Assembly: GCF_001704275.1 (NCBI RefSeq)
Contig: NZ_CP011533.1
Span: 3,472,001 to 3,536,000, forward strand
Source of the DNA: Streptomyces noursei ATCC 11455
Lineage (GTDB): Bacteria > Actinomycetota > Actinomycetes > Streptomycetales > Streptomycetaceae
Reading direction: 5' to 3'
Length of the DNA: 64,000 nucleotides
The notes below the pieces were generated by a model, which was given only the letters and a program-made list of their open reading frames with translations, ran no database searches and was not told where the DNA came from. Position 1 is the stretch's first letter. Every line of letters starts with the position of its first letter. Shown piece by piece: positions 1 to 64,000 of the stretch. The translations under genes and the position numbers were made by a program.

Positions 1-325
1 GCGCGGTCCGCCAGTCCTGCCCCTGGAAGGTGACCTGGGAGATCTTCTGGCCGGCGCCGAAGCACTCGAAGACCGTGCAGCCGGAGAAGCCGCGCTGCCG
101 CAGATCCTGGTGGACGCCGCAGCGGAAGTCGGCCTGGAGGTTCGGACAGGGCCGCCCGGCCTCCTTGTCGAGGGCGAAGTCCGCCGAGCGCGCGAACGGC
201 AGCGCCACACAGCACAGGCCGAAGCAGTTCCCGCAGTCGGAGAGCAGCGGCAACCGGGCGGCGTCCGGGGCGTGCGCCGGGTCGGACGTGCGGTCCTGGG
301 CGGGGCGGCGGGACTCGTGCGACAC
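1..325 (-). CDS. Pentapeptide-repeat family protein, N-terminal part (cut by window edge)
   Basis: This is the first 108 codons of a minus-strand gene that continues beyond base 1. It starts at a GTG at 325. The N-terminal region carries a dense cysteine signature (DCGNCFGLCCVALPF) followed by CPN, RCGV, SGCTVF and ECFGAGQ motifs. I recognise this Cys-rich head from actinomycete proteins annotated as pentapeptide-repeat-containing, where it precedes the right-handed beta-helix repeats. The repeats themselves would lie outside the window, so the family name comes from recall of the head rather than from visible repeats. The Cys spacing suggests metal or Fe-S binding; that is inference. No function is established from what is visible. 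Confidence 0.6.
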   Translation of the reverse strand, partial: MSHESRRPAQDRTSDPAHAPDAARLPLLSDCGNCFGLCCVALPFARSADFALDKEAGRPCPNLQADFRCGVHQDLRQRGFSGCTVFECFGAGQKISQVTFQGQDWRTA

Positions 326-389
326 GGTTCTTCTCTGCTCCTACGGCCGGCGGGCGCCCTCCCTCCGAGCGCCCGCGAGGAGTCCCATT

Positions 390-429
390 GTCCGTGACCC
401 GCGGCGGGCGTCCGTGACCCGCGGCGGGC
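390..429. repeat. Perfect 20-bp tandem duplication
   Basis: A 20-bp unit beginning GTCCGTGACC occurs twice in direct succession (390-409 and 410-429). It lies in the short gap between the rhomboid-like gene and the pentapeptide-type gene. It is intergenic, and no coding or regulatory role can be assigned. Confidence 0.8.
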
Positions 430-461
430 CGGGCGGCCCGAGCGCCGGGCGGCGCCGGGGA

Positions 462-1316
462 TCAGGACGTCCGCGGCAGGCCGGGCGTCCGGAACGCCGG
501 ATGGCCCAGGTCCCCCGGCAGCGGCGCGGGCCCGGCCCGCCGCGCCTGCCAGCTGCGCAGCAGCGGCCAGGCGGCGACACCCAGGGCGAGCGAGAGCAGA
601 TGACCCCAGTCGGTCATCGGGTCGATGTAGGTGAGCAGGCCGCTCACCGCCTGATAGCCGCCGGCGGCCAGCAGCGGCCAGCGCGCCCAGGCGGGCAGCA
701 GCCCGGTGAGCGCCCCGAGGCAGGCCATCACGCCGAAGCTGATCCCGTAGTCGAGGCGGTGCAGGGAGCTGTCCGGCAGCCCGCCGGCGGCGACCGAGAA
801 GCCGATCGGCACCTCGGTGGCGAGGGTGGCCAGCGCATGCCCGCCGAAGAACACCACCGCGCTGCGCACCCCGCCGATCCGCCGCTCCAGAGCGGTCAGC
901 ACGAAGAGGAAGGCGATGGCGTACCCCGAGGTCAGCCCGCCGGCGATCCACAGCGCGCTGGCGACCAGCACCAGCAGCGGCGCCTGGGCGAGGTGGACCA
1001 CGTCGGTTCTGGAGCCCTGGAGCAGTGCGGAGACCACGGAGGGGTTGCCGTGCTCGGCGAAGAGCGAGGTGGCCACGAGCAGCAGCGCGTAACCGAACGT
1101 GAAGGGGGTGCCGGTCGGGGTGGGGAGCAGCCGCCAGGGGCGCAGGCCCGTCCAGGGGCGGCGGGCGGCGGGGACCGGGGCGGCGGTGTGCGCGGCCGGC
1201 GCGCCCGCGCCGCCGCGCTGCCGGGGCAGCCCGGCGAGGAGGACCGGCGCACCGTCGTCCGGCGCCGCACCGTCCCCGGCCGGCGCGCCGCCGGCCGTCT
1301 CCACCGCACTCGCCAT
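462..1316 (-). CDS. Rhomboid-like integral membrane protein
   Basis: The protein has 284 residues. The ATG at 1316 is chosen because GGAAGGGG lies about 8 nt upstream. After roughly 80 Ala/Pro-rich cytoplasmic residues there are about six hydrophobic segments. The core resembles rhomboid intramembrane proteases: DYGISFGVMACLGAL supplies a G-x-S-like serine, and WGHLLSLALG supplies a histidine in the position of the rhomboid H-x-x-G helix. The usual GxSG second glycine is Phe. Streptomyces proteins of this type are annotated only as rhomboid-like. The possible Ser/His dyad means proteolysis is possible but unproven. It is transcribed away from the spermidine-synthase-like gene and toward the pentapeptide-type gene. 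Confidence 0.75.
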   Translation of the reverse strand: MASAVETAGGAPAGDGAAPDDGAPVLLAGLPRQRGGAGAPAAHTAAPVPAARRPWTGLRPWRLLPTPTGTPFTFGYALLLVATSLFAEHGNPSVVSALLQGSRTDVVHLAQAPLLVLVASALWIAGGLTSGYAIAFLFVLTALERRIGGVRSAVVFFGGHALATLATEVPIGFSVAAGGLPDSSLHRLDYGISFGVMACLGALTGLLPAWARWPLLAAGGYQAVSGLLTYIDPMTDWGHLLSLALGVAAWPLLRSWQARRAGPAPLPGDLGHPAFRTPGLPRTS

Positions 1317-1530
1317 TCCAGGCCCCTTCCGCCGCCCCGCGCACCGTCCGCGTTCCACTGTGCCCGGCCAACCCATGAGTCAGCTGTGTGAGTGATATCC
1401 CTCACAGCCCTCAACCTTCGTACGAGGCACGGCGTTGCGCGTGTCGGCCTCCGGAACCGCCCGGGAACCGTCCCGGAACCGGGTCCGAAACCGTTGGACC
1501 GCCGCGCCGGACTGTGGTCAAGATGGCCGC

Positions 1531-2292
1531 ATGGCTCCCGTTCACCCCTGGCATCCGACCGCCGGCGACGAGCCGGCCGTACGCACCCTCGACCGCCGCG
1601 AGGGCCCCTACGGAGAGGTGGTGCTGCGGCAGCGGGATCCGGCCGCCGCGGACCCCAACACCCTTGCGGCGCCCGAGAGGTGCGGCCCGGTATACGAGAT
1701 CATCGCCAACGGCTGCTTCCTGATGGACACCTCCGACGGCCGCTCCGAACGGCTGCTGGTGGACGCCGCGCTGGCCGCCCTGCCGCCCGACCGCGGGAGC
1801 CCCTCGGTACTGATCGGCGGACTGGGCGTGGGCTTCTCGCTGGCCCGGGCGGCGGACGAGCCACGGTGGGGCCGGATCACGGTCGTGGAGCGGGAGACGG
1901 CGGTGATCGACTGGCACCGCACGGGCCCGCTGGCGGCGGTCTCCGGACCGGCGCTGGCCGATCCCCGTACCGAGATCCTGCACACCGACCTGGTGGCGCA
2001 CCTGTGCACGGACGCCGGCCAACTCGCCTACGACGCCCTGTGCTTGGACATCGACAACGGCCCCGACTGGACCGTCACCGAGGACAACGACGGCCTCTAC
2101 TCCCCCGCCGGCCTGGCCGCCTGCCGGGACCGTCTGACCTCGGGCGGAGTGCTCGCCGTGTGGTCGGCCCAACCCTCGCCGGCGTTCGAACAGGCGCTGA
2201 GAAATGCCGGTTTCGAGGGCGTAAGGACGGAAGAGATGCCGGTTGCCCGAGGCGTCCCGGACGTCGTCCACCTGGCGCTCCGGTCCGCGTAG
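1531..2292 (+). CDS. Spermidine-synthase-like SAM-fold protein
   Basis: The protein has 253 residues. An ATG at 1531 begins MAPVHPWHP; longer starts would extend into the divergent promoter region. A Rossmann SAM/dcSAM-binding core is visible. SVLIGGLGVGFSLARA is the glycine-rich loop, ITVVERETAVIDWHR is the acidic end of beta-2, and DALCLDIDNGPDW is the region of the catalytic Asp in aminopropyltransferases. Actinobacterial relatives are usually labelled spermidine synthase or spermine synthase, but real polyamine synthesis by this subgroup is not established. A methyltransferase is the main alternative. There is no obvious operon partner, and the two-component system follows after about 80 nt. 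Confidence 0.75.
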   Translation: MAPVHPWHPTAGDEPAVRTLDRREGPYGEVVLRQRDPAAADPNTLAAPERCGPVYEIIANGCFLMDTSDGRSERLLVDAALAALPPDRGSPSVLIGGLGVGFSLARAADEPRWGRITVVERETAVIDWHRTGPLAAVSGPALADPRTEILHTDLVAHLCTDAGQLAYDALCLDIDNGPDWTVTEDNDGLYSPAGLAACRDRLTSGGVLAVWSAQPSPAFEQALRNAGFEGVRTEEMPVARGVPDVVHLALRSA

Positions 2293-2375
2293 GGCGCGTA
2301 GCCGACTGTCACATCATGCCCTTACGCTGCTGCCCAGCAAGACGCGACCACGCAGGGCACATGCAGGGGCGGGCG

Positions 2376-3116
2376 ATGGACCAGACTCAGACAACCCAGG
2401 GCGGCACCACCGCGGCCACGCCGGGCGCCCAGCGCCGGGTCCTGGTCGTGGAGGACGATCCGACGATCGTCGAGGCCATCGCGGCCCGGCTGCGCGCCGA
2501 GGGGTTCCAGGTGCAGACGGCCACCGACGGCCCGGCCGCGGTCGACACCGCCGAGGCGTGGCAGCCGGACCTGCTCGTGCTCGACGTGATGCTGCCGGGC
2601 TTCGACGGCCTGGAGGTGTGCCGTCGGGTGCAGGCCCAGCGCCCGGTGCCGGTGATGATGCTCACCGCCCGCGACGACGAGACCGACATGCTGGTCGGCC
2701 TCGGGGTCGGCGCCGACGACTACATGACCAAGCCGTTCTCCATGCGGGAGCTGGCCGCCCGGGTGCACGTCCTGCTGCGCCGGGTCGAGCGGGCCGCGCT
2801 GGCCGCGCACACCCCGCGCAGCGGCATCCTGCGGCTGGGCGAGCTGGAGATCGACCACGCCCAGCGCCGGGTACGGGTGCGCGGCAACGACGTCCACCTC
2901 ACCCCCACCGAGTTCGACCTGCTGGTCTGCCTGGCGAACACCCCGCGCGCGGTGCTCTCCCGCGAACAGCTGCTGGCCGAGGTCTGGGACTGGGCGGACG
3001 CGTCGGGCACGCGGACGGTCGACAGCCACATCAAGGCACTGCGCCGCAAGATCGGAGCCGAGCGCATCCGCACCGTCCACGGCGTGGGGTACGCCCTGGA
3101 GACCCCGCCGGCATGA
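2376..3116 (+). CDS. OmpR/PhoB-type response regulator
   Basis: The protein has 246 residues. It starts at the ATG at 2376, preceded by a GGGGCGGG ribosome-binding sequence. The receiver domain spans about residues 28-140. It has the acidic pair in VVEDD, the phospho-acceptor Asp70 in LLVLDVMLPGFDG, and the conserved Lys in MTKPFS. A winged-helix DNA-binding domain (about 155-245) contains LTPTEFDLL, VLSREQLLAEVW and TVDSHIKALRRKIG, typical of the PhoB subfamily. Its stop overlaps the kinase start (ATGA at 3113-3116), so the pair is translationally coupled. From memory, the same pair sits before the 2-oxoglutarate dehydrogenase gene in S. coelicolor. The signal and targets are unknown. Confidence 0.93.
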   Translation: MDQTQTTQGGTTAATPGAQRRVLVVEDDPTIVEAIAARLRAEGFQVQTATDGPAAVDTAEAWQPDLLVLDVMLPGFDGLEVCRRVQAQRPVPVMMLTARDDETDMLVGLGVGADDYMTKPFSMRELAARVHVLLRRVERAALAAHTPRSGILRLGELEIDHAQRRVRVRGNDVHLTPTEFDLLVCLANTPRAVLSREQLLAEVWDWADASGTRTVDSHIKALRRKIGAERIRTVHGVGYALETPPA

Positions 3117-4246
3117 TCCGTCAGTGGCGGCCACGGGCGCGCGCCCTGTGGGACCGGTTCTGGGAGGCGCTGCGCCCCCTGGACCCGTACCGCTCGGTCA
3201 AGGCGGCGCTCGGCGCCCTGGTGATCATCTCGGTGATCATCACCACACTCCTGGTCTTCGTGGCGATGCACTCGGCGACCGAGCTGCGGGTGATCACGGT
3301 CTTCTCGATCATCGCCTCGCTGCTGATCACCCAGTTCGTGGCGACCGGCCTGACCGCCCCGCTCGGCGAGATGACCGATGTCACCCGGGCGATGGCGCAC
3401 GGTGACTACACCCGCCGGGTGCGCGCCGGCCGCCGCGACGAGTTCGGCGACCTGGCCGACGCCTTCAACCGCATGGCCGCCGACCTGGAGGCGGTGGACA
3501 CCCACCGCAAGGAATTGGTCGCCAACGTCTCGCACGAGCTGCGCACCCCCATCGCAGCGCTGCGCGCGGTGCTGGAGAACGTCGTCGACGGCGTCTGCGA
3601 GCCGGACTCCGACACCATGCGCACGGCGCTGAAGCAGACCGAGCGGCTGGGCCGGCTGGTCGAGCACCTGCTGGACCTGTCCCGGCTGGACAACGGCGTG
3701 GTGCCGCTGCACGCCCGACGCTTCGAGGTCTGGCCGTACCTGTCCGGGGTGCTCAAGGAGGCCAACATGAGCCGCGGCGCCTCCACCCTCTCCGGGCTCT
3801 CCGGCCTCGCCGGCTCCGGCACCCACACCCGTACCGACGTCCATCTGCACCTCGACGTCTCGCCACCGGAGCTGACCGCGTACGCCGACGCCGAGCGGCT
3901 CCACCAGGTCGTCGCCAACCTCATCGACAACGCGATCAAGCACAGCCCGCGGCACGGCCGGGTCACGGTCCGGGCCCGCCGCGGCGACGGTCCGGCGAGC
4001 CTGGTGCTGGAGGTGCAGGACGAGGGCCCCGGCATTCCGGAGTCCGAGCGCTACCGGGTCTTCGAGCGGTTCAACCGCGGCGGCCCCGGCCCCTCGGGTC
4101 CGGGCACCGACGGCGGGACGGGGCTGGGCCTGGCGATCGCGCGCTGGGCGGTGGACCTGCACGGCGGACGGATCGGGGTGGCGGAATCATCCCGGGGTTG
4201 CCGGATCCGGGTCACTCTTCCGGGGCTGGAGTCATCCCGGGGTTGA
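3113..4246 (+). CDS. Sensor histidine kinase, partner of the upstream regulator
   Basis: The protein has 377 residues, with its start fused to the regulator stop. Two membrane segments lie close together (about residues 33-53 and 62-80), leaving almost no extracellular loop, so the stimulus is probably sensed in or at the membrane. A HAMP domain follows (about 80-130), then the dimerisation box with phospho-acceptor His141 in VSHELRTPIAAL. The ATP-binding domain has N box NLIDNAIKHS, G1 DEGPGIP, F box FERFNRG and G2 GTGLGLAIARW. A Ser/Gly-rich insert (SRGASTLSGLSGLAGSG) precedes the ATPase domain. The extreme C-terminus repeats ESSRG, reflecting an in-frame DNA repeat. Confidence 0.93.
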   Translation: MIRQWRPRARALWDRFWEALRPLDPYRSVKAALGALVIISVIITTLLVFVAMHSATELRVITVFSIIASLLITQFVATGLTAPLGEMTDVTRAMAHGDYTRRVRAGRRDEFGDLADAFNRMAADLEAVDTHRKELVANVSHELRTPIAALRAVLENVVDGVCEPDSDTMRTALKQTERLGRLVEHLLDLSRLDNGVVPLHARRFEVWPYLSGVLKEANMSRGASTLSGLSGLAGSGTHTRTDVHLHLDVSPPELTAYADAERLHQVVANLIDNAIKHSPRHGRVTVRARRGDGPASLVLEVQDEGPGIPESERYRVFERFNRGGPGPSGPGTDGGTGLGLAIARWAVDLHGGRIGVAESSRGCRIRVTLPGLESSRG

Positions 4247-4483
4247 CGCCGACTGACGTAGGGTCGGTGGCGGGAGCACACATTCCGGGGTGCGACGGCG
4301 ATGAGCGCTACCCGCACGCGGGCAAACCACGTGTGTTTCCCGCCAAGTCAGGCCCTGAAACCCTTCGGTGAATGTGACGTGCGCGACGAGTGGCCCTCCC
4401 GGACTGCACCAAAGGTCACAAGAGGCGTAGCCTTTATTCCCGCTGTCCACCACCTTAGGAAGCGGAAGAGGGCGGTTGCCGCC

Positions 4484-7400
4484 GTGTCGCTACAGTCCCC
4501 CAACAGTGCGAGTGTCTCGACCGAACAGGGAGCGCAGGGGAAGAATCCTGCCGCCGCGTTCGGGTCCAACGAGTGGCTCGTCGACGAGATCTACCAGCAG
4601 TACCTCCAGGACCCGAACTCGGTAGACCGAGCCTGGTGGGACTTCTTCGCCGACTACAAGCCGGGTGGCACCGGGGCGGCTGACGCCGCGCCCCCCGCCG
4701 CGCCGGCCAAGCCCGCGGAGGGCTCGGCCCCCGCCCCGGCTCCGTCGGCCCCGGCCCCCGCGGCCGCGCCGGAGCCCGCCACCGCCCCCGCGGCCCAGCC
4801 GGCCACCCCGGCGAAGCCGGCCGCGGTGGCGCCGGTCAAGAGCGCGCCCGCCAAGGCCGCGGCGAAGCCGGCGCCGGCCGCCAAGCAGCCCGCCGAGGCC
4901 CCCGAGGGTCCGGAGCTCGTGACGCTGCGCGGCCCGTCGGCGGCCGTGGCGAAGAACATGAGCGCGTCCCTGGAGCTGCCGACGGCCACGTCCGTCCGCG
5001 CGGTCCCGGTGAAGCTGCTGTTCGACAACCGGATCGTCATCAACAACCACCTCAAGCGCGCCCGCGGCGGGAAGGTCTCCTTCACGCACATCATCGGGTA
5101 CGCCATGGTGCAGGCCCTCAAGGCCATGCCGTCGATGAACTACTCCTTCGCGGAGAAGGACGGCAAGCCGACGCTGGTCAAGCCCCCGCACATCAACCTC
5201 GGCCTGGCGATCGACCTGGTCAAGGCGAAGGGCGAGCGCCAGCTGGTCGTCGCGGCCATCAAGAAGGCCGAGACGATGACCTTCTTCGAGTTCTGGCAGG
5301 CGTACGAGGACATCGTCCGCCGGGCCCGGGACAACAAGCTCACGATGGCCGACTTCACCGGGGTCACCGCGTCGCTGACGAACCCCGGCGGCATCGGCAC
5401 CGTCCACTCGGTGCCGCGTCTGATGCCCGGCCAGTCCATGATCATGGGCGTCGGCTCGATGGACTACCCGGCCGAGTTCCAGGGCACCTCGCAGGACGCC
5501 CTGAACAAGCTGGGCGTCTCCAAGGTCATGACGCTGACCAGCACGTACGACCACCGGGTGATCCAGGGCGCCGCCTCCGGCGAGTTCCTGCGGATCATGA
5601 GCCAGCTGCTGCTCGGCGAGAACGATTTCTTCGACGACATCTTCAAGTCGCTGCGGATCCCCTACGAGCCGATCCGCTGGATGCGCGACATCGACGCGTC
5701 GCACGACGACGACGTCACCAAGGCCGCGCGGGTCTTCGAGCTGATCCACTCCTACCGGCAGCGCGGCCACGTCATGGCCGACACCGACCCGCTGGAGTAC
5801 CACCAGCGCAAGCACCCCGACCTGGACATCACCGAGCACGGCCTCACCCTGTGGGACCTGGAGCGGGAGTTCGCGGTCGGCGGCTTCGCCGGCAAGTCGA
5901 TGATGAAGCTGCGCGACATCCTGGGCGTGCTGCGCGACTCGTACTGCCGCACCACCGGCATCGAGTTCATGCACATCCAGGACCCCAAGCAGCGCAAGTG
6001 GATCCAGGACCGGGTCGAGCGCCCGCACAAGTCGCCCGAGCGCGACGAGCAGCTGCGCATCCTGCGCCGGCTGAACTCCGCCGAGGCGTTCGAGACCTTC
6101 CTGCAGACCAAGTACGTCGGCCAGAAGCGGTTCTCGCTGGAGGGCGGCGAATCGGTCATCCCGCTGCTGGACGCGGTCATCGACTCCGCGGCCGAGGCGC
6201 GGCTGGACGAGGCCGTCATCGGCATGGCCCACCGCGGCCGCCTCAACGTCCTCGCCAACATCGTCGGCAAGTCCTACGCGCAGATCTTCCGCGAGTTCGA
6301 GGGCAACCTCGACCCGAAGTCGATGCACGGCTCCGGCGACGTGAAGTACCACCTGGGCGCCGAGGGCACCTTCACCGGCCTGGACGGCGAGCAGATCAAG
6401 GTCTCGCTGACCGCCAACCCCTCCCACCTGGAGGCCGTGGACCCGGTCGTCGAGGGCGTCTCCCGCGCCAAGCAGGACATCATCAACAAGGGCGGCACGG
6501 ACTTCACCGTCCTGCCGATCCAGCTGCACGGCGACGCGGCGTTCGCCGGCCAGGGCGTGGTCGCCGAGACGCTGAACATGTCGCAGCTGCGCGGCTACCG
6601 CACCGGCGGCACCGTCCACGTCGTCATCAACAACCAGGTCGGCTTCACCGCGGCCCCCGAGTCCTCGCGTTCCTCCATGTACGCGACGGACGTGGCCCGC
6701 ATGATCGAGGCCCCGATCTTCCACGTCAACGGCGACGACCCCGAGGCCGTCGTCCGCGTCGCGCGGCTCGCCTTCGAGTTCCGCCAGGCGTTCAACAAGG
6801 ACGTGGTCATCGACCTGATCTGCTACCGCCGCCGCGGCCACAACGAGTCGGACAACCCGGCCTTCACCCAGCCGCTGATGTACGACCTGATCGACAAGAA
6901 GCGCTCGGTGCGCAAGCTCTACACCGAGTCGCTGATCGGCCGGGGCGACATCACCCTCGAAGAGGCCGAGCAGGCGCTGCAGGACTTCCAGGGCCAGCTG
7001 GAGAAGGTCTTCACCGAGGTCCGCGACGCCACGACGGCCCCGGTCACCCCCGAGGTGCCGCAGCCCAAGGCCGAGTTCCCGGTCTTCGTGGACACCGCGA
7101 TCTCCCAGGAGGTCGTCAAGCGGATCGCCGAGTCCCAGGTCAACATCCCCGACCACATCACCGTCCACCCGCGTCTGCTGCCGCAGCTGCAGCGCCGGGC
7201 GGCGATGATCGAGGACGACACGATCGACTGGGGCATGGGCGAGACCCTGGCCATCGGCTCGCTGCTGATGGAGGGCACCCCGGTCCGGCTCGCCGGCCAG
7301 GACTCCCGCCGCGGCACGTTCGGCCAGCGCCACGCGGTGCTGATCGACCGGAAGACCGGCGAGGACTACACCCCGCTGCTGTACCTGTCCGACGACCAGG

Positions 7401-8272
7401 CCCGCTTCAACGTCTACGACTCGCTGCTCAGCGAGTACGCGGCGATGGGCTTCGAGTACGGCTACTCGCTGGCGCGTCCCGAGTCCCTGGTCATGTGGGA
7501 GGCGCAGTTCGGCGACTTCGCCAACGGCGCGCAGACCGTCATCGACGAGTTCATCTCCTCGGCGGAGCAGAAGTGGGGCCAGACCTCCGGCGTCACCCTG
7601 CTGCTCCCGCACGGCTACGAGGGCCAGGGCCCGGACCACTCCTCGGCCCGGATCGAGCGCTACCTCCAGCTGTGCGCGCAGAACAACATGACCGTCGCGA
7701 TGCCGACGCTCCCGTCGAACTACTTCCACCTGCTGCGCTGGCAGGTGCACAACCCGCACCACAAGCCGCTGATCGTCTTCACCCCGAAGTCGATGCTGCG
7801 TCTGAAGGCGGCGGCGTCGAAGACGGCGGAGTTCACCACCGGCGGCTTCCGCCCGGTCATCGGCGACAGCACGGTCAAGGCCGAGGACGTCCGCAAGGTC
7901 GTCTTCTGCTCCGGCAAGGTCTACTACGACCTGGAGGCCGAGCGGGAGAAGCGCGGCGCCTTCGACACCGCGCTGGTCCGCATCGAGCGGCTGTACCCGC
8001 TGCCGGGTGCCGAGCTCCAGGCGGAGATCAAGAAGTTCCCGAACGCCGGGAAGTACCTGTGGGCGCAGGAGGAGCCGGCGAACCAGGGTGCCTGGCCGTT
8101 CCTCGGTCTCAACCTGATCGACCACCTGGACCTGGCGGTCGGCGCCGACGTCCCGCACGGTGAGCGCCTGCGCCGCATCTCGCGGCCGCACGGCTCGTCG
8201 CCGGCGGTCGGCTCCGCCAAGCGGCACCAGGCCGAGCAGGCCCAGCTCATGGCGGAGGTCTTCGACGCCTGA
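4484..8272 (+). CDS. kgd: Fused multifunctional 2-oxoglutarate dehydrogenase E1/E2 (Kgd/OdhA type)
   Basis: The protein has 1262 residues. The GTG at 4484 is chosen by similarity to the usual actinobacterial N-terminus just ahead of [20 protein letters not shown]. It is the ThDP-dependent E1 of the 2-oxoglutarate dehydrogenase complex, converting 2-oxoglutarate to succinyl-CoA in the TCA cycle. In actinobacteria it is fused to an E2-like acyltransferase domain lacking a lipoyl domain. Visible order: an N-terminal E1-docking helix, an Ala/Pro linker (about 60-145), the E2 catalytic domain with [11 protein letters not shown] (His near residue 356), then E1 with [28 protein letters not shown] and [16 protein letters not shown]. 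The long 5' gap (4247-4483) holds its own promoter. A strong hairpin follows the stop. Confidence 0.96.
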
Positions 8273-8300
8273 GCGGTCGGCCACCGCTGAACACGGTCCC

Positions 8301-8341
8301 CGAAGGGCCCGTCACCACCTCCGGGTGGGGCGGGCCCTTCG
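8301..8341 (+). terminator. Hairpin terminator after kgd
   Basis: CGAAGGGCCCG (8301-8311) pairs perfectly with CGGGCCCTTCG (8331-8341). It lies about 30 nt after the kgd stop, with further partial pairing inside the loop. There is no U-tract, as is common in Streptomyces. Confidence 0.8.
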
Positions 8342-8441
8342 GGCTGTCGGGGGCGGTACGGCCACCCGCCGCCCGCGGCACGGGCGGTCCGCGCGGCTGC
8401 CTATCCTGGCCGCACTGTCCCATTGACCTGCTGGAGAGCAC

Positions 8442-8624
8442 GTGTATTTCACTGACCGCGGCATCGAGGAGCTGGAGAACCGGCGCGGCGAGGAGGAGGT
8501 CACCCTCGGGTGGCTGGCCGATCAGCTGCGGACGTTCGTCGACCTCAACCCGGACTTCGAGGTGCCGGTGGAGCGGCTGGCCACCTGGCTGGCCCGGCTG
8601 GACGACGAGGACGACGACGCGTAG
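8442..8624 (+). CDS. Small acidic DUF6104-type protein
   Basis: The protein has 60 residues. It starts at the GTG at 8442, with GGAG about 8 nt upstream. The sequence runs from YFTDRGIEELENRRG to an acidic tail DDEDDDA. I recognise it as a small conserved Streptomyces protein (DUF6104) that habitually follows the 2-oxoglutarate dehydrogenase gene. It is probably helical and cytosolic and has no known function. Confidence 0.8.
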   Translation: MYFTDRGIEELENRRGEEEVTLGWLADQLRTFVDLNPDFEVPVERLATWLARLDDEDDDA

Positions 8625-8724
8625 GCATCGGCCGGGGCGCCGGTCCGTCCGCGTCACCTAGGGGGAACGAAAGGGGTGTATCAGGGCACGGTCAGGGACG
8701 GATCCACTTGACTCCCACAGGCTG

Positions 8725-8760
8725 CGATATATCGTGTCTAACGAAGACGCGATATGTTGC
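8725..8760. promoter_or_regulatory. CGATATATCG palindrome upstream of DUF4097-PadR genes
   Basis: A perfect 10-bp palindrome CGATATATCG (8725-8734) is followed 15 bp later by a partial copy GCGATAT (8749-8755). It is unusually AT-rich for this genome and sits 56-65 nt before the DUF4097 start. PadR regulators typically bind AT-rich dyads and repress their own operon. This is therefore the likely autoregulatory operator of the PadR protein encoded in the same transcription unit. The assignment is inferred from position and symmetry. Confidence 0.55.
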
Positions 8761-8789
8761 GTTGTCTGCCTACCCAGGGGAGGCCAGGT

Positions 8790-9677
8790 ATGTCAGCCCG
8801 GACCGAGTGGACGGTCTCCACAGCACGCACGCTGGAGATCGAGGAACCCGTCAGCGCCCTGACCGTCCGCCTGGTGGGCGGCACCGTCAACGTCGTCGGC
8901 ACCTCCGAGGGCGGGCCGGCCCGGCTGGAGATCTCCGAGCTGCACGGCCCGCCGGTGGAGGTCTCCTACGAGGGCGGTGTCCTTTGCGTCGGCTATGACG
9001 ACGTGCAGTGGAAGGGCTTCCTGAAATTCCTGGACCGCCGGGGCTGGAACCGTAGCGCGGTGGCCTCGGTGACGGTGCCGACCACCACCCGCGTCGAGGT
9101 CGGGGTGGTCGGCGCCACCGCGGTCGTCTCCGGCATCGCCGGGCGCACCGAGCTGCGCGGGGTCAACGGGAACAGCACCCTCGTCGGCCTCTCCGGCCCG
9201 GTCCGCGCCGACACCGTCTCCGGCGACGTCGAGGCGCAGGCCCTCACCGGATCCCTGGAGTTCAACTCCGTCTCCGGCGACCTGACGGTCATCGAGGGCG
9301 CCGGCGGCGCGGTGCACGCCGACTCCGTCAGCGGTGACATGGTCCTGGATCTGGACCCGGCGGCGGGCGCGGAGATCGACCTGACCACGGTCTCCGGCGA
9401 GATCGCCATCCGGCTGCCCGACCCGGCCGACGCCGAGGTCGAGGCCAACACCACCACCGGCGTGGTCACCAACGCCTTCGACGACCTGCGGGTCAGCGGC
9501 CAGTGGGGCACCAAGCGGATCACCGGCTCGCTGGGCGCCGGCACCGGCCGGCTCAAGGCGACCACCGTCTCCGGCGCTCTCGCCCTGCTGCGCCGCCCCG
9601 CCTACGAGGAGGCCGACGGCGGCCCGGCCGGCGGCTCCTCCCCCACGACCCCGCCCGCCGGGAAGAAGGTGCTCTGA
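8790..9677 (+). CDS. DUF4097 family beta-strand repeat protein
   Basis: The protein has 295 residues. The ATG at 8790 has GGGGAGG 8 nt upstream. There is no signal peptide or membrane segment. From about residue 95 it shows repeated short strands of the type DTVSGDVEAQ, NSVSGDLTV, DSVSGDMVL and TTVSGEIAI. This is characteristic of DUF4097, predicted to form a right-handed beta-helix. Its stop lies 2 nt before the PadR start at 9680, so the two are one operon. In several bacteria DUF4097 proteins are controlled by and encoded with PadR regulators, often in envelope-stress settings. A molecular function is not known. Confidence 0.88.
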   Translation: MSARTEWTVSTARTLEIEEPVSALTVRLVGGTVNVVGTSEGGPARLEISELHGPPVEVSYEGGVLCVGYDDVQWKGFLKFLDRRGWNRSAVASVTVPTTTRVEVGVVGATAVVSGIAGRTELRGVNGNSTLVGLSGPVRADTVSGDVEAQALTGSLEFNSVSGDLTVIEGAGGAVHADSVSGDMVLDLDPAAGAEIDLTTVSGEIAIRLPDPADAEVEANTTTGVVTNAFDDLRVSGQWGTKRITGSLGAGTGRLKATTVSGALALLRRPAYEEADGGPAGGSSPTTPPAGKKVL

Positions 9678-9679
9678 GC

Positions 9680-10843
9680 ATGCCCCCCGTCTTCGCCCAC
9701 GGCCGTCTGCGCCTCTACCTCCTCAAGCTGCTCGACGAGGCCCCGCGACACGGCTACGAGATCATCCGCCTCCTGGAGGAGCGCTTCCAGGGGCTCTACG
9801 CCCCGTCCGCCGGCACGGTCTACCCGCGGCTGGCCAAGCTGGAGGCCGAGGGCCTGGTCAACCACACCACCGAGGGCGGCCGCAAGGTCTACACCATCAC
9901 CGACGCCGGCCGCGCCGAACTGGCCGACCGCGGCGGTGAACTCGCCGATCTGGAGCTGGAGATCAGGGAGTCGGTGGCGGCCCTCGCCTCCGACATCCGG
10001 GAGGACGTCAGCGGCTCGGCGCGGGACCTGCGCCGGGAGGTCAAGGAGGCCGCCCAGCAGGCCCGGGCGGGCGCCGGGAAGGCCGGGCGCAAAGCCGGCG
10101 GGCGGCCGTTCCCGGAAGCCTCGGACTACTTCGACGCCGCGTTCGGCGACAAGGACTCCTGGCGGCAGGCGAAGGAGGAGTTCCGGCGCGCCAAGGAGGA
10201 GTGGAAGGAACAGGCCCGCCGCGCCAAGGAGGAGAGCCGCCGCGCCAAGCAGGACGCCCAGCGGGCCCGCAAACAGGCCCGGGACGCCCAGGTGTTCGCC
10301 CGCGAGGAGATCCAGCGGGTCATCAGGCGCGTGCAGGAGCAGACCCAGGGGGCGGTGCGCACCGGCGACTGGTCGGCGGCGGTGCGGGAGGCGCTGAGCG
10401 AGGTCTCCCGCGAGGTCGGCCGCTTCACGGGCGCCCCGCGCGACGCCGCCCCGGCCGACGCCGGCCCGGCCGAGGAGCGCACCGGGACCGCCCCGGACGG
10501 CACCCGGGTGGCGACCGAGCGGATCGACCTCACCAAGCAGGCCCCGGCGGCGCCGGAGCCCGCCGCGTCGGGGTCCCACGACGCGCGCGCCCCCCAGGAG
10601 CCCCCCGCGCCCGCATGGGCCGCCGAGCCGGCCAGCGGCGATCCGGCCCGCGACTTCGACCGCCTGCTGGACCGCTTCCGGGACGATCTGCGGGACGCCG
10701 CCCGCGACCACGGCGTCACCGAGGAACAGCTCACCGAGTCCCGCCGGCGGCTGGCGAACGCCGCCGCCCACATCGGCACGCTGCTGCGCCGCCCGGGGAC
10801 GGACGGCACGGAGGCGGACCGGGAGACGGACGGCGAGGCGTAG
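9680..10843 (+). CDS. PadR-family regulator with long charged C-terminal helix
   Basis: The protein has 387 residues, about twice the usual PadR length. Residues 1-80 are a PadR winged helix: RLYLLKLLDEAPRHGYEII, the GTVYPRLAKLEAEGLV recognition region, and the wing. Residues about 85-240 are an extended Arg/Lys/Glu/Ala-rich segment (for example RRAKEEWKEQARRAKEE) that reads as a single alpha-helix or coiled coil. A Pro/Ala-rich linker follows, then a short helical C-terminal domain (DPARDFDRLLDRFRDDLRDA). It is cytosolic and probably represses its own operon through the palindrome at 8725. The extra helical module is the odd feature; it may mediate oligomerisation or contact with the DUF4097 partner. 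Confidence 0.88.
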   Translation: MPPVFAHGRLRLYLLKLLDEAPRHGYEIIRLLEERFQGLYAPSAGTVYPRLAKLEAEGLVNHTTEGGRKVYTITDAGRAELADRGGELADLELEIRESVAALASDIREDVSGSARDLRREVKEAAQQARAGAGKAGRKAGGRPFPEASDYFDAAFGDKDSWRQAKEEFRRAKEEWKEQARRAKEESRRAKQDAQRARKQARDAQVFAREEIQRVIRRVQEQTQGAVRTGDWSAAVREALSEVSREVGRFTGAPRDAAPADAGPAEERTGTAPDGTRVATERIDLTKQAPAAPEPAASGSHDARAPQEPPAPAWAAEPASGDPARDFDRLLDRFRDDLRDAARDHGVTEEQLTESRRRLANAAAHIGTLLRRPGTDGTEADRETDGEA

Positions 10844-10852
10844 CGGCCGGCC

Positions 10853-10897
10853 CGGCGGTCGGCACCGGGGGCGAAGGCTCCCCGGCGCCGACCGCCG
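10853..10897. terminator. Bidirectional hairpin between convergent genes
   Basis: Bases 10853-10870 pair with 10880-10897 in 17 of 18 positions around a 9-nt loop. The hairpin lies between the padR stop and the serine hydrolase stop, so it would serve both strands. Confidence 0.85.
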
Positions 10898-10905
10898 CCG
10901 CGGGC

Positions 10906-12087
10906 TCAGGCCACGGCCGGCGCCCCCACGCAGGCCCGAACGGCCTCGATCAGCCGCTCGGCGCGGACGTCGCCGCTGGCGCCCAGCCGGTTGGTGACAT
11001 AGCCGAAGCCGACCCCGAACTCGTCGTCACCGAAGGCGAACTGGCCGCCCGCCCCGCTGGTGGCGAAGGAGCGCCGGCCCAGCAGCCGGCGGAACGGCGA
11101 GTCCAGCAGGAAGCCGCTGCCGTAGCGGGCGCCGAGGTCCGGCAGCCCCGAGAAGGTCGGGCCGCCGGACAGCGGCCGGACGGCGTCGGTGACGGTCTCC
11201 TCGCCCAGCAGCCGCGGCCCGCCCTCCACGCCGGTCGCCACGGCCGCGAACAGCGCCGCCAGTCCGCGCGCCGAGGAGACCGCGCCGGCCCCGGGGAACT
11301 CCCGGGTCAGCACGGCCGGCGCGTTGTAGCCGTGCGGATCGTCGAGGCCGGGGAAGGGCACCACGCCGTGCAGCGTCAGCGCCCGCATGATCAGCGAGTC
11401 GCTCGGCGGCAGGGTCGGGCGCCCCTCGGCCTCGACCAGCCGGGCCAGCGTCGGAAGTTCCTCCTGCGGCACCCCGATCCAGGTGCGCAGGCCCAGGTCG
11501 TCGCCGATCGCCCGACGGAAGTGGGCCCCGGGCTTCAGCCCGGTGAGCCGGCGGACGACCTCGCCGAGGACGAAGCCCAGCGCATGCGCGTGGTACTCGT
11601 ACGCGGTGCCGGGCTCCCACAGGGGCGGCTGCTCCTCCAGCGCCTCGATCATCGGTGTCCACGCCATGATCTGATCGAACGTCAGCTTGCGTTCGGCGAG
11701 CGGGATCCCGGCGGTGTGCGCGAGCATCATCCGGGCGGTGATCCGCTCCTTGCCGTGCCGGCCGAACTCCGGCCAGTACGCGGCGATCGGCGCGTCCAGG
11801 TCCCAGACGCCCTGCTGCGCCAGCAGATGGGCACTGACCGCGAGCATCCCCTTGGCGCAGGACATCACCGGAACCGCGGTGTCCGCCTCCCAGGCCCGCC
11901 CGGTCCGCACGTCGGCGGTGCCGCCCCACAGGTCCACGACCTTGCGCCCGCCGACGTGGACGGTGAGGGCGGCGCCCAGCTCCCCGCGCTCGGTGAAGTT
12001 CCGCCGGAACTCCTCCGCGACCGCGCCGAACCCCTCGTCCGCCGCCCCTCCCCCAGCCACCGCTGGGAGGTCCCAACCCGACACCAC
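10906..12087 (-). CDS. Serine hydrolase, beta-lactamase/EstB-like fold
   Basis: The protein has 393 residues. It starts at the GTG at 12087 (an adjacent GTG at 12084 is possible), with GAGGAG upstream. The class C/S12 serine hydrolase signature is present: S76-C-A-K79 is the nucleophile and general base, YEYHAHALGFVLGEV holds the second Tyr motif, and FATSGAGGQFAFG is the third-motif region. There is no signal peptide, so it is probably a cytosolic esterase or peptidase rather than a secreted beta-lactamase. The substrate is unknown. The gene is transcribed toward padR and separated from it by a strong hairpin. It lies 205 nt after the Clp-N gene and may have its own promoter. Confidence 0.88.
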   Translation of the reverse strand: MVSGWDLPAVAGGGAADEGFGAVAEEFRRNFTERGELGAALTVHVGGRKVVDLWGGTADVRTGRAWEADTAVPVMSCAKGMLAVSAHLLAQQGVWDLDAPIAAYWPEFGRHGKERITARMMLAHTAGIPLAERKLTFDQIMAWTPMIEALEEQPPLWEPGTAYEYHAHALGFVLGEVVRRLTGLKPGAHFRRAIGDDLGLRTWIGVPQEELPTLARLVEAEGRPTLPPSDSLIMRALTLHGVVPFPGLDDPHGYNAPAVLTREFPGAGAVSSARGLAALFAAVATGVEGGPRLLGEETVTDAVRPLSGGPTFSGLPDLGARYGSGFLLDSPFRRLLGRRSFATSGAGGQFAFGDDEFGVGFGYVTNRLGASGDVRAERLIEAVRACVGAPAVA

Positions 12088-12292
12088 GCGCTCCTCTTGC
12101 CGCTCCGGTCGGCCCGCGGGCGGGCAGGGGCGAGCACACCGGCCGCCGGCTGCCGACCGCCGGCCGGTAACCGGGTCACGGTACGCAGCCCGGTGCGGCC
12201 GGTTCCACCGAATTCGCGGGCGGGTGCGCCGGGCACGGCCGCCGGGCCGGGTCGGGCCGCGGGCGACACCGCCGCACTGCTCCTCGGACCGG

Positions 12293-12853
12293 TCAGCTCG
12301 CGCGTCGGGCGGAGGGCTCCGCCAGGACCCGCGCCACGGCGTCGTACGTCACCCCGTGGCCGGCCAGCACCACCCCGGCCGGGCCGGACCCGGCCGTCAG
12401 CGCCAGCAGCAGGTGCTCGTCGCCCAGGCGCCGGTCGCCGCGACCCGCCGCGATCCGCAGCGCGCGCTCCAGCACCGCCCTGCCCTCCGGCGCGAACGTC
12501 CGGCGCACCCGCTTGCCGCGCCCGGCCCGACGCCCCCCACCGGTCAGCGCCCCGGCCCCGTGCGCCTCCTCCACCCGGGCCACGACCGCGTCGACGTCGA
12601 TCCCGAGTCCGGCCAGCGCCGCCGTGTCGGCCGCCGAGAGACCGCCCCGCCGCCGGTCCGCCGCCAGGTCGCGGACGACCGCAGGACGCGGCGCGCCGAG
12701 CCCGTCGAGCGCGGCCGCCGCCGGGGAGTCCCGCTGGTCCAACAGCGCGAGCAGCAGCTCCGGTTCGCCGATGCAGTCGCTTCCGGTGCGGTCCGCGTGC
12801 CCCACCGCACCGCCCACCACCGCCCGGGCGGCGGCCGTGAACCTCTCGAACAT
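12293..12853 (-). CDS. Stand-alone Clp N-terminal-domain protein
   Basis: The protein has 186 residues. The ATG at 12853 overlaps the stop of the upstream HTH gene by 1 nt. It contains two Clp-N-like repeats. MFERFTAAARAVVGGAVGHA with ELLLALLDQ resembles the FTxxAxxAL...EHLLLALL unit of ClpC/ClpA. A second unit near residues 115-160 has RAVLERALRIAA and GDEHLLLALT. There is no AAA+ ATPase domain. Full-length Clp-N domains dock substrates or adaptors, so a free one could act as an adaptor, decoy or sensor. Coupling to a small HTH regulator suggests an autoregulated stress pair. No specific function is known. Confidence 0.85.
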   Translation of the reverse strand: MFERFTAAARAVVGGAVGHADRTGSDCIGEPELLLALLDQRDSPAAAALDGLGAPRPAVVRDLAADRRRGGLSAADTAALAGLGIDVDAVVARVEEAHGAGALTGGGRRAGRGKRVRRTFAPEGRAVLERALRIAAGRGDRRLGDEHLLLALTAGSGPAGVVLAGHGVTYDAVARVLAEPSARRAS

Positions 12854-13062
12854 CAACGCCTCCCGTGTTTCTTGTGGACCGCCTGCCGGCTGACCCCCAG
12901 CTCGGCGGCGATCTCCTGCCACGACCAGCCCTTCGCGCGGGCGCTGCGCACCTGTACCGCCTCCAGCTGCTCCAACAGCCGGCGGAGCGCGGCCACGGCG
13001 CGGAGGCCGGCCCGCGGGTCGGGGTCGCTCGCCCGTGCGGCGAGATCCGTTGCCTCGGTCAT
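12853..13062 (-). CDS. Small helix-turn-helix regulator
   Basis: The protein has 69 residues, from the ATG at 13062. The C-terminal third is a clear HTH, KGWSWQEIAAELGVSRQAVHKKHGRR. The N-terminal helical part (AGLRAVAALRRLLEQLEAVQVRSARAKG) is probably for dimerisation. The stop overlaps the Clp-N start (TGATG), so the pair is coupled. There is no Shine-Dalgarno sequence. Instead a near-consensus promoter (-35 TTGACA, 17-bp spacer, -10 TAGATT) places the transcription start at or next to the A of the ATG, implying a leaderless mRNA. Two matching palindromes cover the -35 and -10 elements, so self-repression is likely. Confidence 0.88.
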   Translation of the reverse strand: MTEATDLAARASDPDPRAGLRAVAALRRLLEQLEAVQVRSARAKGWSWQEIAAELGVSRQAVHKKHGRR

Positions 13063-13065
13063 GTC

Positions 13066-13119
13066 TGTCAATCTAGGTTGACGCACCCCACCTGTCAACC
13101 ATCATTGACAGGTGGGGTG
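13066..13119 (-). promoter_or_regulatory. Promoter and paired TGTCAA-N6-TTGACA operators of the HTH/Clp-N operon
   Basis: On the minus strand, the -35 TTGACA (13098-13093) and -10 TAGATT (13075-13070) are separated by exactly 17 bp. The -10 ends 7 nt before the ATG at 13062. Two dyads share one design. TGTCAA-N6-TTGACG at 13066-13083 lies on the -10 and start codon. TGTCAA-N6-TTGACA at 13093-13110 lies on the -35 and is embedded in a perfect 15-bp inverted repeat (13084-13098 with 13105-13119). Dyad centres are 27 bp apart. The natural reader is the HTH protein encoded immediately downstream. Confidence 0.85.
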
Positions 13120-13201
13120 ACCCCTCTTCAACCCCCTTGACCTCAACCGCACTTGAGGGACGAGGCTTCGAGCACCGCCACCCAGACACCACGGAGCCCG
13201 T

Positions 13202-13957
13202 ATGCCGCCCACCGCCGACTTCCCCGACGTCCGCCGCCCCGACGCCGCCACCGTCCTCGTCAGCCCCTGGCTCGTACCGGAGGCCCGCTTCCAGCGCCCG
13301 GCGGCGGACGCGGTGCTCGCCGCCTGGGAGGACCAACCGCGCCCCGACGCGATGCTGGCGCTCGCCACCTTCCTGAGCACCGACGGCAGCCATGTCCTCA
13401 ACTACGCGCAGTGGACGGACGACCGGGCCCACCGGGAGTGGGTGCGCACCCGGCGCCCCGCGGCCATCGCCCCGGTCGACGAGGCCGTCCCGGGCATCCG
13501 CCGCCCCGGCCCGACCCGCTATCGCCGCTACCGCAGCCACGTCCCCGAGGAACGCCCCGCGGCCCGCCCCGGCTTCCTGGCCACCCCGGTCTTCGCCACC
13601 ACCGGCCCGGACGCCCAGCGCGCCCTCGCCGACACCGTCGTCGACCTCCTGGGCCGCGCACGGGTCCCGGGGCTGCTCGGCGCCCACTTCCACCTCGCCC
13701 AGGACGGCGGACGGGTGCTCAACTACGCGGAGTGGGCGGATGCTTCGGCCCGGCGGGAATTCCTCGCCGGGGGCACCGCGGACCGGCTGCGGGCGGCGAT
13801 CGACGCCCTGGCCGGCGTCACGGCCGTACCCGCCGTCCCCGTAGAACACGCGGAACACGCGGAACACGCGACGGCCGGCGGTCCGGCCCGCCCACCGGTT
13901 TCCGGCTACCGGCTGTACAAAACCCTGGTCAACGTCCCGTCCCCGCGGCCCCGTTGA
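13202..13957 (+). CDS. Antibiotic biosynthesis monooxygenase (ABM) domain protein, two domains
   Basis: The protein has 251 residues. It has two related ferredoxin-like ABM halves, recognisable from the repeated signature HVLNYAQWTDDRAHREWV (about residues 65-82) and RVLNYAEWADASARREFL (about 177-194). Each follows a beta-strand with LATFLSTDG or HFHLAQDGG. The ABM fold covers heme-degrading enzymes, quinol monooxygenases and catalytically silent dimerisation modules. No biosynthetic cluster surrounds it, so a role in antibiotic synthesis should not be assumed. Its 3' end overlaps the convergent hutD-like gene by 29 bp. It is divergent from the HTH operon. Confidence 0.82.
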   Translation: MPPTADFPDVRRPDAATVLVSPWLVPEARFQRPAADAVLAAWEDQPRPDAMLALATFLSTDGSHVLNYAQWTDDRAHREWVRTRRPAAIAPVDEAVPGIRRPGPTRYRRYRSHVPEERPAARPGFLATPVFATTGPDAQRALADTVVDLLGRARVPGLLGAHFHLAQDGGRVLNYAEWADASARREFLAGGTADRLRAAIDALAGVTAVPAVPVEHAEHAEHATAGGPARPPVSGYRLYKTLVNVPSPRPR

Positions 13958-14555
13958 CGTCGGACGGGGCATCGGGGACGACGTCGGAGAGCTCGATCAC
14001 CGCCGCGATGCCGTCCGTCCGCACCACCACGGGCGCCGCCGCGTCCCCCCTCGGCTCCCACACGGCCGCGTCGTACCGCGCCAGCCGCACGCCCGGCTCC
14101 CCCGCCGCCGCGGCATCGATCCGGGTCCCGCCGTCCAGCGCAACCACCACCGCGGTCCGCGCCCCCGTCAGCTCCCGGCTCCCGCGCACCATCGTGACGC
14201 GCGCCGCCGTCCGCCCCTCCCGGACCATCACGTTCAGATTGACCACCGGGCCGTCGAGCAGGCGGGAGTCGGTTTCGGCGGCGCCGGGGAAGGCGAAGGG
14301 GCGGTAGCGGCCGGGCAGCGGGTGCACGGCGCCGTCCACCGTCAGTTCCAGCCCGGCGCCGTCGACGACGGTGAGGATCCGCCGGACGCCGGGCAGCGGG
14401 GAGTACGGCCCGTCCCGGGTCACCTCGGCCAGGCTCACCCGCCAGGCGAAGGCGTCCCAGCCCGCGCCCGGTGGGTGCGCGGCGACCTCGCGGGTGAGCC
14501 CGCCGCCGTTGCGCCACGGCACGGCCGCCCGCCCGTCCGCCCGAAGGATCCGCAC
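13929..14555 (-). CDS. HutD/Ves family protein
   Basis: The protein has 208 residues. The GTG at 14555 is chosen over the GTG at 14576 because GGAAGGAG lies between the two and serves the downstream one. The cupin-like HutD signature is present: PWRNGGGLTREV near the N-terminus, WRVSLAEVTRDGPYSPLPGVRRIL, then PLPGRYRPFAFPG and NLNVMVREG. HutD proteins accompany histidine utilisation in many bacteria, where a regulatory role has been proposed, but no hut genes are adjacent here. Its 3' end overlaps the ABM gene by 29 bp. Confidence 0.85.
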   Translation of the reverse strand: MRILRADGRAAVPWRNGGGLTREVAAHPPGAGWDAFAWRVSLAEVTRDGPYSPLPGVRRILTVVDGAGLELTVDGAVHPLPGRYRPFAFPGAAETDSRLLDGPVVNLNVMVREGRTAARVTMVRGSRELTGARTAVVVALDGGTRIDAAAAGEPGVRLARYDAAVWEPRGDAAAPVVVRTDGIAAVIELSDVVPDAPSDVNGAAGTGR

Positions 14556-14592
14556 GTCCCCGCTCCTTCCCCGCACCCGACGCGCCCGGCCG

Positions 14593-15555
14593 TCAGACCG
14601 TCAGCACGATCTTTCCGAAGAGCTCCCCCTCGGCCATCCTCGCGAAGCCCTCGCGGGCCCGGTCCAGCGGCAGCGTGGAGTCGATCACCGGCCGGATGCC
14701 CTTGGCGGCGCAGAAGTCGAGCAGTCCGGCCAGCTCCTCCTTGCTGCCCATCGTCGAGCCGACGACCTTCAGCTCCAGGAAGAAGATCCGGTTGAGCTCT
14801 CCGTTCTTGGGCGTGAAACCGCTGGTGGCACCCGAGATGACCAGGGTGCCGCCGGGCCGCAGCGACTTCACCGAGTGCGACCAGGTGGCGGCGCCGACCG
14901 TCTCGATCACCGCGTCCACCCGCCGGGGCAGCCGCTCGCCGCTCGCGAACGCCGCCTCGGCGCCCAGCTCCACGGCGCGCCTGCGCTTGACCTCGTCCCG
15001 GCTGGTGGCGAAGACCCGCAGGCCCGCGGCGGCACCCAGGACGATGGCGGCGGTCGCCACGCCGCCGCCGGCACCCTGGACCAGCACGCTGTCCCCGGGC
15101 CGGACCCCGGCGTTGGTGAACAGCATCCGGTACGCGGTCAGCCAGGCGGTGGGCAGACAGGCGGCCTCCGTGAAGGAGAGCTCCGCGGGCTTGGGGAGGA
15201 CGTTCCAGGTCGGCACGGTGACCCGCTCGGCGAAGGTGCCCTGGTAGCGCTCGGTGAGGATCGAGGGCTTCTCTTCGGGTCCGACGCCGTGGCCGGTCTG
15301 CCCGATCACGGAGTGCAGGACGACCTCGTTGCCGTGCTCGTCGATGCCGGCGGCGTCGCAGCCGAGGATCATCGGGAGCGAGTCCTCGGTGATCCCGACG
15401 CCGCGCAGCGTCCACAGGTCGTGGTGGTTGAGGGAGGCGGCCTTGACGTCGACGGTGGTCCAGCCGGGGCGGGCGGCGGGGGCCGGGCGGTCCCCCAATT
15501 CGAGGCCGTTCAGCGGCTGGTCGCGGTCGATGCGGGCGGCGTAGGCAGCAAACAT
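14593..15555 (-). CDS. Zinc-type alcohol dehydrogenase / quinone oxidoreductase family protein
   Basis: The protein has 320 residues from the ATG at 15555. The MDR superfamily pattern is clear. It has the catalytic-domain segment VDVKAASLNHHDLWTLRGVG and LPMILGCDAAG. The NAD(P)H-binding motif is VLVQGAGGGVATAAIVLG, and the C-terminal end is GELFGKIVLTV. The substrate domain retains a His but lacks the full Cys cluster of structural-zinc enzymes, so it groups with quinone-oxidoreductase-like members. It is a soluble enzyme with an unknown physiological substrate. It lies 37 nt upstream of the hutD-like gene on the same strand, so co-transcription is possible. Confidence 0.87.
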   Translation of the reverse strand: MFAAYAARIDRDQPLNGLELGDRPAPAARPGWTTVDVKAASLNHHDLWTLRGVGITEDSLPMILGCDAAGIDEHGNEVVLHSVIGQTGHGVGPEEKPSILTERYQGTFAERVTVPTWNVLPKPAELSFTEAACLPTAWLTAYRMLFTNAGVRPGDSVLVQGAGGGVATAAIVLGAAAGLRVFATSRDEVKRRRAVELGAEAAFASGERLPRRVDAVIETVGAATWSHSVKSLRPGGTLVISGATSGFTPKNGELNRIFFLELKVVGSTMGSKEELAGLLDFCAAKGIRPVIDSTLPLDRAREGFARMAEGELFGKIVLTV

Positions 15556-15678
15556 GATCCCAACGTAGGGCGCGGGCGCGCCCGGCGACAGCGGGCGCGG
15601 GTGTGACGCGCGCCGCCCGCACGGGCCGCGGACGGCCGGATTCCGCCCACCGTTTCCGGCCATCGCCGCACATGCCCG

Positions 15679-15721
15679 ACGGGCCGGGCCCGCACCCGCG
15701 AGGGATGCCGGCCCGGCCCGT
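15679..15721 (-). terminator. Hairpin after malic enzyme gene
   Basis: ACGGGCCGGGCC (15679-15690) pairs perfectly with GGCCCGGCCCGT (15710-15721) around a 19-nt loop. It begins about 25 nt downstream of the malic enzyme stop. Confidence 0.75.
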
Positions 15722-15746
15722 CAGTGGTGTCCGCGACGGTGGCAGG

Positions 15747-16976
15747 TCAGCGCCGGGCGACGCCCTCCGCACGGGCGGCGGCCGCGACAGCGGCGGTGAC
15801 CGCCGGGGCCACCCGCTCGTCGAACGGCGAGGGGATGACCTTGTCCGCGCTCAACTCGTCGGCGACGACGGCGGCCAGCGCCTCCGCGGCGGCGAGCTTC
15901 ATGCCCTCGGTGATCTGCGAGGCGCGCACCTGCATGGCGCCGGCGAAGATGCCCGGGAAGGCGAGCACGTTGTTGATCTGGTTCGGGAAGTCGCTGCGCC
16001 CGGTGGCGACCACGGCGGCGTACTTGTGGGCGACGTCCGGGTGGATCTCCGGGGTGGGGTTGGCCATCGCGAAGATCAGCGAGTCCTTCGCCATCTTCGC
16101 CACCGCCTCCTCCGGCACCGTGCCGCCGGAGACGCCGATGAAGACGTCGGCGCCGTCCAGCGCCGTCTCCAGCGAACCGGTCAGGCCCGCCTTGTTGGTG
16201 AAGCCGGCCAGCTCGCGCTTGACGTCGGTGAGGTCCTCACGGTCCGCCGAGACGATGCCCTTGCGGTCGCAGACCGAGACGTCGCCGATGCCGGCGTTGA
16301 CCAGGATCTTGGCGATGGCGACACCGGCCGCGCCGGCACCCGAGATGACCGCCCGCAGGTCGCCGAGCTCGCGCCCGGTGAGCTTGGCGGAGTTGCGCAG
16401 CGCGGCCAGGGTGACCACGGCGGTGCCGTGCTGGTCGTCGTGGAAGACCGGGATGTCCAGCCGCTCCTGGAGCTTGCGCTCGATCTCGAAGCACCGGGGC
16501 GCCGAGATGTCCTCCAGGTTGACGCCGCCGAAGGACGGCGCGAGCCGGGCGACGGTCTCCACGATCTCGTCGGTGTCGGTGGTCGCGAGCGCGATCGGGA
16601 CCGCGTCCACGCCGCCGAACTGCTTGAAGAGGATGGCCTTGCCCTCCATCACGGGGAGGGAGGCTTCCGGCCCGATGTCGCCCAGGCCGAGCACCGCGGT
16701 GCCGTCCGTGACCACTGCCACGACCTGGGACTTCCACGTGTAGTCGTGCACGAGCTCGGGACGCTCGGCGATGGCGCTGCACACCTTGGCCACGCCCGGC
16801 GTGTACGCGAGGGACAGGTCGTCCTTGTCGCGCACCGGCACAGTTGCCTGGACGGCCATCTTGCCGCCGCGATGCAGCGCGAAGGCCGGGTCGAAGAGTT
16901 CGCCGGACGTGCCGTCCGCGCCTCCTTCGACGCCTGTCTCACTGTCGCTGCGAGGATTGACGATCTCCGCTGCCAC
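15747..16976 (-). CDS. Malic enzyme (malate oxidoreductase, decarboxylating)
   Basis: The protein has 409 residues. The probable start is the GTG at 16976, with only a weak purine-rich sequence upstream. It catalyses oxidative decarboxylation of malate to pyruvate. Short bacterial malic-enzyme features are present: [14 protein letters not shown] (substrate Tyr/Arg region), [49 protein letters not shown] (metal-binding Asp pair), [15 protein letters not shown] (NAD(P)-binding loop) and ANPTPEI. The length matches the small, non-PTA-fused type. The cofactor (NAD or NADP) cannot be decided with confidence. The gene is divergent from the amino-acid ABC operon across a 563-bp gap. Confidence 0.93.
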
Positions 16977-17539
16977 TTTTCTCTGACCCCTTTGTCGTAA
17001 ATCTGTTGAGGGTGGCCACTCCCTGGTTGGGGAGTGGGCGGGCACCGCGCCCGCGCCCTGCGCCGCGGATAGCCGCCGCGCGGGGGGAGGTACGGACGCC
17101 GGGCGCGCCGCACACGCGCCCTGAGCCCCGGATGAGGGGTGTAACGAACCTTTCTACCGGACGTGCGTCCGGCGCGACGAGTTAGATTCGTTACCTGCCG
17201 GTACAGAGCTCCGACATTAGTGATGGAATGGCGGAAATCCCCGAAGATCCCCCGCGACTGTCCGAATTCCGAGACACCCCCGCACTCGCGATCATCGCCT
17301 TCCGGGCCGGTGAGCGGCGTTTCCCCTTGTCGGACGCGGCCGACGATCGCCCCCGCTCGTCCGTTATCCGATTTTGACCTGCGCAACAGTCCGAATACCG
17401 GAGTGCGGATGGCAGGATTCCGTCACCGACCGAGGGCGCGACGCTCAAAGGTGCCCAAAGGTGTGTGCACACCCCCTTCTCACCAGCACATCGGCTGCCC
17501 ACACTGGCACGTCGGTCACCCATCTGCAGGAGGATCCGC
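16977..17539. other. 563-bp divergent intergenic region with nested inverted repeats
   Basis: No credible gene is visible between the malic enzyme and ABC transporter genes. Three structures stand out. CCACTCCC/GGGAGTGG (17016-17037) would form a hairpin in the malic-enzyme leader. GTAACGAA (17141-17148) is inverted as TTCGTTAC (17187-17194) with 38 bp between. Inside that lies CCGGAC-GTGC-GTCCGG (17157-17172). The 3' part contains direct copies of CAAAGGTG near 17445-17462 and the AGGAGG ribosome-binding site at 17528-17533 of the ABC operon. Confidence 0.6.
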
Positions 17540-18532
17540 ATGACCGCAGACACCACCCGTCGCGCGGCGGCCGGCAGGTCCGGTAAGTCCGGTAAGTCCG
17601 CCAAGACTGCCGCCGCGATAGCCACGGTCACCGCATCGCTGTTGCTGCTCAGCGCCTGCGGTGACCAGACGGACGCGGCGATCGCCCGACGGGAGGCGGC
17701 GAAGAACCGCAATCCGCACGCCCCGCTCTTCAGCAAGCTCCCCAAGGACGTCCAGGACAAGGGGATGCTCCAGGTCGGCTCGGACATCACCTACAAGCCG
17801 GTGGAGTTCCGCTCGAACGGCGCCGTGGAAGGCATCGATCCGGATCTCGCGGCGGCAATCGGCAAGGAATTGGGCATCAAGCTCAATTTCAACAACGCCA
17901 CCTTCGACACCCTCATGGGCGGCCTGAAGTCCAAGCGCTACGACCTCGCGATGTCGGCCATGACGGACACCAAGGACCGTCAGCAGGGCATCGACTCCAC
18001 CACCGGCAAGAAGATCGGTGAGGGCGTCGATTTCGTGGACTACCTCAACGTCGGTGTCTCGCTCTACACCCAGAAGGGCAAGACCAAGGGCATCGACGGC
18101 TGGGAGACCATGTGCGGCAAGAAGCTCGCCGTGCAGCGTGGCACCGTCTCCCACGACCTGGCCAAGGACAAGTCCAAGGCATGTGAGACGGGCGGCGAAC
18201 AGCCGATCTCCATCGAGGCGTTCGACAACGACTCCGAGGCCCAGACCCGGCTGCGGACCGGCGGTGTGGACGCGGTCTCCAGCGACTACCCGGTCGCGGC
18301 CTACGCGGTGAAGGTCTCCGGCGGCGGCAACGACTTCCAGATGGTCGGCGGCGCCCCGCTCAAGGCGGCCCCGTACGGCATCGCCGTCCCCAAGGGCCAG
18401 GAGCAGCTGCGCGACGCGCTCAAGGCGGCCGTGGAGTTGGTGATCAAGAACCACGCGTACGACGGCGTCCTGGCCAAGTGGAACGTCAAGGACGCCGGGG
18501 TCAAGGAAGTGCAGATCAACGGCGGCACCTGA
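17540..18532 (+). CDS. Polar amino-acid ABC transporter, substrate-binding lipoprotein
   Basis: The protein has 330 residues. The ATG at 17540 is preceded by a full AGGAGG. The N-terminal signal ends in a lipobox LLLLSAC (Cys near residue 39), so the protein is lipid-anchored outside the membrane. The mature part is a family-3 solute-binding protein: DVQDKGMLQVGSDITYKPVEF, EGIDPDLAAAIGKELGIKL, TFDTLMGGLKSKRYDLAMSAMTDT, KKLAVQRGTVSHDL and AAPYGIAVPKGQEQLRDALKAA. Ligands of this family are polar amino acids such as glutamate, glutamine or arginine; the exact one is not visible. It is the first gene of a three-gene importer operon. Confidence 0.92.
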   Translation: MTADTTRRAAAGRSGKSGKSAKTAAAIATVTASLLLLSACGDQTDAAIARREAAKNRNPHAPLFSKLPKDVQDKGMLQVGSDITYKPVEFRSNGAVEGIDPDLAAAIGKELGIKLNFNNATFDTLMGGLKSKRYDLAMSAMTDTKDRQQGIDSTTGKKIGEGVDFVDYLNVGVSLYTQKGKTKGIDGWETMCGKKLAVQRGTVSHDLAKDKSKACETGGEQPISIEAFDNDSEAQTRLRTGGVDAVSSDYPVAAYAVKVSGGGNDFQMVGGAPLKAAPYGIAVPKGQEQLRDALKAAVELVIKNHAYDGVLAKWNVKDAGVKEVQINGGT

Positions 18533-18554
18533 GCCGGCGGCCCGTCCCCCTCGC

Positions 18555-18571
18555 CCGCGCGCTCCGCGCGG
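18555..18571 (+). other. Intra-operon hairpin between binding protein and permease genes
   Basis: CCGCGCG (18555-18561) and CGCGCGG (18565-18571) form a 7-bp stem with a 3-nt loop, 22 nt after the binding-protein stop. Such hairpins commonly protect the upstream mRNA segment and lower expression of the membrane components. The role here is inferred. Confidence 0.5.
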
Positions 18572-18614
18572 CCGCCCCCACGCCTCTCCCGCCACACGCT
18601 GAAAGGCAACCTTC

Positions 18615-19553
18615 GTGTCAGTCGACGTCGACAAGCCGGCCGAGCCGCCGGCGTCCGCTCCGCCGGCCCAGCCCGAGCCCATCAAAGCCATACCGGTCCG
18701 CCATTACGGGCGCTGGGTCGCCGCCCTCGTCGTCATCGGGCTGCTGGTCCTGCTCGTCCGGGCCTTCGCCTCCGGGAAGGTCAACTGGGGCGCGATACCG
18801 GAGTACATGTTCAACGCGGACATCCTCAAGGGCCTGCGCAACACCCTGTGGATCACCGTGCTGTCGATGGTGATCGGCATCGTGCTGGGCGTGGTCCTGG
18901 CCGTCATGCGGCAGTCCAAGAACCCGGTCACCAAGTCCGTCGCGTGGTTCTACGTCTGGTTCTTCCGCGGCACCCCGGTCTACGTCCAGCTCTTCCTGTG
19001 GTTCAACCTCGGCCTGGTCTTCCAGTACATCGACATCATGCCGATCTACAAGGACGAGTGGTCGGACTTCATGACCCCGTTCCTGTGCGCACTGCTCGGC
19101 CTCGGCCTCAACGAGGCCGCGTACATGGCCGAGATCTGTCGGGCCGGCCTGAACGCCGTCGACGAGGGCCAGACCGAGGCGGCGCACGCGCTGGGCATGA
19201 GCCACGGCAAGACGCTGCGCCGGATCGTCGTGCCGCAGGCGATGCGGGTGATCGTGCCGCCGACCGGCAACGAGGTCATCAACATGCTCAAGACCTCGTC
19301 CCTGGTGATCGCGGTGCAGTACTACGACCTCCTCCAGGCCGCGCAGAACGTCGGCCGGGACTCCGGCGTGGTGGTCGAGATGCTGATCCTGGCCGCCGCC
19401 TGGTACCTGATCGCCACGACGGTGCTCAGCATCGGCCAGTACTACCTGGAGCGCTACTACGCCCGCGGCTCCAGCCGCCAGCTTCCGCCCACCCCGTTCC
19501 AGCGCGTCAAGGCGAAGCTGGCCGGCCCGAACCGCGCCGGAGGTACGGCATGA
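18615..19553 (+). CDS. Polar amino-acid ABC transporter, permease
   Basis: The protein has 312 residues, from the GTG at 18615. A cytoplasmic Pro-rich N-terminus is followed by about five or six membrane helices. HisM/GlnP-type permease motifs are present: [37 protein letters not shown], and the EAA loop [30 protein letters not shown], which contacts the ATPase. It probably functions as a homodimer because only one permease gene is present. It overlaps the ATPase gene by 4 nt (ATGA). Confidence 0.93.
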
Positions 19554-20359
19554 GCAAGACCACGAGCACCACCGCGGAGAAGGACTCCGCCGAGGCCACC
19601 GTCCCGATGGTGAAGGCCGAGGGCGTCCACAAGTCCTACGGCACCGCGCACATCCTCAAGGGCATCGACCTGGAGGTGGCGCCCGGCGCGGTCTTCTGCC
19701 TGATCGGCCCGTCCGGTTCCGGCAAGTCGACGTTCCTGCGGTGCATCAACCACCTGGAGAAGATCAACGCCGGCCGGCTGTCGGTCGACGGCGAACTGGT
19801 CGGCTACCGCGAGCACAACGGCAAGCTCTACGAGCTGCGCGACCGCGAGGTCGCCGCCCGCCGCCGGGACATCGGCATGGTCTTCCAGCGCTTCAACCTC
19901 TTCCCGCACATGACCGCGCTGGAGAACATCATGGAGGCGCCGGTCCAGGTCAAGGGCGAGTCCAAGACGGCCGCGCGGGAGCGGGCGGGCGCACTGCTGG
20001 AGCGGGTCGGGCTGGCCGACAAGGCCGGCAACTACCCCTCGCAGCTCTCCGGCGGCCAGCAGCAGCGGGTGGCGATCGCCCGGGCCCTGGCCATGGAGCC
20101 GAAGCTGATGCTCTTCGACGAGCCGACCTCGGCCCTCGACCCGGAGCTGGTCGGCGACGTCCTGGACGTCATGAAGGACCTGGCGGCCGACGGCATGACG
20201 ATGGTCGTGGTGACCCACGAGATGGGCTTCGCCCGCGAGGTCGGCGACTCCCTGGTGTTCATGGACAACGGCGTGGTGGTGGAATCCGGCCACCCGCGCG
20301 ACGTCCTCACCAACCCCCAGCACGAGCGGACCCAGTCGTTCCTGTCCAAGGTGCTTTGA
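19550..20359 (+). CDS. Polar amino-acid ABC transporter, ATP-binding subunit
   Basis: The protein has 269 residues, with its start overlapping the permease stop. It is a GlnQ/HisP-type ATPase. Walker A is [17 protein letters not shown], the Q loop is [18 protein letters not shown], the signature is [17 protein letters not shown], Walker B is [14 protein letters not shown], and the switch His lies in VVVTHEMGF. It powers the importer. The operon ends here; no simple terminator is obvious in the first 50 nt, and the repeat array starts about 55 nt downstream. Confidence 0.95.
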
Positions 20360-20415
20360 CGCCTGACGGCGGGGTGGTCCCGATACGCCTGTCCGCCTGA
20401 CGGCGGATGGTTGCG

Positions 20416-20487
20416 GGTCCGCTGCGCGGGGCGGGTCCGCTGCGCGGGGCGGTTCCGCTGCGCGGGGCGGTTCCGCTGCGCGGGGCG
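20416..20487. repeat. Four tandem 18-bp units
   Basis: Four head-to-tail copies of an 18-bp unit (GGTCCGCTGCGCGGGGCG, with GT for GG in the last two) lie just downstream of the ABC ATPase gene. Two copies in inverted orientation occur at 20802-20837, on the far side of the hairpin cluster. It is not coding. Confidence 0.9.
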
Positions 20488-20503
20488 GTTCGACAGCGGT
20501 GCC

Positions 20504-20573
20504 GGGGGTGCGGGGTTGGGGTTGTCCGGACTGCTGTCGCTTTACGTCCGGACAACCCCAACCCCGCACCCCC
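20504..20573. repeat. Perfect 28-bp-stem hairpin A with conserved loop
   Basis: Bases 20504-20531 are exactly complementary to 20546-20573. This is a 28-bp perfect stem around the 14-nt loop TGCTGTCGCTTTAC (20532-20545). Read on the minus strand the loop is GTAAAGCGACAGCA, flanked by GGAC and GTCC. Hairpin B (20729-20778) has the same loop design. It could terminate the ABC operon, but its perfection and the shared loop point to a specific repetitive element. Confidence 0.9.
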
Positions 20574-20601
20574 GTCCCCTCCCGTAGGTGGTCATGAAAA
20601 C

Positions 20602-20691
20602 GGTGAGTGGGGGCGCATGCCGGTGGCCCCCTGCGAGTTCGTTGTCGAGTGGTGACCGTCACCGGACCACCGGCATCAGCCCCCGCTCACC
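20602..20691. repeat. Imperfect 25-bp inverted repeat, centre of the cluster
   Basis: Bases 20602-20626 pair with 20667-20691 at 23 of 25 positions (one of them G-T). The pairing probably continues outward through GAAAAC versus TGTTTC. The 40-nt interior contains a smaller hairpin GGTGAC-C-GTCACC (20651-20663). It lies between hairpins A and B. Confidence 0.8.
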
Positions 20692-20717
20692 TGTTTCCTC
20701 ACCCCACAACGGGAGGG

Positions 20718-20789
20718 GACGGGCCGGAGGGGGTGGTGTGCAGGACGTAAAGCGCCAGCAGTCCTGCACACCACCCCCGCAGGCCCGTC
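20718..20789. repeat. Long hairpin B with the same conserved loop, opposite orientation
   Basis: The inner stem 20729-20746 / 20761-20778 is 18 bp and perfect. An outer stem 20718-20725 / 20782-20789 adds 8 bp across a 3x3 internal loop. The loop is GTAAAGCGCCAGCA (20747-20760). It is 13 of 14 identical to the reverse complement of hairpin A's loop, whereas the stem sequences differ. Both have GGAC before and GTCC after the loop. Confidence 0.9.
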
Positions 20790-20801
20790 ACCGCACCCAA
20801 C

Positions 20802-20837
20802 AGCCCCGCGCAGCGGATCCGCCCCGCGCAGCGGACA
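20802..20837. repeat. Two inverted copies of the 18-bp unit
   Basis: Two tandem 18-bp units (AGCCCCGCGCAGCGGATC, CGCCCCGCGCAGCGGACA) are the reverse complement of the units at 20416-20487. This makes the whole 20416-20837 stretch a nested mirror-image structure. Confidence 0.85.
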
Positions 20838-21034
20838 ACGCAAGACCCCGCCGCCAGGCGGGCCCGGCGGGCCCGGCGCCGCAGGCGCAAAACGGGCAAC
20901 CCCCACGGCGGGGGGGCAGCCGACAACGTGGGAGGGCAACCAAGCGCAGCAGAAGGGTCGTAATACCCTCGTAGTGACAACACCCATTACGCAGGTGGAC
21001 ACCGCACCCTGGACGCGTCCCGTAAGGACTACAA

Positions 21035-21655
21035 GTGGAACTGACCTATTACTCGGACTACGCCGTGCGACTGGTCAACACCGAGCAGCCCGAGCGCGGC
21101 GAGGACACCCTGACGTCGGTCGAGGCGGTCCGCGAGCTCTTCGGCGGCGCCCAGCAGGCCGCCCGGCGGGCCACCGAGAGCGACGTCACGCGGCTGCGCA
21201 CGGTCCGCGCCCGGCTCCGCGCGGTCTTCGAGGCCGCCGACCGCGGCGACGAGGTGCTCGCCGTGGACCTGCTGAACGCGCTGATGATGGAGTTCCCGGT
21301 CAGCCCACAGGTCTCCGGCCATGAGTACCGCGACGACGACGGGCGCCCCAAGTGGCACATGCACATCGCCGACCACGCCGCCAACGCCACCGCCGGCTTC
21401 ACCGCGACCGCCTGCATGGGCCTGGCCTTCCACCTCACCGAGCTCGGCGTGGACCGGCTGGGCATCTGCGAGGCCAAGCCCTGCCGCAACGCGTACCTGG
21501 ACACCTCGACCAACCGCTCGCGGCGCTACTGCTCCGACCGCTGCGCCACCCGCGCCAACGTCGCCGCCTACCGCGCCCGCAAGCGCCTGGAGAGCGGCCG
21601 CACCGCCGACAGCGCCCAGGAGCCCCAGGCGAGCGCGGCCCGCGGCGAGCGCTGA
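21035..21655 (+). CDS. CGNR zinc-finger / ABATE-domain putative regulator
   Basis: The protein has 206 residues. The GTG at 21035 has TAAGGAC about 8 nt upstream. The N-terminal part (YYSDYAVRLVNTEQPERGEDTLTSVEAV...) resembles ABATE stress-induced domains. The C-terminal part is a CGNR-type finger: GICEAKPCRNAYLDTSTNRSRRYCSDRCATRANVAAYRARK, with Cys pairs and a basic recognition segment. Such proteins are presumed DNA-binding regulators with no defined target. It lies just beyond the palindrome cluster. Its last 88 bp are also read on the other strand as the end of sodX. Confidence 0.85.
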   Translation: MELTYYSDYAVRLVNTEQPERGEDTLTSVEAVRELFGGAQQAARRATESDVTRLRTVRARLRAVFEAADRGDEVLAVDLLNALMMEFPVSPQVSGHEYRDDDGRPKWHMHIADHAANATAGFTATACMGLAFHLTELGVDRLGICEAKPCRNAYLDTSTNRSRRYCSDRCATRANVAAYRARKRLESGRTADSAQEPQASAARGER

Positions 21656-22023
21656 AGCCCACGCGGCGACCGCAGCCGCAGCCACGCCCGGGCGATCACC
21701 AGGTCGTCGGGGACCGTGCCGAACTCCCGGCTGTCGTTCTCCACGTACGGGTTGTCGCCGCGCACCCACCAGCCGCCGTCCCGCCGCTCCACCGCGCGCT
21801 TGACGATCAGCAGGTCCTGCCGGAACGGATGCCGCAGCACGACCACGTCACCGGGGCGCACCACCGCCCCGTACCGGACCACCAGATGGTCCCCCGGCCG
21901 GAGCGTCGGCACCATCGACGGGTTGTAGACCTCCGCCAACCCGAACGACCGCAGCGGCCCGCCCCGCACCGGCCCCGCGCCGCCGCCGCTGTCCTGCTCC
22001 GGCTCGCGCACCCGCTCCGGCAT
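21568..22023 (-). CDS. sodX: Nickel superoxide dismutase maturation protease
   Basis: The protein has 151 residues. The ATG at 22023 is chosen because GGGAGGT lies 5 nt upstream. It is an S26 signal-peptidase-like protease without an obvious membrane anchor. VYNPSMVPTLRPGDHLVVR carries the nucleophile Ser, and DLLIVKRAVE the general-base Lys. GDNPYVENDSREFGTVP is the substrate-binding segment. In Streptomyces this enzyme removes the SodN leader to expose the nickel-hook histidine. It is divergent from sodN across 165 bp. Its last 88 bp overlap the convergent CGNR gene, and the tail LQRSPRAALAWGSWALSAV may be non-essential. Confidence 0.9.
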   Translation of the reverse strand: MPERVREPEQDSGGGAGPVRGGPLRSFGLAEVYNPSMVPTLRPGDHLVVRYGAVVRPGDVVVLRHPFRQDLLIVKRAVERRDGGWWVRGDNPYVENDSREFGTVPDDLVIARAWLRLRSPRGLQRSPRAALAWGSWALSAVRPLSRRLRAR

Positions 22024-22188
22024 TCGTACCTCCCGGTCCAGCCCCCGTGCGACCTTCACCAGACCATCCTCCATCAGTCCCGGCCCGCCACCGGACTTTT
22101 GCCCTAAGACCCCCGGGGCACCCGAGAAAAGCCTTCCCGCACCGAGTAATCTCGCACGTGAGAAGACGATCACGAGGAAGGACTGAAC

Positions 22189-22584
22189 ATGCTTTCCCGC
22201 CTGTTCGCCCCCAAGGTCAAGGTCAGCGCGCACTGCGACCTGCCCTGCGGCGTGTACGACCCGGCCCAGGCCCGCATCGAGGCCGAGTCGGTCAAGGCCG
22301 TACAGGAGAAGTACCAGGCCAACGAGGACGCGGACTTCCGCACCCGCGCCGTCCTGATCAAGGAGCAGCGGGCCGAGCTGGCCAAGCACCACATCTCGGT
22401 GCTGTGGAGCGACTACTTCAAGCCCCCGCACTTCGAGAAGTACCCGCAGCTCCACCAGCTGGTCAACGACACGCTCAAGGCCCTCAGCGCGGCCAAGGCT
22501 TCGAACGACCCGAAGACGGGCACGAAGGCCCTGGAGCTCATCGCCGAGATCGACAAGATCTTCTGGGAGACGAAGAAGGGCTGA
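22189..22584 (+). CDS. sodN: Nickel-containing superoxide dismutase
   Basis: The protein has 131 residues. The ATG at 22189 has GAGGAAGGA upstream. The 14-residue leader MLSRLFAPKVKVSA precedes the nickel hook HCDLPCGVYD. After cleavage His1, Cys2 and Cys6 bind Ni and disproportionate superoxide. The rest is the helical bundle of the hexameric enzyme (KAVQEKYQANEDADFRTRAV, HHISVLWSDYFKPPHFEKYP). It is cytosolic. In Streptomyces sodN is nickel-induced, with Nur repressing the alternative iron enzyme. I saw no clear Nur box here. Confidence 0.97.
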   Translation: MLSRLFAPKVKVSAHCDLPCGVYDPAQARIEAESVKAVQEKYQANEDADFRTRAVLIKEQRAELAKHHISVLWSDYFKPPHFEKYPQLHQLVNDTLKALSAAKASNDPKTGTKALELIAEIDKIFWETKKG

Positions 22585-22686
22585 GCCCGGCTCACCCCCT
22601 TCGGCCGGCGGTCTCCCCGACCGTCTGGTCCCCTGACCGCACCCGGTCCGCGAACCGCCGCAATCCGGCGGCCCTGGCGGGCCGGG

Positions 22687-22726
22687 TGCGGTCGTTCGCG
22701 GTCGGTTGCGGTCGTTCGCGGTCGGG
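22687..22726. repeat. 20-bp tandem duplication downstream of sodN
   Basis: TGCGGTCGTTCGCGGTCGGT (22687-22706) is followed immediately by a copy differing at one base (22707-22726). It lies between sodN and the LysR gene stop. It is non-coding, with no assigned role. Confidence 0.8.
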
Positions 22727-22813
22727 TGCGCGAGGGCGCCGCCTTCGGGGCGGGAGAGGCGGATCCGCCGGCCACGGGTGGGTGATAGCCCTGCCCTATA
22801 AGCCCCTGACGCC

Positions 22814-23773
22814 CTAGTGGCCGGGCGCCAGCACGCCGCCGTGCCGGACCAGCCAGTCGTGGTATGCCTCGCTGGCCCAGGCGATCTCCGTGTACGCGGC
22901 GGTCAGGTCGGCGAACAGCTCGTCGGCGGAGCCGGCCGGCGGGCCGTCCGCGCGGCAGGCCATGAAGAGCCGGACCGCCAGCGGGTCGCAGTGCAGCGGG
23001 CGGATGGCCATGCCGGGGCGGGAGCGGGCGGTGGGTTGGCAGGGGGTGACCACCTCGCCGGCGATGACGAGGTCCACGGCGGTGAGGTAATCGCCGTGCA
23101 CCACCCGGGGGTTGATGCCGGCCGCCGACCAGATCCGGCGCAGTCCGGCCCACTCGCCGTCCACCGTCGGATCGACCATCCACTGGTCGGTGGCCAGGTC
23201 GGCGACCCGGACGACGGTCCGCCCGGCCGCCGGGTGGCTCTCCGCGAGGGCGATGAACTGCGGTTCCCTGGCGAGCAGTTCACGCTCCACCAGGCCGTCG
23301 GGGACGCGCAGCGGGGCGCCCTCGACCTCGTGCACGAAGGCCGCGTCGAGCTGCCCCATCGCCACCATGTGCAGCAGGGCATTGGCGGACACATCGGTAC
23401 GTATCGTGGTGTCGGTCTCCGGCAGTCGGGCGCGCAGCCGGCGCAACCAGCCCGCGACGGCCGGGCTGTTGGTGCTGCCGATCCGCAGCCGGGTGCCCTC
23501 CTCCCTGACCGAGACCGAGGCGATGTCCTCGACAAGCGCCCGCATCTCGGCCACTATCGGCCGGGCGCGACAGAGCACGGAATGCCCGAGCGGGGTGGGC
23601 CGGCTACCGGTCGGCTCCCGGAAGAAGAGCTGGCCGCCGAGGGCCTTCTCGATGCGGTGGAGCTGGGTCGTCAAGGAAGGCTGCGTCATCCCCAGCTGTC
23701 GGGCCGCCTTGCGCACGCTGCCGGTGTCGGCGATGGCGCACAGGGCGCGAAGATGCCTTACCTCAAGCTCCAC
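22814..23773 (-). CDS. LysR-family activator, probably of the adjacent snapalysin gene
   Basis: The protein has 319 residues, from the GTG at 23773. The N-terminal winged HTH reads LRALCAIADTGSVRKAARQLGMTQPSLTTQLHRIEKALGGQLFFR. The effector domain follows (about residues 90-300), with GSTNSPAVAGWLRRLRARLP and QLDAAFVHEVEG. It is divergent from the snapalysin gene, the same arrangement as known snpR-snpA pairs in which the LysR protein activates the protease. The 243-bp shared region contains a partial dyad TTGGTCCATGGCCATCAA (23853-23870) that could be its site. Confidence 0.9.
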   Translation of the reverse strand: MELEVRHLRALCAIADTGSVRKAARQLGMTQPSLTTQLHRIEKALGGQLFFREPTGSRPTPLGHSVLCRARPIVAEMRALVEDIASVSVREEGTRLRIGSTNSPAVAGWLRRLRARLPETDTTIRTDVSANALLHMVAMGQLDAAFVHEVEGAPLRVPDGLVERELLAREPQFIALAESHPAAGRTVVRVADLATDQWMVDPTVDGEWAGLRRIWSAAGINPRVVHGDYLTAVDLVIAGEVVTPCQPTARSRPGMAIRPLHCDPLAVRLFMACRADGPPAGSADELFADLTAAYTEIAWASEAYHDWLVRHGGVLAPGH

Positions 23774-24016
23774 GCCCGGAGCATAAACGCGCAGGCGCGG
23801 CTCACACCAGACTCTCAGGGCGGTCCGAACTCCGGGGCTTCACCAGCGCGTTGGTCCATGGCCATCAAGGGTATTGACTCGCGCTATCGCCACCTGGCAT
23901 CTCCGCCCCACGGGTGAACTCCGTCCACACTCAACGGCACCAAGAAATCCGCAGGGCCCCGGCCGCCGCCCCACACGGCGGCCGTACGGCCTCTCGGAAA
24001 TTAAGGAGCCCCCCAC

Positions 24017-24679
24017 ATGAGATCTCCCAAGACGGCGCTGTCGGCTGCGCTCGGTCTGGGCCTCGCCGCCGCGTTCGCCGCGGCCGCCCCGGTGTCGGCG
24101 ACTTCCCCCGCCGCGCACCCCGCCTCCCACCACAGCACCCCCGCCTCGATCGCCGCCTACACCGGCTCGGCGGCCGAGAAGGCGGACACCAAGGCGTTCT
24201 TCCAGGCCGTCATGAAGTCGGCCCAGGCCAAGCTGAAGGCCAACCCGCACCTGAAGTCGGTCACCGTCACCTACGACGCGAGCGCCGCTCCGACCTTCGC
24301 GAACGAGATATCCCAGAGCGCCTCGATCTGGAACAGCGCGGTGCAGAACGTCAAGCTGCAATCGGGCAGCGGCGGCGACTTCCAGTACAAGGAGGGCAAC
24401 GACCCGCGCGGTTCGTACGCCAGCACCGACGGCCACGGCAAGGGCTTCGTCTTCATCGACTACAGCCAGGCCCAGCAGTACAACCGCACCCGCATCGTGG
24501 CGCACGAGACCGGCCACGTGCTGGGCCTGCCGGACCACTACGAGGGTCCGTGCAGCGAGCTGATGTCCGGTGGCGGGCCCGGCCCGTCCTGCCAGAACAC
24601 CCAGCCGGACGCCAACGAGCGCGCCCAGGTCGACCAGCTCTGGGCGAACGGCCTGGCCGGGATCCGCTTCGGCGGCTGA
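24017..24679 (+). CDS. snpA: Snapalysin, secreted small neutral metalloprotease
   Basis: The protein has 220 residues. The ATG at 24017 has AAGGAG upstream. A Sec signal peptide ([21 protein letters not shown]) is followed by a short propeptide (about to residue 80) and a small mature peptidase. The M7 zinc site is intact: H163[10 protein letters not shown] gives the HExxHxxGxxD ligands. The Met-turn region SELMSGG and paired cysteines (PCSEL, SCQNT) are present. It is secreted and degrades milk-type proteins in known homologues. Expression is expected to depend on the divergent LysR gene. Confidence 0.95.
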
Positions 24680-24839
24680 CCCACCCGGCCGTCCCCGGAC
24701 GCGGCACGGCGGTCGGTCCGCCGTCCCCCGGCCGGGCTGACGGTGGTCGGGAGGACGACGGGCCCGGGCTGACGGGGCCGGTACCTGGCGGCCGGCTCCG
24801 TACCCCCCACCAGCCCTCGCACCCCGTACGTCCGCCCAC

Positions 24840-24869
24840 GCGGTGGGGCTCCTCGTCGAGCCCCACCGC
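24840..24869. terminator. Hairpin between snapalysin and crcB genes
   Basis: GCGGTGGGGCT (24840-24850) pairs perfectly with AGCCCCACCGC (24859-24869) around an 8-nt loop. It lies between two convergent transcription units. Confidence 0.8.
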
Positions 24870-24909
24870 TTCCGTGTGTGCGGGCAGTCGGGCGGACCGG
24901 CCCCCGGGG

Positions 24910-25284
24910 TCAGGACCACAGGGCGTGGGCGAGGGCCATCCCGGCGCCGGCGGCGGTCAGTCCGGCCGCCAAGCTCAGCACGACGTTGAGCGCGGCGTAC
25001 CGGCGCGCCCCGTCGGTGGCCAGCCGCAGGGTCTCGTAGGAGAACGTCGAATAGGTCGTCAGCGCCCCGCACAGGCCGGTGCCGAGCAGCAGTTGGGCGT
25101 GCGGCCCGGCGGCGCCGGTGGCGACCGCGCCGGTCAGCAGGCCGAGGATCAGGCTGCCGACGGCGTTGACGGCCCACGTCCCCCAGGGGAAGACGGAGTC
25201 GTGCCGGGCCTGGACGAAGCGGTCGGTGAGGAAGCGCAGCGGTGCCCCGACCATGGCACCGGCCACCACCAGCAGCCAGTTCAC
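24910..25284 (-). CDS. crcB: CrcB/Fluc fluoride channel subunit (second copy)
   Basis: The protein has 124 residues. The GTG at 25284 overlaps the DUF190 stop (GTGA). It has four membrane helices. The Fluc signature is visible: [27 protein letters not shown] (the pore Asn) and [18 protein letters not shown] (the central Na+-site and Phe-box region). It exports fluoride as a dual-topology dimer. A partner crcB lies 400 bp upstream in the same operon, so a heterodimer is likely, as in other Gram-positive bacteria with paired genes. Confidence 0.92.
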
Positions 25285-25682
25285 CCGTGTGTGCCCTCCC
25301 CGCCGGCGGTCCCGTCCGCCCGGCCCCGGAACGCGATCATCTCGCACGGGTCGAGGGTCACCAGGCCCCCGCCCGCCAGGAGTTCGGTCAGCTGCGGCAG
25401 GAACGCCCGCACCCGCTCCTCGGTGTCCACCACGACCACCGCCACCGGCAGTTCCTCGCTGAGCGACAGCAGCCGCTGGGTGTGGATGAGCGAGGTCGCC
25501 CCGAAGCCCTCGACGCCTCGGAAGGCGCTCGCCCCGGCGAGGCCCGCGGCGCGGGCGCGGTGCACGATCTCCGCGTAGAGCGGCCGGTGGTGCCAGGCGT
25601 CCTGCTCGCCGACGACGACGGTCAGCCGCAGCGCCGGGCTCCCGACCGAAGGCGCCGGACCGGGCGCCGCGTGGTCCGTCAT
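25281..25682 (-). CDS. DUF190 (PII-like) protein between two crcB genes
   Basis: The protein has 133 residues. The ATG at 25682 overlaps the upstream crcB stop (ATGA), and its own stop overlaps the next crcB start. After a Pro-rich N-terminus it shows the DUF190 ferredoxin-like/PII-related fold: [68 protein letters not shown]190 genes are often sandwiched with crcB and are presumed to be soluble regulators or ligand sensors of the fluoride exporter. Nothing is proven. Confidence 0.9.
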
Positions 25683-26116
25683 GCCGGTCGCCGCCGCAGT
25701 CCGAGGAGCGCCCGGGTGGCGGTGCCGGCCAGCGCCACCGCGGACAGCGCGGCGAGCAGGGTGCCGGCGAGGTAGGCCAGGGCGAGCGGCAGCCGCCCGG
25801 CGGCCACCAGGCGCTCGATGTCCACCGCGTAGGTGGAGAAGGTGGTGAAGCCGCCGAGGATGCCGGTGCCCAGGAACGGGCGGAGCAGCCGGTGGGCCGT
25901 CCACACCTCGGTGATCAGCACCATCAGGATGCCCATCAGCGCGCAGCCGACCACGTTGACCACGAGCGTGGTCCAGGGGAAGGCGGCCCCGGGGGTCGGC
26001 CAGAGCAGGCCGGCGGCGTAGCGGGCCGAGGCGCCGAGGGCACCGCCGACGGCCACCACGCCGATCACCGGCCACTCGCCCTGCCAGGGCAACGGCCGGC
26101 GGGCTCGCTCGTCCAT
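25679..26116 (-). CDS. crcB: CrcB/Fluc fluoride channel subunit (first copy)
   Basis: The protein has 145 residues, from the ATG at 26116, and is first in the crcB-DUF190-crcB operon. It has four transmembrane helices. [30 protein letters not shown] (the pore Asn) and [17 protein letters not shown] match the Fluc family. It is slightly longer at both ends than its partner. I looked for a fluoride riboswitch in the 5' region and did not find one. Confidence 0.92.
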
Positions 26117-26181
26117 GGATCCGTGGGTCTCCCTGTCTGTGTCCGGCGGGCCACCGCCGCCCCCAGGTTAAGCCTGATCAT

Positions 26182-26211
26182 TTGACACCGCTAAACATGG
26201 GATGTTCCCAT
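26182..26211. promoter_or_regulatory. TTGACA element and ATGGGA-TGT-TCCCAT dyad before the GntR gene
   Basis: A -35-like TTGACA (26182-26187) is followed by a perfect 6-bp dyad ATGGGA/TCCCAT with a 3-bp spacer (26197-26211). It sits in the crcB/gntR divergent gap. FadR-type regulators bind short dyads like this, so it may be the operator of the adjacent GntR gene. No good -10 is evident. Confidence 0.45.
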
Positions 26212-26290
26212 CACCGGTGGAATCGGGTGCCCTGACGACGGGCATCCGCCGTGAGCGGACCCGCGGAACGCGGACGAGAGGACGACGCCG

Positions 26291-27097
26291 ATGCCGCTGC
26301 GCAGCACCGCCCGCACCAGCCTCGTCGCGCTGGTCATCGAGCAGATGGAGCGGCTGATCGCCGACGGCGAGTGGCCGGTCGGCGCGAAGATCCCGGCCGA
26401 GCCGGTGCTCGTGGAGCAGTTGGACGTCGGCCGGAACACCGTCCGCGAGGCGGTCCGGGCCCTGGTGCACACCGGGATGCTGGAGCCGCGGCAGGGCGAC
26501 GGGACCTACGTCCGCGCCCGCAGCGGTTTCGGTGCCGCCGTCCAGCGCCGACTGCGCCGGGCCGCCAACTTGGAGGCGTACGAGGTCCGTTCCTGCCTGG
26601 AACGGGACGCCGCGCGGTATGCGGCCGAGCGCCGCACGGACGAGGACCTGGCCGCGCTGCGGGAGGCGCTGGCGGTGCGCGGCCGGGCCTGGGAGGCCGG
26701 CGACGTGCCCCGGTTCGTGGAGGCGGACGTGCGCTTCCACCGGGCGGTCGCGGCCGCCGCGCACAACAGCCTGCTGGCCGAGCTGTACGAGCAGTTCGGC
26801 GACGCCCTGCGGGAGGCGCTGGCGGCCGTGGTCGACACCCCGCTGCTGCCCGACGCGGTCCGCCACCAGTTCGACGCGCACGCCGCGATCGTCGACGCCA
26901 TCGAGGCCCGCGATCCGGACGCCGCCGAGCGGGCCGCGCTGGCGCACCTCGCGGAGGCCGCCGACGCCCTGCGCGAGCCGCCGGCGCGACCGGCGGACGA
27001 CGGCACTGAAGGCACGGGCACGGACACGGGCACGGGCACGGGCACGGGCACGGGCACGGACAGTAACGACGCGACACAGGAGGAAGACCGGTCATGA
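26291..27097 (+). CDS. GntR-family regulator, FadR/FCD subfamily
   Basis: The protein has 268 residues, from the ATG at 26291. The N-terminal wHTH reads LVIEQMERLIADGEWPVGAKIP, LDVGRNTVREAVRALVHTGMLEPRQGDGTYV. An all-helical FCD ligand domain follows (about residues 95-225), with the metal-ligand pattern VEADVRFHRAV, FDAHAAIVDAIEARD and ALAHLAEA. The C-terminus is a low-complexity Gly-Thr tail (GTGTGTGTGT) encoded by GGCACG hexamers. The stop overlaps the MFS start by 4 nt, so it most likely controls that exporter. Confidence 0.9.
   Translation: MPLRSTARTSLVALVIEQMERLIADGEWPVGAKIPAEPVLVEQLDVGRNTVREAVRALVHTGMLEPRQGDGTYVRARSGFGAAVQRRLRRAANLEAYEVRSCLERDAARYAAERRTDEDLAALREALAVRGRAWEAGDVPRFVEADVRFHRAVAAAAHNSLLAELYEQFGDALREALAAVVDTPLLPDAVRHQFDAHAAIVDAIEARDPDAAERAALAHLAEAADALREPPARPADDGTEGTGTDTGTGTGTGTGTDSNDATQEEDRS
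27011..27058 (+). repeat. GGCACG hexanucleotide repeat inside the GntR C-terminus
   Basis: Eight consecutive 6-bp units (GGCACG, one GACACG) encode the Gly-Thr tail of the regulator. Gain or loss of units keeps the reading frame. Confidence 0.9.
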
Positions 27098-28371
27098 CAC
27101 ACGGACCGGCATCGGCCATATCCAAGGCCGGGCCGCAGCCGGCCGGCGGGACGACGGCCCCGGCCGGGGACGCCCCCGCGCCCGCCGGCGCCACCGGCCG
27201 GCGGGCCCTCCACCTCGGCGCCGGCGTCGTCCTGCTGGCGCTGAACCTGCGCCCGGCGCTGGTCGCGGTCTCCCCGCTGGCCGACACCATCCGCGCCGAC
27301 AGCGGGATGTCGGCGGCCGCCACCAGCCTGCTGACCGCGCTGCCGCTGCTCTGCTTCGGGCTGCTGGCGCCGGTGGCGCCGCGGCTGGGCCGGCGCTTCG
27401 GCACGGAGCGGTCGCTGCTCGGCACCATGGTGCTGATCTGCCTGGGCACCGGGCTGCGGCTGCTGGACTCGGTGGTGGCGCTGTTCGCCGGGACCGTCGT
27501 GATCGGCGCCGGCATCGCCGTCGCCAACGTCCTGCTGCCCGGCCTGATCAAGCGGGACTTCCCGGCGAAGGCGGGCCTGATGACCGGGCTCTACTCGATG
27601 TCGCTGTTCGGCGGCGCGGCGCTGGCGGCCGGCGTCACCGTCCCGGTGCGGCAGGCCGCCGGGCTCTCCTGGCAGGCCACGCTGGCCTGTTGGGGCGCGC
27701 TGGCGGTGCTCGCGCTGGTCGCCTGGCTGCCGCAGGTCCGCTCCCGCGCCGCGGTGACGGAGGCCGCCGCCCGGCAGGCCGCGCACCCCGTCCGCGGCCT
27801 GTGGCGCTCCCCGCTGGCCTGGCAGGTCACGGCCTACATGGGGCTCCAGTCGCTGAGCTACTACGCGGCCGCCGCCTGGCTGCCGACCATCCTCAAGGAC
27901 GCCGGGATGAGCGCGGGCGACGCCGGCTGGATGCTGTCGTTCTCCTCGCTGTCGGGGATCGCGGGGTCGTTCCTGGCGCCGGTGATCGTCGGCCGCCGGC
28001 TGCGGGCCGGGACGCTGGCCGCGCTGGGCGCGGTGCTGTGCGCGGCGGGCTTCGCCGGGGTCTGGGCGGCGCCGGTCGGCGGCGCGTACCTGTGGATGAC
28101 GCTGCTGGGCCTGGGCCAGGGTGCGGCGATCAGCCTGGCGCTGCTGTTCATCGTCCAGCGCGCCCCGGACGCCCGGCGCACCGCCCAACTCTCCAGCATG
28201 GCCCAGTGCTTCGGCTACGTCCTGGCCGCCACCGGCCCGGCGGTGCTGGGCGCCGTCCACGACACCTCGGGCACCTGGGCGGTGCCGCTGGCGGTGCTGC
28301 TGGTGCTGTTGGTGCCGCAGGTGGCGGCGGGGTTCGGGGCCGCCCGGCCAGGGCACGTCGGGGAGCGGTGA
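27094..28371 (+). CDS. CynX/NimT-type MFS transporter
   Basis: The protein has 425 residues, with its start coupled to the GntR stop. After about 45 soluble residues there are 12 hydrophobic segments. LHLGAGVVLLALNLRPALVAVSPL and the sequence around SGMSAAATSLLTALPLLCFG match the CynX/NimT family (cyanate/2-nitroimidazole-type permeases). Known or proposed roles of relatives are efflux or uptake of small organic ions. The substrate here is unknown. Regulation by the upstream FCD regulator is implied by the overlap. Confidence 0.88.
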   Translation: MTHGPASAISKAGPQPAGGTTAPAGDAPAPAGATGRRALHLGAGVVLLALNLRPALVAVSPLADTIRADSGMSAAATSLLTALPLLCFGLLAPVAPRLGRRFGTERSLLGTMVLICLGTGLRLLDSVVALFAGTVVIGAGIAVANVLLPGLIKRDFPAKAGLMTGLYSMSLFGGAALAAGVTVPVRQAAGLSWQATLACWGALAVLALVAWLPQVRSRAAVTEAAARQAAHPVRGLWRSPLAWQVTAYMGLQSLSYYAAAAWLPTILKDAGMSAGDAGWMLSFSSLSGIAGSFLAPVIVGRRLRAGTLAALGAVLCAAGFAGVWAAPVGGAYLWMTLLGLGQGAAISLALLFIVQRAPDARRTAQLSSMAQCFGYVLAATGPAVLGAVHDTSGTWAVPLAVLLVLLVPQVAAGFGAARPGHVGER

Positions 28372-28411
28372 GCGCCCGTCACAGCGCCCCGCACCCGGCC
28401 CCGTAACGGTG

Positions 28412-29503
28412 TTACAGCCAGCCGTTCCGCTTGAATCCGCGGTGCATCAGCGCGCAGATCGCCACCATCACGACCATCACCAGCGGATAGCCGAAGGTCC
28501 AGCTCTTCTCCGGCATGTACTCGAAGTTCATGCCGTAGACGCCGGTGACCATGGTGGGGACGGCCAGGATCGCCGCCCAGGCGGACATCCGACGCATCGC
28601 GTCGTTCTGGGCGTTGGCGACCTGGGCGAGGTGTGCCTGGAGTATCGAGTTGAGCAGTTCGTCGAAGCCGGTGATCCGCTCGCGGACCTGGTCGAGGTGG
28701 TCCGCGACGTCCCGGAAGTAGGTCTTGATCCGGGGGTCGATGAACTGCAGCGAGCGGGTCGCCAGCTCCTGGAGGGGGCGGTCCAGCGGGGTCACCGCCC
28801 GCTTGAACTCCAGCAGTTCGCGCTTGAGCTGGTAGATCCGGTCGGCGCCGCGGCTGCCGCGGACCGAGAAGACCTCGCTCTCGACGTCGTCGATGTCGTC
28901 CTGGACGGCGGCGGCGACGTCGAGGTAGTCGTCCACGACGAGGTCGGCGATGGCGTGCAGCACCGCGGACGGACCGAGCGCGAGCTGCTCCGGGTCGCGC
29001 TCCAGCTGCTCGCGCAGCGGGCCCAGCGAACCGTGACCGCCGTGCCGCACCGTGATCACGAAGTCGACGCCGGTGAAGACCATGATCTCGCCGGTGTCGA
29101 CGACCTCGCTGGTGTCGGTGAGCTGGTCGTGTTCGACGTAGCGGACGGTCTTGAAGACGGTGAACAGCGAGTCGTCGTAGTGCTCCAGCTTGGGGCGCTG
29201 GTGGGCGTGGACGGCGTCCTCGACGGCGAGCGGGTGCAGCCCGAACAGCTCGACGATGCCGGCGAACTCCACCTCGGACGGCTCGTGCAGACCGATCCAC
29301 ACAAAGCCGTCACCGGACTCCCGGACCTGCCGGATCGCCTCGTGCGCCGGCTGGTGGCCGTCCTGGCGCGCGCCCGCCACATAGACCGCGCAGTTCACCA
29401 CGGCCGTACCGAGCGGCGAGCGGGCCGGGTGGCTGAGGTCCACCCCGCCCTGTCGCGGCTGCGGCAGCCGGGCGGCTTTGCGGAGGTTGCTGATCATCGA
29501 CAC
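28412..29503 (-). CDS. corA: CorA-family magnesium/cobalt transporter
   Basis: The protein has 363 residues. The GTG at 29503 gives VSMISNLRK; an ATG at 29497 is the alternative, and no clear ribosome-binding site favours either. The cytosolic alpha/beta funnel (LHEPSEVEFAGIVELFGLHPLAVEDAVHAHQRPKLE) and the long helices lead to two C-terminal membrane helices. The selectivity motif lies in VTGVYGMNFEYMPE (GMN). It forms a pentameric divalent-cation channel. The gene is convergent with the MFS gene and separated by 40 nt. Confidence 0.93.
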   Translation of the reverse strand: MSMISNLRKAARLPQPRQGGVDLSHPARSPLGTAVVNCAVYVAGARQDGHQPAHEAIRQVRESGDGFVWIGLHEPSEVEFAGIVELFGLHPLAVEDAVHAHQRPKLEHYDDSLFTVFKTVRYVEHDQLTDTSEVVDTGEIMVFTGVDFVITVRHGGHGSLGPLREQLERDPEQLALGPSAVLHAIADLVVDDYLDVAAAVQDDIDDVESEVFSVRGSRGADRIYQLKRELLEFKRAVTPLDRPLQELATRSLQFIDPRIKTYFRDVADHLDQVRERITGFDELLNSILQAHLAQVANAQNDAMRRMSAWAAILAVPTMVTGVYGMNFEYMPEKSWTFGYPLVMVVMVAICALMHRGFKRNGWL

Positions 29504-29636
29504 CCGGCAAGTATCGCCCGTAGGGGCGCGCGGACGGTACGGCCGGGGCTCGATTTTGCGGACTCCGCACCCGGTCGTGGGCCGCGCCGTGCCGTCCGTT
29601 TGCCCGCACGCCCCGGGCGTGCGCCCCGCGCGTCCG

Positions 29637-31172
29637 TCAGGGGACGAGCGCCGGCTGGTCGGCCGCGACCGGGGCCGACGCCGCCGCGGCGGGCGCCCCC
29701 GGCTCCTCCTGGGCCGGGCCGCCGGCACGAGCTCGCCGGGGCAGCCGGAACAGCAGGCCGAGGACGAGCACCAGCCCGCCGGCGATCCACCACAGGGCGT
29801 GCGTGGTGGCGGCCACGAAGCCCGCGCGCCCCGGCCCGTCCACCGCGCCGAAGAACGCCACCGACGACAGCGCCAGGCCCAGCGCCATGCCCACCTGGCC
29901 GGTGGTGTTGAAGATGCCGGAGGCCGAGCCGGAGTGCCGGACCGGCACCTCGGAGAGCACCGCGTCGGTGATCGGCGCGACGATCAGCCCCATGCCGGCG
30001 CCCATCAGGACCATCGCCGGGACCATCTGCCAGGACTGCATGGCGGTGCCGTAGTGGTCGGCCTGCCAGAGGTAGAGCAGGGCGCCGACGAGCATGATCA
30101 GCGCACCGGCCTGGAGCACCGCGCGGCCGAACCGGGGCACCAGCTTCTGCACCGACAGGCCGGCCGCGGCGGAGCAGGCCAGCGAGAACGGCAGACCGGT
30201 CAGCCCGGCGTGCAGCGGCCCCCAGCCCAGCCCGAGCTGCATGTAGAGCGTCCAGATCAGGAAGAACAGTCCGCTGACCGCGCCGAAGAGGAGCTGGACG
30301 CCGACGCCCGCCGCGAAGGTCCTGATCCGGAACAGCGAGAGCTCGACCAGCGGCGAGCCGTCCTTGCGGGCCTTGTGCCGCTCGTAGCGGACGAAGCCGG
30401 CGAGGACCAGCGGACCGGCCGCCATGGCGACGAAGCCCCAGACGGGCCAGCCGGCCTCGCGGCCGTGGGTGAGCGGGTAGAGCACCAGCAGCAGCCCGAC
30501 GGTGAGCAGCGCGGTGCCGACCAGGTCGAGGCGGAGCGCGGTGTCCGACCGTGACTCGGTGAGGAAGCGGCGGCCGAGCAGGATCCCGACCAGGCCGACC
30601 GGGAGGTTGATCAGGAAGATCGGCCGCCACTCCAGGCCGAAGAGGTTCCCCTGGGTGAGCAGCGCGCCGATCAGCGGGCCGCAGACCGCGCCCAGGCCGA
30701 CCACCGCGCCGAACATCCCGAAGACCTTGCCGCGCTCGTGGGCCGGGAAGCTGACGTGGATGATCGCCAGCACCTGCGGCACCATCAGCGCCGCCATCGC
30801 GCCCTGGAGCACCCGCGCGGCGACCAGCATCGCCGGGTCCGCGGCCAGGCCGCACAGTGCCGAGGCGACGGTGAAGCCGCCCATGCCGATCAGGAAGAAC
30901 TTCTTACGGCCGTGGATGTCGCCGAGCCGGCCGCCGGTGATCAGGCCGATGGCGAAGGCCAGCGCGTATCCGGCAGTGATCCATTGCAGGGCGCCGAAGC
31001 CGGCGCCGGTGTCCTGCTGGATGTTGGGCAGCGCGATGTTGACGATCGTCGCGTCGACCAAATCCATGAAGCTCGCGGTCAGGACGACGGCGAGGGCTAT
31101 CCACCGCCTGCGGTCGGCGGACGCGGGCGCGTCGCCCACCGGTGCGGCGGGGGTCGGGTCGGACGGGGTCAT
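29637..31172 (-). CDS. DHA2-family (14-TMS) multidrug MFS exporter
   Basis: The protein has 511 residues, from the ATG at 31172. It has fourteen hydrophobic segments. Motif A is GGRLGDIHGRKKFFLIG. VDATIVNIALPNIQQDTG is the typical D1 region of drug:H+ antiporter-2 members. Motif C-like GMFGAVVGLGAVCGPLIGALL is also present. It exports drugs or dyes at the cost of protons; the substrate is not predictable. It is divergent from a WYL-domain regulator across 152 bp containing a TAGGAC/GTCCTA dyad, so that regulator probably controls it. Confidence 0.93.
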   Translation of the reverse strand: MTPSDPTPAAPVGDAPASADRRRWIALAVVLTASFMDLVDATIVNIALPNIQQDTGAGFGALQWITAGYALAFAIGLITGGRLGDIHGRKKFFLIGMGGFTVASALCGLAADPAMLVAARVLQGAMAALMVPQVLAIIHVSFPAHERGKVFGMFGAVVGLGAVCGPLIGALLTQGNLFGLEWRPIFLINLPVGLVGILLGRRFLTESRSDTALRLDLVGTALLTVGLLLVLYPLTHGREAGWPVWGFVAMAAGPLVLAGFVRYERHKARKDGSPLVELSLFRIRTFAAGVGVQLLFGAVSGLFFLIWTLYMQLGLGWGPLHAGLTGLPFSLACSAAAGLSVQKLVPRFGRAVLQAGALIMLVGALLYLWQADHYGTAMQSWQMVPAMVLMGAGMGLIVAPITDAVLSEVPVRHSGSASGIFNTTGQVGMALGLALSSVAFFGAVDGPGRAGFVAATTHALWWIAGGLVLVLGLLFRLPRRARAGGPAQEEPGAPAAAASAPVAADQPALVP

Positions 31173-31282
31173 GCGGGGACTCCTGGTGGTGCCGTGGGCG
31201 AGCGGAAAGGGGACGTCCGGGGCGGCACGCGCTGCGCTGACGGCGCGTACCGCCCCGGACATCCCCGACACTAGGCGCCGTC

Positions 31283-31301
31283 TAGGACAGCTCCCGTCCT
31301 A
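31283..31301. promoter_or_regulatory. TAGGAC-N7-GTCCTA dyad between exporter and WYL regulator
   Basis: A perfect 6-bp inverted repeat (31283-31288, 31296-31301) lies 24 nt before the WYL regulator start in the divergent region. A further CTAGG lies just upstream at 31271. It is a plausible operator for the regulator acting on both genes. Confidence 0.5.
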
Positions 31302-31324
31302 CTTCCTCGGTCATCATCGTCCCC

Positions 31325-32347
31325 ATGAGTGAGACATCGGCACGTCTGCTGAACCTGTTGTCGCTGCTCCAGACGCCCCGGGAATGGCCGGGGCGGGAGC
31401 TCGCCGACCGGCTGCGGGTGACCACCCGGACCATCCGCCGCGACATCGAGCGGCTGCGCGAGCTGGGCTATCCGGTGCACGCCACGATGGGCGCCGAGGG
31501 CGGCTACCGGCTGGCCGCGGGCACCGCCATGCCGCCACTGCTGCTGGACGACGAGGAGGCGGTGGCCATCGCGGTGGGCCTGCGCTCGACGGCGGGGCAC
31601 ACCATCGCGGGCATCGAGGAGGCGTCGGTCCGGGCGCTGGCCAAACTGGAGCAGGTGCTGCCGACCCGGCTGCGGCGGCGGGTGGCCACGCTCGGCACGG
31701 CGACCGTCCCGATGCCGTCCGGCGACGGCCCCACCGTCGACCCGGAGCACCTGGCGGTGCTGGCCGCCGCGATCGCCAACCACGAGCGGGTGCGCTTCCG
31801 CTACCGCGCCGGCGCGGGCGACCTCAGCCGGCGCCTGGTGGAGCCGCACCGGCTGGTGGCGGCGGGCCGCCGCTGGTACCTGGTGGCGTTCGACAACGAC
31901 CGCGACGACTGGCGGATCTTCCGGGTGGACCGGCTGAGCGAGCCGTTCGCCACCGGTGCGCGGACCGCGCCGCGCGAGCTGCCGGCCGCCGACGCCGGAG
32001 CGTACGTCCGTGAGCGGATGCGCGGCATGGCGGGGATGACGGCGACCTATCGGGCGGTGGCTACGGTCCACGGGCCGGCCGAGGAGGTGGCGGCCCGGCT
32101 CGGCGGCCCGGCGGCGGGCCGGGTCGAGCCGCTCGACGAGGGCAGCTGCCGCTGGCACAGCGCGCCCGACTCGCTGGAGTGGCTGGCGCTGCGGCTGGCG
32201 CTGCTGGGCCGGGAGTTCACCGTGCACGAGCCGGCCGAGCTGGCCGGATATGTACGGGAGATGGGTGGCCGGATGATGCGGGCGGGCGGCGCCACCGAGA
32301 CCGACGCCACGCCGGAACCCTCTTCCGAGAATACCCCAGGGGGGTAA
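31325..32347 (+). CDS. YafY-type WYL-domain transcriptional regulator
   Basis: The protein has 340 residues, from the ATG at 31325. The N-terminal wHTH is [46 protein letters not shown]. The WYL domain (about 140-220) has [50 protein letters not shown]-like C-terminal domain follows. WYL domains sense nucleic-acid or small-molecule ligands in several systems. It is divergent from the DHA2 exporter, its likely target. Its stop codon is part of the CsoR-like box in front of the copper ATPase. Confidence 0.9.
32332..32346 (+). promoter_or_regulatory. CsoR-like copper operator
   Basis: TACCCC-AGG-GGGGTA (32332-32346) is a perfect 6-bp dyad of the TACCC...GGGTA type bound by actinobacterial CsoR repressors. 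It lies 90 nt before the copper ATPase start and coincides with the last codons and the stop of the WYL gene. No csoR gene is in the window. Confidence 0.75.
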
Positions 32348-32435
32348 AGTGTCGGTGGGGTCGGCGGAAGGTGGACGGGACGCCGGCCGCCACCGGTGCC
32401 GCACGGCCCCACGAACAGGAGGAGGAGCAGCCGTC

Positions 32436-34712
32436 ATGACCACCGCGATCGATGGGCCCGTGGTCGAGCTGGAGATCGGCGGTATGACCTGCGCCTCGTG
32501 CGCGGCCCGCATCGAGAAGAAGCTCAACCGCATGGACGGGGTCACCGCCACCGTCAACTACGCCACCGAGAAGGCGCAGGTGACGCTCGCGGAGGACAGC
32601 GGCGTGGGCACCGCCGACCTGATCGCCACCGTGGAGAAGACCGGCTACACCGCCGCGGTCCCCGCGCCGCCCGCCCCGGAACCGCCCGCCGACGGCGCCG
32701 AGCCCTGCCCGGCGGCGGAGGAGGCCGACGGCCCGCTCGCCGCGCTGCGGCAGCGGCTGCTCGTCTCCCTGGCGCTCTCCGTGCCGGTGATCCTGATGGC
32801 GATGGTCCCGGCGCTCCAGTTCACCAACTGGCAGTGGCTGTCGCTCACCCTGGCCGCCCCCGTGGTGGCCTACGGGGCGTGGCCGTTCCACCGGGCCGCC
32901 TGGACCAACCTGCGGCACGGGGCGGCCACCATGGACACCCTGATCTCCATGGGCACCCTCGCCGCCTTCGGCTGGTCGCTGTGGGCACTGTTCTTCGGTA
33001 CGGCCGGGATGCCCGGCATGACCCACCCCTTCGAGCTGACCATCGCCCGCACCGACGGCAGCGGCGCCATCTACCTGGAGGCCGCGGCCGGCGTCACCAC
33101 CTTCATCCTGGCCGGCCGGTACTTCGAGGCCCGCGCCAAGCGGAAGGCCGGCGCGGCCCTGCGGGCCCTGCTGGAACTGGGCGCCAAGGACGTCGCGGTG
33201 CTCCGCGCCGGCAAGGAGGTCCGGATCCCCGTCGGCGAGCTGCGGGTGGGCGACCGGTTCGTGCTCCGGCCCGGAGAGAAGATCGCCACCGACGGCCGGG
33301 TGGTGGAGGGCTCCTCCGCCGTGGACGCCTCGATGCTCACCGGCGAGTCCGTCCCCGTGGAGGTCGCCCCCGGCGACACCGTCACCGGCGCCACCGTCAA
33401 CGCGGGCGGCCGGCTGGTCGTCGAGGCCACCCGGATCGGCGCGGACACCCAGCTCGCCCGGATGGCCAGGCTGGTGGAGGACGCCCAGAACGGCAAGGCG
33501 GCGGCCCAGCGGCTCGCCGACAGGATCTCCGCCGTCTTCGTCCCGATCGTCATCGCACTCGCCCTGGCCACCCTCGGCTTCTGGCTCGGCACCGGCCACG
33601 GCGCGGTCGCCGCGTTCACCGCCGCGGTCGCGGTGCTGATCATCGCCTGCCCGTGCGCCCTGGGGCTCGCCACGCCGACCGCGCTGATGGTCGGCACCGG
33701 CCGCGGCGCCCAGCTCGGCATCCTGCTCAAGGGGCCGGAGGTGCTGGAGACCACCCGCGCCGTCGACACCGTCGTCCTGGACAAGACCGGCACCGTCACC
33801 ACCGGCGTGATGGCCCTGACCGGCGTCCACCTCGCCGACGGGGTGACCCGCACGCAGGCGCTGCGGCTGGCCGGCGCCCTGGAGCACTCCTCCGAGCACC
33901 CGATCGCCCGCGCCCTGGCCACCGCCGCCCAGGAGGCCGAGCCGACCGGCACCCTGCCGGCCCCCGAGGGCTTCACCAACGTCCCCGGCCTCGGCGTCCG
34001 CGGCTCCGTCGAGGGGCACTCCGTCCTGGTCGGCCGGGAACGCCTGCTCAACGACCGCGGCCAGCAGCTGCCGTCCGCGCTGGCCGCCGCCAAGGACGCC
34101 GCCGAGCGGGCCGGGCACACCGCGGTCGTGGTCGGCTGGGACGGCGCGGCCCGCGCCGTGCTGGTGGTCTCCGACGCGGTCAAGCCCACCAGCGCCGAAG
34201 CGGTCCGCCGGCTGCGCGCGCTGGGCCTGACCCCGGTCCTGCTGACCGGTGACAACCGGGCGGTCGCCGAGTCGGTCGCCGCGGAGGTCGGCATCGACGA
34301 GGTGATCGCCGAGGTCCTGCCCGAGGACAAGGTGGCCGTCGTCGAGCGCCTCCAGGCCGAGGGCCGCTCAGTCGCCATGGTCGGCGACGGCGTCAACGAC
34401 GCCGCGGCGCTGGCCCGCGCCGACCTCGGTCTGGCGATGGGCACCGGCACCGACGCCGCCATCGAGGCCGGCGACCTCACCCTCGTCCGCGGCGACCTGC
34501 GCGCCGCGGCGGACGCCATCCGGCTCGCCCGGGCCACCCTCGGCACCATCCGCGCCAACCTCTTCTGGGCGTTCGGCTACAACGTGGCCGCGCTGCCGCT
34601 GGCCGCGGCGGGCCTGCTCAACCCCATGATCGCCGGCGCCGCGATGGCCTTCTCCTCGGTCTTCGTGGTCGGCAACAGCCTGCGCCTGCGGCGGTTCCGC
34701 GCCCTGGCCTGA
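32436..34712 (+). CDS. copA: Copper-translocating P1B-type ATPase
   Basis: The protein has 758 residues. The ATG at 32436 follows an AGGAGGAGGAG tract. It has one N-terminal heavy-metal-binding domain ([10 protein letters not shown], Cys19/Cys22) and eight membrane helices. The ion-pathway motif is ACPCALG. The actuator loop has [11 protein letters not shown], the phosphorylation site is [29 protein letters not shown] lies in the nucleotide domain, and the hinge is [20 protein letters not shown]. It exports Cu(I) across the membrane. Copper-responsive control is suggested by the CsoR-like box upstream. No copZ chaperone gene is adjacent. Confidence 0.94.
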
Positions 34713-34725
34713 GCCCCCGAGGGCC

Positions 34726-34766
34726 GTCCCGGCCCCGGCCGCGCATCGCGCCGCCGGGGCCGGGAC
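34726..34766 (+). terminator. Hairpin terminator after the copper ATPase gene
   Basis: GTCCCGGCCCCGGC (34726-34739) pairs perfectly over 14 bp with GCCGGGGCCGGGAC (34753-34766), beginning 14 nt after the stop codon. Confidence 0.85.
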
Positions 34767-34882
34767 GCGTCGGAAGCCTCCAGTTCTCGGCGCCGAACGT
34801 TGGCGGTTCGCACATCCTTCCGGCGTCGACGAGCGGCGAGACTGTGCGGGTACCGCCCGCTCCACGTACCGCAGGGGACCTC

Positions 34883-35821
34883 ATGATCGGGTCGCGCATC
34901 CTGGCCCTCGGCCACTACCAGCCCTCCCGTGTGCTGACCAACGACGAGCTCGCCGGCATGGTCGACACCGACGACGCCTGGATCCGCAGCCGCGTCGGCA
35001 TCCGCACCCGGCACGTCGCGGCGCCGGAGGAGACGGTGGACGCGATGGCCGCCGCGGCCGCCGAGAAGGCCCTGGCCTCCGCCGGCCTGGCCACCAAGGA
35101 CATCGACCTGGTGCTGGTCGCCACCTGCACCGCCACCGACCGCAGCCCCAACACCGCGGCCCGGGTCGCGGCCCGCCTGGGCCTGGCCGCGCCGGCCACG
35201 ATGGACATCAACGTCGTCTGTGCCGGCTTCACCCACGCGCTGGCCACCGCCGACCACGCGATCCGGGCCGGCTCGGCGACGAACGCCCTGGTCATCGGCG
35301 CGGAGAAGTTCACCGACGTGGTGGACTGGACCGACCGCTCCACCTGTGTCCTGGTCGGCGACGGCGCCGCGGCCGCGGTGGTCACCGCCTCCCCCGAGCC
35401 CGGCATCAGCCCGGTGCTGTGGGGGTCGGTCCCGGAGATGGGCAACGCCGTCCGCATCGAGGGCACCCCGGCCCGGTTCTCCCAGGAGGGCCAGACCGTC
35501 TACCGCTGGGCCACCACCCAGCTCCCGGCCATCGCCCGCAAGGTCTGCGACCGGGCCGGCCTGCGCCCCGAGGAACTGGCCGGCGTCGTCCTCCACCAGG
35601 CCAACCTGCGGATCATCGAGCCGGTCGCGGAGCGCATCGGCGCGGTCAACGCCGTCGTCGCCCGGGACGTCGTCGACTCCGGCAACACCTCGGCCGCCTC
35701 GGTCCCGCTCGCCCTGGCCAAGCTGGTCGAGCGCCGCGAGGTCCCGGCCGGCGCCCCGGTGCTGCTCTTCGCCTTCGGCGGCAACCTCTCCTACGCCGGC
35801 CAGGTCGTCCACATCCCCTGA
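34883..35821 (+). CDS. Stand-alone 3-oxoacyl-ACP synthase III (KASIII-like)
   Basis: The protein has 312 residues. The ATG at 34883 has AGGGGA upstream. It has a thiolase fold with the KASIII catalytic triad: Cys113 in DINVVCAGFTHAL, His in VVLHQANLRI and Asn in DSGNTSAASVPLAL. The substrate-tunnel segments WIRSRVGIRTRH and VGDGAAAAVV match FabH. FabH starts fatty-acid or polyketide chains from acyl-CoA and malonyl-ACP. No ACP, fabD or fabF is adjacent, so this is an extra copy. Its acyl specificity is unknown. Confidence 0.9.
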   Translation: MIGSRILALGHYQPSRVLTNDELAGMVDTDDAWIRSRVGIRTRHVAAPEETVDAMAAAAAEKALASAGLATKDIDLVLVATCTATDRSPNTAARVAARLGLAAPATMDINVVCAGFTHALATADHAIRAGSATNALVIGAEKFTDVVDWTDRSTCVLVGDGAAAAVVTASPEPGISPVLWGSVPEMGNAVRIEGTPARFSQEGQTVYRWATTQLPAIARKVCDRAGLRPEELAGVVLHQANLRIIEPVAERIGAVNAVVARDVVDSGNTSAASVPLALAKLVERREVPAGAPVLLFAFGGNLSYAGQVVHIP

Positions 35822-35889
35822 CGGCCCCGGCCCGGCGGCGTCCGATTCCTTCAAGACGGCGCCCCGCCGCCGCTCCTACGCTCGCGGCC

Positions 35890-36294
35890 ATGAACACCCC
35901 ACCCGTACCCCGCCTCGACGCGATCGGCCTGGTGGTGGCCGACATGGCCGCCTCCCTGGCGTTCTACCGCCGGCTCGGCCTCACCGTCCCCGACGGCAGC
36001 GACACCGCCCCGCACGCCGAGGCACGGCTCCCCGGGGGCCTCCGCCTGATGTGGGACACCCACGAGACCGCCCGCTCACTCGACCCCGACTGGACGCCGC
36101 TCCCGGCCGGCGCCCCCACCGGCCTGGCCTTCGCCTGCGCGGACGCCGCCCACGTCGACGCCGTGTACACGGACCTCACCGCCGCCGGCTACCGGGGCGG
36201 GAAGGCTCCCTGGGACGCCGACTGGGGCCAGCGCTACGCCGTCGTCCAGGACCCGGACGGCCACGGGGTGGACCTCTTCGCCCCGCTGCCCTAG
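35890..36294 (+). CDS. Glyoxalase/bleomycin-resistance (VOC) fold protein
   Basis: The protein has 134 residues, from the ATG at 35890. Paired beta-alpha-beta-beta-beta modules are visible: DAIGLVVADMAASLAFYRRLGL and the second half TGLAFACADAAHVDAVYTDLTAAGYRG, with the closing QDPDGHGVDLFAPLP. It is a VOC superfamily member. Ligands could be metal plus small molecule, or a bound drug. Specific function is not predictable. It is 68 nt downstream of the KASIII gene and possibly co-transcribed. Confidence 0.88.
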   Translation: MNTPPVPRLDAIGLVVADMAASLAFYRRLGLTVPDGSDTAPHAEARLPGGLRLMWDTHETARSLDPDWTPLPAGAPTGLAFACADAAHVDAVYTDLTAAGYRGGKAPWDADWGQRYAVVQDPDGHGVDLFAPLP

Positions 36295-36298
36295 GGAC

Positions 36299-36316
36299 GG
36301 CCCGGCCGGCCGGGCC
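36299..36316. terminator. 18-bp perfect palindrome between convergent genes
   Basis: GGCCCGGCCGGCCGGGCC is a perfect palindrome located between the VOC stop and the stop of the small minus-strand gene. It probably acts as a bidirectional terminator. Confidence 0.6.
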
Positions 36317-36318
36317 GA

Positions 36319-36552
36319 TCATTCGGTGTCCTGCGGATGCTCCTCCAGGTACATCACGCCGCAGGTGCGGCAGAACGGCTGCGCCTCGGCCGTCCCCCAC
36401 TTGCCGGCCGATTGGGTGACGGCGGCCGGGGCCAGCGGCTGGCCGCACATCGCGATGGTCGCGCCCACCCTGGTCATGTGCCACTTCTTGACCGGCGTGT
36501 CCTCGTGCGGCAGCACGCCCTCCGCATACTCCGCGCGCATCTCATGCTCCAT
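36319..36552 (-). CDS. Small Cys-containing protein of unknown function
   Basis: The protein has 77 residues. The ATG at 36552 has AGGAGGTG 10 nt upstream. It contains KKWHMTRVG, a single Cys in AMCGQPLAP, and a CxxC in FCRTCGVMYLEEHP near the C-terminus. The Cys/CxxC/His arrangement could bind one zinc. I recall similar short proteins in other Streptomyces but no name. There is no signal peptide or membrane segment. It lies downstream of the glutaminase gene (83-nt gap) on the same strand. Confidence 0.8.
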   Translation of the reverse strand: MEHEMRAEYAEGVLPHEDTPVKKWHMTRVGATIAMCGQPLAPAAVTQSAGKWGTAEAQPFCRTCGVMYLEEHPQDTE

Positions 36553-36635
36553 GGCAGGTGCACCTCCTACCGCCCACCATGCGCCGCCGCTCCCGCCCCC
36601 ACAACGCCAGCCCACCCGGGCGGGCGGCCATCGGC

Positions 36636-37553
36636 CTAGAAGACCGACCAGCCGGTGAGCGTGGTGAACTGGTCCAGCGCCGCCATGCCGGCCACGGAGT
36701 TCCCCCGCGCGTCCAGCCCCGGGCTCCACACGCACAGCGTGCACCGCCCCGGCACCACGGCCACGATGCCGCCGCCCACCCCGCTCTTCGCCGGCAGGCC
36801 CACCCGGTAGGCGAACTCCCCGGCGGCGTCGTACGTGCCGCAGGTCAGCATCACCGCGTTGATGCGCTTGGCCTCGCGCGCCTCCAGCAGCCGGCTCCCG
36901 TCGGCCCGCAGCCCGTGCCGGGCCAGGAACCCGCCGGCCACAGCCAGGTCCCGGCAGGACATCTCGATCGAGCACTGCCAGAAGTAGTGCTCGATGACGC
37001 TCGGCACGGGGTTCTCCAGATTCCCGAACGACGCCATGAAGTGCGCCAGGGCCGCGTTGCGGTCCCCGTGGTCGGCCTCGGAACCGGCCACCGCCTGGTC
37101 GAACGCCAGCTCCGTATTGCCGCTCTCGGCCTGGAGGAACTCCAGCATCGAGGTGCTGGCGTCACCGGTCATGGTCAGCAGGCGGTCCGTCACCACCAGG
37201 GCGCCCGCGTTGATGAAAGGATTCCTCGGAATCCCGTTCTCCCACTCCAGCTGCACCAGGGAGTTGAACGGCGTCCCCGAGGGCTCCCGCCCGACCCGCT
37301 GCCAGATGTCGTCGTCCCCATGGGAACCGGCCATCACCAGCGCCAGCGAGAACGCCTTGGAGATCGACTGCACGGAGAACGGGACCTGCCAGTCACCGGT
37401 CCCGTACACCTCGCCGTTGATGTCCGCTACCGCGATACCGAAGCGGTCCGGGGACACCTCCGCCAACGCCGGAATGTAGTCGGCGACGTGCCCGCGCCCC
37501 ACGAACGGCCTCGCATAGGCCGCTACCTCCTCAAGAACGGCCTGGTAGTCCAT
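36636..37553 (-). CDS. glsA: Glutaminase A
   Basis: The protein has 305 residues, from the ATG at 37553. It is a serine-dependent glutaminase with a beta-lactamase-like fold that hydrolyses glutamine to glutamate and ammonia. The Ser63-x-x-Lys66 pair lies in PFSVQSISKAFSL. Other family signatures are PFNSLVQLEWENGIPRNPFINAGALV, MTCGTYD-like MLTCGTYDAAGEFAYRVGLPAKSGVGGGI, and GNSVAGMAAL. Length is typical. It begins only 10 nt after the AraC gene stop, so the two form an operon and the regulator may respond to nitrogen or glutamine status. Confidence 0.95.
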   Translation of the reverse strand: MDYQAVLEEVAAYARPFVGRGHVADYIPALAEVSPDRFGIAVADINGEVYGTGDWQVPFSVQSISKAFSLALVMAGSHGDDDIWQRVGREPSGTPFNSLVQLEWENGIPRNPFINAGALVVTDRLLTMTGDASTSMLEFLQAESGNTELAFDQAVAGSEADHGDRNAALAHFMASFGNLENPVPSVIEHYFWQCSIEMSCRDLAVAGGFLARHGLRADGSRLLEAREAKRINAVMLTCGTYDAAGEFAYRVGLPAKSGVGGGIVAVVPGRCTLCVWSPGLDARGNSVAGMAALDQFTTLTGWSVF

Positions 37554-37563
37554 AGCGGACACG

Positions 37564-38346
37564 CTAACCCGCGCCGAGGACCGCTCCCATAGGAGCCCCC
37601 GCAAGAGACTTCACCTCGCGCGCCAAATGGGCCTGGTCCGCGTATCCGGCGCGCGCCGCGACCTCGGCGTACGGGACGCCGGCGCGGGCCAGGTCCAGCG
37701 CCCGCACCAGCCGCAGCACCCGGCTCAGCGTCTTCGGTCCGTACCCGAACACCGCCAGGCTGTGCCGGTGCAGCTGCCGTTCGCCCAGCCCGGCCAATCG
37801 GGCGGCCTCCGCCACCGGTCGGCCGCGCCCGAGCGCGGTCACCAGCGCCGCGGTCCGCCCGTCCCGCCCCGGCAGCTCACCGCGCGCACCGGCCCCGGCG
37901 GCCCACCGCCCGGCCGCCCGCAGCCGGTCCCGCGCGGCCTCCTCCAGCACCGCCCCCGGTCCGTCGGCCGCCGCCCGCTCCGCCAGTTCACGGGCCCGCC
38001 GGGCGCCCCACAGGTCCTCCAACGGCACCCGTCGGTCGCGCAGTTCATGGGCCGGCACCCCGAAGACCGCCGGCCCCTGCCCCGGCGCGAACCGCAGCCC
38101 CACCCAGCGCGTCCCGTCCGGCACCGCGGCGTCCACGCGCTGCGGCCCGGTGTCCGGCCCGGCCACCAGCAGCCGCCCCGCGCTCCAGATCAGGTCCGTG
38201 CACCCGTCGGGCAGCACCGGCCCCGCCCCGGGCAGCGTGGTGGTGCTCCACAGCACCGCCCCCGGCAGCCGCGACGCCCGCTCCCGGTAAGTCCCCCGGG
38301 CGGTCCGGCCGGTGTCCGCCCCCGCTGCACCAACCGGCTCACCCAT
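37564..38346 (-). CDS. AraC-family regulator with DUF6597-type N-terminus
   Basis: The protein has 260 residues. The ATG at 38346 has GAGGAG upstream. The N-terminal domain contains PVLPDGCTDLIWSAGRLLVAGPDT, which I associate with DUF6597 sensor domains. The C-terminal AraC double HTH reads VAEAARLAGLGERQLHRHSLAVFGYGPKTLSRVLRLVRAL and YAEVAARAGYADQAHLAREVKSLAGAPM. It is encoded immediately upstream of glsA in the same operon. The effector is unknown. Confidence 0.9.
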   Translation of the reverse strand: MGEPVGAAGADTGRTARGTYRERASRLPGAVLWSTTTLPGAGPVLPDGCTDLIWSAGRLLVAGPDTGPQRVDAAVPDGTRWVGLRFAPGQGPAVFGVPAHELRDRRVPLEDLWGARRARELAERAAADGPGAVLEEAARDRLRAAGRWAAGAGARGELPGRDGRTAALVTALGRGRPVAEAARLAGLGERQLHRHSLAVFGYGPKTLSRVLRLVRALDLARAGVPYAEVAARAGYADQAHLAREVKSLAGAPMGAVLGAG

Positions 38347-38468
38347 GTCGCGCTCCTCGCCCACATCCCCCAGCCTGGCACGGGAACCGTACGGCCGTCC
38401 CCGCCGTTGATCCCTTACGAAACCGACACCGACCGGGTCGCACCGGCCCGTACGCCAGGGAGGCAGCA

Positions 38469-38702
38469 ATGTCAGGGTTTCTCGACCGCGCCAAGGAGCA
38501 GGCCAAGCAGGGACTGGCCCAGGGCAAGCAGAAGGTCGACGAGTTGCAGCAGCAGCGCACGGGCAACGACCTCCTGAGGAAGCTCGGCGCGGCCTATTAC
38601 GCGGAGCGCCGCGGCAGTGGCACCCCCGATGCCACCCAGAGCGCCCTCACCGCCCTCGAAGCCCACATCAGCGCCCACGGCGACGGCTTCCTGCACGGCT
38701 GA
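38469..38702 (+). CDS. Small helical protein of unknown function
   Basis: The protein has 77 residues. The ATG at 38469 has GGGAGG upstream. The sequence is charged and helical: MSGFLDRAKEQAKQGLAQGK, DELQQQRTGNDLLRKLGAAYYAERRGSG. I recall conserved Streptomyces relatives with the same LLRKLGAAYYAE core but no assigned function. There is no signal peptide. It is divergent from the AraC-glsA operon and followed by an unusual pyrimidine-rich stretch. Confidence 0.8.
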   Translation: MSGFLDRAKEQAKQGLAQGKQKVDELQQQRTGNDLLRKLGAAYYAERRGSGTPDATQSALTALEAHISAHGDGFLHG

Positions 38703-38766
38703 CGCCACACCACCACCGCACCCCCGTCCCCCTTCCCTTCCCTTCCCCATCCCCCTCCCCGCTCCC

Positions 38767-39672
38767 GTGACCAGCCCCGATCCCCAGGCCCTCCGCCCCC
38801 GCCTCCCCTCCCCCCTCCAACCCGTCGACGACGAGCGGTTCACCCGCCGCGGCGTCCGGCTGGTGCTCAAGCGCGACGACCTCATCCACCCCGCCCTGCC
38901 GGGCAACAAGTGGCGCAAGCTGGCCCCCAACCTCCGGGCCGCGACCGAGGCCGGCGACCGCGCGCTGCTCACCTTCGGCGGTGCGTACTCCAACCACCTG
39001 CGCGCCACGGCCGCCGCGGGCCGGCTGCTCGGCTTCACGACCATCGGGGTGGTCCGCGGCGACGAGCTCGCCGGCGCCCCGCTCAACTGGTCCCTGGCGC
39101 GCTGCGTCGCGGACGGGATGGAACTGCACTTCGTCGACCGCGCCACCTACCGCCGCGCGTCCGACCCGGAGGTGCTCGCCGCCCTCCACGAGCGGTTCGG
39201 CGCCTTCCGCCTCATACCCGAGGGCGGCAGCAACGCCCTCGCCGCACAGGGCTGCACGGAGTTGGGCCGGGAGCTGCGCGGGCAGGCCGACACGGTCGCG
39301 GTGGCCTGCGGCACCGGCGGCACCCTGGCCGGGCTCGCCGCCGGCCTCGGCCCCGGCCAGCGCGCGCTGGGCATACCGGTCCTCAAGGGCGGCAGCCCGC
39401 ACTTCCTCCACGGGACGGTCGCCGACCTCCAGCGCGCAGCCTTCGGCGAGGTCCGCGGCGACTGGACGCTGGCGGAGGAATTCCACTGCGGCGGCTACGC
39501 CCGCCGCACCCCCGAACTCGACGCGTTCGCCGACGCCTTCGAGGAGCGGCACGGCCTGCCCGTCGAGCGGGTCTACGTCGCCAAGCTGCTGCTCGCCCTG
39601 ACCACCCTGACCGAGCGGGGCGCCTTCCCGCCCGGCAGCACCGTCGCCGCCGTCGTCACCGGCACCGCCTGA
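38767..39672 (+). CDS. PLP-dependent D-cysteine desulfhydrase / ACC deaminase family enzyme
   Basis: The protein has 301 residues. The likely start is the GTG at 38767. No Shine-Dalgarno sequence is visible; the 46 nt before it are almost pure pyrimidine. It is a fold-type II PLP enzyme. The Schiff-base Lys lies in HPALPGNKWRKLAPNL, followed by FGGAYSNHLRATAAAGRLLG, EGGSNALAAQGCTELG and the phosphate-binding VACGTGGTLAGLAAG. Reactions in the family are D-cysteine breakdown to pyruvate, sulfide and ammonia, or ACC deamination. The choice is not resolved here. Confidence 0.85.
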   Translation: MTSPDPQALRPRLPSPLQPVDDERFTRRGVRLVLKRDDLIHPALPGNKWRKLAPNLRAATEAGDRALLTFGGAYSNHLRATAAAGRLLGFTTIGVVRGDELAGAPLNWSLARCVADGMELHFVDRATYRRASDPEVLAALHERFGAFRLIPEGGSNALAAQGCTELGRELRGQADTVAVACGTGGTLAGLAAGLGPGQRALGIPVLKGGSPHFLHGTVADLQRAAFGEVRGDWTLAEEFHCGGYARRTPELDAFADAFEERHGLPVERVYVAKLLLALTTLTERGAFPPGSTVAAVVTGTA

Positions 39673-39725
39673 GGCCCGCCCGGCGGGGCCCGGCCCGACG
39701 CGCCGACCGGCCCCGGCCCTCGGCC

Positions 39726-41327
39726 TCAGCCCTCGGTCTCCCGGTAGGCCGCCGCCTCCTCCAGGTCCAGCCGCCGCAACAGCGTCCGCATCATCTCGTC
39801 GTCGATGCGCCGGGCGTCCCGCAGCTCGACGAAGACCCGCCGCTCGGTCTCGATCATCTCCCGGGCCAGTCGCCGATAGGTGTCGTCGGCGGACTCCCCG
39901 GTCAGCTCGTTGACGGCGCCCAGCCGCTCCCAGACCGCGTTGCGGCGGCGTTCCATGACCGTGCGCAGCCGGTCGGCCAGCGGCCCCGGCAGGGCGTTCC
40001 GCTCGTCCTGGAGCAGGGCGTCGAGCCGGGCCTCGGCGGCCCGCGACGCCTCGCTCTGGGCCTGCCCCTCGGCGAGCGTCTCGGCCTGGGCGTCCCGGCC
40101 GGGCAGCCGCAGCGCCCGGATCAGCGGCGGCAGCGTCAGTCCCTGGATGACCAGCGTGCCGATCACGGTGGTGAAGGTCAGGAACAGCACCAGGTTGCGG
40201 GCCGGGAAGGGGCCGCCGTCCAGGACCGTCGCGGGGATGGAGAAGGCGATGGCCAGCGAGACCACCCCGCGCATCCCGGCCCAGCCGACGATGACCGGCG
40301 CGTTCCAGGTGGTGTCCGGTTCGCGGGTCCGGATCCGGGCCGACAGCAGCCGCGGCAGGTACGTCGCGGGGAAGACCCACACATAGCGCGCCAGCACCAC
40401 GGCGCCGAACACGATCGCCGCGTACCCGAGGGCCTGGGCGGTGCTGAACTCCCCCAGGCCGCGCAGCACGACCGGCAGTTGGAGTCCGATCAGCGCGAAG
40501 ACCGCGGACTCCAGCACGAAGGAGACCATCTTCCAGACCGCCTCCTCCTGGAGCCGGGTCTCGAAGTCGACCTGCCAGGAGCGGTGGCCCAGGTAGAGGC
40601 CGACGACCACGACGGCCAGCACCCCGGAGGCCCCGACCTGTTCGGCCGCGGCGTACGCGGTGAACGGGATGAGCAGGGAGAGGGTGTTCTCCAGGAGCGG
40701 CGATTCCCGCAGCCGGCAGCGCAGCCAGTGCAGCGGCACCATCAGCACCAGGCCGATCCCGATGCCGCCCAGGGACGCCACGGCGAACTCCTTGAGGCCG
40801 GCGCCCCAGGAAGCGCTGGCTCCCACGGCGGCGCCCAGCGCGACCTTGTACGCGGTGATCGCGGTGGCGTCGTTGACCAGCGACTCGCCCTGGAGGATCG
40901 TCGTGATCCGGTGCGGCAGGCCCAGTCTGCGGGCGATCGCGGTGGCCGCGACGGCGTCCGGCGGGGCGACGACGGCGCCCAGGACCAGCGCGGCGGTCAG
41001 CGGCAGGTCCGGGACGACCAGGTACGCCACGTACCCGACGGCCAGCGTCGCGAACAGCACATAGCCGATGGAGAGCAGCGCCACCGGCCGCAGATTGGCC
41101 CGCAGGTCCAGGTAGGAGCTGTCCAGGGCGGCGGTGTGCAGCAGCGGGGGCAGCAGGAGCGGCAGCACGATGTGCGGGTCGAGGGTGTAGTCCGGGACGC
41201 CGGGGACGTACGAGGCCCCGAGCCCCACGGCGACCAGCAGCAGCGGCGCCGGCACCGGGGTGCGCCGCGCCAGCCCGGCGACCCCCGCGCTGCACGCGAC
41301 CAGCAGCAACAGCGGCATCACGTCCAC
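39726..41327 (-). CDS. CPA1-type Na+/H+ antiporter (NhaP-like)
   Basis: The protein has 533 residues. The start is taken as the GTG at 41327; the ATG at 41318 is also possible. About 12 membrane segments occupy the first 400 residues. Ion-binding segments are ALVLGAVVAPPDAVAATAI, GESLVNDATAITAYKVAL and VIVGWAGMRGVVSLAIAFSIP. A soluble helical C-terminal tail of about 130 residues (NAVWERLGAVNELTG...) could be regulatory. It exchanges cytoplasmic Na+ (or K+) for protons. It is divergent from a UBP zinc-finger protein, a pairing I recall from other Streptomyces. Confidence 0.9.
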   Translation of the reverse strand: MDVMPLLLLVACSAGVAGLARRTPVPAPLLLVAVGLGASYVPGVPDYTLDPHIVLPLLLPPLLHTAALDSSYLDLRANLRPVALLSIGYVLFATLAVGYVAYLVVPDLPLTAALVLGAVVAPPDAVAATAIARRLGLPHRITTILQGESLVNDATAITAYKVALGAAVGASASWGAGLKEFAVASLGGIGIGLVLMVPLHWLRCRLRESPLLENTLSLLIPFTAYAAAEQVGASGVLAVVVVGLYLGHRSWQVDFETRLQEEAVWKMVSFVLESAVFALIGLQLPVVLRGLGEFSTAQALGYAAIVFGAVVLARYVWVFPATYLPRLLSARIRTREPDTTWNAPVIVGWAGMRGVVSLAIAFSIPATVLDGGPFPARNLVLFLTFTTVIGTLVIQGLTLPPLIRALRLPGRDAQAETLAEGQAQSEASRAAEARLDALLQDERNALPGPLADRLRTVMERRRNAVWERLGAVNELTGESADDTYRRLAREMIETERRVFVELRDARRIDDEMMRTLLRRLDLEEAAAYRETEG

Positions 41328-41387
41328 GCCCGCACCGTCCCCACACTCATCCCCCGCCGGCCGTCCCGGCGATCTAACCTGGCCATC

Positions 41388-41648
41388 ATGAGCGAGTGCA
41401 CGCATGTTCCCGAATCCCCGCGCGCCGAACCGGTGCCGCTGAGCGAGACCTGCCTGGAGTGCCTGGCCGTCGGCAGCCACCCGGTACAGCTGCGGCTCTG
41501 CCTGCAGTGCGGGCACGTCGGCTGCTGCGACTCCTCGCCGTACCGCCATGCCACCGGGCACTTCCAGGAGACCGGCCACCCGGTGATGCGGTCGTTCGAA
41601 CCGGGCGCGTCGTGGCGCTGGTGCTTCGTCGACGAGGTGCTGGTCTGA
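41388..41648 (+). CDS. UBP-type zinc-finger protein
   Basis: The protein has 86 residues, from the ATG at 41388. The zinc ligands of a UBP (BUZ) finger can be followed: ETCLECLAVG, LRLCLQCGHVGCCDSSPYRHATGHFQETGHPVMRSFEPG, WRWCF. In eukaryotes this finger binds the ubiquitin C-terminus. Bacterial relatives are small orphan proteins of unknown ligand. It is divergent from the Na+/H+ antiporter across 60 bp. Confidence 0.9.
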   Translation: MSECTHVPESPRAEPVPLSETCLECLAVGSHPVQLRLCLQCGHVGCCDSSPYRHATGHFQETGHPVMRSFEPGASWRWCFVDEVLV

Positions 41649-41712
41649 GGCCGGCCGGGGAGTGCGGCGGACCCCCTCGGAGCGTTCCGGGGCGCCGGTC
41701 TAGCCTTGCGGC

Positions 41713-42201
41713 ATGATCCGCGAAGCGCTGCCCGACGATGTCCCCGTCATCCTCGCCATGATCGGCGAACTGGCCGCCTACGAGCGCGTCCCCGAGGCCG
41801 CGCGGGCCACCGAACCGCAGCTGAAGGAGGCGCTGTTCGGTCCGCAGCCGGCCGCCTTCGCACTGATCGCCGAGGACGCCGGGAAGCCGGTCGGCTTCGC
41901 CCTGTGGTTCCGGAACTTCTCGACGTGGACGGGCACGCACGGTGTCTACCTGGAGGACCTGTACGTCCGCCCCGAGGCACGCGGCGGCGGTCACGGCAAG
42001 GCATTGCTGGCGGCCCTCGCACAGATCTGCGTGGCGCGCGGCTACGAACGTTTCGAGTGGTCGGTCCTGGACTGGAACGAACCGACCATTGGTTTTTACC
42101 GATCCATCGGCGCCGAGCCCATGGACGAATGGACGGTCTTCCGGCTCACTGGAGATGCGCTGCACTCACTGGCGGATACGGCACCTGCCAACGGAGCGTA
42201 A
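41713..42201 (+). CDS. GNAT N-acetyltransferase, SSAT-like
   Basis: The protein has 162 residues, from the ATG at 41713. It has a full GNAT fold. IREALPDDVPVILAMIGELAAYE is the N-terminal strand and helix, YLEDLYVRPEARGGGHGKALLAAL the acetyl-CoA pyrophosphate loop, and WSVLDWNEPTIGFYRSIGAEPMDEW the C-terminal substrate wall. This resembles diamine/spermidine acetyltransferases (SSAT). The actual amine substrate is not known. Confidence 0.9.
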   Translation: MIREALPDDVPVILAMIGELAAYERVPEAARATEPQLKEALFGPQPAAFALIAEDAGKPVGFALWFRNFSTWTGTHGVYLEDLYVRPEARGGGHGKALLAALAQICVARGYERFEWSVLDWNEPTIGFYRSIGAEPMDEWTVFRLTGDALHSLADTAPANGA

Positions 42202-42508
42202 TCGGCCTCGATTTGGCGCCCCAGACCCCTACCACCGTCCGTGCCCGAGGTTTTACACTCTGTAACAGACGCTCCGCCGCGAGCCGTCCGTCGCCTTCCG
42301 GACGGCTGCCCTGCTCCTTCTGGGCGACACCGGCCCGCGGATCGCGATAGCGTCACAGCCGAACCACGAGCCGCGCCGGATCGTTCTCCTTAGCACCTGG
42401 CGGGAGAGCCGCCCGGCACGGATGCCCCGAAGTACGCGAAAAACGCGAACCGCAAGAGCTTCATCACGCATTCCAGCTCTACCAGCTTGTGCCACCTTGG
42501 AGGTGAGG
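42202..42508. other. 307-bp leader region upstream of the anti-sigma/SigH genes
   Basis: No gene is visible. A 9-bp hairpin AGCCGTCCG/CGGACGGCT (42282-42290, 42299-42307) may end the GNAT transcript. The region is less GC-rich near 42250-42275 (TTTTACACTCTGTAACAG) and near 42440 (GAAAAACGCGAA), consistent with promoter DNA. In S. coelicolor the corresponding region drives stress-inducible sigH transcription. I could not identify a convincing -10/-35 pair. Confidence 0.5.
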
Positions 42509-42922
42509 GTGTCCCAGATCGCAGGCGAGCCCGGGACTCAGGACTTCGTGGAAGTCCGTCTGCCCGCTGCGGGTGCCTACCTGTCCGTGCTGCGTACCGC
42601 CACGGCCGGGCTCGCAGCCCGCTTGGACTTCACCCTCGACGAAATCGAGGATCTGCGCATCGCGGTCGACGAAGCCTGCGCGATCCTGCTGCAACAGGCC
42701 GTCCCCGGCAGCGTGCTCAGCTGCGTCTTCCAGCTCATCGACGACGCGCTGCAGGTGACGGTGTCGGCCCCGACGACCGACGGCCGCGCTCCCGAGCGCG
42801 ACACGTTCTCCTGGACGGTGCTCTCCGCACTGGCCGGCAAGGTCGACTCCACCGTCGCCGAGGACCGTACGGTCACCATCAGTCTGTACAAGGAGCGCGG
42901 CGCCGGTCCCGGACCGTCATGA
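42509..42922 (+). CDS. prsH: RsbW-like anti-sigma factor of SigH
   Basis: The protein has 137 residues. The GTG at 42509 has GGAGG 6 nt upstream. It is a GHKL-fold serine-kinase-type anti-sigma factor: FTLDEIEDLRIAVDEACAILLQQA is the N-box region, followed by TFSWTVLSALAGKVDSTVAEDRTVTISLYKE. It lacks a membrane anchor. It precedes sigH by 16 nt, matching the S. coelicolor prsH/ushX-sigH arrangement, where the protein holds SigH inactive until an anti-anti-sigma competes. The symbol is by context. Confidence 0.88.
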   Translation: MSQIAGEPGTQDFVEVRLPAAGAYLSVLRTATAGLAARLDFTLDEIEDLRIAVDEACAILLQQAVPGSVLSCVFQLIDDALQVTVSAPTTDGRAPERDTFSWTVLSALAGKVDSTVAEDRTVTISLYKERGAGPGPS

Positions 42923-42938
42923 CCGAACAGGGGGCCCC

Positions 42939-43931
42939 GTGAAAGATCTCGAACGCGGCGCGAGGATGGCGGCGGGCGCGGTCATCCCCGGGCAGCATGC
43001 CCGGCCGCACCCGGTGGGAGCGGACGACCACGGCGGCCGGCTGGCCGCGGCGGAGCAGGCAGAGCGGGCGGACCACATGGACCACAGCGAGCAGCAGGGC
43101 CGACGGGCGGACCGGCAGGAAGCGCCGGCCACCGGCGGCCGGCCCCAGGAGCGGCATTCCCCGGCAGGGGAGGATCCGCACGACCGCGGCGGCGCCCGGG
43201 CGATGTTCTACGAGCTGCGCAAGCTCCCGGACGGCTCCCCGGAGCGCGCGGAGCTGCGCAACACCCTCGTGCGCATGCACCTGCCGCTGGTCGAGCACCT
43301 GGCCCGGCGGTTCCGCAACCGCGGCGAGCCGCTCGACGACCTGACCCAGGTCGCCACCATCGGCCTGATCAAGTCGGTCGACCGGTTCGACCCGGAGCGC
43401 GGGGTGGAGTTCTCCACGTACGCCACGCCCACCGTCGTCGGGGAGATCAAGCGGCACTTCCGCGACAAGGGCTGGGCGGTCCGGGTCCCGCGCCGTCTCC
43501 AGGAGCTGCGGCTGTCGCTGACCACGGCGACCGCCGAGCTGTCCCAGCGGCACGGCCGGGCGCCCACGGTCCACGAGCTGGCCGAGCACCTGGGGATCTC
43601 CGAGGAGGAGGTCCTGGAGGGTCTGGAGTCGGCGAACGCCTACAGCACCCTCTCGCTGGACGTCCCGGACACCGACGACGAGTCCCCGGCGGTCGCCGAC
43701 ACCCTCGGCGCGGAGGACGAGGCGCTGGAGGGCGTGGAGTACCGCGAGTCCCTCAAGCCGCTGCTGGAGGACCTGCCGCCGCGCGAGAAGAAGATCCTGC
43801 TGCTGCGGTTCTTCGGCAACATGACCCAGTCGCAGATCGCCCAGGAGGTCGGCATCTCCCAGATGCACGTCTCCCGCCTGCTGGCCCGCACCCTGGCCCA
43901 ACTGCGCGACAAGCTCCTCGTGGAGGAATAA
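42939..43931 (+). CDS. sigH: SigB/SigF-type stress sigma factor SigH
   Basis: The protein has 330 residues from the GTG at 42939. Region 2 begins at GDLxx-type sequence LRNTLVRMHLPLVEHLARRFRNRGEPLDDLTQVATIGLIKSVDRFDPERGVEFSTYATPTVVGEIKRHFRDKGW. Region 3 follows. Region 4 carries the HTH NMTQSQIAQEVGISQMHVSRLLARTLAQL. About 85 His/Arg/Glu-rich residues precede the sigma core, with internal ATGs at 42966 and 43077 and one near the core at 43203. SigH of S. coelicolor is likewise made in several N-terminal forms. It controls osmotic-stress and septation genes there. It is immediately downstream of its anti-sigma gene. Confidence 0.9.
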   Translation: MKDLERGARMAAGAVIPGQHARPHPVGADDHGGRLAAAEQAERADHMDHSEQQGRRADRQEAPATGGRPQERHSPAGEDPHDRGGARAMFYELRKLPDGSPERAELRNTLVRMHLPLVEHLARRFRNRGEPLDDLTQVATIGLIKSVDRFDPERGVEFSTYATPTVVGEIKRHFRDKGWAVRVPRRLQELRLSLTTATAELSQRHGRAPTVHELAEHLGISEEEVLEGLESANAYSTLSLDVPDTDDESPAVADTLGAEDEALEGVEYRESLKPLLEDLPPREKKILLLRFFGNMTQSQIAQEVGISQMHVSRLLARTLAQLRDKLLVEE

Positions 43932-44134
43932 CCGGCCACCCCCGGCCCGGAACCCAGGCCCCCGGTCCCCCGGGGCCCTGGAACTCCGCATCCGTCGACA
44001 CCTACGACCCCGTCGACCCCCGCACTCGTCGAACTCCGCACCCGCAGAGCCCGGCGCCCCTCAGACCCCCTCGGACCGCCCCTCGGGCCCCTCGGACCGC
44101 CTCCCGGATCCTCTCGGAATCCGCCTCGCAATCC

Positions 44135-44195
44135 GTCGAGCCCGGTCTCTCCCCGAAAAATCCCGGTCGAGTCCGGCCTCTCCCCGAAAACCCCG
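44135..44195. repeat. Imperfect 30-31-bp tandem repeat
   Basis: Unit 1 (44135-44165) and unit 2 (44166-44195) share GTCGAG-CCGG-CTCTCCCCGAAAA, with three or four differences. It lies downstream of sigH and has no assigned role. Confidence 0.8.
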
Positions 44196-44224
44196 ATGGG
44201 GCGGGAATCCCACCCCGCCCCATC
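44195..44224 (+). terminator. Hairpin terminator in the sigH 3' region
   Basis: GATGGGGCGGG (44195-44205) pairs perfectly with CCCGCCCCATC (44214-44224) around an 8-nt loop, and is followed by CCGTTGTGG. Confidence 0.75.
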
Positions 44225-44350
44225 CCGTTGTGGCTCCGCAGGGGGCGCCGGCATCCCCTACGGGATCCGTTCGCCCCTCCCCTACGGGGCCTCGCGTCGT
44301 TTCGGGCCCCTCTCGCCACGGGCCGCCCCGCGCACTCCGCCGCTCGCGGG

Positions 44351-44812
44351 CTACGGCGCCTCGCGCGGACCGATGCCCAGCGCCTCGGTCGCCGTCGGAT
44401 TGACCAGCAGGACGAGCACGACCAGCGCCGCCACCGCCAGCGCGGCCCCGGCGGCGATCAGCAGACCGCCGCCCTTGACGAGCGTCCAGGCGACCGGCAG
44501 CGCCACGATCTGGGTGATCAGCGACGGCCCCCGGCTCCACCGCCGACGCAGCCACAGTCCCCGCGCGGCGACCAGCGGCAGCACCGCCAGCGCCAGGATC
44601 GTCGCCCCGCCCATCTCCGCCTGCTGCGGACTGTCCGGCGCCCCGACCAGGCCGTTGATCAGCATGTACGCACCGAGGGCGGCCAGGGCCAGCCCCTCGA
44701 TGCCGGTGAGTGCCGCGGCGGCGCTCAGCCGGGTGGGCCGCGGGCCGTCCGGCTCGGGTACCGCGGGGGTACCGGCGGCTCGCTTCGGGGACTGCTTCTG
44801 CTGACTGGTCAC
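44351..44812 (-). CDS. Four-helix integral membrane protein, unknown function
   Basis: The protein has 153 residues from the GTG at 44812. A polar N-terminus (TSQQKQSPKRAAGTPAVPEPDGPRP) precedes four hydrophobic segments with connecting RGLWLRRRWSRGPS. The profile resembles small Streptomyces membrane proteins annotated only as hypothetical or integral membrane. It is divergent from the diacylglycerol kinase gene across 95 bp. No catalytic motif is present. Confidence 0.8.
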   Translation of the reverse strand: MTSQQKQSPKRAAGTPAVPEPDGPRPTRLSAAAALTGIEGLALAALGAYMLINGLVGAPDSPQQAEMGGATILALAVLPLVAARGLWLRRRWSRGPSLITQIVALPVAWTLVKGGGLLIAAGAALAVAALVVLVLLVNPTATEALGIGPREAP

Positions 44813-44907
44813 CTCAGCAGGGTAGCGTCGGGCCCCTGCCGGATCGGGCCCGCCCGCACCCCGGACAGGAGTGAGAGGAGTACCGGCAGGTAGGTACGCT
44901 GCTGCAT

Positions 44908-45891
44908 ATGCGCGCACTTCTCGTGGTCAATCCCGCAGCAACCACCACCAGTGCCCGCACCCGTGAGGTTCTCACCCACGCACTGGCCAGCGACCTCAAG
45001 CTGGAGGTCGCCGAGACGCGGTACCGCGGGCACGCCCGCGACCTGGCCCGGGAGGCCGCCGAGGGTGGGGAGACCGACCTGGTGGTGGCGCTCGGCGGCG
45101 ACGGCACGGTCAACGAGGTCGTCAACGGCCTGCTGACGACGGGTCCCGACCCGGACTCGCACCCCCGGCTCGCCGTGGTCCCCGGCGGCTCCACCAACGT
45201 CTTCGCCCGCGCCCTGGGGTTGCCCAACGACGTCGTGGAGGCCACCGGCGCCCTGCTGGACGCGCTGCGCGACCGCAGCGAGCGCACGGTGGGCCTGGGC
45301 CTGGCCGCGGGCACACCGGGCAGCCCGGACGAGGGGGTGCCGGCCCGCTGGTTCACGTTCTGCGCCGGCTTCGGCTTCGACGCGGGCGTGGTCGGCCGGG
45401 TCGAACAGCAGCGCGAGCGCGGCAAGCGGTCAACCCACGCGCTGTACGTGCGCCAGGTCGTCCGGCAGTTCATGGGCGAGGCCAATCGCCGGCGCGGCAC
45501 CATCACGCTGGAGCGACCGGGCGGGAAGCCGGGCACCACTGAGGTCATCGAGAACCTCACGATGTCCATAATCTGCAACACCGCGCCCTGGTCCTACCTG
45601 GGCAATCGCCCGATCTACCCCTCCCCCGAGGCGTCCTTCGACACCGCCCTGGACCTCTTCGCACTGGACAAGTTCTCGGTGCCCGCGGTGACCCGTTATG
45701 CGTCCCAACTCCTCGCCTCCACACCGGATCGCGGCCCACGGGGCAAGCACGTTCTCTCGCTCCACGACCTCACCGACTTCACCTTGCATTCGCAGGTTCC
45801 CCTGCCGTTTCAGATGGACGGTGACCACTTGGGACTGCGGACGAGTGTGACGTTCACAGGCGTTCGCCGTGCACTGCGTGTGATTGTGTGA
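44908..45891 (+). CDS. Diacylglycerol kinase family lipid kinase
   Basis: The protein has 327 residues from the ATG at 44908. The DAGK catalytic domain reads RALLVVNPAATTTSARTREV at the N-terminus, the nucleotide-binding LVVALGGDGTVNEVVNGLL (GGDGT), then VVPGGSTNVFARALGLP and FCAGFGFDAGVVGRVE. The C-terminal beta-sandwich ends in LPFQMDGDHLG. It phosphorylates diacylglycerol or a related lipid, probably recycling lipid-turnover products. From memory, its position between sigH and wblE is conserved in S. coelicolor. Confidence 0.92.
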   Translation: MRALLVVNPAATTTSARTREVLTHALASDLKLEVAETRYRGHARDLAREAAEGGETDLVVALGGDGTVNEVVNGLLTTGPDPDSHPRLAVVPGGSTNVFARALGLPNDVVEATGALLDALRDRSERTVGLGLAAGTPGSPDEGVPARWFTFCAGFGFDAGVVGRVEQQRERGKRSTHALYVRQVVRQFMGEANRRRGTITLERPGGKPGTTEVIENLTMSIICNTAPWSYLGNRPIYPSPEASFDTALDLFALDKFSVPAVTRYASQLLASTPDRGPRGKHVLSLHDLTDFTLHSQVPLPFQMDGDHLGLRTSVTFTGVRRALRVIV

Positions 45892-46211
45892 GCAGTAGAG
45901 CCTAAAGTCCTTTCACTCGAACGTTTAGGCTGGCTTCCACCCCCTGGAATGACGGCTGTGAGCTAGGCGACACCAAGGAATCAAAAAAAAGTTTCCGGAA
46001 GGGGTTGTATCCGTCGCCGAGGTTTGCGAGTCTCTTCATGGCGATCGGGACGGCCGCTCTACCGGCCCCCTTGAGAGCCCGAATCCTCCTCCTCATCCCA
46101 CAGGACCGCACCAGTCGTTGACTGGCCTCCGGCCCTTCCCTTGTGGAGGGATTCGTGAAAGCGTTCACATTCACAAGCAACGTTCCCGTCACACGAGGAG
46201 ATGGAGCAGCC
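45892..46211. other. 320-bp gap upstream of wblE
   Basis: No gene is visible. AGCCTAAA (45899-45906) and TTTAGGCT (45924-45931) form a perfect 8-bp hairpin right after the kinase stop, probably its terminator. A run of eight A residues (45983-45990) is rare in this genome. GTGAA-AGCG-TTCAC (46155-46168) is a short dyad 44 nt before the wblE start and could be an operator. No consensus promoter could be fixed. Confidence 0.55.
45899..45931 (+). terminator. Hairpin after diacylglycerol kinase gene
   Basis: AGCCTAAA (45899-45906) is inverted as TTTAGGCT (45924-45931), with a 17-nt loop, beginning 8 nt after the stop codon. The stem is unusually AT-rich for this genome. Confidence 0.6.
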
Positions 46212-46469
46212 ATGGACTGGCGTCACCGCGCCGTTTGCCGCGAAGAAGACCCCGAGCTCTTCTTCCCCATCGGCAACACCGGTCCCGCGCTGCTGCAGAT
46301 CGAGGAAGCCAAGGCCGTCTGCCGCCGCTGCCCCGTCATGGAGCAGTGCCTGCAGTGGGCGCTTGAGTCCGGCCAGGACTCCGGCGTCTGGGGTGGTCTG
46401 AGCGAGGACGAGCGCCGCGCGATGAAGCGCCGTGCAGCTCGCAACCGGGCGCGCAACGCCAGCGCCTGA
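46212..46469 (+). CDS. wblE: WhiB-like Fe-S protein WblE
   Basis: The protein has 85 residues. The ATG at 46212 has GAGGAG upstream. Four Wbl cysteines are present: Cys9, Cys37, Cys40 and Cys46 (AVCRRCPVMEQC), ligating a 4Fe-4S cluster. The GVWGG turn and the basic tail KRRAARNRARNASA are also present. It matches the short WblE/WhiB1 type, which binds the sigma factor region 4 and acts as a redox- or NO-sensitive transcription factor. A near-ideal terminator follows. Confidence 0.95.
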   Translation: MDWRHRAVCREEDPELFFPIGNTGPALLQIEEAKAVCRRCPVMEQCLQWALESGQDSGVWGGLSEDERRAMKRRAARNRARNASA

Positions 46470-46564
46470 GCCAGCCTCCCCGTGGCCCCCGAGCCGCAGC
46501 GCGCAGTACCTTCGATGCCTACCCGGAGCTGAGACCCGGTCGTTATCGCATCGCTACAGCTTTG

Positions 46565-46592
46565 AGCCCCGGACCGATTTCGGTCCGGGGCT
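46565..46592 (+). terminator. Strong terminator after wblE
   Basis: AGCCCCGGACCG (46565-46576) pairs perfectly over 12 bp with CGGTCCGGGGCT (46581-46592) around ATTT. It is followed by TGTTGCTGTTG, one of the few T-rich tails in the window. Confidence 0.9.
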
Positions 46593-46700
46593 TGTTGCTG
46601 TTGAGGGCCTGCCTTCCAGGGGCCGGCCGGATTCCGGACCTCTCCGGTGAAACCGGCCCCGATCCGCCGTCAGGCCCTGGACCGGGTCCGCGACGTCCCG

Positions 46701-46730
46701 TCGTTCACCCGATGCTCGTTCACCCGATGC
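46701..46730. repeat. Perfect 15-bp tandem duplication
   Basis: TCGTTCACCCGATGC occurs twice back to back (46701-46715, 46716-46730). It lies in the 310-bp gap between convergent wblE and the sensor kinase, which otherwise contains only the terminator. Confidence 0.85.
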
Positions 46731-46779
46731 GGCGAGAGTGCATGCCGCGCCCCGGGGGGCCATGACCCATCGGACAGCC

Positions 46780-48252
46780 CTAGTGCTGCTTCTCTGCGCG
46801 CACGGGGATGTCGAGGAGCACCTGGGTGCCGCCCTCGGGTCGGCGGACCATGTCGAACGTGCCGCCCAACTCCCCTTCCACCAGAGTCCGTACGATCTGC
46901 AGCCCCAGGTTTCCGGCACGGTGCGGGTCGAATCCCTCGGGCAGTCCGCGACCGTTGTCCTGGACGGTGACCAGCAGTCGGGGTTCGGTGCGGCTGCCGC
47001 CACGGACCGCGGTGACCTCGACCGTGCCGTGCTGCTCCTGGTCGAAGGCGTGTTCCAGGGCGTTCTGGAGCACCTCGGTGAGCACCATCGACAGCGGGGT
47101 GGCCACCTCGGCGTCCAGGACACCGAAGCGTCCGGTGCGGCGGGTGGTCACCTTGCCCGGGGCGATCTCGGCGACCATGGCCAGCACCCGGTCGGCGATC
47201 TCGTCGAATTCCACCCGCTCGTCGAGCGTCTGGGAAAGCGTCTCGTGGACGATCGCGATCGAACCGACCCGGCGTACGGCCTCGTCGAGTGCCTCGCGGC
47301 CCTGCTCCGATTCCATCCGGCGGGACTGCAACCGCAGCAGGGCGGCGACGGTCTGGAGATTGTTCTTCACCCGGTGGTGGATTTCCCGAATGGTCGCGTC
47401 TTTCGTGATCAGTTCCCGTTCGCGGCGCCGGAGTTCGGTCACATCACGCAGCAGGACCAGCGAACCGATGTGCGTGCCCTTGGGTTTGAGGGGAATGGCC
47501 CGCAATTGGATCACTCCGTCGTTGCCCTCGACCTCGAATTCCCGCGGGGCCCAGCCGCTGGCCAGTTTGACCAGCGCCTCGTCCACCGGGCCACGGGCCG
47601 GGGCGAGTTCGGCGGTGGCCTGGCCGAGGTGGTGGCCCACCAGGTCGGCGGCGAGACCGAGCCGGTGGTAGGCGGAGAGCGCGTTGGGGCTGGCGTACTG
47701 GACCACGCCGTCGGCGTCGAGGCGGATCAGTCCGTCGCCGGCGCGCGGCGAGGCGTCCATGTCGACCTGCTGCTCAGGGAAGGGAAACGTTCCAGCAGCG
47801 ATCATCTGGGCCAGGTCGGAGGCGCTTTGGAGGTAGGTGAGCTCCAGCCGGCTGGGGGTCCGCACGGTCAGCAGGTTGGTGTTCCGGGCGATCACCCCGA
47901 GCACCCGGCCCTCCCGGCGGACCGGGATGGACTCGACCCGCACCGGCACCTCCTCGCGCCACTCCGGGTCGCCCTCGCGCACGATGCGGCCCTCGTCCAG
48001 GGCGGAGTCCAGCATCGGGCGGCGGCCCCGGGGAACGAGATGGCCGACCATGTCGTCCTGGTAGGAGGTCGGTCCGGTGTTGGGCCTCATCTGGGCGACC
48101 GACACGTAACGCGTGCCGTCGAGGGTGGGAACCCACAGGACGAGGTCGGCGAAGGAGAGGTCGGAGAGCAGCTGCCACTCCGAGACCAGCAGGTGCAGCC
48201 ACTCCAGGTCGGAGTCGCTCAGAGCGGTGTGCTGGCGTACGAGATCGTTCAT
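46780..48252 (-). CDS. PdtaS-like sensor histidine kinase (HisKA_2 type)
   Basis: The protein has 490 residues. The ATG at 48252 has AAGGTG upstream. There is no membrane segment, so it is a cytosolic kinase. Order: an N-terminal GAF-like domain (LVSEWQLLSDLSFADLVLWVPTLDG...), a PAS domain (about residues 180-280, LIRLDADGVVQYASPNALSAYHRLG), then the HisKA_2 box with phospho-acceptor His in REIHHRVKNNLQTVAALLRLQSRR. The ATPase domain has LQNALEHAF, VQDNGRGLPEGF and GNLGLQIVRTLV. This architecture matches mycobacterial PdtaS, which signals to the ANTAR regulator PdtaR. No regulator gene is adjacent. Confidence 0.92.
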   Translation of the reverse strand: MNDLVRQHTALSDSDLEWLHLLVSEWQLLSDLSFADLVLWVPTLDGTRYVSVAQMRPNTGPTSYQDDMVGHLVPRGRRPMLDSALDEGRIVREGDPEWREEVPVRVESIPVRREGRVLGVIARNTNLLTVRTPSRLELTYLQSASDLAQMIAAGTFPFPEQQVDMDASPRAGDGLIRLDADGVVQYASPNALSAYHRLGLAADLVGHHLGQATAELAPARGPVDEALVKLASGWAPREFEVEGNDGVIQLRAIPLKPKGTHIGSLVLLRDVTELRRRERELITKDATIREIHHRVKNNLQTVAALLRLQSRRMESEQGREALDEAVRRVGSIAIVHETLSQTLDERVEFDEIADRVLAMVAEIAPGKVTTRRTGRFGVLDAEVATPLSMVLTEVLQNALEHAFDQEQHGTVEVTAVRGGSRTEPRLLVTVQDNGRGLPEGFDPHRAGNLGLQIVRTLVEGELGGTFDMVRRPEGGTQVLLDIPVRAEKQH

Positions 48253-48613
48253 CGAGGGCACACCTTGGAGCCTACCGGCGTACGGTATGTGTTGTGCCTG
48301 CACGGCCATGGACACGGCAGAATGGTCTAGTCCAGAATGTGCGGTGCGGCACACCGGGGGAAACCCCGGACCGCTGGAACTTCCGCTCTCCCCGCACAGG
48401 AGGGCGGATCGAGGCCCACGGCGCTCTCTGCCCTGACTGCGCCCGGGCCTCCGATCGACCGGTCCCGGGACGGGGCCGCGCCCCCTACCGCACTGGGGGC
48501 GCCTCCTGTCCGTAGTACGGGGCCGGCCGATGTCAGCTCCGGGCTGCGGTGCCGGACAGGTTGAGGGTCCTGTCCCGGCGCCGCGGCCCGCGGGTGCTTT
48601 CGGGGCCGGCGCC
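48253..48613. other. Upstream region of the sensor kinase, no gene seen
   Basis: These 361 bp between the kinase start and the MITE-like element show only short spurious reading frames with poor codon structure. They presumably contain the kinase promoter; no consensus element could be fixed. Confidence 0.5.
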
Positions 48614-48781
48614 CTAGGGCGCTTCTGATGGATCTCCGTGGAAGAAGGAGCGGCGCCTGGTGCGTGCGATCGCAAGGCGCCGGGATGTCTTCATAGCGGA
48701 GCTATGGGGGCATTTCGGCAACGCCGCGAGCGTGCGTGGCAGGCGCCGCGACGCCGCGGAGATCCATCAGAAGCGCCCTAG
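48614..48781. mobile_element. MITE-like 168-bp element with perfect 25-bp terminal inverted repeats
   Basis: The left end 48614-48638 (CTAGGGCGCTTCTGATGG...) is the exact reverse complement of the right end 48757-48781. Both ends carry CTAG, so CTAG may be a duplicated 4-bp target with 21-bp repeats inside. The interior (about 118 bp) has internal hairpin potential (GGCGCCTGG / AAGGCGCC) and no reading frame of note, so it is non-autonomous. The right end supplies the TAG stop of the tetR gene (48778-48780). No transposase is in the window. Confidence 0.85.
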
Positions 48782-49401
48782 CCCCGCTCCCCCTCGCGCG
48801 GCCAGGCGTTCATCGCCAGCCCGGCGACCGCCTCCAGCGTCGCCCGGTCCGTGCCGTCCCGCGCCGACTGCGACATCCCGGCGAGGATCGCGCTCACATA
48901 CTCGGCCAGCGCGTTGGCGTCCGTGCCGGAGGGGACCTCGCCGATGGCGATGTCGGCCCGGATCGCCCGCTCGATCTCCCGGACGTTCGTCTGCCGCTTC
49001 TCCCGGAGGGACGCGGCGACCTCGGCGGAGGCGGGTGCGGTGTTCAGCGCGGCGCTGATGACCATGCAGCCGCGCGGGCGGTCCGGAACGGTGTACTCGG
49101 CGGCGGCCTCGCGCAGCGCCCGCTCGACGCCGCGGCGGGCGGTCGACTCCTCGGCCAGCGCGCGGGAGATGAAGCCGCCGTACAGCTGTCCGTAGACGGC
49201 GATCGCCTCGTCGAACAGGGCCCGCTTGTCGCCGAAGGCGGCGTAGAGGCTGGGGGCGCTGATCCCCATCTCGCGGGTGAGGTCGGAGATGGACGTCGAT
49301 TCGTATCCGTGCTCCCAGAACGAACGGAGCGCCTTCTCCAGGGCCGTGTCCCGGTCGAACGACCTGGGCCGGCCACGCTGCTTGGTCTCCTTGGCCACCA
49401 T
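48778..49401 (-). CDS. TetR-family repressor whose stop lies in the MITE-like element
   Basis: The protein has 207 residues from the ATG at 49401. The HTH reads [40 protein letters not shown], typical of the AcrR-type group. The ligand domain includes [15 protein letters not shown] and [26 protein letters not shown], as in regulators controlling a divergent SDR. The C-terminus [11 protein letters not shown] ends on a TAG formed by the right inverted repeat of the adjacent element, so the original tail may have been altered. It probably represses the divergent SDR gene. Confidence 0.9.
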
Positions 49402-49449
49402 GGAGTGAATTCTATAGCGGTCGATAAGAAATGCGTGCTACGGTTTTTG

Positions 49450-49465
49450 TGTAGCGAGCACTACA
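49450..49465. promoter_or_regulatory. TGTAG-N6-CTACA dyad, candidate TetR operator
   Basis: A perfect 5-bp inverted repeat with 6-bp spacer (49450-49454, 49461-49465) lies in the 140-bp divergent tetR/SDR gap, next to the least GC-rich DNA there. It is a natural operator for the TetR protein. Confidence 0.6.
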
Positions 49466-49541
49466 GAAAGGGCTCGCCGGACGGCCTGTCGCCCGTGCGG
49501 ACGACACGCACGGGCACGGAAGACGAAGGGGAGGGCCCGAG

Positions 49542-50315
49542 ATGGGTGCACTCAGCGGGAAGACGGCACTGGTGACGGGCGGCGGCCGGGGCATCGGCCG
49601 GGCGATCTCGGAGCGACTGGGGCGGGACGGCGCGCGGGTCGGCGTGCACTACGCAAGCGATGAGACGGCCGCGAAGGAGACGGTCGCGGCGATCGAGGCG
49701 GCGGACGGCGAGGCGTTCACCGTGCGCGCCGAGCTGGGGGTGCCGGGGGACGCCGAGGCACTGTGGGCCGCGTTCGACGCACAGGCCGACGGGCTGGACA
49801 TCCTGGTCAACAACGCAGGGATCAACAAGGCGTTGGACGGCACCCTGCGCCCGTTCGAGGCGATCACGCGCGGCGATATCGAGCACCTCTTCGCGGTCAA
49901 CGCCACCGCGCCGTTCTTCGTGATCCAGGAGGGGCTGTCCCGCCTGCGGGACGGTGGACGGATCATCAACGTCTCCACGGGGCTGACGCGCGGCGCCGCC
50001 AAGTCCGACCTGATCGCCTATGCGATGTCCAAGGGCCCGATCGACATACTGACCAGCTCGCTGGCACGGGAGCTCGGCCCCCGCGGCATCACGGTCAACG
50101 CGGTGGCACCCGGCGCGGTCGACACGGACATGAACGCCGCCTGGCTGCGCGGCGAGGGGAACGCCGCGGCGCGCACGGCGACCGGGGCGCGCTCACCGCT
50201 GGGGCGGGTGGCGGACCCCACCGACATCGGCGACCTCGTGGGGTTCCTCGCCTCGAACGACAGCCGGTGGGTGACGGGCCAGTGGATAGACGCCACCGGC
50301 GGCGCCATGCTCTGA
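49542..50315 (+). CDS. Short-chain dehydrogenase/reductase
   Basis: The protein has 257 residues from the ATG at 49542. It is a classical SDR. The cofactor motif is ALVTGGGRGIGRAISERLG, then ILVNNAGINK (NNAG) and RIINVSTGLTRGAAKSDLIAYAMSKGPID (Ser, Tyr and Lys catalytic residues in the usual spacing). It ends in GRVADPTDIGDLVGFLASNDSRWVTGQWIDATGG. The HYASDE stretch after beta-2 suggests NADPH use. The substrate is unknown. Expression is probably controlled by the divergent TetR. Confidence 0.92.
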   Translation: MGALSGKTALVTGGGRGIGRAISERLGRDGARVGVHYASDETAAKETVAAIEAADGEAFTVRAELGVPGDAEALWAAFDAQADGLDILVNNAGINKALDGTLRPFEAITRGDIEHLFAVNATAPFFVIQEGLSRLRDGGRIINVSTGLTRGAAKSDLIAYAMSKGPIDILTSSLARELGPRGITVNAVAPGAVDTDMNAAWLRGEGNAAARTATGARSPLGRVADPTDIGDLVGFLASNDSRWVTGQWIDATGGAML

Positions 50316-50396
50316 CGGGCGACGGGCGACGGGCGACGGGCGACGGGCACCGGGCGACGGGCACCGGGCGACGGGCACCAGGGGACGGGCGCCGGG
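50313..50396. repeat. Heptanucleotide repeat starting at the SDR stop codon
   Basis: Twelve consecutive 7-bp units of CGACGGG/CACCGGG type begin with the TGA stop of the SDR gene and run to 50396. Because 7 is not a multiple of 3, slippage would not affect the stop but would change spacing. The following DNA to 50677 shows no gene. Confidence 0.9.
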
Positions 50397-50677
50397 GGCG
50401 GGTGACGGATCGACCTCCCCGCGACCCCGCTGCCCCGCGCAATCGCCGCGCCCCGAGCGCGTGCTCCGGCCGGGCACACCGATCGACGCGCCCGATCCTG
50501 CCCACATGCCCGTTCCCACCCGTCGCTCCCACCCGTACGCCGGTTCCGGACCGTATACCGGATTCGGTGCCCGGACTCAGGGCCTCGGGCCGGTCGCCGG
50601 GGCGAGGGGGAGAAGTGGGGAAAACGTGCGCTTTTGTTCAGCGGCGCCACGGGGTCGCGTTGGCCCGCCTCTGCTAG

Positions 50678-50693
50678 ATTGGTCTATACCACA
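50678..50693 (+). promoter_or_regulatory. dre site (DasR operator) upstream of nagB
   Basis: ATTGGTCTATACCACA matches the DasR consensus ACTGGTCTAGACCACT at 13 of 16 positions. It ends 30 nt before the nagB GTG, where it would overlap the promoter. DasR leaves such sites when glucosamine-6-phosphate or GlcNAc-6-phosphate accumulates. Confidence 0.9.
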
Positions 50694-50723
50694 TAGCCCA
50701 CTCTCCAGAACGGCAGGCCAAGC

Positions 50724-51506
50724 GTGGAAGTTGTCATCGTCCCGGATGCCGTGGCAGGCGGCGAGCTCATCGCGGAGGCCATCGCCACCCTGGTGCGCCG
50801 CAAGCCCGAGGCGCTGCTCGGTGTGGCCACCGGCTCGACCCCGTTGCCCATCTACGAGGCGCTGGCGACGAAGGTCCGGGCCGGTGCGGTGGACGCCTCA
50901 CGGGCCCGGATCTGCCAACTCGACGAGTATGTGGGCCTGCCCGCCGGGCACCCCGAGTCGTACCGCTCGGTGGTGCTGCGCGAGGTGGTGGAGCCGCTGG
51001 GGCTCGACGAGAGCGCGTTCATGGGGCCGGACGGCACGGCGGAGGACGTCCAGGCCGCCTGCGAGGCGTACGACAAGGCGCTGCGCGACGCCGGCGGGGT
51101 GGACCTCCAACTGCTCGGCATCGGCACCGACGGGCACATCGGCTTCAACGAGCCCTGCTCGTCGTTGGCTTCCCGTACCCGTATCAAGACCCTCACCCAG
51201 CAGACCCGGGAGGACAACGCCCGCTTCTTCGACAGCCTGGACGAGGTCCCGCACCACGTCATCACCCAGGGCATCGGCACCATCCTGGAGGCCCGTCACC
51301 TGGTGCTGCTCGCCACCGGCGAGGGCAAGGCCGACGCCGTGGCGCAGGCCGTCGAGGGGCCGGTCGCCGCGCTGGTGCCGGCCTCGGCGCTCCAGCTCCA
51401 CCGGCATGCCACGGTGGTCGTCGACGAGGCCGCGGCGTCGAAGCTGAAGCTGGCCGACTACTTCCGCGCGACCTACGCCGCCAAGCCGGAGTGGCAGGGG
51501 CTCTAG
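50724..51506 (+). CDS. nagB: Glucosamine-6-phosphate deaminase
   Basis: The protein has 260 residues from the GTG at 50724. It converts glucosamine-6-phosphate to fructose-6-phosphate and ammonia. NagB signatures are LLGVATGSTPLPIYEAL (phosphate loop), RICQLDEYVGLPAGHPESYRSV (catalytic Asp) and LLGIGTDGHIGFNEPCSSLASRTRI (Asp/His/Glu). Its own dre operator lies upstream and a long hairpin downstream. It is convergent with the GH3-dasCBA operon, and together they form the aminosugar regulon. Confidence 0.96.
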   Translation: MEVVIVPDAVAGGELIAEAIATLVRRKPEALLGVATGSTPLPIYEALATKVRAGAVDASRARICQLDEYVGLPAGHPESYRSVVLREVVEPLGLDESAFMGPDGTAEDVQAACEAYDKALRDAGGVDLQLLGIGTDGHIGFNEPCSSLASRTRIKTLTQQTREDNARFFDSLDEVPHHVITQGIGTILEARHLVLLATGEGKADAVAQAVEGPVAALVPASALQLHRHATVVVDEAAASKLKLADYFRATYAAKPEWQGL

Positions 51507-51526
51507 AAGAACCCACCGGCGGCCCG

Positions 51527-51577
51527 AGGGCCCGTACCGGTGCCGGGCCCCGATAGGCCGGCGCGGGTACGGGCCCT
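51527..51577 (+). terminator. Terminator downstream of nagB
   Basis: AGGGCCCGTACC (51527-51538) pairs perfectly with GGTACGGGCCCT (51566-51577). A GC-rich secondary hairpin lies in the 27-nt loop. The remaining gap to 51781 contains a second GC-rich hairpin near 51690 and two copies of CTGACGTCAGGG. Confidence 0.8.
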
Positions 51578-51781
51578 GCGCGTGTCGCGGGGCGGGGCGA
51601 CGCGCCCCACGCGGTCGCCCCGCCTGGCGGCTGCCCCCGCCCGGGCGTGTCCGCCCGTCGGGGAGGGGCCGCCGGGGAGGGCGCACGACCCGTCAGGGGG
51701 TGCGCGCCCTCGGGGCCGCTGACGTCAGGGGTGTGCCGCGTGGTGCGGCTCACCCGTCAGGGAGGCTGACGTCAGGGCCGG

Positions 51782-53311
51782 TCAGTTGGGCCGTCGGCCG
51801 GTGAGGGCCTCGGCCGCGGCCTGCGCGCAGACGCGGGCGGCGCCGTGGGTGGCGAGGTGGGGGGTGCCCTGGGGTGGTGCCTGGGGGACGCCCATCTCGA
51901 CGACGGCGGTGTGGGGACGGGCGGTCAGCAGGGCGTGCAGCGCGTCGGCCATCCACGGGTGACGGTGCAGGTCGCGGACGACGGCCACGACAGGGCGTTC
52001 GCCGGCAGCGGTGAGCAGGGCGTCGACGAGGGCACGGGTGCCGGCCGCGGCGTCCTCTGCGGCGTAGGCGGCGGTCTCGGTGCCGGGGAGGAGCCGGGAG
52101 AGTTCGGCGGCGACGCCCCAGGGGGTTTCGTCGCCGACGGCGATGTTGGCGAGGGGAGTGAAGGAGGCGACGTAGGCGGGGCCGGTCAGCGGCGGGCAGG
52201 GGGTGGCGGAGGTCAGGCGGAGGGCGCGGCGGGCGGCGGTCAGGCCGATCCCGGGTGCGGGCGCGATCCCCTCCCCCGCGCCCGCACCCGTGGTCCAGTG
52301 CGCCAGGGCGCGGACCCGCGCCGCGGCGTCGGCGAGCCGCTCCTCGGGCAGTTCGCCCTCCCGGACGGCGCGGACCAGCGCGTCGCGGAGCCGCAGCACG
52401 GTGTCCTCGTCGGCGAGTCCGCCGCCGACGCAGATCGCGTCGGCCCCGGCCGCGAGCGCCAGGACGCTGCCGCGTTCGATGCCGTAGGTGGCGGAGATGG
52501 CCCGCATCTCGATGCCGTCGGTGACGATCAGGCCGTCGAAGCCGAGGCCGCCTTCGGTGGCGGGTGCGCGCAGCAGGCCGTGCAGGGCGGCGGGGCTGAG
52601 CGTGGCGGGGCGTTCGGCGTCCAGGGCGGGCAGCAGGATGTGGGCGCTCATCACGGCGCGGGTGCCGGCGGCCACCGCGGCGCGGAACGGCACCAGTTCG
52701 CGTTCCTGAAGTGTCGCCAGATCGGCGGTGATGCGGGGGAGGTCGTGGTGGGAGTCGGTGGCGGTGTCGCCGTGGCCGGGGAAGTGCTTGGTGCAGGCGG
52801 CGACACCGGCGGACTGCAACCCCTCGATGTAGGCGGCGGTGTGCCGGGCGACGAGGTCGGGGGCGGCGCCGAAGGAGCGGACCCCGATGACGGGGTTGGC
52901 GGGGTTGGAGTTGACGTCGGCGGAGGGGGCCCAGTTGACGTTGATGCCGCAGTCGGCCAGGCGGCGGCCGAGTTCGCGGGCGACGGCGCGGGTCAGCTCG
53001 GTGTCGTCGACGGCGCCGAGCGCGAGGTTGCCCGGGAAGGAGGAGCCGCCGCGCACTTCGAGGCGGGTGACGTCGCCGCCCTCCTCGTCGATGGCGATCA
53101 GCAGGTCACCGCGGACGTCGCGCAACCGGCCGGAGAGGGCGGCGAGTTGTTCGGGGCCGTGCACGTTGCGACCGAAGAGGGCGACGGTCGCGAGGCCCTC
53201 GTCGAGGCGGCGCAGCAGCCAGTCCGGCGCGGTGGTGCCGGTGAAGCCGGGCTGGAGGACGGCGAGCGCGTCCCGGGTGAGGGTGTCGATGGAGCGGGTG
53301 ACGGTGGCCAT
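51782..53311 (-). CDS. GH3 beta-N-acetylglucosaminidase (NagZ-like)
   Basis: The protein has 509 residues from the ATG at 53311, 2 nt after the dasC stop. The GH3 catalytic barrel shows the NagZ-type loop CTKHFPGHGDTATDSHHDLP (general acid/base His) and the nucleophile Asp in GLIVTDGIEM. SADVNSNPANPVIGVRSFG is also conserved. A C-terminal domain of about 170 residues follows. There is no signal peptide, so it acts inside the cell, cleaving N,N'-diacetylchitobiose imported by DasABC. It is the last gene of the das operon; in S. coelicolor the equivalent gene follows dasC. Confidence 0.9.
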   Translation of the reverse strand: MATVTRSIDTLTRDALAVLQPGFTGTTAPDWLLRRLDEGLATVALFGRNVHGPEQLAALSGRLRDVRGDLLIAIDEEGGDVTRLEVRGGSSFPGNLALGAVDDTELTRAVARELGRRLADCGINVNWAPSADVNSNPANPVIGVRSFGAAPDLVARHTAAYIEGLQSAGVAACTKHFPGHGDTATDSHHDLPRITADLATLQERELVPFRAAVAAGTRAVMSAHILLPALDAERPATLSPAALHGLLRAPATEGGLGFDGLIVTDGIEMRAISATYGIERGSVLALAAGADAICVGGGLADEDTVLRLRDALVRAVREGELPEERLADAAARVRALAHWTTGAGAGEGIAPAPGIGLTAARRALRLTSATPCPPLTGPAYVASFTPLANIAVGDETPWGVAAELSRLLPGTETAAYAAEDAAAGTRALVDALLTAAGERPVVAVVRDLHRHPWMADALHALLTARPHTAVVEMGVPQAPPQGTPHLATHGAARVCAQAAAEALTGRRPN

Positions 53312-53313
53312 GG

Positions 53314-54144
53314 CTATCCCTTCACCGCGCCGGAGGTCAGACCGCCGACGGCCTTGCGTTGCAGGAACAGGAAGAGGACGAGGATCGGGAGGGCGAAGAG
53401 GGAGGCGGCGGCCATCGTGGCGCCCCAGTCGTTGCCGAACTGGGTCTGGAACTGGGACAGCCACAACGGCAGGGTGCCGGCGCCGGGCTCCTTGTTGAGC
53501 ACCAGCACGAGCGGGAACTCGTTCCAGGCGGTGATGAAGCCGAAGAGGGAGGTGGCCATCAGGCCGGGGGCCAGCAGCGGCAGGACGACCTTGACGAACG
53601 CCTGGCGGCGCGAGCAGCCGTCCACCATCGCGGACTCCTCCAACTCCTTGGGCACCGCGGCGACATAGCCGCGCAGCGTCAGGAGGGTGAAGGGCAGCAC
53701 CATCAGCATGTAGAAGAAGGTGAGCGGCAGCAGGCTGTTCAGCAGGTCCGCGTCCCGGACGATCATGTAGATCGAGATCACCATGACCTCCCAGGGCGCC
53801 ATCTGGGCGACCATGAAGGTCAGCAGGATGCCCTTGCGGCCCTTGAACCGCATCCGGGCGATGGCGAACGAGCCGCACAATCCGATCACCAGCGACAGCC
53901 CGACGGCGACCACGGTCACCAGGACGGAATTCCCGGCCAGCCGCCAGAAGTTCGGGGCGGCCACGGCCGTCACGAAGTGCGAGAAGGTGCCGTGGAACGG
54001 GAACCACACCGGGTCCTCGCTGAGGATGTCCTGGGTCGGCTTGAAGGCCGTGGCGAACATCCAGTACACGGGGAAGGCGAAGACGAGCGCGAGGACGGCG
54101 GCTGTCGCGTTGGGCCAGATCCGGCCGGCGAGTGAGCGCTTCAC
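53314..54144 (-). CDS. dasC: Chitooligosaccharide ABC transporter permease DasC
   Basis: The protein has 276 residues. The GTG at 54144 overlaps the dasB stop (GTGA). It is a MalG-type permease with six membrane helices and an ATPase-contact loop VPKELEESAMVDGCSRRQAFVKVVLPLLAPGL. It pairs with DasB for import of N,N'-diacetylchitobiose. No ATPase is encoded here; in Streptomyces the shared MsiK ATPase supplies energy. Confidence 0.94.
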   Translation of the reverse strand: MKRSLAGRIWPNATAAVLALVFAFPVYWMFATAFKPTQDILSEDPVWFPFHGTFSHFVTAVAAPNFWRLAGNSVLVTVVAVGLSLVIGLCGSFAIARMRFKGRKGILLTFMVAQMAPWEVMVISIYMIVRDADLLNSLLPLTFFYMLMVLPFTLLTLRGYVAAVPKELEESAMVDGCSRRQAFVKVVLPLLAPGLMATSLFGFITAWNEFPLVLVLNKEPGAGTLPLWLSQFQTQFGNDWGATMAAASLFALPILVLFLFLQRKAVGGLTSGAVKG

Positions 54145-55115
54145 AGCGCGTCCTCCTCTTGCTTGAGCGTCAGGCGCAGGTAGTACGCGGTGAGGGCGAG
54201 CAGCACCACGATGGTCAGCACGGAGATCGCGGCGCCCATCCCGAAGTGGAGGTTGCCGACGCCCTCGGTGAAGGCGTAGATCGGCAGCGTCTCGGTGAGC
54301 CGGTCGGGGCCGCCCTGGTTGATCGCGAAGATCTGCGGGAACGCCTTGAAGACCCAGATGACTTCGAGGAACGTCGTGGCCATGAAGAAGGGGCGCAGGA
54401 AGGGGAAGGTGACGGAGGTGAAGATCTTCCAGGTGCCGGCGCCGTCCATCCGGGCCGCTTCGTAGAGCTCCTTGGGGATCGTCGTGGTGGCGGCGTAGAG
54501 GTTGAGGGCCACGAAGGGCAGCGACTGCCAGACGATCAGGACGGTGATGACGAAGAAGGTGGACAGCTGGGTGCCGACCCAGTCGTAGCGAGCCATGGAG
54601 TGCCAACCGAGGTGGTCCAGCACCCAGTTGACGACGCCGTAGCGGGAGTCGAAGAGCCACTGGAAGACGGTGGTGGCGGCGATCGACGGCATCGCCCAGG
54701 CCAGCACCAGCGCCACCGACAGCGTCAGCCGCATCTTCTTGCCCAGCCGGGCCAGCAGCAGTCCGAGCAGGGTGCCCAGCACCATGATCAGGACGACGTT
54801 GACGGCGGTGAAGACGACGGTGCGGACGGTGACCCGCCAGAACTGCTCGCTGCCCAGGACCTCCTGGTAGTTGCCCAGCCCCCGCCAGTCGGTGAGGTGC
54901 TGGATCAGCTCCTTCATGTTGAGGTTCTGGAAGGAGAGCACCAGGTTGCGGACGAGCGGCCAGCCCAGGAAGACCGCGGTGGCGAGCAGGGCGGGGAGCA
55001 GCAGGAGGTAGGGGGCGGCCCGCCGGCCGCCGGCGCCGCTCCGGGCCGGCGGTGCGCCGCCCTTGCCGGTCCGCGGCACGGTCCTCCCCGCCGCTTCGTC
55101 GAGCTGCACTGCCAT
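54141..55115 (-). CDS. dasB: Chitooligosaccharide ABC transporter permease DasB
   Basis: The protein has 324 residues from the ATG at 55115. It is a MalF-type permease with a Gly/Ala-rich cytosolic N-terminus, six membrane helices, LLLLPALLATAVFLGWPLVRNLVLSF at the start, and the EAA loop IPKELYEAARMDGAGTWKIFTSVTFPFLRP. It follows dasA after a 165-nt gap holding a stable hairpin, and is coupled to dasC. Confidence 0.94.
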   Translation of the reverse strand: MAVQLDEAAGRTVPRTGKGGAPPARSGAGGRRAAPYLLLLPALLATAVFLGWPLVRNLVLSFQNLNMKELIQHLTDWRGLGNYQEVLGSEQFWRVTVRTVVFTAVNVVLIMVLGTLLGLLLARLGKKMRLTLSVALVLAWAMPSIAATTVFQWLFDSRYGVVNWVLDHLGWHSMARYDWVGTQLSTFFVITVLIVWQSLPFVALNLYAATTTIPKELYEAARMDGAGTWKIFTSVTFPFLRPFFMATTFLEVIWVFKAFPQIFAINQGGPDRLTETLPIYAFTEGVGNLHFGMGAAISVLTIVVLLALTAYYLRLTLKQEEDAL

Positions 55116-55228
55116 GAGCGTGTGGTCCCCTCGTTCCCGTGGATGCGCCTGTGGTGCCCGTGGCGGCGGCCGCCGGTCCCGCGGGGGCCGGCCCGGCGCG
55201 GTGGCGGCGGCCGCGGTCGCTGTCCCGG

Positions 55229-55267
55229 GCGTACGGGCGGGGCGGCAGGGACGCCCGGCCCGTACGC
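55229..55267 (-). other. Hairpin between dasA and dasB
   Basis: GCGTACGGGC (55229-55238) and GCCCGTACGC (55258-55267) form a perfect 10-bp stem beginning 14 nt after the dasA stop. In binding-protein operons such a hairpin typically stabilises the binding-protein mRNA and limits permease expression. Confidence 0.65.
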
Positions 55268-55280
55268 GTCCGGTGGCCGG

Positions 55281-56546
55281 CTACTGCTTGGCGAGCCGTG
55301 CGTTCAGCTCGGACTCGATGTCCTTGGCGGCGTCGGTCGGGGCCTTACCGTTCAGGACCGCGGTCATGTAGTTCTTGATCGGGTTCGGCACATTCTCGAC
55401 CGCGGCCCACTGCGGGATCAGCGGGGTGGTGCCGCCGGACTTCTCGGCGGCCGGGGCGGCGGCCGCGGCGGCCGGGTTGTCCTTGGCGGCGCCGGCCAGG
55501 GCCGGCGACTTGGGCGTCCAGCCGGATTCCTTGACCATCTGGGCGTCGTTGTCCTTGGAGAGGGCGACCTTGAGGAATTCCTTGGCGAGTTCCTGGTTCT
55601 TGCTCATTCCGGCGACGGCGAAGTTGGAGCCGCCGAGGAAAACACCCTCGGGCTTGGCGGCACTCTCCCCCGGAATGGTGAAGAATCCGATGTCGTCCTT
55701 GATCTTCGGGTTGGCCTTGATGGCGGTGGCCGCCTCGTAACCCATGGCGATGATGGCGCCGGTCTTCCCCTTGGCGAAGATCTCGCCCTGCTGCGGGGTG
55801 GCCTCGTCCTTATTCTTGGGGGCGGTGCTGAACGCCTGGTACTGCTTGTAGATGTCCATCGCCTTGGCGACCTTGGGGTCAGAGAAATTCGAGACCCATT
55901 TGTCGCCCTCCTTCTTCACCAGTTGCGCACCGGTGCCGATGGTCAGGCCGTCGAGGAAGTACCAGTTCTGGCCGGGCAGGTAGAGCGGCTCGGCGTCGGT
56001 CTTCCGCTTGACGGCATCGAGGTCGTGGAAGAGCTCGGCGCGGGTGGTGGGGAGCTTGGTGATCCCGGCCTGGGCCCAGATCTTCTTGTTGTACATCACC
56101 ACGCGGTTGCCGGCGAACCACGGCAGGGCGTACTGCTTCCCGTCCACCATCGCGGCCTTGTTGAAGGCGTCGTTCCAGTCGGCGCCGATCTCCTTCTTCA
56201 GATCGCCGAGGTCGACCAGGGCGCCGGCCTTGGCGTAGGCGGCGGTCTGGGTGTTGCCGATCTCGACGACGTCCGGCGGGGTGTCCTCGGAAAGCGCGGT
56301 GCTCAGTTTCTGCTGAATTCCGTTCCACTGCTGGACCTTGAATTCCACAGTGGCGCCGGTCTTCTTCTTGAATTGCTCGGACACCTGCTTGGTCCATTGG
56401 TCCGGATTGGAGCCGGACATCACCCATACGGTCAGCTTCTGTCCCTTGAAGCCGTCGGCACCCGCATTTCCGCCGCTCGACCCACAGGCAGCGACACTCA
56501 CCAGCATTCCCGCGACCGCGGTCGCCGCTATGAGCCCACGCTTCAT
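55281..56546 (-). CDS. dasA: Chitooligosaccharide-binding lipoprotein DasA
   Basis: The protein has 421 residues from the ATG at 56546. The lipoprotein signal peptide ends VSVAAC (Cys near residue 21). It is a MalE-type solute-binding protein: LTVWVMSGSNPDQWTKQVSEQFKKKTGATVEFKVQQW, TPPDVVEIGNTQTAAYAKAGAL, ALPWFAGNRVVMYNKKIWAQAG, GESAAKPEGVFLGGSNFAVAG. It binds chitobiose in S. coelicolor. Two dre-like sites lie 34-73 nt upstream, so DasR repression is expected. Confidence 0.95.
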   Translation of the reverse strand: MKRGLIAATAVAGMLVSVAACGSSGGNAGADGFKGQKLTVWVMSGSNPDQWTKQVSEQFKKKTGATVEFKVQQWNGIQQKLSTALSEDTPPDVVEIGNTQTAAYAKAGALVDLGDLKKEIGADWNDAFNKAAMVDGKQYALPWFAGNRVVMYNKKIWAQAGITKLPTTRAELFHDLDAVKRKTDAEPLYLPGQNWYFLDGLTIGTGAQLVKKEGDKWVSNFSDPKVAKAMDIYKQYQAFSTAPKNKDEATPQQGEIFAKGKTGAIIAMGYEAATAIKANPKIKDDIGFFTIPGESAAKPEGVFLGGSNFAVAGMSKNQELAKEFLKVALSKDNDAQMVKESGWTPKSPALAGAAKDNPAAAAAAPAAEKSGGTTPLIPQWAAVENVPNPIKNYMTAVLNGKAPTDAAKDIESELNARLAKQ

Positions 56547-56579
56547 CGCGCTCTCCCCCTCAAGGACGGGTTTGGCTTT

Positions 56580-56619
56580 AATGGTTTAGACCAGTTCCCG
56601 CAGCTTGGCCTAGACCTTT
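56580..56619 (-). promoter_or_regulatory. Two dre sites in the dasR-dasA intergenic region
   Basis: dre1 on the minus strand reads ACTGGTCTAAACCATT (56595-56580), 14 of 16 to the consensus. dre2 at 56604-56619 (CTTGGCCTAGACCTTT) is weaker, about 11 of 16. Centres are 24 bp apart. They lie 34 and 58 bp before the dasA start. A -35-like TTGACA lies further upstream on the minus strand near 56627-56632. Confidence 0.88.
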
Positions 56620-56787
56620 AGGGGTGTCAAGGGTGTATAAGAGTCGCTGTCAGGTCCGTTACCGGACCGACATCTGACGGGGCGGGACCCGCGTGGCCCC
56701 CCGGACACCCCGTCCGTGCCACGATGTGAGCCGCTACGTACGGAGGAGCCGGTGACGGCAGCACGACAGGCATCGGAGAGGCGGGTC

Positions 56788-57549
56788 ATGGACACCGAGG
56801 CGGGCAGCGCCGAGAGCGGCGGCAGCGCCACACGCACCGCCCGGGTGCCCAAGTACTACCGCCTCAAGCGGCATTTGCTGGAGATCACCGAGACCCTGCC
56901 GCCGGGCACCCCGGTGCCGCCCGAGCGCACCCTCGCCGCGGAGTTCGACACCTCCCGCACCACCGTCCGCCAGGCCCTCCAGGAGCTGGTCGTCGAGGGC
57001 CGTCTGGAGCGCATCCAGGGCAAGGGCACCTTCGTCGCCAAGCCCAAGGTCTCCCAGGCGCTGCAACTGACCTCCTACACGGAGGACATGCGGGCCCAGG
57101 GCCTGGAGCCGACCTCCCAGCTGCTGGACATCGGCTACGTCACCGCCGACGACCGGCTGGCCGGGCTGCTGGACATCGTCCCCGGCGGCAGGGTGCTGCG
57201 CATCGAGCGGCTGCGGCTGGCCAGCGGCGAGCCGATGGCCATCGAGACCACCCACCTGTCGGCCAAGCGGTTCCCGGCGCTCCGCCGCAACCTCGTCAAG
57301 TACACGTCGCTCTACACCGCGCTGGCCGAGGTCTACGACGTCCGGCTGGCGGAGGCCGAGGAGACCATCGAGACCTCGCTGGCCACCCCGCGCGAGGCCG
57401 GGCTGCTGGGCACCGACGTCGGCCTGCCGATGCTGATGCTCTCCCGGCACTCCCTGGACGCCCACGGGCAGCCGGTGGAGTGGGTGCGCTCGGTCTACCG
57501 CGGCGACCGCTACAAGTTCGTCGCCCGCCTCCAGCGCCCGACGGACTGA
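56788..57549 (+). CDS. dasR: GntR/HutC-family global regulator DasR
   Basis: The protein has 253 residues. The ATG at 56788 fits the known DasR N-terminus (a GTG at 56752, 36 nt upstream with GGAGGAG, is the alternative). The wHTH is [70 protein letters not shown]. The UTRA effector domain follows, with [23 protein letters not shown] and [18 protein letters not shown]. It binds glucosamine-6-P or GlcNAc-6-P and controls chitin use, the PTS and antibiotic onset. It is divergent from dasA. Confidence 0.97.
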
Positions 57550-57774
57550 ACCCGTCCGCGCATGCCGCACCGGGCCGGGCCGTACGGGCCCCGACCGCAC
57601 CGCCGCCCGTCCACCGCGTCACGCCACGAGGGCCGTCCCGGCGCCTGCTCCGCCCAACTCCCCCGCGATAACCGCCGCATACCGATATGCGGACAGCTAG
57701 TGACGCGTGCCACGTCCCTGGCTTAGATTTCCAGCCGATCACACAGGAGTTCACCAGGGACGGGAGCCACGGTC

Positions 57775-58035
57775 ATGGCCGAGAAAGCCGCACCACCGGA
57801 CCGCAGACCGGTCGTCACCCCCACGCGTGTGGTGGCCGGACTGTGCCTGCTCGCCCCGTTCGTCGCGATGTTGTGGGTGAGTTCGTACGCCAGGATCGAG
57901 CCGACGCTGATCGGGATCCCGTTCTTCTACTGGTACCAGATGGCGTGGGTGCTGATCTCGACGGCGCTGACCGCCGTGGCCTACAAGCTGGTTCAGCGTG
58001 AGCAGCGCGCCCGTAAGGGTGGTGCGGACCGATGA
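57775..58035 (+). CDS. DUF3311 small membrane protein, symporter partner
   Basis: The protein has 86 residues from the ATG at 57775. It has two membrane helices (VVAGLCLLAPFVAMLWV and IGIPFFYWYQMAWVLISTALTAVAYKLV), with the FYWYQ signature of DUF3311. The stop overlaps the symporter start (ATGA). Such short proteins commonly accompany sodium:solute symporters and are thought to be auxiliary subunits. Confidence 0.92.
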   Translation: MAEKAAPPDRRPVVTPTRVVAGLCLLAPFVAMLWVSSYARIEPTLIGIPFFYWYQMAWVLISTALTAVAYKLVQREQRARKGGADR

Positions 58036-59696
58036 CGACCCCTGTCACGACGCTCGCCGCCGCCTCCCATGGCGTCAACGGCGTGGCGCTCGCCGTCTTC
58101 GTCTTCTTCTTCCTCGCCGTCACGGTCATGGGCTTCCTGGCCGCGCGCTGGCGCAGGGCCGAGCAGTCCGCCAGCCTCGACGAATGGGGCCTGGGCGGGC
58201 GGAGCTTCGGCACCTGGATCACCTGGTTCCTGCTGGGCGGCGACCTGTACACCGCGTACACGTTCGTGGCCGTGCCGGCGGCGATCTACACGGCCGGCGC
58301 CGCCGGCTTCTTCGCCGTCCCGTACACCATCCTGGTCTACCCGCTGATCTTCACCTTCCTGCCCCGGCTCTGGTCGGTCTCGCACCGGCACGGGTACGTC
58401 ACCACCTCCGACTTCGTCCGCGGCCGCTTCGGCTCCAAGGGCCTGTCGCTGGCGGTGGCGCTCACCGGCCTGCTCGCCACGATGCCCTACATCGCGCTCC
58501 AACTCGTCGGCATCCAGGCCGTGCTGGACGTGATGGGGGTCGGCGGCGGCGAGCACGCCAACTGGTTCGTCAAGGACCTGCCGCTGCTGATCGCGTTCGC
58601 CGTGCTGGCCGCGTACACCTACTCCTCGGGCCTGCGGGCGCCCGCGCTGATCGCGTTCGTCAAGGACGGGCTGATCTACCTCGTCATCGTGGTGGCGATC
58701 ATCTACATCCCGATCAAGCTGGGCGGCTTCGGCGAGATCTTCCACTCGGCCAAGGAAACGCTCGCCGTGCACGGGCCGACCGGCAAACCGCGCGGTGAAC
58801 TGGCCAGCGGCCCCAACGCGCAGTGGGCGTACGCGACGCTCGCGCTCGGCTCGGCGCTGGCGCTGTTCATGTACCCGCACTCGATCACCGCGACGCTCTC
58901 CTCGCGCAGCCGCAACGTCATCCGCCGCAACACCACGATCCTGCCGCTCTACTCCCTGATGCTGGGCCTCCTCGCGCTGCTCGGCTTCATGGCGATCAAG
59001 GCCGGCACGGACACCCGGGGCAATGCGCAGTTGGCGATCCCGCAGCTCTTCGCGGACATGTTCCCCAGCTGGTTCGCCGGGGTGGCGTTCGCCGCGATCG
59101 GCATCGGCGCGCTGGTGCCCGCGGCGATCATGTCGATCGCCGCCGCCAACCTCTTCACCCGGAACGTCTACAAGGACTTCCTCAAGCCCACCGCCACGCC
59201 CGAGCAGGAGCACAAGGTCGCCAAGCTGGTCTCCCTGCTGGTCAAGGTCGGAGCGCTGGTCTTCGTCCTCACCATGGACAAGACCGTCGCGATCAACTTC
59301 CAGCTGCTGGGCGGCATCTGGATCCTGCAGACCATGCCGGCGCTGGTCGGCGGCCTCTTCACCCGGTGGTTCCACCGCTGGGCGCTGCTGGCCGGCTGGG
59401 CGATCGGCATGGTCTACGGCACCCTCGCCGCGTACGGGGTGGCCAGCCCGACCCAGAAGCACTTCGGCGGCTCCAGCGCGGAGATCCCCGGGATCGGCGA
59501 GATCGGCTACATCGGCCTCACCGCGTTCGTGCTGAACGTGGTGGTGACGGTCGTCCTGACGGTCGTCCTCAAGGCCCTCAAGGCCCCTGAGGGCACCGAC
59601 GAGACCTCCCCCGACGACTACACCGCCGACCTCGGCGACAAGGGCGTCGTCGCCGACCTGCCGCCGGCGACGACGGGTGCGCCGGCGGGGCACTGA
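58032..59696 (+). CDS. Sodium:solute (monocarboxylate) symporter
   Basis: The protein has 554 residues. The ATG is coupled to the DUF3311 gene. It is an SSS-family member with about 13 helices. LGGRSFGTWITWFLLGGDLYTAYTFVAVPA is the TM2-TM3 region with the Na+ site, and GFMAIKAGTD and GIGALVPAAIMSIAAANLFTRNVY are the characteristic TM9/10 region. It resembles MctP/MctC pyruvate, acetate and propionate transporters. The acidic C-terminal tail is cytosolic. Genes of this pair lie just after dasR but have their own promoter region. Confidence 0.91.
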   Translation: MTTPVTTLAAASHGVNGVALAVFVFFFLAVTVMGFLAARWRRAEQSASLDEWGLGGRSFGTWITWFLLGGDLYTAYTFVAVPAAIYTAGAAGFFAVPYTILVYPLIFTFLPRLWSVSHRHGYVTTSDFVRGRFGSKGLSLAVALTGLLATMPYIALQLVGIQAVLDVMGVGGGEHANWFVKDLPLLIAFAVLAAYTYSSGLRAPALIAFVKDGLIYLVIVVAIIYIPIKLGGFGEIFHSAKETLAVHGPTGKPRGELASGPNAQWAYATLALGSALALFMYPHSITATLSSRSRNVIRRNTTILPLYSLMLGLLALLGFMAIKAGTDTRGNAQLAIPQLFADMFPSWFAGVAFAAIGIGALVPAAIMSIAAANLFTRNVYKDFLKPTATPEQEHKVAKLVSLLVKVGALVFVLTMDKTVAINFQLLGGIWILQTMPALVGGLFTRWFHRWALLAGWAIGMVYGTLAAYGVASPTQKHFGGSSAEIPGIGEIGYIGLTAFVLNVVVTVVLTVVLKALKAPEGTDETSPDDYTADLGDKGVVADLPPATTGAPAGH

Positions 59697-59718
59697 GGCG
59701 CGCCGACACCTACGGTCG

Positions 59719-59754
59719 AGGGCCGCCGCGCTCCCCCAGGGGCGCGGCGGCCCT
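59719..59754 (+). terminator. Terminator after the symporter gene
   Basis: AGGGCCGCCGCGC (59719-59731) pairs perfectly over 13 bp with GCGCGGCGGCCCT (59742-59754) around a 10-nt loop, 22 nt after the stop. The rest of the gap to 60002 shows no gene. Confidence 0.85.
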
Positions 59755-60002
59755 CCGCCGTGCAGGGGACGCACGCGGCCGAGGGGGCAGTCCGTCAGCC
59801 GCCGGGTGTCGAACGCCCTGCCCACCGGTGACGGGAGGGAGAGCGGATCGCCGGGCGGGGTCATGGAACCTTCTCCTTCCGGAGAGCTGCGGAGTGGCGG
59901 AGCGGAGACCTCTGACACCGACCATAACGACGGCCACTGACAGTGACGACCGCACTCAACGACCCGGCCGCACACGCCCGTTGGCTCGGTCACACTGGCC
60001 CC

Positions 60003-60506
60003 ATGGACATCACGATCAGACCCGTACGCCAGGCGGAGTTCGAGACGGTCGGGGAGCTCGTGGCGGAGGTGTATCTGGCCGAGGGGTTGCTGCACGGCGG
60101 GGCGCACGATCCGTACGCGGCGGAGCTGCGGAAGGTGGCGCACCGCGCGGAGCACGCCGAGGTGCTGGTGGCCGCGGACGGGGTGGACGGGGCGGTGCTG
60201 GGCGCGGTGACGTTCGCGGCGCACGGCAGCCCGTACGCGGAGTTGGCCGGGCCCGGGGAGGGCGAGTTCCGGATGCTGGCGGTGCGGCCCGAGGGGCGCG
60301 GGCGCGGCATCGGGGAGGCCCTGGTGCGGGCCTGTCTGACGCGGGCGCGGGCGCTGGGGCTGCGCGGGATGGTGCTGTCGAGCCAGCAGCACCTGCTGCC
60401 GGCGCACCGGCTCTACCGGCGGCTGGGGTTCGCGCGGGCGGCCGAGCGGGACTGGGCCCCGGTGCCCGGTCTCACGCTGTGGGCGTTCGCCCGCGAGCTG
60501 ACCTGA
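60003..60506 (+). CDS. GNAT N-acetyltransferase
   Basis: The protein has 167 residues from the ATG at 60003. The GNAT fold includes ITIRPVRQAEFETVGELVAEVY, the acetyl-CoA loop FRMLAVRPEGRGRGIGEALVRACLTRARALG (motif A) and the YRRLGFARAAERDW motif B region. The substrate is unknown. It is not obviously linked to the nrd operon that follows after 486 bp. Confidence 0.9.
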   Translation: MDITIRPVRQAEFETVGELVAEVYLAEGLLHGGAHDPYAAELRKVAHRAEHAEVLVAADGVDGAVLGAVTFAAHGSPYAELAGPGEGEFRMLAVRPEGRGRGIGEALVRACLTRARALGLRGMVLSSQQHLLPAHRLYRRLGFARAAERDWAPVPGLTLWAFARELT

Positions 60507-60639
60507 GCGGCGTTCCGGCGGGCTCCGAGCCGCCTTCGGGCGGGCCGCCGGCGGGATTTCGGCGGGGTTCCGAGGCGTTTCGGAGGGGATCCGGGCGAGT
60601 CGGCGCTTCGTACACCTGGGGGAATGGTATGAGGCGGCG

Positions 60640-60681
60640 ACACAAGATGTGGGGGTGCGTGCGGGGAGCGACACAAGATGT
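60640..60681 (+). promoter_or_regulatory. Two NrdR-like boxes upstream of nrdAB
   Basis: ACACAAGATGT occurs at 60640-60650 and again at 60671-60681. The copies share the preceding CG and are exactly 31 bp apart, three helical turns. NrdR repressors bind paired ACAC...-type boxes with such spacing in front of ribonucleotide reductase genes. The repeats sit just ahead of the cobalamin riboswitch, where the promoter should be. Confidence 0.75.
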
Positions 60682-60687
60682 ATGCTC

Positions 60688-60815
60688 GTCCTCGCTGTCG
60701 CCGCAGGGGAATCCGGTGCGAATCCGGAACTGTCCCGCAACGGTGTGCGAGCGCGGACCACGGCCCTTTCCCCAAGGGCCGGTCGAGCGCTCCCGAGTCC
60801 GAGGACCTGCCGACG
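60688..60815 (+). promoter_or_regulatory. Cobalamin (B12) riboswitch of nrdAB
   Basis: The AdoCbl aptamer core is readable. GCAGGGGAATCCGGTGCGAA, CTGTCCCGCAACGGT and the B12-box-like GAGTCCGAGGACCTGCCGAC appear in order. GTCCTCG (60688-60694) pairs with CGAGGAC (60800-60806) to close it. A downstream hairpin CCGCACCG/CGGTGCGG (60822-60841) could be the expression platform. In Streptomyces, B12 represses the oxygen-dependent reductase through this element because a B12-dependent class II enzyme (NrdJ) can replace it. Confidence 0.92.
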
Positions 60816-60992
60816 GTACGCCCGCACCGCCATCGGTGCGGCGTCGATACGTCCGGGCCCCGAGGGATGGGCAGATGGACGCCGCGCGGCCGACCCGCGC
60901 ACCCCCGGTTCGCCGCGGGGTGCCCCCTGCCCGCACGGCTCCCGTCATGCCGCCACCCCTCCCGGCCCCCGCCGAGTGAGGGAGAGCATCAG

Positions 60993-63398
60993 GTGACCAT
61001 CGCGCCAACGGAGCCAGCGTCAGACGCCGAGGTCGTGCAGCCCGTGGTGGCCGCGCCTCCCGCGCACGCGGACGGGCCGGGCACCGCCCTGCTGCGGACG
61101 CTGACCGAGCTGACCGCGGACCTGACCGCGACCGACCCCGGCAAGGTGGCCGCCGCCGCGCTGCGCGGCCGGCACCCCGGGTCCGACGAGGCCGAGTTGC
61201 GGGCGCTGGCCACCGAGGCCGCGGCCGGGCTGATCGCCGACGAGCCGCAGTACTCCAAGCTCGCCGCGCGGCTGCTCACCCTCGCCGTCGCCGAGGAGGC
61301 CGCCGGTCAGGGCGCCACCTCCTTCTCGGCGTCGATCGCGGTCGGCCACCAGGAGGGGCTGATCGCGGACGTCACCGCCGCGTTCGTCGACACCCACGCC
61401 GAGCGGCTGGACGCGCTGGTCGACAGGGCACTGGAGGCCGGCGCCGACGACCGGTTCGGGTACTTCGGGCTGCGCACCCTGCACTCGCGCTATCTGCTGC
61501 GGCACCCCACCACCCGCAAGGTGATCGAGACGCCCCAGCACTTCCTGCTGCGGGTGGCCTGCGGGCTCGCCGAGGACGACTCGGCGCGGGCGCTCGCGGA
61601 CGTCGCCGAGCTGTACCGGATGACCAGCACGCTCTCCTACCTACCGTCCTCCCCCACGCTCTTCAACTCCGGCACCCGCCACCCGCAGATGTCCTCCTGC
61701 TATCTGCTGGACTCCCCGCTGGACGAGCTGGACTCCATCTACGACCGCTACCACCAGGTGGCCCGGCTCTCGAAGCACGCCGGCGGGATCGGCCTGTCGT
61801 ACTCCCGGATCCGCGCCCGCGGTTCGCTGATCCGCGGCACCAACGGGCACTCCAACGGCATCGTGCCGTTCCTGCGCACCCTGGACGCGTCGGTGGCCGC
61901 GGTCAACCAGGGCGGCCGCCGCAAGGGCGCGGCCTGCGTCTACCTGGAGAGCTGGCACGCCGACATCGAGGAATTCCTGGAGCTGCGGGACAACACCGGC
62001 GAGGAGGCCCGCCGGACCCACAACCTCAACATCGCGCACTGGATCCCGGACGAGTTCATGCGCCGGGTGGAGGCGGACGCGGACTGGTCGCTGTTCTCCC
62101 CCTCGGACGTGCCCGAGCTCGTCGACCTGTGGGGCGAGGAGTTCGACACCGCCTACCGGGCGGCGGAGGCCGCGGGCAAGGCCCTCAAGCAGGTGCCGGC
62201 CAGGGTGCTGTACTCCCGGATGATGCGCACCCTGGCGCAGACCGGCAACGGCTGGATGACGTTCAAGGACGCCGCCAACCGCACCGCCAACCAGACCGCC
62301 GAGCCCGGCCGGGTCGTGCACTCCTCCAACCTGTGCACCGAGATCCTGGAGGTCACCGACGACGGCGAGACCGCGGTCTGCAACCTGGGGTCGGTCAACC
62401 TCGCGGCCCACCTGGGCGCCGAGGGCGAGATGGACTGGGAGCGGCTGGACGCCACCGTCCGCACCGCCGTGACCTTCCTCGACCGGGTCGTGGACATCAA
62501 CTTCTACCCGACCGAGCAGGCCGCCGCCTCCAACTCCCGCTGGCGGCCGGTCGGTCTGGGCCTGATGGGCCTGCAGGACGTCTTCTTCCGGCTGCGGCTG
62601 CCGTTCGACTCGGCCGAGGCCCGGGAGCTGTCCACCCGCATCTCCGAGCGGATCATGCTGGCCGCCTACGAGGCGTCCGCCGACCTCGCCGAGCGGCACG
62701 GCCCGCACGCGGCCTGGTCCGCGACCCGTACGGCGCGCGGCGTGCTGCACCCGGACCACTACCCGAACGCAGAGCCGCGCTGGGCGGACCGCTGGACGGC
62801 GCTGCGCACCCGGATCGCCGCGACCGGGATGCGCAACTCGCTGCTGCTGGCCATCGCGCCGACCGCCACCATCGCCTCCATCGCCGGCGTCTACGAGTGC
62901 ATCGAGCCGCAGGTCTCCAACCTCTTCAAGCGCGAGACGCTGTCCGGTGAGTTCCTCCAGGTCAACACGTACCTGATCGAGGAGCTCAAGGAGTTGGGCC
63001 TGTGGGACGCGCGGACCCGGGACGCGCTGCGGGAGGCCAACGGCTCCGTCCAGGAGCTGGCCTGGATCCCCGAGGACGTCCGGTACCGCTACCGCACGGC
63101 CTGGGAGATCCCCCAGCGCGCCCTGATCGACATGGCCGCGGACCGCACGCCGTACCTGGACCAGAGCCAGTCGCTCAACCTCTTCATGGCGTCGCCGACC
63201 ATCGGCAAGCTCAGCTCGATGTACGCCTACGCCTGGAAGCGCGGCATCAAGACCACGTACTACCTGCGCTCGCGGCCGGCGACCCGGATCGCCCAGTCGG
63301 CCCGCGCCGCGTCCGTCCCCGCACAGCTGCCGGTGGCCGACCCCGAGGCGGTCGCCTGCTCCCTGGAAAACCCCGAGTCCTGCGAGGCATGCCAGTAA
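60993..63398 (+). CDS. nrdA: Class I ribonucleoside-diphosphate reductase, large subunit
   Basis: The protein has 801 residues. The GTG at 60993 has GGGAGAG upstream. It reduces ribonucleoside diphosphates to deoxy forms with the NrdB radical. The active-site cysteines align: MSSCYLLDSP, NLCTEI and CNLGSVNL, with SKHAGGIGLSYSRIRARG and the radical-transfer tyrosine region near TYYLRSRPATR. The C-terminus ends ENPESCEACQ, giving the CxxC that passes electrons from thioredoxin. No obvious ATP-cone sequence was recognised at the N-terminus. It lies 2 nt before nrdB. Confidence 0.95.
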   Translation: MTIAPTEPASDAEVVQPVVAAPPAHADGPGTALLRTLTELTADLTATDPGKVAAAALRGRHPGSDEAELRALATEAAAGLIADEPQYSKLAARLLTLAVAEEAAGQGATSFSASIAVGHQEGLIADVTAAFVDTHAERLDALVDRALEAGADDRFGYFGLRTLHSRYLLRHPTTRKVIETPQHFLLRVACGLAEDDSARALADVAELYRMTSTLSYLPSSPTLFNSGTRHPQMSSCYLLDSPLDELDSIYDRYHQVARLSKHAGGIGLSYSRIRARGSLIRGTNGHSNGIVPFLRTLDASVAAVNQGGRRKGAACVYLESWHADIEEFLELRDNTGEEARRTHNLNIAHWIPDEFMRRVEADADWSLFSPSDVPELVDLWGEEFDTAYRAAEAAGKALKQVPARVLYSRMMRTLAQTGNGWMTFKDAANRTANQTAEPGRVVHSSNLCTEILEVTDDGETAVCNLGSVNLAAHLGAEGEMDWERLDATVRTAVTFLDRVVDINFYPTEQAAASNSRWRPVGLGLMGLQDVFFRLRLPFDSAEARELSTRISERIMLAAYEASADLAERHGPHAAWSATRTARGVLHPDHYPNAEPRWADRWTALRTRIAATGMRNSLLLAIAPTATIASIAGVYECIEPQVSNLFKRETLSGEFLQVNTYLIEELKELGLWDARTRDALREANGSVQELAWIPEDVRYRYRTAWEIPQRALIDMAADRTPYLDQSQSLNLFMASPTIGKLSSMYAYAWKRGIKTTYYLRSRPATRIAQSARAASVPAQLPVADPEAVACSLENPESCEACQ

Positions 63399-63400
63399 TC

Positions 63401-64000
63401 ATGACCACTGCACCCGAGAAGAACGCCGGCGCCGCCCACACCGTCACCACCGGCGGCCGCAAGAACCTCCTCGACCCGGGGTTCGAGCTGACCCTGCGCC
63501 CCATGCGCTACCCGGACTTCTACGACCGCTACCGGGACGCGATCAAGAACACCTGGACCGTGGAGGAGGTCGACCTCCACTCCGACGTCGCCGACCTCGC
63601 CAAGCTCTCCCCGGGCGAGCAGCACCTCATCGGCCGTCTGGTGGCGTTCTTCGCCACCGGCGACTCGATCGTGGCCAACAACCTCGTCCTGACGCTGTAC
63701 AAGCACATCAACTCCCCCGAGGCGCGGCTCTACCTGAGCCGTCAGCTCTTCGAGGAGGCGGTGCACGTCCAGTTCTATCTGACGCTGCTGGACACCTACC
63801 TCCCCGACCCGGACGACCGGGCCGCCGCCTTCGCCGCGGTGGAGAACATCCCGTCCATCCGCGAGAAGGCGGAGTTCTGCTTCCGGTGGATGGACCACGT
63901 CGAGCAGCTGGACCAGCTGGAGAGCAAGGCCGACCGCCGCCGCTTCCTGCTGAACCTGATCTGCTTCGCGGCGTGCATCGAGGGCCTGTTCTTCTACGGC
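63401..64000 (+). CDS. nrdB: Class I ribonucleotide reductase small subunit, 5' part
   Basis: 200 codons from the ATG at 63401 are present, and the gene runs off the window end. It is a ferritin-like di-metal radical subunit: FFATGDSIVANNLVL (Asp ligand), RQLFEEAVHVQFYLTLLDTY (Glu and His ligands) and CFAACIEGLFFYG (the next Glu ligand). The EEAVH spacing fits NrdB. In S. coelicolor the operon continues with nrdS, which would lie outside the window. It shares the NrdR boxes and B12 riboswitch with nrdA. Confidence 0.94.
   Translation, partial: MTTAPEKNAGAAHTVTTGGRKNLLDPGFELTLRPMRYPDFYDRYRDAIKNTWTVEEVDLHSDVADLAKLSPGEQHLIGRLVAFFATGDSIVANNLVLTLYKHINSPEARLYLSRQLFEEAVHVQFYLTLLDTYLPDPDDRAAAFAAVENIPSIREKAEFCFRWMDHVEQLDQLESKADRRRFLLNLICFAACIEGLFFYG

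Follow-up and report, generated by a model that had tools for sequence, protein, structure and literature searches.

A dispersed palindromic element with a near-constant loop on changing stems in Streptomyces noursei and some relatives

Two long hairpins with almost the same loop, found in the window (the whole 64,000-nucleotide stretch of Streptomyces noursei ATCC 11455 DNA analysed here), are the inverted arms of one non-coding element of about 600 bp, lying at about 20360-20958 (Table 1). The element is best read as a dispersed mosaic palindrome with BIME/REPIN-like architecture that would act as folded DNA and be homogenised by gene conversion, a reading to which we assign a probability of about 0.5. 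The original prediction had the hairpins right and missed the larger palindrome with its central hairpin and outer blocks, as well as the internal order of the 14-nt loop, GC-GNNA-GC.

Table 1. Parts of the element and the genes beside it, in window coordinates
Feature	Position	Strand	Details
ABC transporter ATPase gene (PF00005)	19550..20359	+	stop codon adjoins element
Left outer block	20360..20503	+	CCGCC-TGAC-GGCGG hairpin module, TGAC loop 20398-20401
Left outer block, 18-nt tandem units	20413-20484	+	built on CCGC-TGC-GCGG
Hairpin A	20504..20573	-	28-bp perfect stem 20504-20531/20546-20573, loop TGCTGTCGCTTTAC 20532-20545
Framework motif, left copy	20571..20585	-	CCCGTCCCCTCCCGT on +, ACGGGAGGGGACGGG on -; G000:C1:3492571-3492585
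Central imperfect palindrome	20590..20703	no strand	arms 20590-20629 and 20664-20703, 80% complementary
Framework motif, right copy	20709..20723	+	ACGGGAGGGGACGGG
Hairpin B	20715..20792	+	18-bp perfect inner stem 20729-20746/20761-20778 with outer extension
Right outer block	20793..20958	+	18-nt units 20803-20835
Right outer block, hairpin CCCGCC-GCCA-GGCGGG	loop 20853-20856	+	
Right outer block, hairpin GCGCC-GCA-GGCGC	loop 20881-20883	+	
Right outer block, remainder	within 20793..20958	+	CCCACGGCGGGG..CCGACAACGTGGG block, then CCAAGCGCAGC end block
ABATE/CGNR zinc-finger regulator gene	21035..21655	+	

Both hairpins lie within a single gap, from the end of the ATPase gene at 20359 to the start of the ABATE/CGNR gene at 21035, and their near-identical loops in a common GGAC/GTCC frame were confirmed by the sequence itself, by a repeat search and by folding. 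Hairpin A falls inside a 34-nt palindrome (94% complementary) and hairpin B inside one of 32 nt (91%). Read in the same sense, their loops are GTAAAGCGACAGCA and GTAAAGCGCCAGCA (the latter at 20747-20760, with the GNNA tip GCCA) and agree at 13 of 14 places; the minus-strand apical motif of hairpin A is GGAC-GTAAAGC-GACA-GCA-GTCC. With up to three mismatches allowed, the loop motif had 20 matches within the window against 4.8 expected from shuffles, the only exact ones being A and B and the remaining 18 carrying two or three mismatches. The segment 20480-20800 folded at -236.1 kcal/mol, compared with a shuffle mean of -153.4 (z -16.2; none of 100 shuffles was as good). None of the 60 Rfam matches at E up to 1 in 20201-21100 attained its gathering score or came close to it; 58 of them were to microRNA, one to lncRNA and one to antisense RNA models, and weak microRNA-model matches are as expected of a long GC-rich hairpin.

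Across the gap the parts are nested in palindromic order: outer blocks, hairpin A, framework motif, central hairpin, framework motif, hairpin B and outer blocks. The left outer block mirrors the right one and is common to other copies, and the flank common to the nearest relative (G311) resumes near 20959. In some other copies the central palindrome is wholly different in sequence, yet still palindromic. Loci L177 and L214, whose flanks are in common by eye, and L129, another copy, differ from one another in the sequence of the central hairpin; each has a long palindrome there, tipped with CCGCGCC/GGCGCGG in two of the three.

The loop remains nearly constant among copies while the stem next to it changes in a paired manner. 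Among 138 distinct loop copies, taken without any pairing filter, the loop sat on a perfect stem of at least 8 bp in 127, and 44 different stem strings (up to 14 nt) were represented. In 85 distinct stem-loops selected by a stem filter (net score of at least 8) plus the loop pattern, a selection that itself accounts in part for the constancy of loop and closers, the four loop-adjacent pairs were always C-G, A-T, G-C and G-C, and stem pairs 5-14 took two to four Watson-Crick types each and were 91-100% paired. Loops fetched without regard to the closers nevertheless had them in 22 of 22 cases in the own genome, 20 of 20 in G175, 7 of 7 in G191 and 75 of 82 in G194. When the 120 framework motifs were used as anchors, 18 had no long hairpin, and 101 of the 102 long hairpins carried a GT(A/G)AAGCG..AGCA loop in the expected sense (one had its reverse complement); many of these loci had originally been fetched through the loop or closers, and those fetched by flanks or framework agree. 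The loop GTGAAGCG accounts for two of the 101, and a short GAC-GAA-GTC tip for 6 of the 12 anchored exceptions listed. Covariation of the stems around a constant loop was also found at homologous loci, in keeping with the original prediction.

In the own genome (G000, S. noursei ATCC 11455, one contig of 9,815,884 bases), the loop pattern GTAAAGCG-N(0-3)-CAGCA has 22 exact copies, against none for the reversed control. One mismatch raised this to 23 matches against 6, and because of those 6 control matches the one-mismatch hits were not counted as copies. A whole-element search of the same genome returned at least 8 places matching at least 478 of the 641 query bases, the window included, and at least 66 matching pieces at E <= 0.001 (40 of 148 first-look candidates scored). 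The strict motif with closers occurred in 5 of 199 congeneric genomes, the own genome included, and the loop pattern with 0-2 free bases in 1 of 150 genomes of the family (the own genome) and in none of 112 genomes from 16 other genera; viral contigs gave no match to the strict pattern. The looser pattern was matched in 10 of 20 relatives, only four of which had more than two copies (G194, 82; G311, 44; G175, 20; G191, 7); G265 had one inverted pair, and the other single matches were at control level. The genomes behind the loci held 69 looser-pattern copies in S. nigrescens, 27 in S. noursei, 52 in S. endophytica and 31 in strain CT34. At least 120 stretches were found in a scan of named genomes, all 80 titles among the matches listed being Streptomyces; carriers among these matches include nigrescens HEK616, noursei A-2-1, endophytica HNM0140, albospinus, rhizoryzae, diastatochromogenes NRRL B-1698 and strains NRRL S-337, CB02959, NRRL F-4489 and CT34. 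The framework motif was present in 51 of 295 genomes, with at least 6 copies in 8 of them. The GCGAAGC loop variant escapes the strict pattern: G064 had one strict loop match against 40 framework motifs.

Judged by these counts of loop pattern and framework motif across genomes, the family is limited to some Streptomyces lineages, with large differences in copy number. The idea that the loop motif is dispersed in Streptomyces genomes was thus borne out for the own genome and some relatives, where it is multi-copy, and does not extend to the genus in general. Many G194 copies are found no more than 100 bases from a contig end (for example on C18, C21, C25 and C28); the element seems to break short-read assemblies, and because of these contig-end copies the G194 counts are probably lower bounds. 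No published description of the element was found in the titles and abstract starts of the open-licence literature.

The sites favour the 3' ends of genes, above all those of convergent pairs. With gene classes taken from a simple codon-based gene finder, 50 of 96 classed sites were convergent, 41 tandem and 5 divergent; 38 sites were excluded (one side geneless, gap too long or contig edge), and 2 lay inside a predicted gene. The corresponding numbers for 323 control gaps (at least 100 bp, loop-free, from the named loci) were 27, 197 and 99, giving Fisher p values of 3e-19 for the convergent excess and 3e-8 for the divergent deficit. None of the own and G311 sites read by hand was divergent, the script having called one own site so. 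A polarity of single arms towards gene ends was considered and dropped: 65 single arms showed no preference, the 3' end being on the outer side only in 13, on the inner side only in 17, on both in 30 and on neither in 5. The 17 own sites span 1.17 to 7.56 Mb, and no avoidance of chromosome arms is claimed, since the bounds behind its p value were set after the fact and S. nigrescens has copies near both contig ends.

Comparison with G311, whose ATPase gene is 97% identical to the own one, showed an element standing where the relative has a gene. At the window locus G311 lacks the element and has, between its ATPase and CGNR genes, a convergent methyltransferase gene; the window element stands where a gene of relatives is missing. 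The element stands in place of a gene at locus L037 as well, where each of the four gaps retrieved from non-carriers contains a transporter-like gene (MFS by eye). Eight of the 17 own sites are filled in both the own genome and the 20 G311 regions fetched. Of these eight sites, five carry the stem GTGTGCAGGAC in the own genome and seven carry GTGTGTCGGAC in G311; apart from one imperfect own copy, every such stem is paired with its own complement. By global alignment, core identity was 83% within the own genome (28 pairs) and 73% within G311 (45 pairs); between the genomes it was 66% for non-orthologous copies (76 pairs) and 66-69% for orthologous ones (4 pairs), with flanks at the four orthologous loci 86-94% identical by BLAST segments, a measure that differs from the global alignment of the cores. 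Orthologous copies are no more alike than non-orthologous ones, and concerted evolution is favoured over repeated independent insertion at the same sites. Part-elements or variants at common sites in G366, G137 and G390 suggest that the family is older than these species, and movement may be rare, since many sites are common to different species.

At locus L033 an ordinary hairpin terminator is present in all six element-free relatives and has been kept beside the element in the own genome and G311. The structured region GCGGGCCGGTCCGT..ACGGACCGGCCCG..TTCCACCATAACCCC between the two genes there (L352-L357) is likewise kept in 6 of 6 relatives, the own genome and G311, and looks more conserved than a plain terminator needs.

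The loop variants fit the grammar GT(A/G)AA-GC-GN(N)A-GC-A, and the variant cores GCGCAGC, GCGAAGC, GCGACAGC, GCGTCAGC, GCGCCAGC, GCGGCAGC and GCGATAGC all read GC-GNA-GC or GC-GNNA-GC. The same tips are enriched in the outer hairpins, on the strand that leads outward 5'->3', as they are at Streptomyces telomeres: in 178 arms oriented from the centre to the outside (stem of at least 4, 15-150 nt beyond the loop), 554 hairpins included 287 GNA, 71 GNNA, 4 TNC and 2 TNNC loops, compared with 26, 21, 30 and 24 of 926 in the window background and 32, 18, 9 and 7 of 354 at 185-320 nt out in the same loci. With a stem of at least 5, none of 72 hairpins in the 120 nt inward of the loop had a GN(N)A tip. 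The arm copies are related, not independent, and deduplication lowered the GN(N)A share from 65% to 34%; the deduplicated count (stem of at least 5) was still 22 of 65 against 18 of 309 (p 7e-9), with 3 TNC. A C-G pair closed 275 of 292 GN(N)A hairpins and 68 of 165 other loops in 133 arms. Matsunaga and co-workers (PMC4686876) describe DNA mini-hairpins of extraordinary stability that form when a GNA or GNNA loop is combined with two or more G-C pairs; for GCGAAGC the melting temperature is 78 C. The DNA folding program does not draw this mini-hairpin (the 13-14-nt loop stays open in its output, and GNA tips score no better than their complements), so that the case for the mini-hairpin is one of sequence grammar and published chemistry. 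The loop grammar, with its GNA/GNNA tips, C-G closure and strand polarity, fits DNA mini-hairpins better than RNA, and the RNA-protein recognition element named as one possibility for this loop in the original prediction finds no support here. Hairpins of the N4 and G4 type are possible parallels and are not used as evidence.

In the proposed mechanism, the arms would fold as DNA, by single-strand foldback or as a cruciform, when single-stranded or supercoiled. A putative protein recognising the GN(N)A tip and the GGAC/GTCC neck would fix the loop and may also promote copying to new sites. Gene conversion or template switching would keep the arms palindromic and alike within a genome, and palindrome repair together with gene conversion would let the stems change in matched steps. 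Copies would survive where they are least harmful, between gene 3' ends, and at two loci they sit where a gene of relatives is missing. Neither target-site duplication nor excision was seen, and no gene that could mobilise the element came to light.

The main alternative, possible but doubtful, is an RNA-level element, that is, a bidirectional terminator or mRNA 3' stabiliser between convergent genes, whose conserved loop would be a protein-binding site or would pair with the partner loop, the two loops being complementary on one transcript. The siting of the copies (50 of 96 convergent, only 5 divergent), the ordinary hairpin found at the same site in several element-free relatives and the extreme stability of the RNA fold all speak for it. 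However, the 20360-21030 segment contains no terminator-like site with a T run (0 sites); Streptomyces terminators may do without one. Against it also stand the ordinary terminator that persists beside the element at L033 in the own genome and G311, and the GN(N)A/C-G grammar and polarity, which fit the DNA rule. At least 49 of 60 GNNA tetraloops by copy (stem of at least 5) have C in the third place, not the GNRA of RNA, though 6 of the 14 distinct GNNA loops are also of the GNRA type. Ten of the 37 non-Watson-Crick stem cells (36 listed) would be G-U in the RNA strand of such an element, which likewise counts against it. Finally, for inverted repeats near terminators the spacer is reported to be the more polymorphic part (PMC13155455), and a constant loop is the reverse of this.

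The likeness to chromosome ends led to a further reading, which we consider unlikely: that the copies are internal telomere-type foldbacks, each arm being a substrate of a Tap-like or other GN(N)A-hairpin-recognising replication protein, and the whole a minute two-ended foldback unit with both ends outward, like a linear replicon, that the telomere or single-strand-DNA machinery of the host, and not a transposase, would spread and homogenise. Streptomyces telomere overhangs are described as forming hairpins with GCA loops that are closed by sheared G-A pairs and bound by Tap (PMC4513846). The two ends of the own contig (G000:C1; L372, L373) are identical over the 300 nt compared, and the contig therefore looks like a complete linear chromosome; on the outward strand of its telomere, alike at both ends, 6 of 11 hairpins had GNNA loops and one TNNC. 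The ends of G064 (both alike, GNA in 4 of 7 on the outward strand) and the left end of G395 (GNA in 7 of 7) complete the three chromosome ends with real foldback arrays, all with outward GN(N)A loops. In the contig ends of G392, G393 and G394 and the right end of G395 an array of this kind was absent, and these ends probably do not represent true telomeres. A genome-by-genome match between the loop types of element and telomere was looked for and was partial in the own genome (telomere GCCA 3, GTCA 3; elements GCA 48, GTCA 16, GCCA 6, GAA 4) and in G064 (GAA 3, GCA 1; elements GCA 15, GAA 3, GCAA 1) and absent in G395 (GGA 5, GTA 2; elements GCA 7, GAA 1). The window element lies at 3.49 Mb of the 9.82-Mb contig, not at a replicon end.

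A MITE moved by an ordinary DDE transposase, with the arms as terminal inverted repeats, would account for the inverted arms, for presence that differs between close relatives and for the G311 arm pair of about 207 bp (98.6% identical) that brackets about 700 bp with gene fragments. We think it quite improbable: the outer ends are not fixed, many copies have a single arm, the number of modules varies, no target duplication was seen at the one clear pair of filled and alternative sites, and at the window and L037 loci the element stands in place of a gene. The G311 pair (L309:1373-2447) has its inverted arms identical at 98.6% over 207 aligned columns, and the bracketed fragments resemble, by eye, a short-chain dehydrogenase and another gene. 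An autonomous copy was sought among widely spaced arm pairs and rejected; pairs lie 1.7-2.2 kb apart in L135, L219 and L226, of which L135, the one opened, holds an ordinary permease-like gene (by eye), and the G311 pair, 0.8 kb apart, holds the gene fragments (by eye). A purely mutational palindrome, made by template switching and gene conversion without selection on loop or structure, agrees with the strong homogenisation within genomes and with a central palindrome that is replaced wholesale and still palindromic, and is very improbable: nothing in such a process should preserve the 13-14-nt loop and its four closing pairs almost unchanged beside a freely changing stem, or confine loop variation mainly to the N positions of GN(N)A.

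A RAYT was also considered as the mobilising agent. PF01797 (Y1_Tnp) had no matches in the own genome, G064, G175 or G191 and one in G194, and a Y1/RAYT agent is therefore unlikely in the own genome. The first label given to the element, 'REP-like', was fair in that it is extragenic, multi-copy and made of palindromes that often form inverted pairs; taken strictly, the label does not apply, since the own genome has no Y1_Tnp match and the unit is about 600 bp long as against about 20-40 nt.

The family has conserved tips on stems that covary, and it evolves rapidly in concert; the rule that its tips follow, one known for DNA mini-hairpins, also holds for Streptomyces telomeres. If the hairpins do form as DNA in vivo, they would offer dozens of natural, variable substrates per chromosome for finding a tip-reading protein and would allow one to ask how a palindromic repeat spreads without a RAYT. 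The element also affects genome assembly and the annotation of convergent gene ends.

Several known systems resemble the element in part. Intrinsic bidirectional terminators are likewise stable hairpins between convergent genes, whereas the window copy has no T run, the loop of the element is conserved and the element is repeated with high similarity. Streptomyces telomere palindromes, which are 3' overhang foldbacks bound by Tap and were compared here by loop type and polarity, likewise have closely packed hairpins whose GN(N)A loops lie on the strand running outward 5'->3'; the element differs in being internal and dispersed, with two mirrored arms. CGTC-type palindromic repeats are also dimeric and palindromic and are said to lack a dedicated transposase, but their stems of 8-9 bp and loops of 4-5 nt are unlike those of the element, and the word Streptomyces does not occur in the main text of their description (PMC3733652). 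REPINs and BIMEs of Pseudomonas and E. coli are described as dispersed extragenic inverted palindromes with a spacer, compensatory changes and mosaic groups (PMC3116915; PMC2817692), features which the element shares. It differs from them in its length of about 600 bp, in its stems of 18-28 bp with GN(N)A tips and in the absence of Y1_Tnp from the own genome and three of the four other carriers.
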